From Deltaproteobacteria bacterium (GTDB taxonomy: Bacteria > Desulfobacterota > Binatia > Binatales > Binataceae), in contig JAJYYI010000048.1 of the NCBI GenBank assembly GCA_021801125.1, positions 1 to 46,498 of the forward strand: DNA of 46,498 bases. Direction: 5' to 3'. Within the stretch, counting starts at the first letter, position 1. Each line of letters begins with the position of its first letter. Both the position numbers and the translations under genes were made by a program. Below the pieces are notes generated by a model that was given only the letters and a program-made list of their open reading frames with translations, did no database searches and was not told where the DNA came from. Positions 1 through 46,498 of the stretch are shown here, one piece after another.

Positions 1-55
1 ACTACTAAGCGTCACGTTAGGTTCACCGGAATATCAGGCGGAGACTTAAGCACAG

Positions 56-1135
56 TTGGCCAAGCCTTGGAGGCAACAAACGCTCGTGCACCGAGGCCAT
101 GATTTCCCGAGGGTGCGAGCTTCGGTCAGCGGTGGGCGGCTGACGAACCGGCTTCGTGTTTCAGCGCGTCGGCTGCGGCTAACGATAGCCTTGGTCGCCG
201 CGGCTCTGCTATCAAGCAGCCCTCTGGTCTTCGCTCAGCAGGCGACGGCCGGATCGGGGCCGTCAAACAGCAGCGGGATGCTCTTGAGTTCCCTTCCCCG
301 GGCCGGCGACAGAATCTTTATCGAGCCGCTCGTAGTGAAAGATGCTGACATCGACAACCAGATCACCACGATGCCGCTGTTCATGGGCGGCTTTCACGGC
401 AGCCAAGCGTTCCAGAATTTGATAACGATCGAAAAGCGGCTGTGGTACAACTTCAGCCTTCAGGTGGGGACCCAGTACGATGCGGTCTTTGCGCCCGACC
501 TCACGACTTCGGGCTTCGAGTTCGAAGAAATCCAGGGCAAATACCTCGTCTACGAGAATGCGGCCCATGAAATCATGGCCACATTCATCGAGCGCGCGCT
601 TTTCTCACCCCAGGACTCGCTGGTAAGCAAGCAAAGCTACCCGCTTCAGCTCAACTCGTACTTTTTGTTCAACAAGGGATTGGGCGACGTGCCGGTGAGG
701 TTCCTTCGGCCATTTGCGATCCAGTCCGACGTCGTCTGGACCCAGCCCTTCGGCAGCGCTCCCCAACCGCTCGCTCCTTATCTGGGAGGCGCGTACTACG
801 ATCAGGCGTTCAGATTCGACTTTGCGTTGGAGTACAGTCTGCTTTATCTGAACGACGTCGTGGGGCAGTCGGTGCCGTCATTCCTTCAGCATCTGACGCC
901 GGCCGTCGAGCTGCGCACGATCACTAACCTCAGCAACAATGGCTTTTACGGCCAGACGGCCGGCTACCTTAGCTACGAACTCAACTACCAGGCGCCCTGG
1001 TACCAGATAAGCGTTGCTTACCAGCGTTCCTTCGGCCCCGACGCTCCGTTTGCCGGCCAAGCGCTCCTGCTCTACGCTACGTACTTCTATGACGATCTGC
1101 TGCGCAGGCTGGGTTTTAATCCCACCCCGTTTTAG
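56..1135 (+). CDS. Putative secreted/outer-membrane protein of unknown function
   Basis: I do not recognise a named family. The 359-residue product has a long basic N-terminus followed by a hydrophobic stretch (about residues 42-60, ending SSSPLVFAQQ) that looks like a signal peptide, so the true start may lie downstream of position 56. The mature part is rich in aromatic residues with alternating polar and hydrophobic segments (for example LWYNFSLQVGTQYD and YQISVAYQRSF) and has no cytoplasmic helices. That pattern is common in outer-membrane beta-barrels, and the end, FYDDLLRRLGFNPTPF, is also barrel-like. The gene stands alone: IS630 debris begins just after its stop. The export call is moderately sure, and the barrel is an inference from composition. 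Confidence 0.6.
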   Translation: MAKPWRQQTLVHRGHDFPRVRASVSGGRLTNRLRVSARRLRLTIALVAAALLSSSPLVFAQQATAGSGPSNSSGMLLSSLPRAGDRIFIEPLVVKDADIDNQITTMPLFMGGFHGSQAFQNLITIEKRLWYNFSLQVGTQYDAVFAPDLTTSGFEFEEIQGKYLVYENAAHEIMATFIERALFSPQDSLVSKQSYPLQLNSYFLFNKGLGDVPVRFLRPFAIQSDVVWTQPFGSAPQPLAPYLGGAYYDQAFRFDFALEYSLLYLNDVVGQSVPSFLQHLTPAVELRTITNLSNNGFYGQTAGYLSYELNYQAPWYQISVAYQRSFGPDAPFAGQALLLYATYFYDDLLRRLGFNPTPF

Positions 1136-1147
1136 TCGGGACCTCTC

Positions 1148-1821
1148 TAGTGTCGAGTCCCGTAATTATCTTGCATAATTTTCTCTTGCATAATCGACAT
1201 CTTTTTCCATTAAGAAGAAATGTTGATGGCGGTCGGACGACCCAAGGCGGAGCTGGTGTTGAGCGCTGAAGACCACGCGCGGTTGTCGAGCCTCGCCGCA
1301 TCGCGCTCGCTGTCCCGCGCGATGGTCGGGCGGGCCAAGCTGGTGCTGTTGGTGGCGCAGAGCGAAAGCAACGCCGTGATCGCGCAGCGGCTTAACTGGA
1401 GCATGCCCACCTTTGGCAAATGGCGCCGACGTTTCGTCGAGCAGCGCGTGGCCGGATTGCGCGATGAACTGCGCTCCGGACGCCCGCGCACCTACAGCGA
1501 CGAGCAGGTCGCGGCATTAATCAATCGGGTACTTAGCGGTCAGCCCGAGAACGCTACCCACTGGAGTGTGCGCGCGGTCGCTGAAGAAACCGGGGTCTTC
1601 AAGAGCACGGTGGCCCGCTACTTCGCGCTGTTTAGTTTGCAGCCGCATCGAAGCAAGAGCTTCAAGCTTTACACCGATCCGTTCTTCGTCAAAAAATGCC
1701 CGACGTGGTCGGGCTTTACCTCAATTGGCCGGACAACGCGTTGGTCATGTGCGTGAACGAAAAGAATCGGGGGCAGGCGCTGGAACGCACCCAGCCCGTG
1801 CTGCCGATAGGGCTGGGGTAC
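1148..1821 (+). mobile_element. Decayed IS630-family insertion sequence, 3' truncated
   Basis: The left end probably starts after the TA at 1148-1149, since IS630/Tc1-type elements target TA. The sequence after it (GTGTCGAGTCCCGTAATT) is terminal-repeat-like, and CTTGCATAAT is repeated at 1170-1179 and 1185-1194. The transposase reading frame follows from 1220. Homology to the family stops near 1821, after the conserved LPIGLGY segment, so most of the catalytic domain and the right end are missing. The stub of an aldehyde dehydrogenase gene lies just beyond on the other strand. The element cannot move by itself. Confidence 0.7.
1220..1821 (+). pseudogene. IS630-family transposase, frameshifted and truncated
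   Basis: The first about 158 residues read as the helix-turn-helix N-terminal half of an IS630 transposase (AVIAQRLNWSMPTFGKWRRRF, then a second HTH around HWSVRAVAEETGVFKSTVARYF). At about 1691-1697 one base has been lost after FFVKK. The family sequence continues in the next frame as PDVVGLYLNWPDNALVMCVNEK and on to QALERTQPVLPIGLGY. The family motif CVDEK, which holds the first catalytic aspartate of the DDE triad, here reads CVNEK, with an AAC codon at 1756-1758. The gene therefore carries a frameshift, a catalytic substitution and a deletion of the remaining domain. It is non-functional. Confidence 0.8.
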
Positions 1822-1883
1822 GCGTCCGCATCTCGGCCTCGCTGGTGGCTCATAAGCGAAGTCGCCCCATAAGGAGCACGCCC

Positions 1884-1907
1884 GCATGCTGCCGCGCGGC
1901 GGCATGC
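1884..1907. repeat. 24-bp near-perfect palindrome at a truncation junction
   Basis: GCATGCTGCCGC is followed directly by GCGGCGGCATGC, so the 24 bases are self-complementary except for one mismatched pair. It lies in the roughly 120 bases between the end of IS630 homology (about 1821) and the end of aldehyde dehydrogenase homology (about 1944). That stretch is not otherwise explained. Confidence 0.5.
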
Positions 1908-1943
1908 TCCCGCACCAGCCTCATCCTTTCTTCGCCTCCAACA

Positions 1944-2365
1944 TCCGGCCATGTAGCGGAACAGATCGACCGATAGCGCCACGTCCCCAACTTGCGCCGC
2001 TATCACGGGTTTTCCATTGTCAACCGACTCAAGCTGGGCAAACTCCTCGGTGTGTTTCTCAATCAGATCGGCCAGCTTCCAAAGCATCCGGCCGCGCTCC
2101 GAGGCTGTTATCGAGCGCCATGGCCCTTCGTCAAACGCCTTGCGCGCTGCCTTGACGGCTCGCTCGATATCTTCCCGGTCACCTTCGGGAACGTAGGTTA
2201 AAACCTCCTCGGAGGCCGGGTCACAAGTCGGGAATGTCTTTCCCGAAGCAGCCTCCACGAACCTCCCCCCGATTAGCATCCTCTGCTTTCGGCCCAAGAA
2301 ACTTTTCACAGAAGGAGCAATTTCGATTCGCGCTCCAGCGATATTCGGTACGCTAGCAGTGGCCA
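1944..2365 (-). pseudogene. Aldehyde dehydrogenase, N-terminal fragment only
   Basis: Starting at the ATG at 2365 (a GGGGGAAG-type ribosome binding site lies just upstream on this strand), about 140 residues match the N-terminal part of NAD(P)-dependent aldehyde dehydrogenases of the betaine-aldehyde type. Recognisable pieces are MLIGGRFVEAASGKTF, DPASEEVLTYVPEG, DIERAVKAARKAFDEG, LWKLADLIEKH and LESVDNGKP. Homology stops at FRYMAG (1944), where intact enzymes continue into the Rossmann domain. The catalytic Cys and Glu regions are absent. The frame then runs on through unrelated sequence. The gene was probably cut by the IS630 insertion followed by deletion. An intact enzyme is about 490-500 residues. 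Confidence 0.85.
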
Positions 2366-2510
2366 TGGTACTTCCCCCCATATTATTTTCTCGTAGTGTG
2401 GGTCCAAGCCAGGCGGTGCATCGCAAAGAACCCCGTCAAAAGAATTGCTCGAATACGAGCAAAATGTCAAGTATTATAGCGTCACATATTTGCACCATTC
2501 GGACACTGAG

Positions 2511-2785
2511 ATGCGAGCCAACGGAAGCATCATGAAAGGCGCCAGACGCGCTCGTCGCCTGACCTGTGTCGAACTGGCACGGCGGGTTGGCGTCTCTCGC
2601 CAGGCGCTGTCCGCTATCTAGGCAGGCGTCTACCGAGGGTAGTGCTCAGAACTGCGCCGGAACTTGGCCATACTGTAGAGGAGGTGTTCTACAGGCAGCA
2701 GGAGGCTCGGGTCTCCGCTGAGCGCGCGGCACTTGCTCAGCACCTAGGGAAGCTCTGCGCAGGCCATTATATGGTGACTCTTTGA
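2511..2785 (+). pseudogene. XRE-type helix-turn-helix regulator, degraded
   Basis: From the ATG at 2511 or 2532 the frame reads RRARRLTCVELARRVGVSRQALSAI, a typical XRE-family DNA-binding helix-turn-helix. A TAG at 2619-2621 then replaces the usual glutamate (family: SAIEAG). After AGVYR the frame is lost. The continuation ELGHTVEEVFYRQQEARVSAE is readable in another frame from 2660 to the TGA at 2783. An intact gene would encode a protein of the XRE plus ligand-binding type, with the HTH at its start. With at least one nonsense mutation and one frameshift, this is a dead remnant. It sits in the same decayed stretch as the IS630 and aldehyde dehydrogenase fragments. Confidence 0.75.
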
Positions 2786-3052
2786 GATGGAAGTGGGCAT
2801 TATCAAGCTAAGCGGCGACAGCGCGATGGCTCGGTGGTGTGGCCTAAGCGGTCGCGGGGAGCAGTGGGTCTATCAATCGTGCTCACAACACGTACCTTGT
2901 CTCCGGATGGAGCAGCTCGCGCCGAGTCACTTTGCCTTTCGCCTGCCATGCCATCGAAGCGAACCTCCGCTGACTACCCATCACCTCACCTCCACATCTG
3001 CCAATCCACTTATTGCCTTGCACACGAACCGATCAGCTTGTGCAGAGGTTCC

Positions 3053-4537
3053 CTAGGGAGATACCGCTTCGTACGAGGCCGCGCTGACCGGTACGGGCAT
3101 CGCGGCGCGCACCGGAGTCCAGGCGCCTGTGGTCGGGTCGAAAAGCTCGGCGGCAACGCCGGGGTTGCGCGCGGACTGGTCCTGGGACGAGCCGGCAACG
3201 TAACAGAACGAAGGGCTTTTGCCGTCGCAATTCTCGCCGCCTGCAACTAGCACCTCTCCCGAGTTCGGACCGCCGGAGAGCAGTGCGAAGGCGTGTCCGC
3301 CGCGTGCCTCGTTCAATTCGCCGGTGGGCCTAAAGTCGCCCGAGCCGCCGCCGGAGGGGTCGAAGATGTCAGCGGTGGTTTGGCTAGTCTGACGCACCCC
3401 GCGCGCGGTGCCGTCACCGCGCAGCTGAATGCCTCCCGCAATTAGCACCTGTCCGGCAAGCGGGCCGCTGTTAAGGAGCACGGAAGAGTGCCTGATGCGG
3501 GGCGAACTCATGCGCGAGCCGACTTGGATAAAACGCCCGGCGCGGGGATCGAAAAGCTCTGCTGTCGCCGAAGAGTCACCCGCCAGACGCGCACCGGCAA
3601 CCAGGCCTCCGCTCACCAACACGTCTCCCGCGAGCGCGCCTTTGACTATTGCAGGGTCGAGCACCGTTGCCCGGGCAAGCTCGCGCACGATCTCCATCCG
3701 GCCGGTCGGCGCGAATGAACCGGTTCTCGGGTCATAGATTTCGGCCGTGGCCAACGCGTGCTCGAAAAAGCCGGTGTCGTCGCCTCCGGCGATTAACACG
3801 CGGCCGTCAGCCAGCAAAGCCGCGCAGTGATTCTCACGCCGTTCTTTCATCTTGGCGGTTGCAGCGACGAACGTATCGATGGCCGGGTCGTAGAACTCCG
3901 CCGTGTCCACGGGCGGCGACGAAACGATTCCACGGAACGAGGTCTTGACGGTGCCGCTGATTCCCCCGACCAGCAACACTTTGCCGTCGGCGGGACAGTT
4001 GCAGCCGTGGATCAGCGTGGCGCTGTGGCCAGCGCGCGCAGCAGTCATCTTGCTGCCGCTTCCAGTTCCGGCCAAGGTGAACCTTCCGGTCGCCGGGTCG
4101 TACAGCTCGGCCGTGTCGAGCGCGGTACAGTGCGAGCCGAGAATTCCGTTCGAGCATCGAAGACCGCCGGCGATAAGAACCTTGCCGTTGGGCAGCAAAG
4201 TTGCCGTCGCCGTCTCGCGGCTGTCGTGAAGTCGCCCTGCCGTTTGCCTGAAACGCCCGGCCACCGAATCATAGATTTGCGCGCCGTCAGTTGACGTCAC
4301 GAACATGGCGTTGGGCACCAAATGAAGCACGTTCCCGCCGATATCGCCGCCGGCGATTAGCATCGCAAAGCCGTCGTGGCTCGTCCGAGATCCGGGCGCC
4401 GGCGATTCGGCGACAGTATCCGCGGCCGCTAAAGAGATTGCTCGACGCGCGCCCTGTAGCTCGCCGCCATTGACCACCGCGGGTATCATCGCGGTCGCGA
4501 GAAATAAAAGCAGGCTTATGGATTTCTCTGAGTGCAT
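3053..4537 (-). CDS. Secreted Kelch-repeat (galactose-oxidase-like propeller) protein
   Basis: The 494-residue product begins with a clear signal peptide (MHSEKSISLLLFLATAMIPAVVNGG). It then repeats a unit seen at least six times: a short strand ending LLPNGKVLIAGG, VLLVGG, VLIAGG or VLVAGG, then T(A/D)EL/FYDP and a segment such as GRFTLAG. This is the Kelch / galactose oxidase central-domain blade pattern, which builds a beta-propeller. No enzyme active site can be assigned, because the N-terminal and C-terminal domains of galactose oxidase are not present. Proteins of this kind are exported, and their ligands are generally unknown. The gene is monocistronic, with unassigned sequence on both sides. 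Confidence 0.8.
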   Translation of the reverse strand: MHSEKSISLLLFLATAMIPAVVNGGELQGARRAISLAAADTVAESPAPGSRTSHDGFAMLIAGGDIGGNVLHLVPNAMFVTSTDGAQIYDSVAGRFRQTAGRLHDSRETATATLLPNGKVLIAGGLRCSNGILGSHCTALDTAELYDPATGRFTLAGTGSGSKMTAARAGHSATLIHGCNCPADGKVLLVGGISGTVKTSFRGIVSSPPVDTAEFYDPAIDTFVAATAKMKERRENHCAALLADGRVLIAGGDDTGFFEHALATAEIYDPRTGSFAPTGRMEIVRELARATVLDPAIVKGALAGDVLVSGGLVAGARLAGDSSATAELFDPRAGRFIQVGSRMSSPRIRHSSVLLNSGPLAGQVLIAGGIQLRGDGTARGVRQTSQTTADIFDPSGGGSGDFRPTGELNEARGGHAFALLSGGPNSGEVLVAGGENCDGKSPSFCYVAGSSQDQSARNPGVAAELFDPTTGAWTPVRAAMPVPVSAASYEAVSP

Positions 4538-5021
4538 GGACTGTCCTTCGGTCGTGATCAGAAGCGCAAAGTTCTACCTCGCCGGGCTAGGCGCGGTCGT
4601 CGCAAATGACTTTTCGGTTGATCAGCATAATGGCCGACTGCGCAAGGAATTCACAGGCTTCGTTCATGCCGCGCCTTGAGAACATAGCGGGTAGCGCCTA
4701 ACGAAAGCACGACGCGCGATGGTCGATCTTGACGCCGCAAGAACGCCCGAATGGGCCGGTGTTTTTTCGGCGCGATCCCTAAGAAGCGCGAAGCTCGGTG
4801 CGAGCCGGTGGAGTTCTCCCGCACTTGAGCGACGCGCTGATTCGCGCGCTTGAGTCCGGTCATGGGATGGAGAACGCGCGTACGACGGGGTAGCATTAGG
4901 CCAAGGAGCATCGGGGGGCCCTGCGGCTCAGACTGTTGCGCGCGCTGTGCTCATGAGGTTTGTGTTCCAGCTAGATGATTGACAACTCTTACAGAACGCC
5001 AGGTGCGAGACGGGGATAATC
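4538..5021. other. Intergenic region between divergent Kelch and enoyl-CoA hydratase genes
   Basis: About 480 bases hold no ORF that looks coding. They must contain the promoters of the two divergent genes. I see no clear consensus promoter, operator or RNA gene. Confidence 0.5.
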
Positions 5022-5780
5022 ATGGTCGTAGAAGCGAAAGACGTGGCTTCAGGAGTTCGGCTGCTCACACTGAATCGGCCGCCGGCTAACGCTATTAATC
5101 GCGAATTGGGCCGAGCGCTCTTTGATCAGTGCGCGGCGGCCGCTGCCGACGACAGTGTGCGTGCGGTAATCGTGACCGGCGCCGGCCGCTTCTTCTGCGG
5201 TGGCCTCGACCTGAGGGAACTGGTCGGCGATCAGAGTCCGCTCGGCCGACTCGGGAGCACGCGCAATGACGGTGTTTTCGCGTTGTGGACGCTGCCCAAG
5301 CCGACGGTGGCGATGGTTAACGGCCATGCGGTGGCGGGCGGAGCCGTGATCGCCTTGGCTTGCGACTTCAGGATTACGTGCCGCGGAAATCACAAGATGG
5401 GGCTCAACGAGGTGGCTATCGGGCTCGGGTTTCCGATAGGCTCGCTCGAGATCGTCCGGCAAGCGGTGGGCGAGCGTAATACGCGCCATGTGCTGCTCGG
5501 GGCGAAGCTGCACGACGTGGACAGCGCCCGGGATCTGCGGATGGTGGACGAGGTCGTGGAGCCGAGCGCGCTTGAAGCGCGATGTGTCGAGCTGGCCTCG
5601 CAGCTCGCTGCGTCCGGACAGCTCGCTTACGCGCATACGAAAAAGACCCTGCAGCGCAAAGCAATCGATCGTATCGACGCGATGCTGCCGGAAAACTCGC
5701 GCGAACTCTCCGAAATCGTGCGCAGCGAGGAAACCAAGCAACTTCTGCAAGCACAACTGGCGGCGGTGACCAAAAAATAG
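5022..5780 (+). CDS. Enoyl-CoA hydratase/isomerase (crotonase) family protein
   Basis: The 252 residues are a full-length crotonase fold. The oxyanion-hole segments are visible as GRFFCGGLDL (about 56-64) and NGHAVAGGAVIALACDFRI (about 100-118). The second catalytic glutamate is present in MGLNEV (E130). The first one, normally in GGGxELA, is replaced by isoleucine (I110). A single glutamate is usual in delta3,delta2-enoyl-CoA isomerases and other crotonase relatives, so isomerase or another acyl-CoA reaction is more likely than plain hydration. The enzyme would act in the cytoplasm on CoA thioesters, and the CoA-transferase gene 336 bases downstream fits that. The exact substrate is unknown. 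Confidence 0.85.
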   Translation: MVVEAKDVASGVRLLTLNRPPANAINRELGRALFDQCAAAAADDSVRAVIVTGAGRFFCGGLDLRELVGDQSPLGRLGSTRNDGVFALWTLPKPTVAMVNGHAVAGGAVIALACDFRITCRGNHKMGLNEVAIGLGFPIGSLEIVRQAVGERNTRHVLLGAKLHDVDSARDLRMVDEVVEPSALEARCVELASQLAASGQLAYAHTKKTLQRKAIDRIDAMLPENSRELSEIVRSEETKQLLQAQLAAVTKK

Positions 5781-6116
5781 CGCTTGCGTTGCGGCGAAGC
5801 GAAGTGGAATTGGGCGACTACTACCTTTTTGCTTTAGCACCTGGAGATATGCCGCGAAGGAAGCGGCGAACGGTTGCATTCGCGCCCCTTTTACGCGCGC
5901 GGCGCCGTCCGTTAGGCAGGCGCCGCTTTAGAGCGAGCCACGGCGCCCGGCGCGTTGGTTTGCTCGACCGGACCCGCACGACGCGCCGCCTGGGGCGCGT
6001 CGCCATAACGCGCATGCATCAAGACCTCCCAGCCGCATGCGTCGCGCAAAGCTCAAAAAGGGCCGGGGGCGAGGGCGACTCAACGACGGCCTCGCGTCAA
6101 GCTGTATGGGTGAGCT
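5781..6116. other. Intergenic region with a terminator-like hairpin
   Basis: No credible gene is seen. GCGGCGCC at 5899-5906 pairs with GGCGCCGC at 5919-5926 (8 bp, 12-base loop) and is followed by a short TTTA. This could end transcription from the upstream enoyl-CoA hydratase-like gene, but the T tract is weak. Confidence 0.4.
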
Positions 6117-7316
6117 ATGGACAAGGCGCTTGACGGAATTCGGATTTTGGATCTGACCCAGTACGAGGCGGGGACCTCGTGCACCGAACTTCTTGCCTGG
6201 CTGGGCGCCGACGTGATCAAGCTTGAGCCGCCAAACAGCGGTGACCAGGGACGATGGAGGCTCACCGAGACCGCCGGACTGGATTCGTATTACTTCGTCG
6301 CGCTTAATGCCAACAAGCGCAGCATCACGTTGGACCTCAAAAATGCGCGCGGTCGTGCGCTGTTTCTTGAACTGATCAAGAAGGTCGACGTGCTGGCAGA
6401 GAATTTTTCCCTCGGCACGCTGGAAGGGTTAGGGCTGGGCTACGAAAATTTGCGCCTGGCGAATCCGCGTCTCATCTACGTCACGGTAAAGGGCTTTGGC
6501 ACGTACGGCCCGTACAGCAAATATAAGGCCTTCGACCCGATCGCGCAGGCGATGGGCGGGGCGATCTCGGTGACGGGATATCCAGGGATGCCGCCGCTTC
6601 GCCCTGCTGTGACGCTTGGCGACACCGGTACCGGCGTTCATGCGGCGTGCGCCGTCCTGGCCGCGTACATCCAAAGAGAACGTACGGGTGAGGGACAAAA
6701 GGTCGAGGTCGCGATGCAGGATGCCGTGGTGAACTTCGCGCGCGTGGCGATGGTCCCGACGTACCAAACGGGCCAACCCGCCATGCGTCACGGCAACCGC
6801 TACGGAAGCAATATTTCGGCCGATCTGTTCAAGTGCGCGCCGGGCGGCGACAACGACTACGTCTTCATCATCTGCACCAGCGACGAAATGTGGGGGGCGT
6901 TGTTCGCCGAGATTGGGCATCCCGAGTTCGCCCTTGACGAGCGGTTTTCCACGGCGGCGGCGCGCAAGGCCAACTTCGACGCGTTGGCCGAATCCGTGAC
7001 CGCCTGGACCTCGCGCCACACCAAGCGCGAGGCGATGAGCCTGTTGGCCGAACGCGGCGTGCCCTGCGGAGCGGTGCTCGCAACCGACGAGTTGTTGACC
7101 GATCCCCATCTGATCGAGAGAGGGATGGTCGTGACGCTGGAGCATCCGACTCGCGGCACGGTGACCATTCCCGGGTGTCCGGTCAAGATGGAACGCTCGT
7201 CGGTCCCGATTACGCGTGCGCCCTTGCTAGGCGAGCACAATCAAGAGGTTTATAGCGACCTGCTAGGGCTCGGCGATGACGACGTTCGCTCGCTTGTCCG
7301 CGAAGGCGTGATCTAA
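6117..7316 (+). CDS. CaiB/BaiF family CoA-transferase
   Basis: The 399-residue protein is a full-length class III CoA-transferase, which moves CoA between carboxylic acids. It starts with the family signature GIRILDLTQYEAGTSCTELLAWLGADVIKLEPP and carries the catalytic aspartate in LRPAVTLGDTGTG (D169, the same number as in formyl-CoA transferase). Further conserved blocks are ENFSLGTLEGLGLGYE, NPRLIYVTVKGFG, EVAMQDAVVNF and MRHGNRYG. The ATG at 6117 begins a family-like N-terminus, so the start is well supported. The acid substrate cannot be told from sequence. Together with the upstream crotonase it suggests activation and degradation of an organic acid. Confidence 0.9.
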   Translation: MDKALDGIRILDLTQYEAGTSCTELLAWLGADVIKLEPPNSGDQGRWRLTETAGLDSYYFVALNANKRSITLDLKNARGRALFLELIKKVDVLAENFSLGTLEGLGLGYENLRLANPRLIYVTVKGFGTYGPYSKYKAFDPIAQAMGGAISVTGYPGMPPLRPAVTLGDTGTGVHAACAVLAAYIQRERTGEGQKVEVAMQDAVVNFARVAMVPTYQTGQPAMRHGNRYGSNISADLFKCAPGGDNDYVFIICTSDEMWGALFAEIGHPEFALDERFSTAAARKANFDALAESVTAWTSRHTKREAMSLLAERGVPCGAVLATDELLTDPHLIERGMVVTLEHPTRGTVTIPGCPVKMERSSVPITRAPLLGEHNQEVYSDLLGLGDDDVRSLVREGVI

Positions 7317-7358
7317 AAGCGGCCGCCCGTTCCGGCAGGCCCTAGGTGAAAGCGCGGT

Positions 7359-8186
7359 CTATCCGGCCTGACGGTCGAGATCGATCACGCGCGTGGCCGG
7401 GGGCGGCGAGAGGACAAAGCGGGCGTTGTCGAAGAGCCGATTCAACACCGCCTGTTTATAGTTGAACTTTACCGCGGTTCCGCTCGGCGGAAAGCTGGCC
7501 TCAATCCGATGGGCGACGTTTATCCCTCCGACGTTGCGATAATCGCCGTAGGCGACCTCGTAGCGCAGGGCGCCGTTGTGCTCGTGCTCGCGCGCTAGGG
7601 CAAGCTCGGAGTCCGCGAAGCCTAATTCGATAGTTGAGCCGTCGCTCTTGTTCCAGCCGGCTATCAGCACGCTCCCTTGGCGTCTGGCATAACTTAGGGG
7701 CAGCCGAGCGCTGTCGGCGTCCGTGTCGGGCGCCAGTCCCATCAACAGATCGACCGCCTCACGAGGTCCGAGCGGCACATGAGCGAAGCGGTTGAGCGTC
7801 GCGGCGGTTGGGTGTCCTTGGAAAAGCTCATTTTTGGACGGCTCGAAGACTTGGATTTGCGTCCCATCGCTGGCCACCACAAGCGCGACGCCGAATGCGT
7901 AGTAGGCCTCGATCCGCAAGCTCTGGGGTCGCCGGATCGTCAATTGCTCGCGCGCCTTAACATGCTTTGCACCCTGGCTGTACTCCATTACAGCCTCGGT
8001 CTCCAGGGAACTCAGCGTCCGCGCCTTTTGAGCGAGTTTTGATAGCAGCGCTTGAGCCTGGGAGGTCTCCGCGGCTCTCCCGGCGACTGGGATCGCCTGC
8101 GGCGGCTTTTGCACCACGCATCCGACCGCCACCGTGGCCAGCAGCAACGGCGGCCACCAAATGGCCCGCCGGCGTGAAGCCGTCAT
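7359..8186 (-). CDS. DUF4292-like outer-membrane lipoprotein
   Basis: The 275-residue product has a lipoprotein signal peptide with lipobox VAVGC near residue 23. A region follows that looks like the LolB/LolA-type half-barrel fold (TLSSLETEAVMEYSQGAKHVKAREQLTIRRPQSLRIEAYYAFG ranges over alternating strands). The later segment with GLAPD and IELGF is as expected in DUF4292 proteins. It follows the TPR lipoprotein gene with only 6 bases between stop and start, so the two are translationally coupled. The pairing of a TPR lipoprotein with a DUF4292 lipoprotein is common in deltaproteobacterial-type genomes. A role in outer-membrane lipid or lipoprotein handling is inferred from the fold only. 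Confidence 0.75.
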   Translation of the reverse strand: MTASRRRAIWWPPLLLATVAVGCVVQKPPQAIPVAGRAAETSQAQALLSKLAQKARTLSSLETEAVMEYSQGAKHVKAREQLTIRRPQSLRIEAYYAFGVALVVASDGTQIQVFEPSKNELFQGHPTAATLNRFAHVPLGPREAVDLLMGLAPDTDADSARLPLSYARRQGSVLIAGWNKSDGSTIELGFADSELALAREHEHNGALRYEVAYGDYRNVGGINVAHRIEASFPPSGTAVKFNYKQAVLNRLFDNARFVLSPPPATRVIDLDRQAG

Positions 8187-8192
8187 CTTGCT

Positions 8193-9971
8193 CTATTGAG
8201 CCGCGCGTCCGGCGTCGCGAACGGTATCGAGCTTTTCCTTTAGCCGGTGGACCTGGTCGTTCTCGGTGGCTTTGCGCAGTGCCTTGCGGTATAAAATCTG
8301 CGCCTTTTCGAACTCGCCGATCTTTCGATAGGCGTCCGCCAGATGCTCGGTAATGGTCGGGTCGTCGTCGGTGAGGTCGACCGCTCGCTGGAGTTCTCTG
8401 ACCGCTCTTCTGTATTGACCCTTCTGGTAGTACACCCAACCGAGGCTGTCGATATAGAAGCCGTCGTGAGGCTCGATCCGGAGCGCCCGCCGAATGAGAT
8501 CTTCGGCTTCGTCCAGATTAGTCCCCATTTCGGCATACGTGTAGCCCAGATAGTTCAGTGCTTGAGCGTTATTCGGATTAAGCGCTATCGTGCGGCGCAT
8601 CTCGTCGACGCTGTTCTGCTTCTGTTTTGCTTCGTCGTAGACGGCGCCTAGGGTGAAATGAAACTTGTCGTTGTTGGGTTCCAGCGCGATCATCTCCTTG
8701 AGCGTCGCGATGGCGCGCGGATAATCTTTCTTCTCGCGATAGATTCCCGCCAGAAACCCCATCAGTTCGGTGTTTTTCGGTTTCTTTTGCAGCGCCTGAT
8801 TGATAGCGACGATCGCCTGGTCGTACTGGTTTCTTTTGTCGTGCAAGTAAGCGAGCTGCACGCGGGAATCGACGTAGGAGTCTGAGTTTGCGGGCACGGC
8901 TTCGAATTGCTGGATCGCCTTGTCGTACTCGTTAAGCTCGCTGTACACGGTGCCGAGAAAATAGTGGACCTTATAGTTGTTCGGCGAAGCGCCCAACACG
9001 AGATTAAACTCCGTGGCGGCGCGGCCCAGGTCGCCTCGCTCGAAGTAAAGCAAGCCGATCTTGGTACGCGTATCCTCGGGGTTGGTCTCGAGTTGCTCCG
9101 AGCGCTCGAATTCGTGCAATGCCTGGTCGAACTGCTTTTGTCCTGCAAAGAGTTCTCCGAGCCGTTTGTGGACAAAGTCGTTGTTCGGGTTAACGCGAAG
9201 AATCTTTTCGTAATAACGAATCGCTTCGCTCGGTCTGTTCTGCAGCTCTTCGAGGACAGCCAAATCCAGCAGCACCAACTCGGATTGCGGATTGAGTTCC
9301 AGCGCGCGGCGATAGTACCGCTCGGCGGCGGGATAGTCTTTGGCTGCGGTCATGACGCGGCCGCAGTAATAGTAGCCGAGAAACGAATGCGGGTCGGTCT
9401 CGATAAGCTGCCGGAAAACCTTGAGCGCTTTGCCGTAGTCGCCTTGCTTGGCGTAGATGGTGCCCAGATAAAGGTGGGCCTCTTGATTGTCCGGCTCCTG
9501 GCGAAGCACCGCCTGGTACTGCCGTTCAGCCTGCTTGTCGTCGCCCAGCGCGGAGGAGATCCCGGCCGCTAACAGGCGCGTATCGACCTGGTAAGGATCC
9601 AGACTAAGCGCCTTTTCGGCCTGGTCTAACGCCGCCTTGAGCTGGCCGTCCCTCACATATAGGGTTGCCAGGTGTGCGCGAAGCATCGCGTTGTACGGGT
9701 CCGCCTTGACGGCCGTGGCGTAGTAGCCCAGGGCGCGTTCGCGGTGACCCTGGTCGGTGGCAACCTGAGCTTGCAAGAATGCGCCCATGGCCACGGCCCT
9801 TTCGGGTATCTTGACCTTCGGCAGGCCGCCAAAGGCCGGTTCTGCCTTGGCGTGGGCGCGAGCTTCCTGCGCGGAACGGCTGGCTTGCTTGTGCGTTGTA
9901 ATGACACAAGCCGTTAAAAACAATGACGCGGCTGCCAGCAGCTTGACTCCGCGCTGACTCCACAATCTCAT
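8193..9971 (-). CDS. Tetratricopeptide-repeat lipoprotein
   Basis: The protein has 592 residues. The N-terminus (RLWSQRGVKLLAAASLFLTAC) is a lipoprotein signal with a cysteine at about residue 21. From about residue 60 to the end it is an array of some 14 TPR units, each about 34 residues with the usual pattern (A..LG..Y......A...........P), for example EAHLYLGTIYAKQGDYGKALKVFRQLIETDP. TPR arrays are protein-binding scaffolds, and lipidation places this one at a membrane facing the periplasm. It is the first gene of a two-gene operon with the DUF4292-like lipoprotein gene. No partner can be named from sequence. Confidence 0.85.
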   Translation of the reverse strand: MRLWSQRGVKLLAAASLFLTACVITTHKQASRSAQEARAHAKAEPAFGGLPKVKIPERAVAMGAFLQAQVATDQGHRERALGYYATAVKADPYNAMLRAHLATLYVRDGQLKAALDQAEKALSLDPYQVDTRLLAAGISSALGDDKQAERQYQAVLRQEPDNQEAHLYLGTIYAKQGDYGKALKVFRQLIETDPHSFLGYYYCGRVMTAAKDYPAAERYYRRALELNPQSELVLLDLAVLEELQNRPSEAIRYYEKILRVNPNNDFVHKRLGELFAGQKQFDQALHEFERSEQLETNPEDTRTKIGLLYFERGDLGRAATEFNLVLGASPNNYKVHYFLGTVYSELNEYDKAIQQFEAVPANSDSYVDSRVQLAYLHDKRNQYDQAIVAINQALQKKPKNTELMGFLAGIYREKKDYPRAIATLKEMIALEPNNDKFHFTLGAVYDEAKQKQNSVDEMRRTIALNPNNAQALNYLGYTYAEMGTNLDEAEDLIRRALRIEPHDGFYIDSLGWVYYQKGQYRRAVRELQRAVDLTDDDPTITEHLADAYRKIGEFEKAQILYRKALRKATENDQVHRLKEKLDTVRDAGRAAQ

Positions 9972-10150
9972 TTATGGGCTGACAGGCCTCGACGAGAGGG
10001 ATTTATTCGATACCATAGCCTTGCCTTTACTGACCGTCAACGTAGGATTCGGGCGCCCGAGGGTGATTGCCTGGTAAGCCCGGACGGCCGAACGCCGACG
10101 GTCAAGGGCGACGAGACGGTTTGGGCGTGTCGGCACGACGCAAGTATGCC

Positions 10151-11581
10151 ATGAATTACCAGCCTCTGGCTGATGCAACAGGCTCACGACCGCGCAACGC
10201 GCTTTCGTGCTTTTTTCATCCATCTGAAAAGAAACGGACACTCTTAGGCTTACCAACGGCTGTAGCCGTAATGTACCTGATCGTCAGCGGAGGGCCCTAT
10301 GGACTCGAGGCCGCGCTGGGTAGCGCCGGGCTGCAGATAACCGCGTTGCTGTGCCTTTTGGCGCCGTTTGTGCTCAGTGTACCGGTAGCCTTGATGGCGG
10401 CTGAGCTGACCGCCTTGCTACCGTCCGAGGGCGGTTTCTACTTTTGGGTCAAAGAGGCTTTCGGTCCTTTCCTCGGCTTTACTGAAGCCTACCTAACGAT
10501 ACTCTACACCGCGGTGGATATGGCGATCTACCCCACGTTGTTCGCCGCCTATCTTTCGTTCCTGATTCCGCTTGGCGAGCCGGTCAAGTTGGTCGCCGGG
10601 CTCGCCGTGATCTGGGTTGCTGGGCTCCTCAATATCGCCGGGGTGCGCCCGACCGGACGCGTCTCGACGGTGCTTGCCTGCGCAGTCCTGGTTCCTTTCG
10701 TGGTGCTGGCGATACTTGGACCCTGGAGCGTCGCCTCGCTGCGCGCCATGTTTAGCGGAGTTGGTTCGGCGATCCTGGGCGGCAGCACCGGCGATCTTAG
10801 AAGCCATCTAACCGCGCTCAGTGCCGCCTTGAGCGTCGTGATATGGAACTTCTGCGGCTGGGAAAATCTGAGCGTGGCGGCTGGGGAAATCGAGCAGCCA
10901 AGACGCAACTATTTGCGCGCCGTGTTGGTCGCTATACCGTTGGTATGGGCTGTTTATCTAATACCGCTTGCGGTAAGCGCGGCTGTCCACGCCGACTACG
11001 CTAAATGGACCACCGGATCGTTCGCCGAGCTGGGGGTTCGAGTGGGCGGCGAGTACTTGGGTGGCGCGATCGCAGTCGGTGGAGGCTTAAGTTCCTTTGC
11101 CGTCTTCACAGCGTCCCTGCTATGGGTCTCGCGACTTCCGTTCGTTCTCGCGCTCGACGGCTACCTCCCTCAATCTATGGCGCGGCTCTGGGCGCCGGCG
11201 CAGACGCCGGCAAGGACGATTATCGTGTGTTGCGTGGTGTTTTCGTGCCTGGTGCCGCTCGGCTTTGTAAACCTTGTTGTGCTCGACGTCCTGTTCTACA
11301 TGACCGCGCTGGCACTCGAGATGGCCGCGCTCGTTCGTCTCAGAAGGGTGCGGCCGGAGCGAGAAGGGCTGTTTCGAATCGGCGGCGGGCCGTTGACGCT
11401 CTATTTAATAGCCGCGGCTCCGCTCGGGGTCTGGCTGCTAAGCCTCGGACTTGCCCTGAGTGCTGGTATGAATCTCTTCGAAGTGGCCTCGGCGCTTGTC
11501 CTCGCGGGCGCGGTTGTACCTGTCTATTGGCTTTGCCGGCGGAGCTTCGGCGGCTTGCCGTCGGCCAGCGTCGATCCGTAA
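10151..11581 (+). CDS. APC-family amino acid permease
   Basis: This is a polytopic membrane protein of about 476 residues with roughly 12 hydrophobic helices. It shows the amino acid/polyamine/organocation pattern: an N-terminal VAVMYLIVSGGPYGLE unwound-helix segment, ELTALLPSEGGFYFWVKEAFG in TM2-TM3, and WENLSVAAGEIEQPRRNYLRAV in the TM6-TM7 loop. A longer frame begins at a TTG at 10067, but its first 28 residues are charged and not family-like, so I chose the ATG at 10151. It probably imports an amino acid or amine by proton symport. The substrate is unknown. The divergent TPR lipoprotein gene starts at 9971. Confidence 0.85.
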   Translation: MNYQPLADATGSRPRNALSCFFHPSEKKRTLLGLPTAVAVMYLIVSGGPYGLEAALGSAGLQITALLCLLAPFVLSVPVALMAAELTALLPSEGGFYFWVKEAFGPFLGFTEAYLTILYTAVDMAIYPTLFAAYLSFLIPLGEPVKLVAGLAVIWVAGLLNIAGVRPTGRVSTVLACAVLVPFVVLAILGPWSVASLRAMFSGVGSAILGGSTGDLRSHLTALSAALSVVIWNFCGWENLSVAAGEIEQPRRNYLRAVLVAIPLVWAVYLIPLAVSAAVHADYAKWTTGSFAELGVRVGGEYLGGAIAVGGGLSSFAVFTASLLWVSRLPFVLALDGYLPQSMARLWAPAQTPARTIIVCCVVFSCLVPLGFVNLVVLDVLFYMTALALEMAALVRLRRVRPEREGLFRIGGGPLTLYLIAAAPLGVWLLSLGLALSAGMNLFEVASALVLAGAVVPVYWLCRRSFGGLPSASVDP

Positions 11582-11667
11582 GCGTTGCCCCGCGCCGCAG
11601 GGCCTTCGATGGCGCGCGGCGCCGAGCCTAGCAGGCCGCATCGATCCAGGCGCCTGCGCGAGGCCCG

Positions 11668-11700
11668 CTTAGTGTCGAGTTTCCCTAAAGAAAGGCAACC
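11668..11700. repeat. Possible relic of an IS630-type terminus
   Basis: TAGTGTCGAGT at 11670-11680 repeats the bases that begin the IS630 left end at 1148, and the following TTCCCTAAA is loosely similar. No transposase remnant follows, so an 11-base chance match is possible. Confidence 0.2.
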
Positions 11701-11856
11701 GGCGCAAGCGTCCGGCGGTCTCCTCTTTTCTACTCAATTCGCTTTCCGAGTTCATCCCGCACAAGCGGCCTGCCTCGTCTCCTTGCGAGGCGTTTGTCGG
11801 TTGCGTTGGGCAGGTTGCCGCGCGATGCCCGCAAGCAGGGCAAAAAAGTTAAAATT

Positions 11857-12588
11857 TTAGTACAAACCTGGCAGGAGCCGGAACCGGACGTGGTCCCGGT
11901 AACGCTGATAGCCAGGGTCAGCCACGAGCAGTTTTTCCTCCAGTGCGATCCGCCATACGGCGAGCGGGACGGCCATCGCGGCGATCAGCGTGTTGCGCGA
12001 ACCGCTGTACGACATCGCATAACCCGCCATTAGGATAAGCCAACCTGCGTAAATCGGATGGCGTATCCATCGGAAGGGCCCGCTGGACACGATGCCACGG
12101 TTGGCCGGCAAAATACCGAAGGCGCGGCCCATGGCTATGCGTCCCGTGGTAGACAAGGCGACGCCCAATAACTCAAAAGTCGCTGCCGCCCAGTACCATA
12201 CGCCGGTGCGAGGCCAGGCGGTGTCCAGCAGCACCGGCAGAATCCCCATGCCCAGGAAAGCGCCGACAGCTCCGGGGCTGAGGCTGCGCGCGGACGGCGG
12301 CGAGCGCAGGACTACGAACACGGCCATTGTCAGCGCTCCGCCAGCGAACACAAGGTCGGTGAGCAGGGGCCCGCGATTGGATACGCTTGCGTAGGCGCCG
12401 AAGACAAACATCAAGCCGACCGCTAGATTGACGCTTGCATAGCGCAAGCCGTAAAAGCGGACGGGAAGGCGCCATATTGCGCAAGGACATTGACGCAGCA
12501 GTTCCATCGCTAGCAGACTAATATCAAGCAATGCCGATGCCGGGGGCAAGCGAGGCGGACGTGGGGTTTCGGTCAGAGCCTGTTTCAT
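11857..12588 (-). CDS. Isoprenylcysteine carboxyl methyltransferase-like membrane protein
   Basis: The product is about 243 residues with 5-6 predicted membrane segments. The C-terminal half carries the ICMT/PEMT-type signature: IVSSGPFRWIRHPIYAGWLILMAGYAM, followed by EEKLLVADPGYQRYRDHVRFRLLPGLY, which binds S-adenosylmethionine and the methyl acceptor in that family. An upstream extension in frame to 12744 is rich in Arg, Cys and Thr and not membrane-like, so I chose the ATG at 12588 (MKQALTETP). Bacterial members methylate membrane substrates that are mostly unknown. It is monocistronic and convergent with the APC permease. Confidence 0.8.
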   Translation of the reverse strand: MKQALTETPRPPRLPPASALLDISLLAMELLRQCPCAIWRLPVRFYGLRYASVNLAVGLMFVFGAYASVSNRGPLLTDLVFAGGALTMAVFVVLRSPPSARSLSPGAVGAFLGMGILPVLLDTAWPRTGVWYWAAATFELLGVALSTTGRIAMGRAFGILPANRGIVSSGPFRWIRHPIYAGWLILMAGYAMSYSGSRNTLIAAMAVPLAVWRIALEEKLLVADPGYQRYRDHVRFRLLPGLY

Positions 12589-12959
12589 TTTGAAGCACGC
12601 GTGGCAAGCGATGTCGCGAAGTACCGCATTTCGTTCTCCACGAGATTCGTGGGCAGTTGCGCCCGTACATGTTAGGCTTGTGCGACCGTGCCGGCAGACG
12701 AGGGGCTGCCGGCGGGTTTGGCTGGCACCGGTAGAGTAGGCCATGTGGGGGACAAAGCGGGCGGTGGATGGTCGTTAAGCGGATGGTCACTCGAACATTT
12801 GTGGCGGCGTGGCGCGGCTAAAGGCGCAGTCGTGCGTTGCTAAACGTTGCTGAATGGCGACGGTGGGTTTGTTACATCTTACGTTGAGGTCTCCACAGCG
12901 GTCCCTATCCGCCGTGGCCGAAAACGTTGAATGGATTGAGATTTTAGGGGTTTCTTGCG
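12589..12959. other. Intergenic region between divergent genes
   Basis: About 370 bases with no convincing gene. They should contain the promoters of the ICMT-like gene (reverse) and the YtcJ-like amidohydrolase gene (forward). No clear site was recognised. Confidence 0.4.
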
Positions 12960-14609
12960 ATGGGTTCGCGCAACGGTGACAACGCCGAGCATTCGGCTGA
13001 GCATCAGCCGACGATTTACCACGCGCGTGCGGTGATCACGATGACGCGCGAACGTGCCCAAGCCTTCGCCGTGCTCGGCGAGCGCGTGGTCGCGATTGGC
13101 GCGGCAAATGACTTGCGCGCGCAGTTTGCGGGTGCGCAAGAGATCGATTTTGGCGACGCGGTGGTCGTCCCCGGATTCAACGACGCCCATATGCACCTAG
13201 GGATGACCGCCGAGGATCTGCTGCATGTTGATTTGTCGCACAAGAGCACCGTTTCTTTAAGCGCGGCCAAGGCGAAGCTCGCGGAACAGGCTCGGCGCGT
13301 CGCGCCCGGCTCTTGGATTCGCGCCAGTCGCTATGACGATGCGAGAATGCCCGAGGGGCGAGTGCTCGACCGCTGGGATCTGGACGAGGTTTCCGCCGCT
13401 CATCCGATTCTGGTAATTCACATCGCCGGCCATTGGGGGGTGGCTAATTCCAAAGCCCTCGAATTGGGCGGGATAGACGAGAAGACAGAGCCTCCGTTCG
13501 GAGGAAAATTCGGACGCGACGCCACCGGACGCCTTAACGGCGTGCTGTATGAGCAGGCGCTGTTCGACTTCGCTTATCCGTCCGCCTCCAAGCGCGGAAG
13601 CACGGCGGCGCCTGCGAGTTCCTTCGAGGAGCGGCTGGCAGGTCTTTCGCGAGCGGTGCAGATGTTTCACAGTGCGGGACTTACTTCGCTCGGTGACGCA
13701 CTAGTGGGGCCTGATGAAATTGCGCTTTTTCAGGAGGCCTTGCGGCGCGGGCTGCTGACTCTGCGCGTCAACATGCTAGTCACGCACGCACACTACGAGC
13801 ATGTGCGGCGCTTGGGTCTGCGCAGCGGGTTCGGCGACGACCGTCTGCGCTTTGGAGGCGTCAAGACTTTCATCGACGGGGCGATCGGCGGGCGCACATG
13901 CCTGATGGAGCAGCCGTTTGAAGGGACCACCGACGATTACGGCATCCAGACCATGTCGACCAGCGACCTGCGGGATATCGTGCGCATGGTCCATGGCGAC
14001 GGCACCCGTCTGTGCACGCACGCCAACGGTGACCGAGCAATTTCGTTGCTGCTCGGAGAACTCGAGGCTGCGCAGGCCGAGCAACCCCGCCCGAACCTTG
14101 CTCATCGTATCGAGCACTGCACGATTATTAATGAGGAAATCCTAAAGCGGATGAAGCGCCTGGGGGCAATCGCGGTGCCTTTCGGCAGCTACGTCTTCTA
14201 TCACGGCGGCAAACTCATCGACTGGTACGGCCGCAAGCGCGTGGAACGGATGTTTGCCCATCGGTCATTTTTCGAGACGGGCGTCGCAGTGGCCGGCTCT
14301 TCCGATTACCCATGCGGGCCCTACGAGCCTCTGCTGGCACTGCAAAGCTGTGTGACACGTCGAGGTTCGGACGGTGAGATCGTGGGAGAGAATCAGCGTC
14401 TGACGCCGCTTCAAGCGCTGGCTCTGTATACCACCAACGCTGCGTATGCCGGCGGCGAAGATCATTTCAAAGGGCGGCTCGCGCCGGGATTTGTCGCCGA
14501 TTTTGTAGTGCTCTCGGACAACCCGCTCGAAGTGGAACCAGCGACGCTCGGCTCGCTCGAAGTGTTGCGGACGTATGTGGGGGGCAAATGCGTGTGGATC
14601 AACCCATGA
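12960..14609 (+). CDS. YtcJ-like metal-dependent amidohydrolase
   Basis: The 549-residue protein is a full-length amidohydrolase of the YtcJ/NfdA branch. Metal-binding motifs are in order: NDAHMHLG (start of the TIM barrel), a histidine-containing LCTHANGDRA, HRIEHC, and a late aspartate in AVAGSSDYPCGPYEP. The N-terminal segment TIYHARAVITM and the C-terminal GRLAPGFVADFVVLSDNPLEV form the small beta-sandwich typical of composite-domain amidohydrolases. Reactions known for this branch include hydrolysis of N-substituted formamides and related amides, so the substrate here remains open. A GGGG-containing stretch lies 9 bases before the ATG. The class III aminotransferase gene follows about 200 bases downstream. 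Confidence 0.85.
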   Translation: MGSRNGDNAEHSAEHQPTIYHARAVITMTRERAQAFAVLGERVVAIGAANDLRAQFAGAQEIDFGDAVVVPGFNDAHMHLGMTAEDLLHVDLSHKSTVSLSAAKAKLAEQARRVAPGSWIRASRYDDARMPEGRVLDRWDLDEVSAAHPILVIHIAGHWGVANSKALELGGIDEKTEPPFGGKFGRDATGRLNGVLYEQALFDFAYPSASKRGSTAAPASSFEERLAGLSRAVQMFHSAGLTSLGDALVGPDEIALFQEALRRGLLTLRVNMLVTHAHYEHVRRLGLRSGFGDDRLRFGGVKTFIDGAIGGRTCLMEQPFEGTTDDYGIQTMSTSDLRDIVRMVHGDGTRLCTHANGDRAISLLLGELEAAQAEQPRPNLAHRIEHCTIINEEILKRMKRLGAIAVPFGSYVFYHGGKLIDWYGRKRVERMFAHRSFFETGVAVAGSSDYPCGPYEPLLALQSCVTRRGSDGEIVGENQRLTPLQALALYTTNAAYAGGEDHFKGRLAPGFVADFVVLSDNPLEVEPATLGSLEVLRTYVGGKCVWINP

Positions 14610-14810
14610 CGCCATCATGTCGCGGGATACGATATCCGCGCGTGCACCTGGTTGAAAGCCGACGGGTAGCAATAACTTCGGCGATCGGGCGTTGATAGTT
14701 GAGCACCAGACGATTTTTCGCTGTTGGTGGACCAGTCCTTAGTCGCCGACGCCACGGGGCCGCTGCTGTTATTAGTAAGGCCGTTGTGATTGTAAGGAGG
14801 ATTACGCCAC

Positions 14811-16127
14811 GTGAATGGAGAGGTTTCGCAACAGCTTAGCGCTTACTGGATGCCGTTCACGGCCAATCGCCAGTTTAAGAGCGCGCCGCGCCTTCTGGCT
14901 AGGGCCGAAGGCATGTATTACAAGGATGTCAACGGCCGCGACATCCTGGACGGCACCTCGGGTCTCTGGTGCGTGAACGCGGGCCACTGCCGCAAAGAAA
15001 TAGTCGAGGCCATTAGCCGGCAAGCGGCGGAGATGGATTACGCGCCGAGCTTTCAAATGTCTCATCCTGGCGCCTTTCAGTTTGCCCACGAGCTGATCCG
15101 GCATGTGCCCGACGGCTTGACGAGGGTGTTCTTTGCCAATTCCGGATCGGAGGCGGTCGATTCGGCGCTGAAAATCGCCCTGGCCTATCACCGCGCGCGC
15201 GGTGAAGGCCAACGCACGCGCTTCATCGGCGAGGAAGGCGCGTACCACGGCGTGGGATTCGGCGGAATTTCGGTTGGCGGCATGGGAGGAAATCGGCGTC
15301 AGTTCGGCGCCTGGGTGCCGGCCGACCATCTGCCGACTACTCTCAATTACGAACACAACGCCTTCTCGCGCGGCGAGCCTGGATGGGGCGCGCATCTGGC
15401 GCAAAACCTCGAGTCAGTCCTGGCGCTGCATCATCCGTCTACGGTAGCCGCGGTGATCGTCGAACCGGTGAACGGCTCGGCAGGGGTGATCGTCCATCCC
15501 AAAGGATATTTGAAAAAGCTCCGGGAAATCTGTGACCGCCACGGTATCTTGCTCATTTTCGACGAGGTCATAACCGGCTTTGGCCGTCTGGGAACACCAT
15601 TCGCCGGTCACTTCTTCGGCGTCAAACCGGACCTTATGACCTGCGCTAAGGCGATTACAAACGCGGCGGTGCCGATGGGCGCGGTGTTTGCCAATGGCGC
15701 TATCTACGACACGATTACGCAGGGCCCGGAACATCTAATCGAATTCTCCCATGGCTACACCTTCTCCGGTCATCCGCTGGCGTGCGCCGCGGGCCGGGCG
15801 TCATTGGGAATCTTCGAGCGCGAGAATCTTTTTACGCGCGCCGCGGAAATCGGAAAATACTTTGAGGACGCTGCCCATAGCCTGCGCGACGTCGCGATCG
15901 TGCGCGACATCCGAAACCTCGGTCTCATGGCGGGGATAGAGCTGCACTCCGCGCCTGAGGGTGTGGGACGACGCGGTTACGAAGCGCTCGTTGGCGCATT
16001 TGAGCGAGGCGTGCTGATTCGCGTGACTGGGGACACGATAGCGCTCTCGCCGCCTTTGATCGTCGAAAAGAGTCACATCGACCAGATCTTCGACGTCCTG
16101 AGGCAGGTCTTGCGCCACTTAAAGTAA
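14811..16127 (+). CDS. Class III aminotransferase (omega-amino acid:pyruvate type)
   Basis: The 438 residues form a complete fold type I PLP enzyme. Visible landmarks are NSGSEAVDSALKIA (cofactor phosphate site, about 110-123), YHGVGFGG, IVEPVNGSAGV, DEVITGFGRLG with the PLP-binding Asp251, and the Schiff-base lysine in TCAKAITNAAVPMGAV (K280). The N-terminus HxxxYWMPFTANRQFK-like and SHGYTFSGHPLACAAG match beta-alanine/omega-amino acid:pyruvate aminotransferases. These transfer an amino group from a terminal amine to pyruvate. The start is a GTG at 14811, set by a strong AAGGAGG at 14794-14800. Together with the YtcJ enzyme it could handle amines released by amide hydrolysis, which is inference. 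Confidence 0.9.
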   Translation: MNGEVSQQLSAYWMPFTANRQFKSAPRLLARAEGMYYKDVNGRDILDGTSGLWCVNAGHCRKEIVEAISRQAAEMDYAPSFQMSHPGAFQFAHELIRHVPDGLTRVFFANSGSEAVDSALKIALAYHRARGEGQRTRFIGEEGAYHGVGFGGISVGGMGGNRRQFGAWVPADHLPTTLNYEHNAFSRGEPGWGAHLAQNLESVLALHHPSTVAAVIVEPVNGSAGVIVHPKGYLKKLREICDRHGILLIFDEVITGFGRLGTPFAGHFFGVKPDLMTCAKAITNAAVPMGAVFANGAIYDTITQGPEHLIEFSHGYTFSGHPLACAAGRASLGIFERENLFTRAAEIGKYFEDAAHSLRDVAIVRDIRNLGLMAGIELHSAPEGVGRRGYEALVGAFERGVLIRVTGDTIALSPPLIVEKSHIDQIFDVLRQVLRHLK

Positions 16128-17028
16128 GAGACCTCGAGTTCGGATCGGACGCCGTCCGGCCTGGTGAAAAGGACGTTTTCAGGGAGGGACTCCTCCCTCA
16201 GTGGCGTGCGTTCATCATCCGGTGGAGTGCGAGGTGGTGGGTTGGGGGATCCTGATCGTCTGCCGGGCGTCTCGTCGATAATTCCTTTTTATCGGGCCCG
16301 CGATAATTCTTGGGCTTTGCCTGCCTCGCCCGTGGCACGGGCTCGCCGGTTGACGATAGCGTTACTATAGACGGAAGGGTCTTCGGTAGCGTTAGGTATT
16401 TCTGTCTGCCTCCGCCGCCCAGTTACCGGAGCGACAGAGACGGTCTGGTCAAAGGCGCCGTTTTCGACACTACCGATCCCTACCGCGGGCTTTGGGACTG
16501 CTTGCTATTCCGGCGCGGTGCGCCATTTCCTTGTTTGGTTCTTCGAATTGAGCATTGAATATCTCGTTGCGGTATTTATCAACCGCTCCTGGAGCGCGTC
16601 AGATTGAACTCAAAAATCGTGTCATATCGTGCGACCGGCCTGTAAGAGCTATGCCTCAGTTCTTGAAATGAGGTCGGTGTTTGTCGCTCGCGCGAGCGAC
16701 GGTCAGGAATGACCTGTTGTGAGTCAGCGGTTGTCACGCATTCGAATGAGGTTGGAAATTCATTTGCGCTAGACCGGTAGACACTCGCACAGGGCAGGGT
16801 ATAGCTTGGGTATTTTTCGCTACGATCGGCGTGGAGGAACGTCATAGCGGTTTTTGCGCTAAGTAAGGATACAACTTTGTGCTGTGATACACTCCCAACG
16901 ACGTCAGGTGCGATTGAGGCGAGGCTGCGTAGCAACCTTTCTGCGGCCGGTGCAAGCTCGCTTGCCGTGCGAGGATGCGCAAGCGTTTGGTGTGATATGA
17001 TTCTTACGCGAGCGGCAACGAAAAGTTG
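16128..17028. other. 900-bp region without a confident gene, containing clustered hairpins
   Basis: No ORF here looks like a known protein; the longest candidates have atypical composition. Structural elements seen are: GCCCGT/ACGGGC hairpin at 16328-16342; CCTCA/TGAGG at 16654-16673 inside an outer CGACC/GGTCG pairing; a perfect 18-base palindrome at 16683-16700; and GGTCA-GGAA-TGACC at 16701-16714. The promoter of the downstream Mla-type operon must lie near 17000. Confidence 0.5.
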
Positions 17029-18180
17029 ATGCGAGCGTTCGCAAATAGAGCCGGACGCAATGAAGTCCGGTTTGATCGCCGACCGGACGCCACCCTGATG
17101 GTCGAGCTAATGGGTTCCTGGCGCCTCGGGAATGCGCTGCCGCCTGCGACCGAGATAGACCGACAACTGAAGTCGGACGGCCGCTTGCGCCGAGTGGCAT
17201 TCGACTCGACCCAGCTTGGCGCTTGGGACACAAGCCTGCTTGCCTTCGTCGTGCGGATAATCAGGTCAGGTTCCGCGCGTGGAATCGAGATCGACTCAAG
17301 CGGCTTGCCCGAGGGGGTCCAGCACTTGCTCCGGCTGGTCGAGAGCAAGCCGTCGCGTTCGACTTCCGAGGCGGTTTCGCGCTGGCGCGCCATGCTCCAC
17401 AACCTAGGAACCGCAACACTTAGCTTTTTCGAGGCCGGCTTAAGTCTGTTCGACTTTGTCGGCTTAACCGTACTCGCCTTCCTCAAGCTCCTGACCGGGC
17501 GAGCACGGATGCGCTTTTCGGACTTGATGTTTCAGGTGCAGGCGTGTGGCGTTCAAGCGTTGGGAATCCTAAGCCTTATCAGCTTTTTGGTTGGTACGAT
17601 TCTCGCTTTTATGGGCGCCGTGCAGTTGCGCCAGTTCGGCGCGTCGATCTACATAGCCGATTTAGTGGGCATCGGCATCGCGCGCGACATGGGCGCGATG
17701 ATGACAGCGATTATCATGGCAGGCCGCACGGGCGCGGCTTATGCCGCCGAATTGGGTTCGATGAAGGTCTCCGAAGAGATCGACGCGCTCTCGACGATGG
17801 GTATTTCGCCTATTGAGTTTTTGGTTTTGCCACGCCTAATCGCGCTCGTGATGATGATGCCGCTTTTGTGCTTGTATGCCGATTTTCTCGGAATGCTGGG
17901 TGGGTCGGCTGTGGCCGCCACGGTGTTGAACATTTCTTTTGTCAGCTATTTCGGACGCACAGCCGCCGCTGTGTCCCTCGTGAGCTTTTTAGGCGGGTTG
18001 TTCAAGGCGACGATTTACGGTGTGCTGGTGGCTGTGGCCGGGTGCTGGCGTGGTTTCGAGGCGCAAGCGGGTTCTTCGGCCGTTGGAGAGGCGGCTACGG
18101 CCGCGGTGGTCGATTCGATCGTATGGGTGGTCACCGCGTGCGGACTTTTCGCCGTGATTTTTAACGTGATGCACTTGTGA
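17029..18180 (+). CDS. mlaE: MlaE-like ABC permease with fused N-terminal STAS domain
   Basis: The 383-residue protein has two parts. Residues about 20-105 resemble a STAS domain (LMVELMGSWRLG, then RRVAFDSTQLGAWDTSLLAFVVRII), the fold of MlaB, which in E. coli is a separate subunit. Residues about 120-383 are the MlaE permease: QVQACGVQALGILSLISFLVGTILAFMGAVQLRQFGA, then DMGAMMTAIIMAGRTGAAYAAELGSMKVSEEIDAL and five to six hydrophobic helices. The complex sits in the inner membrane and moves phospholipids or other lipids between the inner membrane and the periplasmic MCE protein. It is the first of four tightly linked genes. A TTG lies directly before the ATG used here. Confidence 0.9.
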   Translation: MRAFANRAGRNEVRFDRRPDATLMVELMGSWRLGNALPPATEIDRQLKSDGRLRRVAFDSTQLGAWDTSLLAFVVRIIRSGSARGIEIDSSGLPEGVQHLLRLVESKPSRSTSEAVSRWRAMLHNLGTATLSFFEAGLSLFDFVGLTVLAFLKLLTGRARMRFSDLMFQVQACGVQALGILSLISFLVGTILAFMGAVQLRQFGASIYIADLVGIGIARDMGAMMTAIIMAGRTGAAYAAELGSMKVSEEIDALSTMGISPIEFLVLPRLIALVMMMPLLCLYADFLGMLGGSAVAATVLNISFVSYFGRTAAAVSLVSFLGGLFKATIYGVLVAVAGCWRGFEAQAGSSAVGEAATAAVVDSIVWVVTACGLFAVIFNVMHL

Positions 18181-18218
18181 CCCTGGAGACATCTTGAAGT
18201 GACAGAGCGCCCGGGTCG

Positions 18219-19025
18219 ATGCCCATGCAACAGACCACCGAGCAATTGGATTCATCCGCGCCCCATATCGAGGTGCGAGATTTGACCATGGCCTACGGCG
18301 ACCGTGTGGTTCTGACGGACATCAACTTTTCCGTAAGGCGTGGCGAAATCTTCATCATCATGGGAGGCAGCGGCTGCGGCAAAAGCACTCTGTTGCGTCA
18401 CATGGTAGGGCTGATCCGGCCCGCCAAGGGTGAAATTCTTTACAACGGCGTAAGCTTTACTGACTCCGATCCGCGTACGCGGGACGCCATCGTGCGGCGC
18501 TTTGGGATACTTTACCAGGGCGGAGCTTTATGGAGTTCGATGACTCTTGCGGAGAATGTAGGCTTGCCTCTCGCGGAGTTTACCCTTTTAAGGCCGGATG
18601 AGATTCGCGAGATCGTTTCGCTCAAGCTGGCGATGGTCGGGCTAAAGGGGTTCGAGGACTTCTATCCGAGCGAGCTGAGCGGCGGCATGCGCAAGCGCGG
18701 CGGCTTAGCCCGAGCGATCGCACTTGACCCGGAAATACTGTTTTTTGACGAGCCGACTTCGGGACTCGATCCGCTGAGCGCGCGGCTGTTCGACGACCTC
18801 ATATTGGAGTTGCGTGCGAGCCTCGGCGCCACGGTTGTCGTGGTGTCGCATGAGCTCGCCAGCATCTTCGCGATCGGCGACGATAGCCTGTTCCTGGATG
18901 CCGGTAGCCGCACGGCTATCGCGCAGGGGAATCCCAGAGAGCTGTTGGAAAAGTGCGAAGACCCTCGGGTGCGCCGCTTCCTGACGCGCGGCAAGGAGAC
19001 TGCCAGGGAGGCTAAGAGCGTATGA
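18219..19025 (+). CDS. mlaF: MlaF-like ABC transporter ATPase
   Basis: This is a 268-residue cytoplasmic ATPase of the lipid (Mla/Mkl) subfamily. Walker A is GGSGCGKST (49-57), Q-loop LYQGGAL (Q100), the signature LSGGMRKR (153-160), Walker B ILFFDEPTSGLD (173-184) and the switch histidine in VVVSHEL. The LSGGMRKR form, with M and two basic residues, is typical of Mce/Mla transporters. Its stop overlaps the start of the MCE gene by four bases (ATGA), so the two are co-translated. It would power lipid movement through the MlaE-like permease encoded just upstream. Confidence 0.92.
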   Translation: MPMQQTTEQLDSSAPHIEVRDLTMAYGDRVVLTDINFSVRRGEIFIIMGGSGCGKSTLLRHMVGLIRPAKGEILYNGVSFTDSDPRTRDAIVRRFGILYQGGALWSSMTLAENVGLPLAEFTLLRPDEIREIVSLKLAMVGLKGFEDFYPSELSGGMRKRGGLARAIALDPEILFFDEPTSGLDPLSARLFDDLILELRASLGATVVVVSHELASIFAIGDDSLFLDAGSRTAIAQGNPRELLEKCEDPRVRRFLTRGKETAREAKSV

Positions 19026-20002
19026 GAAAGCGAGTCAGTCCTGCTTTGGTCGGAGCGTTCGTTATAGGCGCGTCAGCGTTAGCCGTCCTAGCGGTGGTGC
19101 TTTTCGGCTCCGGACGCTTTTTCTCTCAAACGCGGCAGTTTGTATGCTACTTTAGCAGCGACGTAACCGGGCTTAGCGTTGGCGCGCCGGTGCGGTTTCA
19201 TGGCGTGCATGTGGGCGCCGTTACCAAGATTTTGCTGAGGTTGAACGTGCCTGGTTACCAGCCGAGCGAATTTATAACAAGTGAAATCCGAGTGCCCGTC
19301 GTCATCGAGCTTTACCTCGACCGCGTCGTCAGCCTGGGAGGCCCCATCGACCTGGGGAAACGGGCGATGCTGCAGGAAATGATCGCGGCCGGTCTGCGCG
19401 CGCAACTTGCCACCGAGAGCTTGGTCACCGGCACACGTTACGTTGCTCTCGACTTTTTCCCCGGTACCCACGTGCATCTCGTTGCGCCCACTAACCGGCG
19501 GTATCCGGAAATACCTACCGTACCGACGGCGATGCAGCAGGTGCAGTTGGCCCTGGAGCGGGTTATCAGGCGGCTGGATCGAATGGACCTGGAACACCTC
19601 GCCAACTCGCTCGTGGCAACCGTCGATGCCGTCAATTCGCTGGTTGAGTCGGGCCAGATCCAACAAACGCTTACGGCCCTGCGCCGCGCAGCCCTAACAC
19701 TGAATGAGACTGCGGTAACTGTGCGAGGGTTCACCACCCAGCTCGGCGGGGTCACCACCCAGCTCAGCGGACAGATTCGCCCGCTGCAAAGAAGCCTGAT
19801 CGATACCTCTAACGCCGCCACTGCCGCGCTCAAAAACGTCCAGACGACATTGGCGCCGGACTCGCCGTTGGTTTACCGGATCAACGAGGCCATGACCCAA
19901 CTAACCGCGGCCGCTCGTTCCGCTCAAGAGCTGGCCGATTACCTGCAGCGTAATCCTTCCGCTCTGGTGCGCGGACGTCCTGCCCCGCGAGAAGAACCAT
20001 GA
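19022..20002 (+). CDS. mlaD: MlaD-like MCE-domain substrate-binding protein
   Basis: The 326-residue protein has one N-terminal membrane helix (ALVGAFVIGASALAVLAVVLF), then an MCE domain at about 36-120. The domain is recognised by FSSDVTGLSVGAPVRFHGVHVGAVTKI, by VPVVIELYLD, and by the loop GLRAQLATESLVTGTRYVALDFFPG. A long helical or coiled-coil tail follows (about 165-310). The MCE domain forms a hexameric ring in the periplasm that passes lipids. The tail is longer than in E. coli MlaD and more like PqiB/Mce-type proteins, so the protein may reach further across the periplasm. ATGA overlaps link it to the genes on both sides. Confidence 0.9.
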   Translation: MRKRVSPALVGAFVIGASALAVLAVVLFGSGRFFSQTRQFVCYFSSDVTGLSVGAPVRFHGVHVGAVTKILLRLNVPGYQPSEFITSEIRVPVVIELYLDRVVSLGGPIDLGKRAMLQEMIAAGLRAQLATESLVTGTRYVALDFFPGTHVHLVAPTNRRYPEIPTVPTAMQQVQLALERVIRRLDRMDLEHLANSLVATVDAVNSLVESGQIQQTLTALRRAALTLNETAVTVRGFTTQLGGVTTQLSGQIRPLQRSLIDTSNAATAALKNVQTTLAPDSPLVYRINEAMTQLTAAARSAQELADYLQRNPSALVRGRPAPREEP

Positions 20003-20664
20003 AGGATGCGCTCGGATCGTCTGCCGGACGCTCTGGGGCCAGCTTTTGGAAAGTCCCAGCGCTTCTGGCAGTTTGTTTTGGTACGCTTTGGGGATGCAGT
20101 ATTCTGGAACCCCAGCCGAACTTTTCCCGCTTTTTCATCCTGACGCCCATCAAGGCGGAGAGTACCGGCATGGCGAGCGCGGCAGGTCTCTCCGTCGGAC
20201 TTGGCCCGATCCACTTCCCCGACTATCTCAAGCGGACTCAGGTCGTGACGCGAACCGGGCCCAACAGCGTGCACGTATCGGAGAGGGACGAATGGGCGGC
20301 GCCGCTGGATGCGAGCTTTCGTCAAGTGATGGCGATAAACCTGTCGCGCCTTCTCAACACCGAAAAGATAGTACCCTTCCCCTGGTACAGTTCGACCCAT
20401 ATCGATTACCAGGTCGAGATGTACGTCGATCGTTTCGACGCTGATACCGCCGGTACTGCCCATCTGGCGGTGCGTTGGGCCGTGCGCGACGCGCTTGGGC
20501 ACACCGTCGTCTCGCGGTCGTCGGATTTGACCGCGCAAGCCGCGGACGCGAGCAGCGCAGCGGGGGCAAACGCCCTTAGTCAGCTGCTCGGAAGGTTCAG
20601 CCAGGAAATTGCCGGCGTGATTGGCCAAGTCTACGTTGGCCTGAGACAGCGCGGGCGCTCGTAA
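19999..20664 (+). CDS. PqiC-like ABC-type transport auxiliary lipoprotein
   Basis: The 221-residue product has a lipoprotein signal peptide ending LWGC (Cys about residue 34) and the mature start SILEPQPNFSRFFILTPI. It is followed by VGLGPIHFPDYLKRTQVVTRTG and by SERDEWAAPLDASFRQVMAINLSRLLNT, the pattern of the ABC-type transport auxiliary lipoprotein family (PqiC and relatives). These are outer-membrane lipoproteins that dock MCE-type systems. It completes the operon and overlaps the MCE gene by four bases. No MlaC-type periplasmic carrier is encoded here, which suits a bridge-type rather than shuttle-type system. That last point is inference. Confidence 0.85.
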   Translation: MKDALGSSAGRSGASFWKVPALLAVCFGTLWGCSILEPQPNFSRFFILTPIKAESTGMASAAGLSVGLGPIHFPDYLKRTQVVTRTGPNSVHVSERDEWAAPLDASFRQVMAINLSRLLNTEKIVPFPWYSSTHIDYQVEMYVDRFDADTAGTAHLAVRWAVRDALGHTVVSRSSDLTAQAADASSAAGANALSQLLGRFSQEIAGVIGQVYVGLRQRGRS

Positions 20665-20819
20665 CGTTGCGACCGCTCGCATGCCCACAGCCGTCAGTGC
20701 AGCTTACTAGGCTGACGCAGCGACGAGACGCCGCTTTGCCAAGGCGGGTAAAAGACAAGCGTGCTTGCACCGATGAAACGAACGCGAAGGCTTGTGGCCA
20801 CGGTTTCGCGCGCTGAAGC

Positions 20820-22412
20820 CTAGTGGCCGCCCGCACCCGCCGCGGAGGTCGTGCGCCTGAGAAGTAGAAAGCCGGGGATGCAGATGAACGTCATCCCGGC
20901 CAGCATCCGGTAGATGTCGGTGTACGTCAGCAGCGAGGCTTGTGCCTGGACCGTTCCATAGACCAGGCCAAGCGCCTGCTTTTGACCGGTGGCCAATTGC
21001 CGCGTGATGTCGAACAAGGGCGAACCCGGGGCGTGAAATCCCTGATGGGTTAACCGCCACGCGTCAAACAAGCTTACGTGCCCCACCAAGTAAGACTGAT
21101 GAACCTGCTCGAGGCTCTCGAGCAGGTTGCTAACCGTAGAGACGCCCACCGCGGCGCCGGTGTTGCGTACCATATTGTACAGGCTTGCGGCGTAACCCAT
21201 GCGCTCGCGCGGCACGCATGAAAGCGACGTCGCGGAGAGCACCGGGAAGAGCATGCCGGCGCCGAAACCGTAGAGCATAATCGAAGAGATCATCGCCCGC
21301 ATGCTGAGGTCGAGGTTCCACAGGGACATTTTCAGGGTGGCCAGCGTCAGGCAGAGGAAGCCGATCCCCACGAGCGGACGCGTATCCAAACCGCGGCGCG
21401 AGAGTTGTGCCGTGATGAGCAGGCCGATCGTCGTCGTGATTCCGCGCGGAGCGACGGTTCTGCCCGCGGCCCAGGCGTCGTAACCCATCAGTTCCTGGGT
21501 GTACAGCGGGTTGAGCAAATTAACCCCGAATAACGAAATGTACAATGCCACCGCCAGCACGACCGCCACGGCGAAAGTAGGCAGCCCCATGATGCGCAAG
21601 TCCAGGATTGGGTGAGAGAAACGTAGTTCGTGGATTATCAGCAGGACCATCGCGACACCCGAAATCGCTGCGAACCAACAGACCCACGAGGCGGCAAACC
21701 AATCCGAGCGCTGTCCGCGGTCAAGCACAATCTGCAAGAGCCCGAGCCACAGGACCAGAAGGATGATGCCGACGTAGTCGGTCCGCGTTCGGCTCGTCTG
21801 ACCGCGCAGGTAAGGCGGATCTTCGACGAAAAAATAAGCCATCACCGCGGCTATCAGGCCGGTCGGTAGATTAACGTAAAAGTTCCAGCGCCACGACCAG
21901 TTCACCGTTATCCAGCCGCCCAAGGTGGGTCCCATGATCGGCGCGAACATCAACCCGATGCCCCAAACCGCCATCGCCAGGCCTTGCTCGGCGGGCGGAA
22001 AGGTTTCCATCAGGATCGCCTGCGACGAAGGAATCATGGCTGCGCCCGCGGCGCCCTGCAGCAGGCGAAAGATCACGATTTCCGTCAACGACTGCGCCGC
22101 CCCGCAAAGGCCGGAGGCCATAACGAACACTACCACCGACGCAAGAAAGTAGCGCTTGCGTCCGAAGCGAGAGGAAATCCATCCAGTCATCGGAATCATG
22201 ATGCCGTTGGATACGAGGTAACTGGTCAGCACCCAGGTGATCTCGTCACGACTGGCCGCGAAGCTACCCTGCATATAGGGCAAAGCGACGTTGACGATCG
22301 TGGTGTCGAGCACCTCGAGCGTGGCCCCCAACATGACGGCCATTGCCACCAACCACTTGCGTGCTGACGACCTGTCTTGCTGCGAGGCGGTATTAGAAGC
22401 GACGGCGGACAT
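20820..22412 (-). CDS. DHA2-family MFS multidrug efflux protein (EmrB/QacA type)
   Basis: The 530-residue protein has 14 predicted membrane helices. TM1 carries the DHA2 motif LEVLDTTIVNVALPYMQGSF with the conserved aspartate. The loop motif GWISSRFGRKRYF (motif A) and RLLQGAAGAAMIPSSQAIL (motif B/C-like) are clear. MNPTLGGW appears as IMGPTLGGWITVNWSWRWNFYVNLPTG, the strongly conserved DHA2 segment. It exports drugs or other amphipathic compounds by proton antiport. No EmrA-type periplasmic adaptor gene is adjacent. The gene runs towards the Mla-type operon and is probably transcribed alone. Confidence 0.9.
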   Translation of the reverse strand: MSAVASNTASQQDRSSARKWLVAMAVMLGATLEVLDTTIVNVALPYMQGSFAASRDEITWVLTSYLVSNGIMIPMTGWISSRFGRKRYFLASVVVFVMASGLCGAAQSLTEIVIFRLLQGAAGAAMIPSSQAILMETFPPAEQGLAMAVWGIGLMFAPIMGPTLGGWITVNWSWRWNFYVNLPTGLIAAVMAYFFVEDPPYLRGQTSRTRTDYVGIILLVLWLGLLQIVLDRGQRSDWFAASWVCWFAAISGVAMVLLIIHELRFSHPILDLRIMGLPTFAVAVVLAVALYISLFGVNLLNPLYTQELMGYDAWAAGRTVAPRGITTTIGLLITAQLSRRGLDTRPLVGIGFLCLTLATLKMSLWNLDLSMRAMISSIMLYGFGAGMLFPVLSATSLSCVPRERMGYAASLYNMVRNTGAAVGVSTVSNLLESLEQVHQSYLVGHVSLFDAWRLTHQGFHAPGSPLFDITRQLATGQKQALGLVYGTVQAQASLLTYTDIYRMLAGMTFICIPGFLLLRRTTSAAGAGGH

Positions 22413-22673
22413 CTCTATCTTGGGCAGACACGCCGAATGCTCGAGCCGGCCGACCGGCGATTTCTCTGAAGCAAGTCGCGCCGAAGTGTCTGATGCGCGT
22501 CGCCGCCGTTGCCGGAAACCGCTCCGAGGCGGCGCGCGGTCGGGCGTCTGCGCGTCCTTAAAGCCTAATTATACGTATGCCGGAGGCGCACTAAAACGCC
22601 GAGCTTATCGGCACGCGGCTGCGCCCTCAGGAAGTTGTGTTCCAGCGTCAGTGATAAATCAGTTTTTGCGGAG

Positions 22674-23915
22674 TCAGTTGTAAGCTTCGAGTTGCTTGCC
22701 ACGGGTCTCCGGCAGTCGGAGCGCGGCTAAAATCAACACCGCGTAGGCAATGATGGCGAAGACGCCAATCGCTTGGCCCAACGGCATCCACGCGCTCAGG
22801 TAGCCGACGAGCGCGGGGAACAAGGCGCCGATGCCACGCCCGAAATTATAGGAGAAGCCCTGACCCGAGCCGCGTACACGGCTCGGGAAAAGCTCAGTGA
22901 GAAACGGCCCCATGCCGCTAAAGATGCCCGAGGCGAAAAACCCGAGCGGCAGACCGAGCACAAGCATCGCTCCATTGCTCACCGGTAAGGAGGTGTACAG
23001 CAACACAATCAACGCCGAACCGATTGCGAAAAGAAAAAATGTGCGCCGGCGTCCGATGCCGTCGGTCAGATAGGCCGCGCTGAGATAGCCGGCCGCTGAG
23101 CCGACGATAATCACCGCCAGGTAGGCGCCGGTGTTGAAGACCGACAGATGGTGCACGGTCTTGAGATAGGTCGGCAGCCAGATCGTCAGCGCGTAATAGC
23201 CGCCCATCGCACCCGTGACCAAGAGCGCCGCCAGAACCGTCGTTGCCAGAAGGGCTGGATGGAAAATCTCGAAGAAGTTCACCTGTTCGTTGCGCGCGGC
23301 TACTTCACGCCGCGTCGCTTCGAAGACTTGCGGTTCATTCACGTAACGTTGAATGTAAATCACCAATACCGCCGGCGACAGTCCCAAGAAGAACATCACC
23401 CTCCAGGCCCAATCAAGCGGAAGCGCGCTGAAAACAACCGTATAGGCGATAGCGGCGGCGCCCCAGCCTACCGCCCATCCCCCTTGAACCACGCCTACCG
23501 CTTTACCGCGATGGGAGGCTGCGATCACTTCTCCCATCAGGACCGCGCCCGCGGCCCATTCGCCACCGAAACCCAAGCCTTGCAGGCCGCGTACGAGCAG
23601 CAACTGCCAGAACGAATGGGTAAGCCCGCTGAGGAAAGTGAACGAGGCGTACCAGAGAATCGTCACCTGCAGCACGCGCACGCGCCCAAAGCGATCACTG
23701 AGCATCCCGGCGATCCAGCCGCCTAGCGCTGACAGCAAAAGCGCGGCCGTACCGAGCACCCCGGCCTCGCTATTGCTGAGCTTCCACAATCCGATGAGCG
23801 CCGGCATGACGAAGCTGTAGATTTGCACATCCATCCCGTCGAGCGCCCACCCGCCGAAGCACGCCCAGAATACCCGACGTTCCTCGGTGGAAAGCCCCTT
23901 GAACCATCCAGGCAT
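22674..23915 (-). CDS. MFS transporter, sugar/aromatic acid:H+ symporter type
   Basis: The 413 residues make 12 helices. The N-terminus FWACFGGWALDGMDVQIYSFVMPAL carries the aspartates typical of the AAHS/NanT-like branch of the MFS. Motif A is GMLSDRFGRVRVL, and LQGLGFGGEWAAGAVLMGEVI is the branch-specific TM4-TM5 segment. Members import aromatic acids, sialic acid or other organic acids by proton symport. The exact substrate cannot be read from the sequence. The start at 23915 has a G-rich ribosome binding site just upstream. The neighbouring DHA2 exporter gene runs in the same direction, with 261 bases between. Confidence 0.85.
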   Translation of the reverse strand: MPGWFKGLSTEERRVFWACFGGWALDGMDVQIYSFVMPALIGLWKLSNSEAGVLGTAALLLSALGGWIAGMLSDRFGRVRVLQVTILWYASFTFLSGLTHSFWQLLLVRGLQGLGFGGEWAAGAVLMGEVIAASHRGKAVGVVQGGWAVGWGAAAIAYTVVFSALPLDWAWRVMFFLGLSPAVLVIYIQRYVNEPQVFEATRREVAARNEQVNFFEIFHPALLATTVLAALLVTGAMGGYYALTIWLPTYLKTVHHLSVFNTGAYLAVIIVGSAAGYLSAAYLTDGIGRRRTFFLFAIGSALIVLLYTSLPVSNGAMLVLGLPLGFFASGIFSGMGPFLTELFPSRVRGSGQGFSYNFGRGIGALFPALVGYLSAWMPLGQAIGVFAIIAYAVLILAALRLPETRGKQLEAYN

Positions 23916-24065
23916 AAGAACCCCCTATCGCCGGACGATTGTGCCCTAAAATGCTGGCAGCTTTAGGCAGAAGCGTAAAGTGACGGAGCGCGAGCACGCC
24001 AATCGCGGCGCGCCGTCCACGAGGGCTTCACGCGCGTACAGTTTCACGCGCCGGTTGGCGCGGTG

Positions 24066-24135
24066 TCGTCGCCGTCTCGAGTTTCGACGGCGAGACCGAA
24101 TTTATTTTCGGCGCGGCGCGCGGGTTGCGCCGCGC
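24066..24135. terminator. Two hairpins between the MBL and MFS genes
   Basis: CGCCGTC and GACGGCG form one stem near 24070-24092. GCGCGGCGC at 24111-24119 pairs with GCGCCGCGC at 24127-24135 around a 7-base loop. They lie just past the stop of the reverse-strand MBL hydrolase gene. No strong T tract is visible, so they may be only RNA-stabilising structures. Confidence 0.4.
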
Positions 24136-24150
24136 GGTTATCCACCCGAG

Positions 24151-25146
24151 CTAGGTAGCTTCGAACAGCACGCGGTCGTCTTGCTCGATCTTGCGCGCCT
24201 TGCCTTCGACAGAGGCCAGCTCCAGATGAGCCAGCGTCTCGCAGGTGGCGGCGATGACATGAAAAGCTGGGCGCTCCTGGTCGCCAAAGACTCGTTCGGC
24301 AACGTCGAACGCCGTCCGCGGGCGCTCCTGGATGAGGTCGAGCATCCTCTGCTGGCGGTGGCGATGATGGTCGAGCAACTGATCGACGCGATGTCGCAGG
24401 TCTACGTACGGGTCACCATGGGCGGGCAGTACCAGCTTGGCCGGTAGGTTCTGCACTTTGCGCTGCGACGCCAGGAAATCGCCAAGAGGATTCGGCGAGC
24501 CTTCCGGATAAAGCCCCACATGGGGCGTAATCTTCGGCAGCAGGTGATCGCCGGCGATAAGCGCCTGCTCCCTTTCAAGATAGAGCACGCAATGGCCGTC
24601 CGAGTGCCCAGGCGTCCATATGACCCTCAGCCGGCGCGTTCCGATGTCGAGCACGTCCCCATCCTCGAGGAACCCGTCGGGTTCGAGCACGGGGCTATAG
24701 GCGTCGGTCCCCATCCAGCTCGGCCGGATCGCATGAGGCGGATAACGGTGTAGTGGAAAGCCGTGCGAGGTGAAGAAAGCCATTGATTGCGGCCGGTCGA
24801 CGAGCGGGACCGACATTAGCGAGACCATTCGCTGCGCGCGCATCGCGTCTTGCCGATGTATATAGACCCGCGCGCCGCTGCGCTCTCGCAGCGGTGCGGA
24901 AGCGCCGAAATGGTCCACGTGATGGTGGGTTGCGAGGATAAAATCAAGATCTTCGAGCCGGCGGCCAACGCTCTCGAATGCAGCGCTAAGCACGCTCACA
25001 CTCCGCGGCGTGTTAATTCCCGTGTCGACCAGCAGCAGGGCTTGCGAGCAGTCGATGAGAAAAACGTTCACCAGCGAGGGCCGCATCGGTAATGGCAGGG
25101 TGATCTCGTAGATGCCGCTGAGAACCTCGACGATTTTAGTCTCCAT
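24151..25146 (-). CDS. MBL-fold metallo-hydrolase
   Basis: The 331-residue protein has the zinc-binding motif HxHxDH in ATHHHVDHF (His74, His76, Asp78, His79). Further metal ligands lie in WTPGHSDGH and AGDHLLP, and in the late LPAHGDP. This is the glyoxalase II / lactonase / acyl-hydrolase branch of the metallo-beta-lactamase fold, with a C-terminal helical region (from about 255) of the LACTB2-like type. The natural ester or lactone is unknown. It is transcribed alone. The nearest gene on this strand, an organic acid transporter, is about 240 bases downstream, which allows but does not prove a shared pathway. Confidence 0.85.
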   Translation of the reverse strand: METKIVEVLSGIYEITLPLPMRPSLVNVFLIDCSQALLLVDTGINTPRSVSVLSAAFESVGRRLEDLDFILATHHHVDHFGASAPLRERSGARVYIHRQDAMRAQRMVSLMSVPLVDRPQSMAFFTSHGFPLHRYPPHAIRPSWMGTDAYSPVLEPDGFLEDGDVLDIGTRRLRVIWTPGHSDGHCVLYLEREQALIAGDHLLPKITPHVGLYPEGSPNPLGDFLASQRKVQNLPAKLVLPAHGDPYVDLRHRVDQLLDHHRHRQQRMLDLIQERPRTAFDVAERVFGDQERPAFHVIAATCETLAHLELASVEGKARKIEQDDRVLFEAT

Positions 25147-25648
25147 CGTTTGCTTTACCCAGATCTTCGGTTTGAAGCCTCGCCCGAGGGCTCGGAAAGC
25201 TAGCGCAAATCGCTTCGGCGTGTCGCCGGCGGCTAACAGTTACTCTTATGCGATCCTTTCCTTCCGCTCAACTCGCCTCATGCGCGGGCATTGCGGCAGA
25301 GACAGGGGGCACTGACAAGAACGAGTTATTGCAGGCTGTGCCGCCTTGTCTGTCGCCGTTGTGCCGCCAATCCATGCGTGGCGCGAGAAACCTGCTTGGC
25401 CGGATCGTAAATTCGCTTGCCGATCGGCCGCCTACTGTTCAAAATCGGATTGCGTCGCGGGCGTCGCGCTTGTCAGCCCGCGGCCTCGGCACCCTGCATT
25501 TTACCGGCAGCAAACGCGGGCGATGGTGTTCCGCTTTATCGCCCGATTTGGGGCGTTGTCAGATGTGAACCGCGGAGCTCATCTCGCACAGTGAGGGAAT
25601 AAAGCGCACCCGTAGTCGCGGGGCGATTTGCCAGGGGAGGATCCGCTC
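25147..25648. other. Intergenic region between divergent MBL and GlcG-like genes
   Basis: About 500 bases with only short, unconvincing ORFs. The promoters of both flanking genes should be here. A GGGGAGG at 25634-25640 serves the downstream gene. No RNA gene or repeat was recognised. Confidence 0.5.
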
Positions 25649-26065
25649 ATGGAGAAGGCACGAAAAACGCTGGGCATAACCAGCGACCTAGCGACCAGGA
25701 TGATCGAAAGAGCCGTGGCCAAAGCCCGGGAGATTAAGGTTGCGCTGGCGCTCGCCGTGCTCGACGAAGGAGGGAACCTCAAGGCTTTCTGCCGCATGGA
25801 CGGAGCCCCTGTGTTGTGCTCGGAGATCGCGCAGAACAAAGCGTATACAGCTCTGTTTGGGGTTCCCACGCACGACTTTTATAACCTTATCAAGCACGAT
25901 CCCTCTCTGGTTGCTGGAATCCCTAACATGCCGCGAATCGCGGCGTTCGGCGGCGGCTTTCCAATACGTTTCGAAAACGCTGTTATCGGTGCGATGGGTG
26001 CAAGCGGCGGTTCGGTGGAGCAGGACATGGCGGCGGTTGAAGCGGCGTTGGAGGTGCTCAAATAA
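25649..26065 (+). CDS. GlcG/HbpS family heme-binding-like protein
   Basis: The 138-residue protein matches the GlcG/HbpS (DUF336) family along its whole length. Conserved parts are ITSDLATRMIERAVAKAREI, ALALAVLDEGGNLKAFCRMDGAP, SEIAQNKAYTA and FGGGFPIRFENAVIGAMGASGGSVEQD. Family members bind heme or act next to oxidoreductases, and many are accessory proteins of unknown reaction. A longer frame begins at a TTG at 25628. The ATG at 25649 is preferred because an AGGGGAGG sits 8 bases before it. The gene stands alone between unassigned regions. Confidence 0.85.
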   Translation: MEKARKTLGITSDLATRMIERAVAKAREIKVALALAVLDEGGNLKAFCRMDGAPVLCSEIAQNKAYTALFGVPTHDFYNLIKHDPSLVAGIPNMPRIAAFGGGFPIRFENAVIGAMGASGGSVEQDMAAVEAALEVLK

Positions 26066-26394
26066 CTCGCCTTTTACTTTCCTTATGTGATTAAATTGCT
26101 GAAAGATTACAAAGTGGACCCGCGATTACGGGAATGCTGTCATGCGCGTCCTGCACTGCCTCGGGCAGCGCGGGACGCGTCCCGTAAGCAAAAGACGCCA
26201 TGTGGCCGGCGAAATGGCGTCGCTCGGACTGGTCGTACTCGCGCGATATTGCGGCCGCGGTCGTAGGCCAGTCTGCCGGCCCATCTGCGATTTTCACTTG
26301 CAAGCTCTTGGCCTGGGGTGGAAGGTGTTGCTAACGCGGACTGATTTTCCGCGTTCGGGGGAAGATTCAGGGTTGTCCCTGAGCGAGGTAGCCA
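26066..26394. other. Intergenic region upstream of hpnR
   Basis: About 330 bases without a supported gene. CGGGACGCGTCCCG at 26171-26184 is a perfect 14-base palindrome, a possible protein-binding site but also possible by chance in GC-rich DNA. The hpnR promoter is presumably downstream of it. Confidence 0.4.
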
Positions 26395-27873
26395 ATGAAA
26401 CTGTTGTTGGTTCATCCGAGCCCATTGATGTACAGCGAAATTTATTTGCGGCTCGAACCTCTCGGTGTGGAGCGGGTAGCGGCGTCGGCCCTCGCGGCGG
26501 GCCACGATGTGCGCATGGTTGACCTCCAGGTGTTCGAACATCGTGATCTGTGGAACCAGTTCGAGCAGTTTCATCCGGACGCGGTTGGGTTTTCGCTCAA
26601 TTACCTAGCTAATGTTCCTGAAGTCATAGATTTAGCCAAGGCGATTAAGCGCTCTCGGCCGGATTGTTTCGTCTTTGTCGGTGGTCATAGCGGGTCATTT
26701 ATTGCCGACGAGTTGTTGGAGCATGGCGCTGGATCGATTGATTGTGTGATGCGTGGCGAGGGAGAGCTGTCAACGCCGATGCTGCTGGAGGCGGTGGGGG
26801 ATCGGCAGCTTAGCAAAGTACCCGGTGCTGTTACCCCCGCAGGCAGCGGCCCGCCGCCGCCGCTTTTGCCGGACCTGGACAGGTTTCGGCCGGCCCGCCA
26901 TCTGGCGCGCCAGCGCCATAAGTACTTCATCGGCGTGCTCGACCCGTGCGCGTCAGCCGAGTTCACCCGCGGCTGCCCTTGGGACTGCTCCTTTTGCAGC
27001 GCCTGGACTTTTTATGGGCGAAGCTATCGGCAATCTTCGCCCGAGGCGGTGGCCGAGGACCTGGCAAGCATCCAGGAGCCGAACGTGTTTATCGTCGATG
27101 ATGTCGCGTTCATCCATCCCGAGCACGGTTTTGCTATCGGCCAAGCTCTTGAAAAGCGCAACGTCAAGAAGTCTTACTACCTGGAAACTCGCACTGACGT
27201 GCTCTGCCGCAACCGCGAGGTCTTCGAGTACTGGCGCAAGCTCGGTCTGCTCTACATGTTCCTGGGGATCGAGGCGATCGATGAGGAAGGGCTCAAGGCT
27301 CATCGCAAGCGCTCGCACGTTGATGTAAATCTTAAGGCGCTGGAAGTGGCGCGAGAGCTCGGCTTCACTGTCGCCATCAACCTAATCGCTGACCCTAGTT
27401 GGGACGTGCGCCGCTTTGAAATAGTTCGCGAGTGGGCGCTAAGCATCCCTGAAATCGTTCATCTGACCGTCGCCACGCCCTATCCAGGGACCGAGTTGTG
27501 GCACACCGAGTCTCGGCGGCTGACCACGCTCGATTACCGGCTGTTCGATATTCAGCACGCTGTGTTGCCGACACGCTTGCCGCTCGAGAACTTCTACGAG
27601 GAACTGGTCAAGACGCAGGGCGTGCTCAACCGCAAGCATTTGGGCATCGCGGCGCTGCGGCAAACGGCGGGAATCGCAGCTCGCCTGCTGGCTCGTGGGC
27701 AGACGAATTTCGTGCGGATGCTGTGGAAGTTTAACAAGGTATATAATGCTCAGCGTCAATACCAAGAGCACTTTAAGCCGGTGCAGTACAAGCTGCGGCC
27801 CCCGAAACGGATTGGCACGCTGCCGTCTCGGGCGGAATTGTACGTTCACGATCCGCGCGCGGCGAACGCTTGA
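26395..27873 (+). CDS. hpnR: Hopanoid C-3 methylase HpnR (B12-binding radical SAM)
   Basis: The 492 residues follow HpnR throughout. They open with a cobalamin-binding domain (MKLLLVHPSPLMYSEIYLRLEPLGVE, about 1-130). The radical SAM core carries CxxxCxxC in SRGC-like EFTRGCPWDCSFCSAW (Cys194, Cys198, Cys201). The C-terminal region has DYRLFDIQHAVLPTRLPLENFYEELVKTQ and GQTNFVRMLWKFN, both hallmarks of this enzyme. HpnR adds a methyl group at C-3 of hopanoids, bacterial membrane triterpenoids, with SAM and methylcobalamin. The reaction is known from the family. No squalene-hopene cyclase or other hpn gene lies in the window, so the rest of the pathway must be elsewhere. The recognition is strong. 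Confidence 0.93.
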   Translation: MKLLLVHPSPLMYSEIYLRLEPLGVERVAASALAAGHDVRMVDLQVFEHRDLWNQFEQFHPDAVGFSLNYLANVPEVIDLAKAIKRSRPDCFVFVGGHSGSFIADELLEHGAGSIDCVMRGEGELSTPMLLEAVGDRQLSKVPGAVTPAGSGPPPPLLPDLDRFRPARHLARQRHKYFIGVLDPCASAEFTRGCPWDCSFCSAWTFYGRSYRQSSPEAVAEDLASIQEPNVFIVDDVAFIHPEHGFAIGQALEKRNVKKSYYLETRTDVLCRNREVFEYWRKLGLLYMFLGIEAIDEEGLKAHRKRSHVDVNLKALEVARELGFTVAINLIADPSWDVRRFEIVREWALSIPEIVHLTVATPYPGTELWHTESRRLTTLDYRLFDIQHAVLPTRLPLENFYEELVKTQGVLNRKHLGIAALRQTAGIAARLLARGQTNFVRMLWKFNKVYNAQRQYQEHFKPVQYKLRPPKRIGTLPSRAELYVHDPRAANA

Positions 27874-27945
27874 GACTGCCGGTGCTCGAGGATGGAGCGT
27901 TTGCGGCTAAGGCAGGCCGGAGAGCAGGGCCGCAAGGAGCCGGCG

Positions 27946-28221
27946 ATGGCTAGCGAGAAGCGGAAATTCGAGGACGATCTCAAAGAGCTGGAGGCTATCG
28001 TGGATCGCCTCGATTCAGGCGAGATGGCGCTTGAAGAATCGATTTCAGCCTTCGAACGAGGCGTGGGCTTGGTCAAACGGCTGAACCAGCGCCTCGATGA
28101 GGTGGAGAAAAAGGTCGAGGTTTTGGTTCGTGATGCTCAGGGTGAGTTGCGCACCGGCCCGCTAGCCGCCACCGCCGAGGACAAGGAGCCTCCAACGAAC
28201 GACGAGGAGCCGCCCTTCTAA
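27946..28221 (+). CDS. xseB: Exodeoxyribonuclease VII small subunit
   Basis: The 91-residue protein has the XseB core KFEDDLKELEAIVDRLDSGEMALEESISAFERGVGLVKRLNQRLDEVEKKVEVL, which is helical and binds XseA. The acidic C-terminal tail is not conserved. A frame extends upstream to 27892, but AAGGAG at 27934-27939 lies 6 bases before the ATG at 27946, and the product then has the usual family length. Exonuclease VII degrades single-stranded DNA from both ends. The large subunit gene xseA is not in the window. The gene follows hpnR by about 70 bases, and tlyA follows it. The ispA and dxs genes that often sit between xseB and tlyA are missing. Confidence 0.92.
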   Translation: MASEKRKFEDDLKELEAIVDRLDSGEMALEESISAFERGVGLVKRLNQRLDEVEKKVEVLVRDAQGELRTGPLAATAEDKEPPTNDEEPPF

Positions 28222-28411
28222 AGCTTTCCTTTTCGTTGATATCCGTCCTATAACAGCCGTTGCGCCGGAAGGCTTAACGGCGCGGAAATGGCGCGGGCGC
28301 ACCGGGCTGCTCAAGAGCCTGTGTGATTCGTGCGGCTGTCAGGCCTGGCGAAGTGTCGCTGGCGCGAAAACACCTGACCATGGCGGATGTCAGCGGCCCA
28401 ATCTTTCTTCG

Positions 28412-29158
28412 ATGCGCGCGCGACTAGATGCTGAAATCGTACGGCGAGGGCTGGCGCAGAGCCGTGACCGGGCGCGCCGGTTGGTGCTCGCCGGCCGTGT
28501 GCGCGTGGATTCTCGGCCGGCCGCGAAGCCCGACCTAGCCGTGGATGCCGCCAGCCGTATCGAAGTGTTCGAAACCGTTGGCGTTTATGCAAGTCGAGGG
28601 GCCTACAAGCTCCTCGCCGCGCTTGAGCATTTCCGGCTTGACCCCGCCGGTCGATTAGCGCTTGATGTCGGCGCCGCTACCGGCGGATTTACCGACGTCC
28701 TTTTGCGCAGCGGCGCGGCCTCAGTGATTGCGCTTGACGTTGGCTACGGGCAGCTTGCCATGGAATTGCGCCGCAACCCGCGCGTGGTGATTCTCGAACG
28801 TGCCAACATCCGCTATGTCGAGCCAGCGGATCTGCCGTTCGCGCCCAGCCTTGTGACGATCGACGTCAGCTTCATTTCGCTCAAACTGGTGCTGCCGGCG
28901 GTGATGCGGTTGATGGCTGCGCCCGCGGAGATTATCGCTTTGATCAAGCCGCAGTTCGAAGTAGGAAAGGGCAAAGTAGGCAAGGGTGGGGTAGTTCGCG
29001 AGCCCGCCTTGCGCGTCGAGGCCCGCGATGCCGTCCTGGAGTTCGCTCGCGGGATCGGGCTCGAGGTCGTTGGTGCGATTGATTCGCCGATCGAAGGGGC
29101 AAAGGGAAATCGCGAATTCTTGGCCATGATGAGATGGAGCGGCGGACGAACCTCTTAA
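28412..29158 (+). CDS. tlyA: TlyA-family rRNA methyltransferase
   Basis: The 248 residues match TlyA, a 2'-O-methyltransferase acting on 16S and 23S rRNA cytidines and sometimes described as a hemolysin. An S4 RNA-binding domain occupies about 1-60 (RLDAEIVRRGLAQSRDRARRLVLAGRVRVD). The Rossmann methyltransferase follows with SAM-binding LALDVGAATGGFTDVLL (about 82-98), then ALDVGYGQL and DVSFISLKLVLPAV. KPQFEVGKGKVGKGGVVREP, the family-specific late motif, is present. The spacing to xseB is 190 bases, with the start at 28412. It is transcribed in the same direction as hpnR and xseB. Confidence 0.92.
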   Translation: MRARLDAEIVRRGLAQSRDRARRLVLAGRVRVDSRPAAKPDLAVDAASRIEVFETVGVYASRGAYKLLAALEHFRLDPAGRLALDVGAATGGFTDVLLRSGAASVIALDVGYGQLAMELRRNPRVVILERANIRYVEPADLPFAPSLVTIDVSFISLKLVLPAVMRLMAAPAEIIALIKPQFEVGKGKVGKGGVVREPALRVEARDAVLEFARGIGLEVVGAIDSPIEGAKGNREFLAMMRWSGGRTS

Positions 29159-29320
29159 ACCGTTGCCTCACCGCATGGTGCTACGCGGCGAAGCTCTGTA
29201 ACGTGCGTGGGGCGTGCGGGACGGTCCGCGTCGCTGGCAATGCCCAACGTTGTGCTCAGCGGGACGCGCTCGCGACGGATTGACAAGCACGCGTAATCCC
29301 CGCAAATTGGCGGTCAAACG

Positions 29321-30355
29321 ATGCTGGTTGCAAAGGTTTACGACTTCGGCGACATTCGTGTCGAGCCGGCCGAACGGCCTGCACCGGGGCCCCTCGATAT
29401 CTTGGTGCGCACTCGCGCCTGCGGTATATGCTCCAGTGACTTTCTGCCCTGGTACATTCGGCGAAAAGCACCCCTGGTGTTCGGCCATGAACCGGTTGGG
29501 ATCGTGGAAGAGGTCGGTGCGCAGGTCGACGGTTTCCGGCCCGGCGACCGGGTATTTGTTCATCATCACGCGCCCTGCTGGAATTGCGCTTCATGTCGGC
29601 GCGGCGAGTACGTGCAGTGCCCCACTTGGCGCTCAAGCAAGCTCGATCCGGGTGGGATGGCTGAATACTTCGTCGCAGCTCCCGTAAATCAACGTGACAC
29701 GCTGCGTTTGCCGGATAGCTTTAGCGACCTTGACGGCGTCCTGATCGAGCCCTTGGCGTGCGCGGTCAAAGCTTTGCGGCGCGCCGGCCTCAAGCCTGGG
29801 GAAACGGTGCTTATAACGGGTCTCGGCGTGATGGGGTTAATGAACTGCGCTCTGGCGCGCTTCATGGGCGCCGGTTTGATTATCGGCGCCGACCTGTACG
29901 CGGAGCGCGCCGGCCGTGCCAAGCAATTCGGCGCCGATGTCGGCGTAGTGGTATCGGACGGCAGCCTGGTTGAACAGGTACGTCGACTGACCAATGGAGC
30001 GATGGCCGACGTTGTGGTCGTTGGCCCTGGGACGGTGTCCGCATTGCGCGAAGGAATCGCCGCCGCCGGCAAGGGCGCGGCGGTGGTACAGTTCACTCCC
30101 GGGCCGCCCGGCGAATTCCTGGAAATCTCCCCGTACGATCTCTACTTCAATGAAACGCGAATCGTCCCCAGCTATTCGTGCGGTCCCGATGACACCAGGC
30201 AGGCCTTGCGGCTGATCGAAGCCGGGGTGATACGAGCGTCGCGGCTGGTTACGCATCAGTTCCCACTTACGGAAGCCGCCGAGGCATATCGAAGTGCGCA
30301 AAAGCCCGAGGCGGTGAAAGTGGTGGTTACCTTTGGGGAGAGTCAGGGAAATTAG
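29321..30355 (+). CDS. Zinc-dependent MDR alcohol/polyol dehydrogenase
   Basis: The 344-residue protein has the medium-chain dehydrogenase plan. Catalytic zinc ligands are in ACGICSSDF (Cys37) and VFGHEPVG (His56, Glu57). The structural zinc loop is CWNCASCRRGEYVQC (Cys86, Cys89, Cys92, Cys100). The NAD(P) fold starts at VLITGLGVMGLMNCALARFMGA. It resembles sorbitol, threonine and related dehydrogenases, which oxidise secondary alcohols in the cytoplasm. The alcohol is unknown. The gene follows tlyA by about 160 bases and precedes the cupin gene by about 80. Confidence 0.88.
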   Translation: MLVAKVYDFGDIRVEPAERPAPGPLDILVRTRACGICSSDFLPWYIRRKAPLVFGHEPVGIVEEVGAQVDGFRPGDRVFVHHHAPCWNCASCRRGEYVQCPTWRSSKLDPGGMAEYFVAAPVNQRDTLRLPDSFSDLDGVLIEPLACAVKALRRAGLKPGETVLITGLGVMGLMNCALARFMGAGLIIGADLYAERAGRAKQFGADVGVVVSDGSLVEQVRRLTNGAMADVVVVGPGTVSALREGIAAAGKGAAVVQFTPGPPGEFLEISPYDLYFNETRIVPSYSCGPDDTRQALRLIEAGVIRASRLVTHQFPLTEAAEAYRSAQKPEAVKVVVTFGESQGN

Positions 30356-30436
30356 GGCGTCCTCGCCACTTCTCGCTTCGCCCCTTTGGCCCAGTTGGCC
30401 GAGCCCGCTCGGCCATTTGAATAAGACGCGGATTCG

Positions 30437-30865
30437 GTGACAGCGAAGGGAACAGGCGATAAGCGGCCCCCGACCCTGAGGCGGTTTCGCTCAGGGTTCA
30501 GGTGGAGTCGGGTAAAAGTCGAACCCTACAAAATCGGACCCGAACGCGGCGGCGAGTATCGCGGGGCTGCGCGTCAGGTTTTGGCTGGCGCGCATGGCGA
30601 AAAAGTCGCCTTTCATGTGCGCTACTTTGAACTCGAACCGGAAGGATTTACCAGCCTCGAGCGCCATCGGCACGCCCATGTCGTCATCGCGATGGCGGGG
30701 CGCGGAATCGTGCGGGTTGGAGCCCGTCGATACGAAATCGCACCCTTCGATGCGATATACATAGGTCCCGACGAGCCGCATCAGTTGAGCGCCTCCGCGG
30801 GTGAAACCTTCGGCTTTTTCTGTATCGTAAATGCGCGTCGCGACCGGCCGCGCCCGTTGCGCTAG
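30437..30865 (+). CDS. Cupin-domain protein
   Basis: The 142-residue protein carries a single cupin barrel. Its first motif reads FTSLERHRHAHVVIAMAGRGIVRVG, with His and Glu metal-ligand candidates, and its second reads FDAIYIGPDEPHQLSA. The start is a GTG at 30437. Small cupins like this include isomerases, dioxygenases and metal-dependent regulators, and no specific reaction can be assigned. The upstream dehydrogenase gene is close enough to suggest co-transcription and a common sugar or polyol pathway. That link is inference. Confidence 0.8.
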   Translation: MTAKGTGDKRPPTLRRFRSGFRWSRVKVEPYKIGPERGGEYRGAARQVLAGAHGEKVAFHVRYFELEPEGFTSLERHRHAHVVIAMAGRGIVRVGARRYEIAPFDAIYIGPDEPHQLSASAGETFGFFCIVNARRDRPRPLR

Positions 30866-31374
30866 CTCGGCTTAACGCGGCGCGACCAGGGAGTCGCTGC
30901 TGTGGATGTTTGGGCGCGTTTTCCCAGATCCCGCGTGCCCAGCGCGACCTCGGGACCGTTGGCTCTTACCGTTGATTTAACCCCGGAAGTGGAAAGGGGC
31001 TCCGGCGGACGGCCAAATAGAAAACCCACCGAGAGTGCGTTCTCAACTCAGACACCTATCGACGAGCATGAAGAACTGTCTGCGCTTGCATGATGAAGCG
31101 GTGGCTTACGCCCAAGGCAAGAAGAAAGTAAAAGCGCCGCGAAGCGTACGGCTTCGCTCCACCAGGGGATGGCCGCCGCGATTGTCTAGATAGCTTGCGG
31201 GATTTTTCGGCCGGCAAAAACATTCACGCCGCGAAGACAAAGCCACCTCTTGAGCATAGAAGCCAACCTTGTTTCGCGGCGCGAAACGGAGTGTATCATG
31301 CCTGCGCCCGATGTCCCGTTTTAGGCGACTTCAAGCGTAGCAGGCAGCGTAGAGCGTCGAAATCGTCCCTGCTC
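30866..31374. other. Intergenic region between convergent cupin and lipoprotein genes
   Basis: About 510 bases with a 63-codon frame (30902-31093) that lacks family-like features and is not called. No terminator with a T run or repeat array was found. Confidence 0.5.
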
Positions 31375-31743
31375 TTACGAGCTCGACTTGGACGACTTGT
31401 GAGCTGAGTGATGGCGCCGCCGCATACGACGCATGCCTTTGCGCGGCGCGGAAGCAGCGGTCTTCTCCGCGATAGCCTCAGCACGTTCGGCCGCAGCGCG
31501 GGCGTCATTCGCAGCTTGCTCAACACGGCTGGCCGCGGCTTGCGCCTGAGCTGCTGCCTGCTGAGCCTGGGATGCAGCGGCGTCCGCGCGCGAAGCTGCC
31601 TGGTCAGCGCGGCTGGCTGCGTTCATCGCCTCTTGCGCCGGATCCGGCTTGTTCGACGCGCATCCGGCCAAAACGGTCAGCGCGAGCGCCGTTCCGGCCA
31701 ATCCGATAAAAGTTGAGGTCCGTTTAATCAACCCGTTTCTCAT
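31375..31743 (-). CDS. Lpp-like alanine-zipper lipoprotein
   Basis: The 122-residue product has a signal peptide ending VLAGC (Cys at about 28) and then an alanine-rich helix. Its heptads are of the form AxxAAxx from about 37 to 95 (ASRADQAASRADAAASQAQQAAAQAQAAA). Such a helix forms a trimeric alanine-zipper coiled coil, as in Lpp of the outer membrane. The last 20 residues are Arg, His, Lys and Ser rich (RRMRRRHHSAHKSS), which could contact peptidoglycan or nucleic acid or other anions. It has a strong GGAGGGG ribosome binding site and is expected to be highly expressed. A second copy of the type is encoded at 34325-34609. Confidence 0.8.
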   Translation of the reverse strand: MRNGLIKRTSTFIGLAGTALALTVLAGCASNKPDPAQEAMNAASRADQAASRADAAASQAQQAAAQAQAAASRVEQAANDARAAAERAEAIAEKTAASAPRKGMRRMRRRHHSAHKSSKSSS

Positions 31744-31856
31744 TCCCTAACCCCTCCTTGAAGTTTCGCGGACACCCAAAGGTTGCAGAAAATCATTCGC
31801 TGCAATCGTTGCACAAAGACATTACGCTTGCAAGGCCAAAAGCTGGCACGGGCGCT

Positions 31857-31890
31857 CGGGTCTAACCAGCGAAGAGGCTGGTTAGACCCG
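31857..31890. terminator. Strong hairpin downstream of groEL
   Basis: CGGGTCTAACCAGC (31857-31870) pairs perfectly over 14 bp with GCTGGTTAGACCCG (31877-31890), with loop GAAGAG. It is about 20 bases after the stop of the reverse-strand groEL. No long T run follows on either strand, so it may act as a terminator or protect the 3' end. Confidence 0.55.
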
Positions 31891-31909
31891 TCGTGCAGTA
31901 GGTCGTAGA

Positions 31910-33580
31910 TTAGAAAGCGTCATCCCCAAAGTCGTCGAAACCGTCGCCATGGCCCCCCATTCCACCGTGTCCATGGTGCGAATGCGGGTGCGGCGGGGTT
32001 TTCTTCTTCGGTTGCTCCGCGATCGACGCCTCCGTGGTAATCAGGAGCGAGGCCACGCTGGCCGCGTTCTCCAGCGCCGTGCGGACAACCTTGGCAGGGT
32101 CGATTACACCCGCCGACTCCAGGCGCTCAAAGGTCTGCGTAGTGGCATTGAAGCCAAAATCGCCCTTCCCATCGAGCACCTTCTGGTAAACCACCGCGGG
32201 GTCGTATCCAGCGTTGAAGGCGATCTGCCTGAGCGGCTCGCTCAGAGCGCGCAAGACGATCTGAGCGCCGGAGGCACGGTCGCCGGTTAACTTAAGCTCC
32301 TCGACCTGCTTTTGCGCTCGAACCAATGCTACACCGCCGCCTGGCACGACGCCTTCTTCTACTGCCGCCCTAAGCGCATTAACCGCGTCATCGACGCGCG
32401 CCTTTTTCTCCTTGAGTTCTGGCTCGGTGGCCGCGCCGACCTTGATTACCGCTACGCCGCTGGAAAGCTTAGCTAGGCGCTCCTGCAACTTTTCGCGGTC
32501 GTATTCGGACGTGGTTTCCTGGATACGTGCGCGGATTTGCTCGACCCGCGCCTCGATATCGCGTTTTTTGCCGGCCCCTCCGACGATGGTCGTGTTGTCC
32601 TTGTCGACGGTCACACGGCGGCATCGCCCGAGGCTATCGAGCTTTATGTTTTCCAACCTAAGGCCGAGTTCTTCGGCGACCATCTTGCCGCCCGTCAGAA
32701 TGGCGATGTCCTCAAGCATCTCCTTTCGCCGGTCGCCGAAGCCGGGCGCTTTCACCGCGACCACCCGAAGCGCGCCGCGCAGCTTGTTGACCACCAATGT
32801 CGCCAACGCTTCGCCTTCGACGTCCTCGGCAATTATCAAAAGCGAACGTCCTTCGCGGAGCACCCGTTCGAGCAGGGGGACTAGGTCACGGACGTTGGAA
32901 ATTTTCTTCTCGTGAATCAGAACCCAGGCGTCCTCCAGCTCGGCGATCATTCTTTCGGGCTCGGTGACAAAGTAGGGCGAGAGGTAGCCGCGATCGAACC
33001 GCATGCCCTCGACCAGGTCGAGCGTGGTCTCCAGGCCGCGCGCCTCCTCCACCGTGATGACGCCTTCCTTGCCGACTTTTTCCATGGCCTGAGCGACGAT
33101 CGAGCCTATCGCCCTGTCGCCATTCGCGGCGACGGTTGCGACATGCTCCATCTGTCGCGGATCATTCACGCGCTTGGCGCTGTCGCGTAAATGTTCGCAG
33201 ACCTTTGCCACCGCGGCGTCGATGCCTCGCTTCAGGTCCATCGGGGCCGCGCCGGCCGCTAGAAGGCGCATGCCTTCCCGCAAAATGGCCCGTGTCAGCA
33301 CGGTGGCCGTGGTTGTGCCGTCTCCGGCGACGTCCTGGGTCTTTTGCGCCGCTTCTCGAATGAGGCGTGCGCCCAAATTTTCGAACTTGTCCTCGAACTC
33401 GAGTTCCTTGACTACTGTGACGCCGTCTTTGGTAACCAATGGAGCGCCGAAGCTGCGCTGGATGAGAACGTTGCGCCCTTTGGGGCCCAGCGTCACCCGC
33501 GCCGCCTCGGTGACCAAAGAGGCGCCGGCGACGATTCCTGCGCGCGCGCGTTCGTGAAGTTCAACCACCTTGGCCGGCAT
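31910..33580 (-). CDS. groEL: Chaperonin GroEL with a histidine-rich C-terminus, no adjacent groES
   Basis: The 556-residue protein is a full-length GroEL. Nucleotide-site motifs are [10 protein letters not shown] (31-40) and DGTTTATVL (Asp87), and [10 protein letters not shown] holds the catalytic aspartate region. The apical substrate- and GroES-binding segment [11 protein letters not shown] and the helix around LLERVLREG are kept. The tail is unusual: instead of GGM repeats, the last about 32 residues are [16 protein letters not shown] and on to DFGDDAF, with six histidines. No groES gene lies within 3 kb upstream (the space upstream to 33707 holds no ORF), and I see no CIRCE element. A second groESL elsewhere is likely, which would make this a paralogue. 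It has a good AGGAGGTGA site. Confidence 0.93.
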
Positions 33581-33761
33581 GTGTTCTTACTTTCACCTCC
33601 TGGCAGACTGCCGTTAGCAAGGGAGAAACAAATCCCGCCCAGCCGTATACGTGCTGTAATTCGCCTCGAAATTAATCATCGATTGTTAGTTCACAAGTCG
33701 GTGCGCCTTGGGTATGACGCGTTTTAATGTTAAAAAATCCAGAAGAGCCGAAACCTGGCGC

Positions 33762-34229
33762 ATGAAACCTTCAGGAAACCATAAGCGTCCATCTCGACGT
33801 CTTGGGCTGACCGTGCTTTCGGCTTCGACGTGCACGTTGATAATCGGCGCGTTTATCGGCCACAAGATGCCGGCCGGGGAGCGACAAGACTCTCTGGGGC
33901 TCGACTTGAAGCGTACGGTACGGGCCCTGATTGAAGGTGCCCAAGCCGACGACCCCCCTACAGACCATCACGACCAGCTTTCAGCGGACAAACTTGACGC
34001 TTACATCCGCGTGTACTCGGCGATGCAGCGTGACCACGGCTTGCCGCTCGAGCTGGCGGCCAAGCAACAGGGGCTCTCCGTCGACGCCTTCAGACAAATT
34101 GAAGAACGAGTCGAGAGTAACGACGCATTGCGCCGTCGAGTTCGGCGAGTGCTCGTCGAAGCCGCCAAGCATCCCGAACACGCCTACACGGGCGCTCAAC
34201 AGCAAAACCGCTCCGGCGCCGGCCAGTAA
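33762..34229 (+). CDS. Hypothetical membrane-anchored or secreted protein
   Basis: The family is not recognised. The frame is open from a TTG at 33708. Starts at 33714 and 33762 are also possible, and I list the ATG at 33762, which begins just before the basic residues and one hydrophobic helix (LTVLSASTCTLIIGAFIGH). The rest is a charged, mostly helical domain: LDAYIRVYSAMQRDHGLPLELAAKQQGLSVDAFRQIEERVESNDALRRRVRRVLVEA. That segment loosely resembles DUF4168-type helical repeats, without certainty. It is divergent from groEL (about 180 bases between the starts) and converges on the second Lpp-like lipoprotein gene. The hydrophobic segment could be a signal peptide or anchor. Confidence 0.55.
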   Translation: MKPSGNHKRPSRRLGLTVLSASTCTLIIGAFIGHKMPAGERQDSLGLDLKRTVRALIEGAQADDPPTDHHDQLSADKLDAYIRVYSAMQRDHGLPLELAAKQQGLSVDAFRQIEERVESNDALRRRVRRVLVEAAKHPEHAYTGAQQQNRSGAGQ

Positions 34230-34252
34230 AGGCGGCCCTCAGCTAAAGAACA

Positions 34253-34281
34253 AAAGGCGGAAAGGAAGTCTCTCCGCCTTT
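34253..34281. terminator. Bidirectional rho-independent-type terminator
   Basis: AAAGGCGGA (34253-34261) pairs with TCCGCCTTT (34273-34281) over 9 bp. It lies between the stops of two convergent genes. On the reverse strand the stem is followed by CTTTTGTTCTTT, and on the forward strand by a weaker T-rich stretch. It probably ends both transcripts. Confidence 0.6.
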
Positions 34282-34324
34282 CAATCGTTTTCCCGCTTAG
34301 GCTGGAACCGAAGAACCTTTACGC

Positions 34325-34609
34325 CTACTTCAGGACCGAAGTTCTAAACGCGGCTTCGAGGCGCGCCACGGCGTCGCGAGCACGGCGCGCTGCGTCTTCC
34401 GCGCTAGCCGCCTGCTGTTCAGCACGTTGCGCTGCGGCCTGCGCGCTCTGTGCCGCCTGCGCCGCGCGATTAGCCGCCGCTTCAGCGTTGTCCGCCCCTG
34501 CCTTGGCCCGCACGGTGGCTTGATTGATCTGCTCCATGTTCGGCCCGCACGCGGCAAGCAACGTTGTAATCCCCAAAGCTGCGAGTAGACTGACCGACGA
34601 ACTCTTCAT
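34325..34609 (-). CDS. Lpp-like alanine-zipper lipoprotein, second copy
   Basis: The 94-residue product starts at the ATG at 34609, which follows a GGAGGAGGTG ribosome binding site. A longer frame to 34699 lacks one. The signal peptide ends TLLAAC. The mature part is a continuous helix with AAxxAAxx spacing (NAEAAANRAAQAAQSAQAAAQRAEQQAASAEDAARRA), the alanine-zipper pattern of Lpp. It ends in a lysine (RTSVLK), the kind of residue that links Lpp to peptidoglycan in E. coli. Whether this happens here is inference. It is similar in design to the protein encoded at 31375-31743, on the other side of groEL. Confidence 0.8.
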   Translation of the reverse strand: MKSSSVSLLAALGITTLLAACGPNMEQINQATVRAKAGADNAEAAANRAAQAAQSAQAAAQRAEQQAASAEDAARRARDAVARLEAAFRTSVLK

Positions 34610-34900
34610 CCGAAGCACCTCCTCCTGTTGAGTCATCAAAACCGCATTTTCCGCTGACGCCGGTTTAGCTTCCTCACCTAACGGCGCCAATACTGGCAAA
34701 TCTGGCGCTACGACGCAAGCTCGTTGTGAAGCGCACCATATATATGCGGTAGCGAATGGCGGCTTTAGGTGGCCCGACTTTTGCGCTCTACTTCGCGTCC
34801 GCGCGACAACGCGCTAAGATGAAGTCGATCTGTCACGCGCGGCTTAACCCAACGCTTGGCTGCGCATCACAGCGCAGCTCGAAGTGCCGGGAGCTCTGTG

Positions 34901-35365
34901 ATGCGCGACGCGCTTATGCCGGTTGCAATTTGCGATGCCAAGCACGAGGACCTCGCCGACATCGTGCGTATCGAGCGTTTGTGCTTCTCGCAGCCTTGGA
35001 GCAGGGGGTCTTTTGAACGAGAGCTCACGCTGCCGTTCTCGCGCCTGGCGATAGCACGGTTGGAGTCCGGTACAAGCGGGTTTTTGTGTCGTTGGCTTAT
35101 CGCTCAGGAGTGCCACATTCTTAATATTGCGGTGCATCCCGATCTGCGCCGCCACGGTATTGGCAGCCGTCTTCTGAGCTGGGCGGTGGCCGAGGCGCAA
35201 GCAAAGGGCGCTACCTTCATCACGTTGGAGGTTCGCCGCTCGAACTTGGCCGCGCGCAGCCTCTACCGCAAGTTCCAGTTCGAGGAGCGACGCCTGCGGC
35301 GCAATTACTACGGGCCGGGTGAGGACGCCCTGGTGATGGAGCGTCGAGTGAACACTTCCCGCTAG
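34901..35365 (+). CDS. rimI: Ribosomal protein alanine N-acetyltransferase RimI-like
   Basis: The 154-residue GNAT protein has CFSQPWSRGSFERELTLPFSRLAIA in its first half. The acetyl-CoA loop is HPDLRRHGIGSRLLSWAVAEA, followed by FITLEVRRSNLAARSLYRKFQFEERRLRRNYYGP. This matches RimI, which acetylates the N-terminus of ribosomal protein S18. Some members have broader specificity. In-frame starts occur at 34856, 34901 and 34916, and I chose the middle ATG because the family begins about there. The gene precedes the mobile element, whose left octamer begins 61 bases after the stop. Confidence 0.85.
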   Translation: MRDALMPVAICDAKHEDLADIVRIERLCFSQPWSRGSFERELTLPFSRLAIARLESGTSGFLCRWLIAQECHILNIAVHPDLRRHGIGSRLLSWAVAEAQAKGATFITLEVRRSNLAARSLYRKFQFEERRLRRNYYGPGEDALVMERRVNTSR

Positions 35366-35426
35366 CGCAAGCGGACGGGCTTTTGTTGCTTGCCAAAAAC
35401 CGATTCTATCTGCTTAACCCAAGAAG

Positions 35427-35434
35427 CTAATTAG
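35427..35434. repeat. Left target-site duplication, 8 bp
   Basis: CTAATTAG directly precedes the left terminal repeat. The same octamer follows the right terminal repeat at 37606-37613. IS1595-family elements make 8-bp duplications. The octamer is itself palindromic, so orientation cannot be used as extra proof. Confidence 0.75.
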
Positions 35435-35457
35435 GGCAATAATATACTTGACTGACC
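35435..35457. repeat. Left terminal inverted repeat of the IS1595-type element
   Basis: The 23 bases begin GGCAATAATATACTTGACTG. The reverse complement of 37583-37605 begins GGTAATAATATACTTGACTG. The repeat also contains the -35-like TTGACT that probably drives the transposase. Confidence 0.85.
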
Positions 35458-35476
35458 ACGCCTCTTGTGCTACGTT
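35448..35476 (+). promoter_or_regulatory. Putative transposase promoter inside the terminal repeat
   Basis: TTGACT at 35448-35453 is separated by 17 bases from TACGTT at 35471-35476. The ATG at 35483 lies only 7 bases further, so the transcript would be leaderless or nearly so. The -10 element is weak. Confidence 0.4.
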
Positions 35477-35482
35477 TAAATC

Positions 35483-36436
35483 ATGAACGCGCCAAGGACA
35501 TTGCAAGAGGCTATCACGTTCTTCTCGGATTTCGTCAACTGCCAGCGTTTCATGATCGAGCTTCGTTGGCCGGATGCCAAGGTTCGTTGCCCAACATGTC
35601 AATCCGAGAAGGTCACATATCTTGCCAACCCGCGGGTGTGGAAGTGCTACGCCAAGCACCCGCGTGCGAAGTTCTCACTGAAGGTGGGAACAATTCTTGA
35701 GGACTCGCCAGTCGGCCTTGAGAAGTGGCTACCGGCGATCTGGTTACTCGCCAATTGCAAGAACGGCATCAGCTCCTATGAGTTGCATCGGGCCCTAGGC
35801 GTGACACAAAAGACCGCTTGGTTCATGCTTCAGCGCATCCGCCTAGCCATGCAATCGGGTTCGTTCGAGAAGCTGAGCGGCGGGGTAGAAGCAGACGAAA
35901 CTTTTATCGGCGGTCTCGCCCGATTCATGCACAAGGACAAAAAGGCCAAAATCACAGGCACGGGTGGCGCGGGTAAGGCGATTGTGATGGGCCTGCTCGA
36001 ACGCGACACCGGCAAGGTTCGGCTGAAGCATGTCCCTAACGTTCAACACCGGACGCTACAGCAAGAGATTCGTGAACAGGTAAAGCCAGGCTCGCAAATC
36101 TTCACTGACGACTGGATCGCTTACAACGGTCTTGATTCCGACTATGCGCATAAGGTTATCAATCACGCCGAGGCTTACGTAAAAGGCAACGTCCACACTA
36201 ACGGGATTGAAAACTTCTGGTCGCTCCTGAAGCGATGCCTGAAAGGGACCTACGTGAGCGTCGAGCCGTTCCACCTGTTCCGCTACTTGGATGAGCAGGC
36301 GTTTCGCTACAACGAGCGCAAAGGCAACGATGCCAGTCGGTTCGCCAAGGTCGCCGGCGCGATTGTAGACAGACGCCTTACCTACGCGAAGCTAACTGGC
36401 AAAACTGGCCCTGCGGCTGAAGTTTTATCGATGTAA
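35483..36436 (+). CDS. IS1595-family transposase
   Basis: The 317-residue protein has an N-terminal zinc-ribbon-like segment (RCPTCQSEKVTYLANPRVWKCYAKHP), a helical linker with the HTH-like SSYELHRALGVTQKTAWFMLQRIR, and an ISXO2-like DDE domain. Catalytic residues are probably the Asp in VEADETFIGG, the Asp pair in IFTDDWIAYNGL and the Glu in HTNGIENFWSLLKRCLKGTY. It is intact and of family length. It cuts the terminal repeats that flank the element and inserts it with an 8-bp duplication. It starts at the ATG 26 bases after the left repeat and probably uses the promoter in that repeat. Confidence 0.92.
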   Translation: MNAPRTLQEAITFFSDFVNCQRFMIELRWPDAKVRCPTCQSEKVTYLANPRVWKCYAKHPRAKFSLKVGTILEDSPVGLEKWLPAIWLLANCKNGISSYELHRALGVTQKTAWFMLQRIRLAMQSGSFEKLSGGVEADETFIGGLARFMHKDKKAKITGTGGAGKAIVMGLLERDTGKVRLKHVPNVQHRTLQQEIREQVKPGSQIFTDDWIAYNGLDSDYAHKVINHAEAYVKGNVHTNGIENFWSLLKRCLKGTYVSVEPFHLFRYLDEQAFRYNERKGNDASRFAKVAGAIVDRRLTYAKLTGKTGPAAEVLSM

Positions 36437-36475
36437 ACAATGGCGGGGACAAAAGCACAACGCTAAAATGGAAGC

Positions 36476-36634
36476 ATGAAGCCGGCGCGCTTATGCGATC
36501 TCCGATTTGAGCCGAAGGAAGCCCTGGAGCGCTTCAAGCGCTTCGGTCGAGCCCTTCTTGCGGTGCCAAAGAGCGAAGTGCTAAAAGAGACTCGAAAGGG
36601 AAAGGCGCCCCCGAAGGGGCGCCTGAAGTCATAA
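36476..36634 (+). CDS. Small ORF (52 aa) downstream of the transposase
   Basis: The frame begins 39 bases after the transposase stop and reads MKPARLCDLRFEPKEALERF, then KRFGRALLAVPKSEVLKETR and a basic tail ending KGRLKS. I do not recognise the family. The pattern, a hydrophobic and charged helix followed by VPKSEV and a lysine-rich tail, looks like a real short protein rather than noise. Its distance from the transposase and its place within the element make it a candidate passenger or accessory gene. Its final codons overlap a strong 9-bp hairpin (36603-36624). Confidence 0.5.
   Translation: MKPARLCDLRFEPKEALERFKRFGRALLAVPKSEVLKETRKGKAPPKGRLKS
36603..36624 (+). terminator. Hairpin at the end of the small ORF
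   Basis: AGGCGCCCC (36603-36611) pairs perfectly with GGGGCGCCT (36616-36624) around CGAA, a stable loop. No T run follows. It could end the transposase transcript or protect its 3' end. Confidence 0.45.
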
Positions 36635-36680
36635 CGTGGCGGCTATTGTCGCCACTGAGCATCACCTGCCTTTGCCCGTG

Positions 36681-37112
36681 TTAGGGGCGGGTATTTCGCG
36701 CCGGACTGTGTTGCAGCACGTCCGGCGCAATCTTCTCCGTGGGTAGATTCATCTGCGTTTCGTGCGCCGCGGGCCATTCCAGTAAGCCAAAAGTATTCGG
36801 CTGCTCGGCTTTCTGAAATGTCTTTCCGCGTTTTATATAGCGATAGATCATCGCGGTGATGTAGTGTGTCGCGATTTCCTTGCCGTATTTTTTTTGGATG
36901 GCTTCGGCAATAGCTGAGACGTGCATCGGTCCGCCGTGTTCCAGCAAGACCTCTCGAATCATCTCGGGTTGAGAGAGAGCGGCACCTGGCGGTCGTCTGC
37001 GCTCGGTCCTGTCTGCAAGCAGTCTGCTAGCGATCCTCAGCGCTTCGACTTCTTGCTGCAGCCGTGCCAGTTCGGCCTCTTTCTGTTTGAGCACTTCAAA
37101 GACGTCCTTCAT
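36681..37112 (-). CDS. HARE-HTH-like winged-helix protein with coiled coil
   Basis: The 143-residue protein begins with a coiled coil (VFEVLKQKEAELARLQQEVEALRIASRLL, about 4-32). A winged-helix domain follows: SQPEMIREVLLEHGGPMHVSAIAEAIQKKYGKEIATHYITAMIYRYIKRGKTFQKAEQPNTFGLLEW (about 51-118). That segment matches the HARE-HTH / HB1-ASXL type, found in bacterial DNA-binding and restriction-associated proteins. The frame stays open to 37292, but the extra part is the antisense of the tRNA gene. The ATG at 37112 is chosen because the coiled coil begins right after it. It is divergent from the tRNA and convergent with the small ORF. It may be a regulator. Confidence 0.7.
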   Translation of the reverse strand: MKDVFEVLKQKEAELARLQQEVEALRIASRLLADRTERRRPPGAALSQPEMIREVLLEHGGPMHVSAIAEAIQKKYGKEIATHYITAMIYRYIKRGKTFQKAEQPNTFGLLEWPAAHETQMNLPTEKIAPDVLQHSPARNTRP

Positions 37113-37128
37113 GGGTGCCAGTATACAC

Positions 37129-37190
37129 AACGGACGTTCTTCGAACAAGAACTGGCAACGGCGATCGTAGTACTTGCACGAATGTCCGTT
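37129..37190. promoter_or_regulatory. Inverted repeats upstream of the HARE-HTH-like gene
   Basis: GTTCTT (37136-37141) and AAGAAC (37147-37152) form a dyad 24 bases before the start codon. A second pair, AACGGAC (37129-37135) and GTCCGTT (37184-37190), encloses it. They lie between the divergent HARE-HTH-like gene and the tRNA, a good place for an operator. Binding is a guess. Confidence 0.35.
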
Positions 37191-37208
37191 TGCAGCTATC
37201 TTAAGTTC

Positions 37209-37282
37209 GTGCCCGTAGCTCAGCGGACCAGAGCGTTCCCGTCGGAAGGAAAAGGTCGCGGGTTCGAATCCCGCCGGGCACA
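37209..37282 (+). tRNA. tRNA gene with aberrant anticodon arm (Pro(CGG) by position, Arg-like body)
   Basis: All cloverleaf elements are present. The acceptor stem GTGCCCG/CGGGCAC is perfect over 7 bp, with discriminator A at 37282. The D stem is GCTC/GAGC with a 9-base loop including GG. The T arm is GCGGG TTCGAAT CCCGC. The anticodon stem TTCCC (37236-37240) / GGAAA (37248-37252) has one C-A mismatch in the middle. The loop GTCGGAA puts CGG after the conserved T, the proline anticodon. The acceptor, D arm and variable loop look like a bacterial tRNA-Arg body instead. CCA is not encoded. It lies inside the IS1595-type element. The identity is uncertain, but the tRNA fold is not. Confidence 0.85.
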
Positions 37283-37415
37283 TTGACAACACATGCGTTC
37301 ATAGCGTAAGGTCAAAGCTCCGACGGGAACATCTGTCCTTGAGCGAAGGGCGAAAGCCGCGACCAAGGCTGAGTTCTGAAAGGCCGGACTCGAAAGGGTT
37401 CGGCCTTTCTTTTTG
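37283..37415 (+). ncRNA. Structured segment downstream of the tRNA, ending in a terminator
   Basis: Following the tRNA are TCCGACGGGAAC (37319-37330), the exact complement of the tRNA's GTTCCCGTCGGA (37235-37246), a CCTT-GAGCG-AAGG hairpin (about 37338-37350), a GGCGAAAGCC tetraloop hairpin, and then the terminator. This could be a tRNA trailer with regulatory folding or a separate small RNA. No known RNA family was recognised. Confidence 0.35.
37378..37415 (+). terminator. Rho-independent terminator after the tRNA
   Basis: GAAAGGCCG (37378-37386) pairs with CGGCCTTTC (37401-37409), a 9-bp stem, followed directly by TTTTTG. This is the clearest intrinsic terminator of the window and probably ends the tRNA transcript. 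Confidence 0.85.
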
Positions 37416-37429
37416 TCAGGTCGATCTTT

Positions 37430-37458
37430 TTGGCGCCCCGAACGCTGCGTGTTAAAAT
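37430..37458 (+). promoter_or_regulatory. Putative promoter before the truncated ORF
   Basis: TTGGCG (37430-37435) and TAAAAT (37453-37458) are 17 bases apart. The GTG start at 37468 follows by 9 bases, so the transcript would have almost no leader. Confidence 0.35.
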
Positions 37459-37467
37459 TGCGCTGCC

Positions 37468-37582
37468 GTGACTACGAAGTATACGCAAGGGAGCGTAAAG
37501 GCTCGGATTGAGGCATTTCTACTCGATAATGTCGGAAAGGTTGTAACACGCCAATCATCCATCAGTGTTGCAGATTCCGTGC
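37468..37582 (+). pseudogene. N-terminal stub of an HNH-nuclease-like protein, cut by the right terminal repeat
   Basis: From a GTG at 37468 the frame reads MTTKYTQGSVKARIEAFLLD and NVGKVVTRQS, a helical winged-helix-like start. From memory it resembles the N-terminus of a family of HNH-type endonucleases (KxxIEAFxLDNxGKVVTREQI). After about 38 residues the frame enters the right terminal repeat (37583) and runs on in unrelated sequence to 37671. The rest of the gene is absent. Either the element captured and then trimmed a passenger nuclease gene, or it inserted into one. The family call is weak, and the truncation at the repeat is certain. Confidence 0.45.
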
Positions 37583-37605
37583 GGTCAGTCAAGTATATTA
37601 TTACC
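37583..37605. repeat. Right terminal inverted repeat of the IS1595-type element
   Basis: This is the reverse complement of 35435-35457 with one mismatch, at the third base from the outer end. It begins GGTCAGTCAAGTATATTATT. Confidence 0.85.
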
Positions 37606-37613
37606 CTAATTAG
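37606..37613. repeat. Right target-site duplication, 8 bp
   Basis: CTAATTAG directly follows the right terminal repeat, identical to the octamer at 35427-35434. Only 54 bases separate it from the stop of the glutamate dehydrogenase gene. Confidence 0.75.
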
Positions 37614-37634
37614 GGCCACTTCCGGCGATGGCCG

Positions 37635-37659
37635 CGAGCGCTCACCAAGTTGGCGCTCG
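37635..37659. terminator. Hairpin downstream of the glutamate dehydrogenase gene
   Basis: CGAGCGC (37635-37641) pairs with GCGCTCG (37653-37659) around an 11-base loop. It lies 9 bases after the stop on the reverse strand. No T tract is seen, so the role is uncertain. Confidence 0.4.
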
Positions 37660-37667
37660 ACGGTCCG

Positions 37668-40600
37668 CTAGGGCTGGAACGCGCATAGTCTTACGACCGC
37701 GCGCGTCGCAACCTGGAGCGGCGCCAGGCGCGGTGCCGAGAGGTTGCGCATACGGCTCAGCAACTCGCGCACCCGCGAAAACCCGCGTCGAGGCTCTTGC
37801 AGAATAGCGCGCAGAGCCGAACTCCAGTAGCCGTTTGCGGCCTGGCTCAATGCCGTGCGAACGAGCTGGCAGCGTGCGCGCAGCAAATCCTCTTCTATTT
37901 CGCGCGCCGCCTGTTGCTCCCAAGGGTCGTCGCTGTCGATAGCGGCGGCCGCGCCCTCGAGCATGCCGAAGTCGACTTCGCCCGTCACGCCGAAATAGGC
38001 GCGTGCGACGTCGATCGGGTCGAGATGGAGGTCGAGCGACAGCGCGGTGACGTTCAGCAGATGGTCGACGAAGGTAGACCGAGCAAGGTCGAGCGCAGTC
38101 TGCTCGCGATGCCCGGCGCGCTTAAGGTCGCGGTACGCAGCTTCGAAACGGTCGCGTTCCGAGCCCACGAGATGATCGTCGAAGGCCGCTATCAATCTGC
38201 CGAGAGGTTGCGCAAAGCGGCTAATCACGGAGGAAAGCGGTGCCTCGCCTTCGGCGGACAGGAGAAACCATCGACAGGCTTTGGCACATGACGCGGCCAG
38301 CGTTAGCAAGGCCCTTAGCTCCCCGTCGACAGAGACCTCGCCTGCAGCAGCGCATACCTCGGCGCAGCGCGCGCTAAGGTTGAGCTGCTCGGACGCTATA
38401 ATCCAGGCGCGCACTACCTGCGCGTGCGGCACTCCATAGCTGCGTGCCAGATCGAAAACGAAGAGCGGTCCCATAAGGCTGACCATCTCGTTCACGGCGC
38501 GGGTCGCGATCAATTGAAGGCACAGTTGATGGCTGGGAATTTGGGCGGCGAAACGCGCTTGTATTGAGGCTGGAAAATAGGGAAACAGAAAGCGGCGCAC
38601 CGGGCACGGGTCGTCCCAGTCAAGCGCGCGAGAAGCTTCAACCTCGGCGATCAAATCAAGTTTGGTATAAGCGACCAGAACGGCCAGCTCAGGCCTAGTC
38701 AATCCGATCGCCCCAGCGCGACGCTGCTCGATTTCCTCGCGCGACGGCAGCGCCTGGGCCTCGCGGCGCAACACGCCGCGCTGCTCGAGTTCCGCGATCA
38801 AGCCGCCGTAACGCATCGGATGGGCTCGGCTCCGCGCTTCCTCCAGGCTCAACAACAAGACCTGCTGGCGATTGTCGTCGAGCACCTGCTCGACGACCTC
38901 GCCGGTCGCATCCCTGAGCACCCGGTTCCGTTCGTCGAGGTTGAGGTCGCCTTTCCTTACCAACGGCGCAAGCAGAACCTTCAGATTCACCTCGTGGTCC
39001 GAGAGGTCGACTCCCGCGGAGTTGTCAATCGCGTCGGTGTTAATTTTGCCGTGATTGAGTGCGTACTCGACCCTCGCTCTCTGCGTGAATCCGAGGTTGC
39101 CGCCCTCGACCACCACCTTTGCGCGCAGCTCTCGCGCGGTTATGCGGCATGAGTCATTGGCGTGGTCGCCGACCTCGGCGTCGGTTTCGTCGCTCGCCCG
39201 CACGTAGGTTCCGATCCCGCCGTTGTAAAGAAGATCGACCGGAGCGCGCAGAATGGCGCGCACGAGTGCCTCGGCGTCCAGCGTGTCGGCTTCCAGTCCC
39301 AAGGCTGACTGGGCCTGCGGGCTCAGGTTGACGCGCTTCTGCGAGCGCAAGAAGACGCCCCCGCCAGGGCTGAGCATGCGCGGATTGTAATCCGACCACT
39401 TCGAGCCCGGCTGCTCGAACAGGCGTCGGCGCTCGCGGTAGCTCTGGACCGGATCCGGGTCGGGGTCTATAAAGATGTATCGAGCGTCGAAAGCGGCGAT
39501 AAGCTTTACGTTTTCCGATTGTAGAAGCCCATTGCCGAACACGTCTCCCGACATGTCTCCAATCCCGACGACGGTGATCGGCGCTCCCCGCCGCGGGTCG
39601 CGGCCAAGTTCGCGAAAATGGCGAATTACCGACTCCCAGGCGCCACGCGCGGTGATGCCGAGCTGTTTATGGTCGTAGCCGTGCTGCCCGCCCGAGGCAA
39701 AAGCGTCGTCGAGCCAAAAGCCGCGTTCTTGCGCCAACCGATTGGCCACGTCGGAAAATGTCGCGGTGCCCTTGTCCGCCGCCACGACCAGGTACGGACC
39801 GTCATCGTCCAGCACTTTGACGCGGTCGGGGGTTACGGTGTGGCCGTTGACCACGTTGTTAGTCAGATCGAGCATCGCTCCGATCAGCGTCTCGTAGGCT
39901 TCGACCACCTGACGTTGCGTGGGTGCCTGCCGATCCCGCTGCTTTAAGACGAAGCCGCCTTTTGCCCCAACCGGTACGATGATTGCGTTTTTGACGGTCT
40001 GGGTTTTCATCAGGCCCAGGATCTCGACGCGGTAGTCGTCAGGCCTCTCGCTGAACCGGATGCCTCCGCGTGCAATCTTTCCGGCCCGCAGATGACATCC
40101 GGCCGTCGTCGGGCTAATTACGTGGATCTCGTACAACGGCGCCGTGTCGGGAAGGTTGGGGATGCGCCGACCTTCAAACTTAAGCGAGATGTGGCGCTCA
40201 ACCGGCCGGCGAAAATAGTTGGTGCGCACCGTGGCTTCGACCAGCGCGAGCAGGTTGCGCGCTATGAGATCATCGGCCAGGCTCGCTACCGCGTCGCGCG
40301 CCTTGAGATAGTCGGAGCGCAGATGGGCGAGCCGCTCGGGCTTTGCGTCAATGTCCGGATTCAAGCGGGCTGTGAAAAGCTCGATCAAAAGGCGCGCAAG
40401 CTCGGGATGGCTGAGAAAAACGCGTCTTAGGCCCTCCGATGTGGGGCCAAGCTTCATCTGCAGCGCGGTCGCCAGATAGGCGCGAAGCAGGGCGACCTCG
40501 CGCCAGGAGAGTCCCGCTTTAAGGGTCAGGGCGTTGAGCGGGTCGTCTTCGGTAAGGCCGTGCTTGAGCGCCGAAAGCGCTTCGGGCAGGAGCGCGAATC

Positions 40601-42425
40601 CGGCAGATTCGCCCAGCGCTCGACCGTCGGAGGTCTGCACGGCGAATACCTGCACGAAGACTGGGTCATGGCCCACCAGCCGCAACTCGTGCGCATTTTC
40701 GTAGAGCACGCGCACGCCGAAATTCTGCAGCCGCGGCATCAGGTCAGCCAGCGCGATAGGTTGGCCGACCTCGTAGACCCGCAGCTCGCTGAGGTATTCG
40801 CGCCCGGCGCAAGCCGGGACGACCTCGACCCCGAGATCCCGCCGGCTCATCAACGCCTCGACACGCTCGATGTCGTCGGCCGCGCGGCTTACCGAGGTGG
40901 CGGCGCGGTAGTCGGCGCTGAAGGCGCGGTAATAGCGCTCCGTCAGCTCGCTCCCGCGCGCCTGTCCATGGCGCGCCACAAGCTCGTCGCCGAGCCGATC
41001 CTCCCACGTCCGAGCAAGGTCCGCGACCTGGGCCTTCAGCGCGCCGGGATCGACGCTTGCGTCGGCGCGCTGCGGGAAGCAGAAATGGAGCCGCGCGGTG
41101 TAATCTTCGCTCGCGGCGACCAGCTGGTCGTAAATCGGTTGAGCTTTGAGCGTGAAGGATAACGCGTCGCGAATTTTTTCGTAAAGCTCGGCCGAGTAGC
41201 GCTTGCTTCTCATCACGACGAGCACAACTACCATCTGCCGGGCGTGGTCGGCGCAGGCTGCCAGCTCGACCCCTGTTTGTTCGCGGAAATCCGCCACCAG
41301 GTTCAACTGAGCGCGCAACTCGGGCATCGACGCGCGAAACAGCTCTTCCTTGGGAAAGGTGTTAAGCACCGCGAGTAGCGTCTTGAAGTCGTGCGAGCCC
41401 GGAGTCGCCCTTTCCTCCGCCAACACCTGCGCAAGCTTCTGTCTAACTATCGGGATCTGCTGCGGCTCCTCCGAGTAAGCCTTCGAGGTGAACAAACCCA
41501 GGATGCGATCGAACCCTATCACCTCGCCTCGCGCGTTCACGCGCCTTATCGCGATGTCGTCCATGGCGCGCCGGCGGTGCACGCTGGATTTAGTCCGCGT
41601 TTTGCTGACAAACGGCAACGGCTCGTCGAGGACCAGTTTCAGCGCGTCGGGACCGAGTTCCTCGATGGGCCGCATGCTCGCCGCTCGTTGGTCCGCCGGG
41701 GCTCGCAGCAGGCCGAGGCCGGAGCCGCTTTCGATCGACACCGTTCGCTGGCCGTCCGGGCCGCTGACGCGGTATCTGGCATAACCTAGGAAGACCAGAC
41801 CTCCATGCACGAGCCAGCGCAAAAATTCGCGCGCCTCGTTGGGCGCGCGCTCGGCAACAATCTGATCCGCGATATCGAGCGTGCGCTGCGCCATCGCTTC
41901 GAAATCATCCGTCACCCGTACTAAATCGCCAAGGCGCGCGCGGAGTTCTTCGGCCAATTCAGCGGCCGCGCTCGGCTCTAGTTCGGATTCCAACTCGGCG
42001 CGCACGAGTGATTCCGGCTGCTCGTCGGCGTTCCCGCGCTCGAAGGTTTTGAGCCGCCCCTGTGCGTCCCGCGCGATACGCAGGATAGGGTGCAGCAACG
42101 AGCGCACCGGCAATTTGAACTCGCGCAGGCATTCCTGAATGGTGTCGACCACGAACGGACGGTCGGCGAGCAACGTCTGAACAACGGCTACCCCGCGTCC
42201 ATCCCGAGTATGCCGCCCGACGCGCAGCTTGACGGGTTCGTTGCGCTCAACCAGGAAGTCGAAAGAATCGCGCGCGATCGCCGCGCCCTCGGCCGCTGAA
42301 AAACTGTCCTCGCCGCGGGCGCTGGCCCGTGCAAAAAGACGCCTGGCGAGCGCGCTGACCCTGGGCACCTGGGAAGCGGGTAGTTCGCCCTCCAGCACCT
42401 TCTGCAATTCTTCTTGTGTAATCAT
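37668..42425 (-). CDS. gdh: NAD-specific glutamate dehydrogenase, large (about 180 kDa) type
   Basis: The 1585-residue protein is of the L-GDH180 class, which oxidises glutamate to 2-oxoglutarate and ammonia with NAD+. An N-terminal regulatory region of about 650-700 residues (ACT-like segments, for example RPFVVDTIQECLREFKLPVRSLLHPIL) precedes the catalytic core. In the core, CHLRAGKIARGGIRFSERPDDYRVEILGLMKTQTVKNAIIVPVGAKGGFVLK holds the glutamate-site lysines, and VVGIGDMSGDVFGNGLL is the dinucleotide fold. The C-terminal 400 residues are helical, as usual in this class. The ATG at 42425 fits the family start (MITQEELQKVLEGEL). It is monocistronic and its length is normal for the class. Confidence 0.95.
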   Translation of the reverse strand: MITQEELQKVLEGELPASQVPRVSALARRLFARASARGEDSFSAAEGAAIARDSFDFLVERNEPVKLRVGRHTRDGRGVAVVQTLLADRPFVVDTIQECLREFKLPVRSLLHPILRIARDAQGRLKTFERGNADEQPESLVRAELESELEPSAAAELAEELRARLGDLVRVTDDFEAMAQRTLDIADQIVAERAPNEAREFLRWLVHGGLVFLGYARYRVSGPDGQRTVSIESGSGLGLLRAPADQRAASMRPIEELGPDALKLVLDEPLPFVSKTRTKSSVHRRRAMDDIAIRRVNARGEVIGFDRILGLFTSKAYSEEPQQIPIVRQKLAQVLAEERATPGSHDFKTLLAVLNTFPKEELFRASMPELRAQLNLVADFREQTGVELAACADHARQMVVVLVVMRSKRYSAELYEKIRDALSFTLKAQPIYDQLVAASEDYTARLHFCFPQRADASVDPGALKAQVADLARTWEDRLGDELVARHGQARGSELTERYYRAFSADYRAATSVSRAADDIERVEALMSRRDLGVEVVPACAGREYLSELRVYEVGQPIALADLMPRLQNFGVRVLYENAHELRLVGHDPVFVQVFAVQTSDGRALGESAGFALLPEALSALKHGLTEDDPLNALTLKAGLSWREVALLRAYLATALQMKLGPTSEGLRRVFLSHPELARLLIELFTARLNPDIDAKPERLAHLRSDYLKARDAVASLADDLIARNLLALVEATVRTNYFRRPVERHISLKFEGRRIPNLPDTAPLYEIHVISPTTAGCHLRAGKIARGGIRFSERPDDYRVEILGLMKTQTVKNAIIVPVGAKGGFVLKQRDRQAPTQRQVVEAYETLIGAMLDLTNNVVNGHTVTPDRVKVLDDDGPYLVVAADKGTATFSDVANRLAQERGFWLDDAFASGGQHGYDHKQLGITARGAWESVIRHFRELGRDPRRGAPITVVGIGDMSGDVFGNGLLQSENVKLIAAFDARYIFIDPDPDPVQSYRERRRLFEQPGSKWSDYNPRMLSPGGGVFLRSQKRVNLSPQAQSALGLEADTLDAEALVRAILRAPVDLLYNGGIGTYVRASDETDAEVGDHANDSCRITARELRAKVVVEGGNLGFTQRARVEYALNHGKINTDAIDNSAGVDLSDHEVNLKVLLAPLVRKGDLNLDERNRVLRDATGEVVEQVLDDNRQQVLLLSLEEARSRAHPMRYGGLIAELEQRGVLRREAQALPSREEIEQRRAGAIGLTRPELAVLVAYTKLDLIAEVEASRALDWDDPCPVRRFLFPYFPASIQARFAAQIPSHQLCLQLIATRAVNEMVSLMGPLFVFDLARSYGVPHAQVVRAWIIASEQLNLSARCAEVCAAAGEVSVDGELRALLTLAASCAKACRWFLLSAEGEAPLSSVISRFAQPLGRLIAAFDDHLVGSERDRFEAAYRDLKRAGHREQTALDLARSTFVDHLLNVTALSLDLHLDPIDVARAYFGVTGEVDFGMLEGAAAAIDSDDPWEQQAAREIEEDLLRARCQLVRTALSQAANGYWSSALRAILQEPRRGFSRVRELLSRMRNLSAPRLAPLQVATRAVVRLCAFQP

Positions 42426-42823
42426 GAACGGCGGGTCGGCTGTCCTCCGTCTTGGCCTGCGCGGGTGAGACCCCCTGATACCGACGCAACCTCGATTAAC
42501 CTAGTATATGCAGGCCCGAGGGGCCCTGCTATCCCGATAGCAAGCTGCAGCGCCCGCCGATAAACTCGGTGTAAGCGGCACCAGGAGAAGTAATGCCTTT
42601 GGTGTCGCTGCGGCGCAAGGTACTGAATGAGACGCAAACCAGTAAATGAAAATTCGCCTTTCGCGCCCCTGAAGTCGTTGCCCGCCTATCCTCATATGAT
42701 TGGTTCACGCGTCAGGCTTTGGGCGCTTTTGAGCGTCTTGAGTTGCCAGCGTGTGGCGAGCGCGCTCGATTGCGAGAGCGGCCTCCGTTAGTTGCTGAAA
42801 GCGGCAAGTGGGCGGCTTCCTCC
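42426..42823. other. Intergenic region between divergent gdh and rlmD-like genes
   Basis: About 400 bases without a supported gene. A frame continuous with the methyltransferase begins at a TTG at 42719, but its first 35 residues have no family features. The promoters of both genes should be in this stretch. Nothing more specific was recognised. Confidence 0.5.
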
Positions 42824-44080
42824 ATGCCTTTGGTTGAGATCACATCGATGAGTTTCGGTCGCTACGGCGTCGGGCGTCTGGACGGCAAGGTCGTCATGGT
42901 GCCCGCAGCCGTGCCCGGCGACCTGGTTGAAGTGGAAGTCGTCGCCGACCATAAGGACTATCTCGAAGCCACATCGAGAACGCTAAGTCGTGCCTCGTTG
43001 GAGCGGCGCACGCCGCCGTGCCCTTACGTGCCGCGATGCGGTGGCTGCGACTGGCAGCACATTAATTACGACGCTCAAGTAAGATTCAAGGTGCGGTTGG
43101 TCGCCGATCAAATCTCGCGCGCGCTTAATCTGACGCTCGATGAGTCAGCTTTGCTTGAGCCCGCGCCGTCGGAGTTCGGCTATCGTTCCCGCTTGCGGCT
43201 GCAGATCGGGCGACGCGGCGAAGTCGGTTTTAATCAGCCCGGCACGCATAACGTGGTCGCGGTCGACTCATGTTTGGTCGCCGCCGCCCCGATTCAGATC
43301 GAGCTTACGAAAACGGCGGCGCGGCTGTTCGGCGCTCGGTTGCGCGAGGTCGAGCTTGCGGTTGACGGTGCGCGACAGGTGATGACGCTGCGGCTTGGAG
43401 GCGCGCCATCGCAGCATGAGATTCGGGCGGCGCGCCAGCTGCTGGAACGCGCGTCCGGTTTGAACGGCGTTGTGCTTCGGGCCGGCGAGAAACGCGTGGT
43501 AATCGGCGCCCCGATGGTTACAGTCGAGCTGGAGCCGGGGCTCGCCATCGAGGTCGACGCCGATTGCTTCAGCCAGGTCAATCACGCGCAAAACCGACAT
43601 TTGGTCGCTTTGGTCATGGAACTGGCGAACCCGCGCCCCGAGCTTGCACTGCTGGACCTATATTGCGGTGCGGGTAACTTTGCGCTGCCGGCGGCGCGCC
43701 GCGGCGCAAAGGTCGTCGGTGTTGACGCGGACCGGTGGGCGGTGGCGTGCGCTGAGCGCAACCGCGAGCGGTTAGGCTTCGAAGGTGCAAGATTTCTGGC
43801 GATGGAGGCGAATGCCGCAATTCAATTCCTGCGCCGCTCGGCCTACCGGCCGTCGACCGTGATTCTGGATCCTCCGCGCGCAGGCGCCGCAGGCGAAATC
43901 GAGGAAATCAGTGAGTTGCGCGCCGAACGCGTGATCTACGTATCGTGCAACCTGCCGGCGCTGGGCCGCGATCTCAGGCGCTTGAGCCGGCGAGGGTACC
44001 GCCGCGAGCGCGTGCGCGCGATCGACTTTTTTCCCAACACCCACCACCTCGAAGTGGTCGCTTGCGTCGTCTTGACTTGA
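42824..44080 (+). CDS. rlmD: 23S rRNA (uracil-C5) methyltransferase, RlmD/TrmA family
   Basis: The 418-residue protein has an N-terminal TRAM domain (MPLVEITSMSFGRYGVGRLDGKVVMVPAAVPGD). Four cysteines probably bind a 4Fe-4S cluster: Cys66, Cys72 and Cys75 in CPYVPRCGGCDWQHI and Cys150 in VAVDSCLVA. The methyltransferase domain has LLDLYCGAGNFALPAARRGAKVVGVD for SAM, VILDPPRAG, and the nucleophile cysteine in VIYVSCNLPALGRDL. It methylates a uridine of 23S rRNA or tRNA, and the exact position (1939 or another) is not certain. The ATG at 42824 is preferred to the TTG at 42719. A small unknown protein gene follows. Confidence 0.85.
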   Translation: MPLVEITSMSFGRYGVGRLDGKVVMVPAAVPGDLVEVEVVADHKDYLEATSRTLSRASLERRTPPCPYVPRCGGCDWQHINYDAQVRFKVRLVADQISRALNLTLDESALLEPAPSEFGYRSRLRLQIGRRGEVGFNQPGTHNVVAVDSCLVAAAPIQIELTKTAARLFGARLREVELAVDGARQVMTLRLGGAPSQHEIRAARQLLERASGLNGVVLRAGEKRVVIGAPMVTVELEPGLAIEVDADCFSQVNHAQNRHLVALVMELANPRPELALLDLYCGAGNFALPAARRGAKVVGVDADRWAVACAERNRERLGFEGARFLAMEANAAIQFLRRSAYRPSTVILDPPRAGAAGEIEEISELRAERVIYVSCNLPALGRDLRRLSRRGYRRERVRAIDFFPNTHHLEVVACVVLT

Positions 44081-44150
44081 AGATGACGCCAGCCCTATGG
44101 TACTGCATGAATAGGCATACCGGTCTCCCACCAGAGGTCAGCGCTAGAAA

Positions 44151-44399
44151 ATGACCAAACAGGAAAAACTGTCGCGTCGTCCAAAGGTCACGATAATTCC
44201 CGGTCGTGGCGTCGCGCAAACAATCAACTACTTGCTAGAGGATCGCGATAAGCTCGAAGGGCTTATCGCGGTGGGTCGTACGAAGGACGGAGAACTGTTC
44301 TTCTACGATGCAGGTGGGGATGTGGTCGAAGACCTCGGCACGATCGAGTATCTCAAGGCGCGAATCGTGCTTGCCCACTTCGGCGACGAATGGGAGTAG
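44151..44399 (+). CDS. Small hypothetical protein (82 aa)
   Basis: I do not recognise the family. It reads MTKQEKLSRRPKVTIIPGRG, then VAQTINYLLEDRDKLEGLIAVGRTKDGELFFYDAGGDVVEDLGTIEYLKARIVLAHFGDEWE. It is soluble, with a mix of short strands and helices, no signal peptide and no cysteines. Codon use and ordinary composition suggest a real gene. It follows the RlmD-type gene by 70 bases in the same direction and converges on the FAH-family gene. No function is proposed. Confidence 0.6.
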   Translation: MTKQEKLSRRPKVTIIPGRGVAQTINYLLEDRDKLEGLIAVGRTKDGELFFYDAGGDVVEDLGTIEYLKARIVLAHFGDEWE

Positions 44400-44512
44400 G
44401 CCGGCCGCGAACCCGTCCGATCCCGCTCGCTAAGCCCGCTGTGTCTGCCGTTTCAACCTAAGGCATTCGTCTTGCGAGGGTCACGAGCAAGACCAGGCGT
44501 TGCTGTGTTCGC

Positions 44513-45280
44513 TCAGGATTGCGCGCTCACCACGGAGCAGCGCAGGCATCCGATCTTCTCTATCTCCACTTCGACAACGTCGCCCGATTTCATCGGCCCC
44601 ACGCCGGACGGTGTGCCGGTAGTGATGACGTCGCCGGGCTCGAGCGTCATGATATGGGAGATGTAGCTGAGCAGCTCGTCGCAAGAGAAGATTAGCTGCG
44701 AAGTGCGGCTTAGTTGGCGCCGTTCCCCGTTCAGGCGCGTTTCGATTTGGAGATCGCTCGGGTCGATATCGGTGACAATTGCGGGCCCGATCGGCGCAAA
44801 CGTATCGAAGCCCTTGGAACGGGTAAACTGCCCATCGAGACGCTGTAAATCGCGGGCGGTGACGTCGTTAAGGCAGGTGTAGCCGAGCACGTACTGTCGC
44901 GCGTCCTTTACCGCCACCCGATGCGCCCTTTTTCCGATCACGACTGCCAGTTCGCCTTCGTAATCCATTCGCGAGGTCTGCGGAGGGTGAACGATATGGC
45001 CTTCGGGGCCGATCACCGAGCTCGGCGGCTTTAGGAAAAGCAGAGGCTCGCGCGGAAGCTCATGGCCCATCTCCTTCGCGTGGTCGCGATAATTGATGCC
45101 CACGGCGACAATCTTCGTGGGAACGGTTGGAGCCAGAAGTTGGGCCTCGGAAGACTTGAGGGGTTTCGCCCCTGGCGCCGGCTTGAGCTGGTCGATCGGG
45201 CCGCTGAGCGGACGCACTGCGCCGTCTTCGAGAGCGCCGTACAGTTCTTCACCTTGATGCCGGTAGCGTACGATTTTCAT
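44513..45280 (-). CDS. Fumarylacetoacetate hydrolase (FAH) family protein
   Basis: The 255-residue protein has the FAH catalytic domain: [33 protein letters not shown], then [18 protein letters not shown] with the metal-binding glutamates, then [14 protein letters not shown] with an aspartate ligand, and [12 protein letters not shown] near the end. Members cleave or decarboxylate 2-oxo acids in aromatic or amino acid breakdown. This single-domain type includes 2-keto-4-pentenoate hydratase-like and acylpyruvate hydrolases, and the substrate is unknown. The frame is open to 45316, but the ATG at 45280 ([17 protein letters not shown]) begins the usual family N-terminus. Confidence 0.88.
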
Positions 45281-45415
45281 TTCTCGCCCTTTCTCGTGAA
45301 TCGCCGCTTTTCGCACGCGAATTGCGCTTGAGAGGCGGCGCGCAAGACCATAGTATTTTTCTATATTTAACCGCCTTCTCTTTCTACAGGTCTTAGACGC
45401 AAGGATAAAGCGACA

Positions 45416-46498
45416 GTGGATTTAAGCCAGCGGCCCAAGCTTAGACCGGTAGAGGCGTTTCCGGTCGAACATCAGGGGCGCAAGCTTCTGTGCCTGCGTG
45501 ACCCCGTGGGATTGGCCGAGCAGCCGATGCTGGTCAGCGTGGGCGCCTCTTTTGTTTTGGCGTACTTCGACGGCGAGCATTCGCTGCTGGACATCCAGTA
45601 CGAATACACGCGCCGATGGGGTGAAATTCTGCCGAGCGAAAAGCTGCGCGAGCTTATTGGCGCCCTCGACGAGGCGTATTTCCTTGAAAGCCCCCGCTTT
45701 GCGGCGCGGCTGGAACAGGTGCGCGAAGACTTTCGCGCGGCTTCTAGCCGGCCGGCTGCACACGCCGGCTTGTGCTACGCCGAGCAGCCCGAACCGCTGC
45801 GAGCTGAGCTTCAGGGATATTTTAAAGCGCCGGACGGACCCGGCTATCCGCCGGCGGCCGCGCTCGACGAGGCACCCGCCGCGGGCCTGATCGCTCCTCA
45901 CATCGACCCGCGCCGCGGCGGGATAGCATACGCGCACGGTTACGCGCAGCTCGCCGCGCGGCAGATGCCGGAGCTTTTTGTCATCCTGGGTACCGCACAC
46001 TGCGGCGGCGGTCCGGAGCTGTTCGCCGCGACCGCCAAGGACTACTCAACGCCGCTCGGCACGGTGAAAACGGATCGCGGCTTCGTGGAACGGCTTGCGG
46101 CGCGATATCGCGCGGGAGACCTCCTTGCCGACGAGTTGTTGCATCGCAACGAGCACTCAATAGAGTTTCAGTCGCTTTTCCTTGCTTGGGCGTTCGGCAC
46201 GCAGGGGTATCAGATCGTGCCGATCTTGGTAAGTTCGTTCCACGATCTGGTTGAGAGCCTTACCACGCCGGCGCGCGACGAACGTGTCGGCGCGTTCATC
46301 GAGGCGCTGCGCGAGGAGATCGACGCGCAGCCGCGGCGGGTCTGCATTATCGCGGGCGTCGATTTCGCTCATATCGGCAAAAAATTCGGTGACTCGCACG
46401 GCGCTGGGCCGGAGGTGCTTCAATGGGTCGAGCGTGAAGACCGGGAGATGATCGGTTCTATCGAGCGCTGCGACCCGGACGGCTTTTTCGCGCATGTG
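45416..46498 (+). CDS. amrB: AmmeMemoRadiSam system protein B (MEMO1 family), 3' end outside window
   Basis: The frame is open from a GTG at 45416 (AAGGA 10 bases before it) to the window end, 361 codons. Residues about 150-361 match the MEMO1 family: [61 protein letters not shown], and [12 protein letters not shown]. These hold the conserved His and Cys of the dioxygenase-like fold. The first about 130 residues are an extra domain, [38 protein letters not shown], resembling PqqD-like small domains, which some MEMO proteins carry. The partner genes (AMMECR1-like and radical SAM) are not in the window and may follow. The cellular role is not known. Confidence 0.88.

Follow-up and report, generated by a model that had tools for sequence, protein, structure and literature searches.

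Why should an insertion sequence carry a tRNA gene together with a gene for a DNA-binding protein? The question is raised by a stretch of 46,498 nucleotides, hereafter the window, from a deltaproteobacterium of the Binataceae (GCA_021801125.1, contig JAJYYI010000048.1). A preliminary description of this DNA had proposed a single IS1595-type unit with passengers. The tRNA gene is also followed by a strand complementary to its own 5′ half, here called the anti-half, an unusual point absent from that description.

The Transposon and Its Insertion Site

Positions 35435–37605 of the window form a single IS1595-family transposon with target repeats of 8 bp. The left terminal inverted repeat (35435..35457, + strand) was recognised by a similar end in related copies. 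Inverted-arm and end scans gave the right terminal repeat (37583..37605, − strand) and the target-site octamers CTAATTAG on the left (35427..35434) and right (37606..37613), to which no strand is assigned. The inverted arms, 35427–35457 and 37583–37613, are 31 nt long and 97% complementary, and are composed of the 23-bp terminal repeat with one mismatch and CTAATTAG flanking each side, just as first described. Since CTAATTAG is palindromic by itself, the octamer alone is weak evidence. When 14 sequences (the window and L053–L065) were scanned for both ends, these were placed in ten (the window, L053, L054, L056, L059, L061, L062, L063, L064 and L065) and a single end in four (L055, L057, L058 and L060). 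Within a copy the octamers agree at 8/8 positions in nine of the ten and at 7/8 in L056; between copies they vary. This pattern among ten copies shows transposition as a single unit.

The transposase has an intact frame of 317 aa in the list of open reading frames (35483..36436, + strand). It contains the Pfam DDE_Tnp_IS1595 domain (4.3e-40) and an N-terminal zinc ribbon (7e-07), and scores 188 bits against the NCBIfam IS1595 model (cut-off 75). These domains, with the terminal inverted repeats and 8-bp target repeats, are the marks of the IS1595 family, for which a definition is given in an excerpt of PMC8101967. Transposase domains, ends and copy-specific octamers together bear out one IS1595-type unit with passengers. 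Genes unrelated to transposition lie between its ends, making it a transporter IS (tIS), a term that appears in excerpts of PMC3129680 and PMC5704250. Sister copies carry restriction-like or DUF3800 genes, and passengers are normal for these IS1595 elements.

An ORF of 52 aa (36476..36634, + strand) is no random passenger: tblastn finds it again in the IS1595 loci of related transposases. Another ORF begins at 37468 and is cut by the right end at 37605 (+ strand). It had been called truncated; its open frame does overrun the right end, to 37671, but a family search gave no match to back truncation, which is only plausible.

In two relatives, G030 and G031, rimI directly adjoins the NAD-glutamate dehydrogenase gene, with no space for the transposon unit, and no tRNA was called at this site in either. 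The anticipated unit-free site is therefore present, and the converse arrangement, tRNA and HARE-HTH genes at the locus without the repeats, was not seen in G030 or G031. The DNA from rimI to the dehydrogenase gene in G030 has diverged too far to reveal a single CTAATTAG. Since the neighbours are adjacent and no tRNA was called there, the tRNA is not a captured local locus, as had been suggested.

The tRNA Gene and Its Anti-Half

The tRNA gene (37209..37282, + strand; anticodon CGG) was called by ARAGORN and scores 59.9 bits with the Rfam tRNA family (cut-off 29), which ranks 33rd of 41 and lies within the range of the genome's tRNAs. Thirty of the 41 tRNA places in the genome were typed, including three for Pro. 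The body of the element tRNA has 48 identities to each of these three and 53–56 to five Arg tRNAs, and its first base is G, whereas the native Pro tRNAs begin with C. Body and anticodon thus disagree, which is not expected of a canonical tRNA. The simple proposal that the gene supplements a codon finds no support, since the genome possesses a native tRNA-Pro(CGG) and the element tRNA is unlike Pro (G1 vs. C1). The body is better called unlike Pro than Arg-like: Val(GAC) is the top-scoring native tRNA, and the best tRNA matches examined in four relatives were tRNA-Thr(GGT) in three and Arg(CCG) in one. An 8-nt anticodon loop was rejected: this tRNA and that of the counterpart L215, described below, both accommodate a 7-nt loop containing T33 on a stem of five pairs, one of them mismatched.

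The anti-half (37319..37352, + strand) was recognised by complementarity, shuffles and folding. Its pairing with the tRNA 5′ half covers the anticodon and includes an exact match of 12 nt that spans the anticodon loop and the 5′ strand of its arm. Its score of 38 was reached by none of 2000 dinucleotide shuffles (maximum 31). In a screen of 119 distinct tRNA genes, each with 100 nt or more of downstream sequence, the window and L215 stand alone, the next best score being 22; in additional viral loci the best other score was 26. The RNA would end downstream at a terminator-like hairpin with a T run (37378..37415, + strand; hairpin scan). Of the earlier claim that the tRNA has its own terminator, the hairpin of 14 pairs with its T run stands, but the number of such hairpins found by the scan equals chance (3 vs. 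3.1 in shuffles).

Folding predicts a change from acceptor-stem pairing to a long hairpin when the transcript has reached 118–126 nt. At full length the free fold is predicted to be 15.2 kcal/mol better than the forced cloverleaf. For the tRNA alone the cloverleaf is at −30.4 and the best fold at −33.7 kcal/mol, and the D-stem pair 10–26 has a probability of 0.00 at nearly every transcript length; the predictions therefore support an early tRNA form for the acceptor stem only. A sigma-70 scan listed no promoter for the RNA. By eye, a −35-like TTGCAC at 37174 and a −10-like TATCTT at 37197 can be seen, too weak to claim.

The Divergent HARE-HTH Gene

Divergent from the RNA gene is a gene for a protein of 143 aa with an N-terminal helix (36681..37112, − strand), which matches the HARE-HTH domain PF05066 (29.7 bits, cut-off 25.9; 8.7e-07). 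The predicted structure comprises one long helix plus a helical domain, at a mean pLDDT of 69. Between the two genes lies an inverted repeat (37129..37190, no strand; arms 37129–37139 and 37180–37190) that may serve as an operator.

Relatives of this protein at E ≤ 1e-4 occur in two other genomes of 148 (L100 and L101), with no tRNA at either locus, and none were found in plasmids. In viral contigs a single-protein scan found no relatives; with a HARE-HTH alignment or the L215 protein as query, the L215 contig alone was found. The L215 protein had no relatives in plasmids or phages. Among 24 HARE-HTH loci scanned, omitting L201–L203, which are second domains of proteins already in the scan, a tRNA accompanies the gene in the window, L200 and L206. 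The last two were rejected as examples: a tRNA-Leu(CAA) lies about 130 nt before the HARE-HTH gene on the same strand, and is not among the top anti-half scores.

A Diverged Counterpart and a Remnant

The layout recurs in L215, a degenerate IS1595 element on a contig of the viral collection. A transposase remnant is followed by the HARE-HTH gene (−), tRNA (+), anti-half, terminator hairpin, an ORF and the IS right end, in the same order and orientation as in the window. The transposase is broken, and a search for the left end did not find it. The two HARE-HTH proteins are 43% identical over 134 positions. The tRNA is divergent and different from the window's (Rfam 57.5 bits); it has the anticodon GCT and is 75 nt long, whereas in G000 the typed Ser(GCT) tRNA measures 92 nt and has the long arm. 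Its anti-half score of 36 was reached by none of 2000 shuffles (maximum 32). Here too a switch from acceptor stem to hairpin is predicted, at 120–128 nt, and the full-length free fold is predicted to beat the forced cloverleaf by 18.0 kcal/mol.

The pairing is compensated. With a manually set alignment register, 25 of the 30 hairpin pairs of the window are also paired in L215 and five are unpaired; of the 25, 13 are the same, four are altered on one side and eight on both. The tRNA 5′ halves are identical at 20 of 37 positions. RNAalifold on the two RNAs recovered three stems (acceptor, D and T) and two anticodon pairs; in three of the acceptor pairs both bases differ between the elements. The anti-half is misplaced by MAFFT, and from the MAFFT alignment RNAalifold does not pick the hairpin.

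A remnant lies within a separate IS1595 element in G030, of the same genus; its tRNA 5′ half is lost. Compared with this copy, the tRNA 3′ half and anti-half together are not significantly more conserved than the linker plus the stretch that follows (Fisher p 0.14), nor is the anti-half alone (p 0.77). A model built on the window and G030 (R1) misses L215, also without filters. Among 148 genomes of the class it finds G000 and G030, then matches of at most 32.6 bits; the six full-length weaker matches examined are all at ordinary tRNA genes.

Other screens were less productive. A pattern scan of genome contigs gave 19 stretches, of which only L126, the G030 copy itself, aligns over the RNA (score 269; others at most 39), and the exact tRNA pattern was not found in viral contigs. 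Five other genomes have distant matches to the downstream region (L089–L093); ARAGORN found no tRNA in any of the five, and the matches were read as coding, terminator or chance; L089, L090, L092 and L093 were aligned to the region and L091 was judged by inspection of its sequence. Of 29 other IS1595 loci in the class, three have a tRNA (L147, L150 and L154): L147 is the same place as L163, the tRNA of L150 is outside its element, and L154 has no placed ends. In the viral collection, nine of 86 loci (made up of earlier loci and the top 80 of 343 relatives from the final scan) have a tRNA, three of the nine being the L215 contig. The tRNA of L249 was rejected for want of Rfam support. L259/L261 were set aside on other grounds: their tRNA is supported, but a search did not find the right end. 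Known intact examples of the tRNA/anti-half layout number only two, the window and L215.

What Is the Module?

The explanation we tentatively prefer, at somewhat short of an even chance, is that the element carries a bistable tRNA-derived RNA, probably controlled by the HARE-HTH protein. The transporter IS would bear a two-part module, the HARE-HTH gene and an oppositely directed RNA of about 205 nt made up of tRNA, linker, the strand complementary to the tRNA 5′ half including its anticodon, and terminator. The early transcript could close as a tRNA. As the anti-half emerged it would capture the 5′ half, giving a full-length RNA folded as a long hairpin that conceals the anticodon. The RNA would then be a tRNA only if cleavage of its 3′ end came early, and would otherwise act as a hairpin. 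For the HARE-HTH protein the likeliest binding site lies between the divergent genes, where it would set expression.

The main rival is decayed or selfish cargo: a captured tRNA underwent inverted partial duplication, and template switching keeps the arms matched, so that the palindrome persists with no selected function. We consider this unlikely, though it deserves real weight. The best-matched inner 12 nt are exact in both elements, as palindrome correction predicts, the G030 copy is half deleted, and comparison with G030 shows no significant conservation of the anti-half. However, the imperfect outer hairpin, with G-U pairs and small bulges, is still paired in both elements, the arrangement (HARE-HTH gene, tRNA, anti-half and terminator) persists at 43% protein identity, and both tRNAs are far over the Rfam cut-off.

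It is improbable that the gene is ordinary functional tRNA cargo, with the tRNA released by processing ahead of anti-half synthesis and the pairing incidental. Its Rfam score is ordinary for this genome and the acceptor stem is predicted to stay closed up to 118 nt, but the shuffles never reached the observed pairing and no other screened tRNA comes close. Moreover, a native tRNA-Pro(CGG) is present, G1 is unlike the typed Pro tRNAs, and a GCT anticodon in the short L215 tRNA does not fit the long-armed Ser(GCT). A trans-acting antisense role with a host tRNA as target, tRNA-Arg being the likeliest, is highly improbable: the best partner among 31 distinct native tRNAs is tRNA-Arg(TCG) with a score of 30, but the element's own tRNA pairs better (38; −52.6 vs. 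−38.1 kcal/mol) and would win in cis. Two separate insertions bracketing a chromosomal tRNA locus are exceedingly improbable, for although the palindromic octamer resembles those of other copies and could be common to two insertions, the empty sites in G030 and G031 already contradict this, and a similar layout lies within the element on the L215 contig.

Relation to Known Systems

The element resembles other IS1595 tIS in its transposase domains, terminal repeats, 8-bp target repeats and passenger genes; a known passenger, to judge from a reference title, is lincomycin resistance on tISCpe8. It differs in its cargo, a tRNA-derived RNA with a HARE-HTH gene. YrlA and other bacterial Y RNAs (RF02553) likewise have a long stem whose loop contains a hairpin resembling a T arm, but the window region scores 18 bits where the cut-off is 69, a background level: matches at E ≤ 1 occur in 40 of the 41 genomes of the family, and in none of the 41 does the score reach the cut-off. 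A TROVE (Ro) protein was found in none of the 41, the genome itself included. A tmRNA origin was also rejected, the genome's own tmRNA giving only weak gapped local alignments to the region on both strands (35 and 31). Phage and plasmid tRNA genes are mobile too, and 13 such records match the region; the five examined are of tRNA-Arg type, but have no anti-half (best score 17).

In CreTA-type RNA toxin-antitoxin systems a small RNA is paired with a neutralising RNA or regulator. The likeness is that a small RNA could disturb translation and has a neutralising partner; the difference is that both strands here lie in one transcript, the RNA has a tRNA fold and toxicity is hypothetical. A mobile selfish or defence module, with a mismatched tRNA as agent, the anti-half as antidote in the same transcript and the HARE-HTH protein setting the balance, seems to us quite improbable. 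The freed tRNA would misread codons, its body and anticodon disagreeing: the window combines a Pro anticodon with a body unlike native Pro, and L215 a Ser anticodon with a short-armed body. If true, the insertion sequence would harbour a toxin-antitoxin system based on a tRNA.

We know of no tRNA gene with its own anti-half, the pairing kept despite sequence change, beside a transposon-borne DNA-binding gene, and no description of a tRNA with its own anti-half was recognised in the open-access literature, in part among the best matches only. The carrier itself is already known. On sequence grounds, the L215 layout with its matching base changes points tentatively to an RNA switch or RNA-based system of an unusual kind. 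If functional, the module would provide a regulated, mobile RNA with two possible states, tRNA and silent hairpin, and with it one could test whether tRNAs serve mobile elements as weapons, shields or switches.

Element ends and mobility

The 31-nt inverted arms within window 35427-37613 are 97% complementary, and comparison with other copies divides them into an octamer, CTAATTAG, and a 23-bp terminal repeat, GG(C/T)AATAATATACTTGACTGACC. Both ends were found in 10 of the 14 sequences scanned for them. In these ten two-ended copies the octamers are the same within a copy but different among copies, nine exactly and one, at locus L056, at 7/8, which bears out the preliminary description of a single IS1595-type unit with paired ends. 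The element encodes a full-length IS1595-family transposase and is present as a single copy in the 150 contigs of its genome assembly. The family was reportedly described by Siguier in 2009.

The neighbors of the element are genes for a rimI-type acetyltransferase and NAD-glutamate dehydrogenase. In two relatives, one of the same genus (G030) and one of the same family (G031), these genes face each other; their matched parts are less than 400 bases apart, and the gap holds no tRNA gene. Since these neighbors adjoin without a tRNA, the element is an insertion at the window site rather than a boundary around a local tRNA gene, and the earlier suggestion of a captured chromosomal locus is not borne out for this site.

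A separate element is present in G030 (contig 29, 99480-100541, octamers CTAGTTAG); this genome matches JAKBMB010000026.1 from Deltaproteobacteria bacterium isolate FK3.bin127. In the G030 element a deletion brings the anticodon region up against the beginning of the transposase gene. Of the tRNA, the 3′ half is left, together with the strand complementary to the 5′ half (the anti-half) and the terminator; this remnant is 91% identical to the window over approximately 173 nt. When the two elements are compared, neither the anti-half (p 0.77) nor its combination with the tRNA half (p 0.14) shows a significant excess of conservation.

Cargo of related copies

The nine further two-ended copies range from 1046 to 2979 bp. 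Pfam analysis of ten of their passenger ORFs, one ORF of L061 being left out, revealed two GmrSD proteins, one HNH protein, a PIN-like protein (PIN_10) together with a DUF433 protein in L054, and four DUF3800 matches (L059, L063, L064 and L065), two over the cut-off and two slightly under; the L053 ORF had no Pfam match. PADLOC was run on these proteins without that of L065 and with the window HARE-HTH protein added. Both GmrSD proteins matched HEC-06, giving restriction cargo of the GmrSD/HEC-06 type in IS1595 elements of this lineage at L056:262-2007 and L062:2133-3863. The HNH protein was a weak match to a type II restriction model and the L053 ORF to 1TM-TIR (19.7 bits); the HARE-HTH protein had no PADLOC match. 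Thus cargo is normally present in this IS1595 lineage, and part of it resembles kinds found in defence systems. The 52-aa ORF (36476-36634) has relatives beside other IS1595 transposases, in 8 of 29 loci at E up to 1, so by this comparison it is probably part of the IS backbone. Its product may serve these elements as an accessory protein.

The tRNA gene and its anti-half

ARAGORN and Rfam place a tRNA with anticodon CGG at 37209-37282. Among native tRNAs, typed from 30 of the 41 tRNA places in the genome, are Pro(CGG), Pro(TGG), Pro(GGG) and five Arg. The element tRNA has identity counts of 53-56 to the native Arg tRNAs vs. 48 to each Pro, and the highest, 59 in a gapped alignment, is to Val(GAC). 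Its plasmid and phage matches are tRNA-Arg genes in the five records opened, and those in relatives’ genomes are tRNA-Thr(GGT) in three of the four opened. From these counts and outside matches, the tRNA body is judged not Pro-like despite its CGG anticodon.

Positions 37319-37352, downstream, are complementary to the 5′ half of this tRNA, and the inner 12 nt, spanning the 5′ side and loop of the anticodon arm, pair exactly. The anti-half scores 38, compared to a maximum of 31 in 2000 shuffles, and the fold energy of the region is far below that of shuffles (z -6). When 119 distinct tRNA genes followed by 100 nt or more of sequence were screened in a first set of loci, the two element tRNAs scored 38 and 36 and the third-ranked 22; in a further set of viral loci the best other score was 26. 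In purely thermodynamic prediction, for unmodified RNA, the acceptor stem of the growing transcript is closed to 118 nt and the hairpin forms from 126 nt onward. By the same prediction, folding the full-length RNA freely instead of forcing it into the cloverleaf gains 15.2 kcal/mol, and the D stem is missing from the predicted best fold, even for the tRNA alone.

A diverged relative

The second element tRNA lies in a degenerate IS1595 element on a viral-collection contig (L215). What remains of the transposase is 68% identical over 99 aa, and the right end matches at 20/24; a left end was looked for and not found. Between remnant and right end are a HARE-HTH gene 43% identical to that of the window and a divergent tRNA with anticodon GCT, followed by an anti-half, a hairpin that by eye resembles a terminator, and a further ORF. 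Its anti-half score, 36, exceeds all 2000 shuffles.

In a register chosen by hand, because MAFFT misplaces the anti-half, 25 of the 30 window hairpin pairs have a paired counterpart in L215 at homologous tRNA positions (13 identical, 4 changed on one side and 8 on both). The co-changed positions include the anticodon loop, which is free of cloverleaf pairing constraint. RNAalifold, applied to both sequences, recovers the acceptor, D and T stems and two anticodon pairs. Taken together, these comparisons suggest that both cloverleaf and hairpin have been kept. The hairpin arms could also stay matched through template switching that corrects the palindrome, and two intact cases fit either this process or kept function.

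A covariance model built from the window and G030 did not recognize L215, and in 148 genomes of the class it found nothing beyond the window’s own genome and G030; as it misses L215, this result leaves room for diverged members. Six weak full-length matches, when opened, all fell on ordinary tRNA genes.

A looser parallel and further observations

A 3.55-kb IS1595 element with TTTGGCAAA at both ends is present in genome G049, from a different family of the class (contig C28; about 4543-8092 of L163). The element carries a likely coiled-coil protein gene divergent from a 44-bit tRNA-like gene adjoining the transposase, as well as two hairpins seen by eye and an ORF whose end is hydrophobic. The coiled-coil protein has no Pfam match over the cut-off and no alignment with the window HARE-HTH protein, and no anti-half was found for the tRNA-like gene (score 15). 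It may be a similar case of independent origin, or the resemblance may be due to chance.

About 220 nt past an IS1595 transposase, two viral contigs carry a tRNA whose CUA anticodon would decode amber codons (L259:5158-5242 and L261:1244-1328). A Fic-like ORF, by eye, is beside the former; the right end of these elements was not found. Two genomes from a different genus of the family have a HARE-HTH gene with a coiled-coil-like start about 130 nt downstream of tRNA-Leu(CAA) (L200:1981-2068 and L206:1988-2075). In L274 (IMGVR_UViG_3300037840_000188) an IS1595 transposase, with possible element ends near 3940 and 5444, lies inside the tRNA gene array of a viral contig.

Proposed mechanism

No paper recognizable as describing a tRNA/anti-half/HARE-HTH element was found in the open-access literature, among the matches listed. 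Pfam assigns the window protein to HARE-HTH, a DNA-binding fold. Because of this fold, the divergent layout and an 11-nt inverted repeat in the gap between the HARE-HTH and tRNA genes, the protein is most likely a local regulator. The anti-half would keep the RNA silent unless it were processed early. The element anticodons differ, CGG in the window and GCT in L215, and on present comparison neither tRNA body fits its own anticodon. This mismatch is the basis for the hypothesis that the tRNA, when freed, may misread codons.
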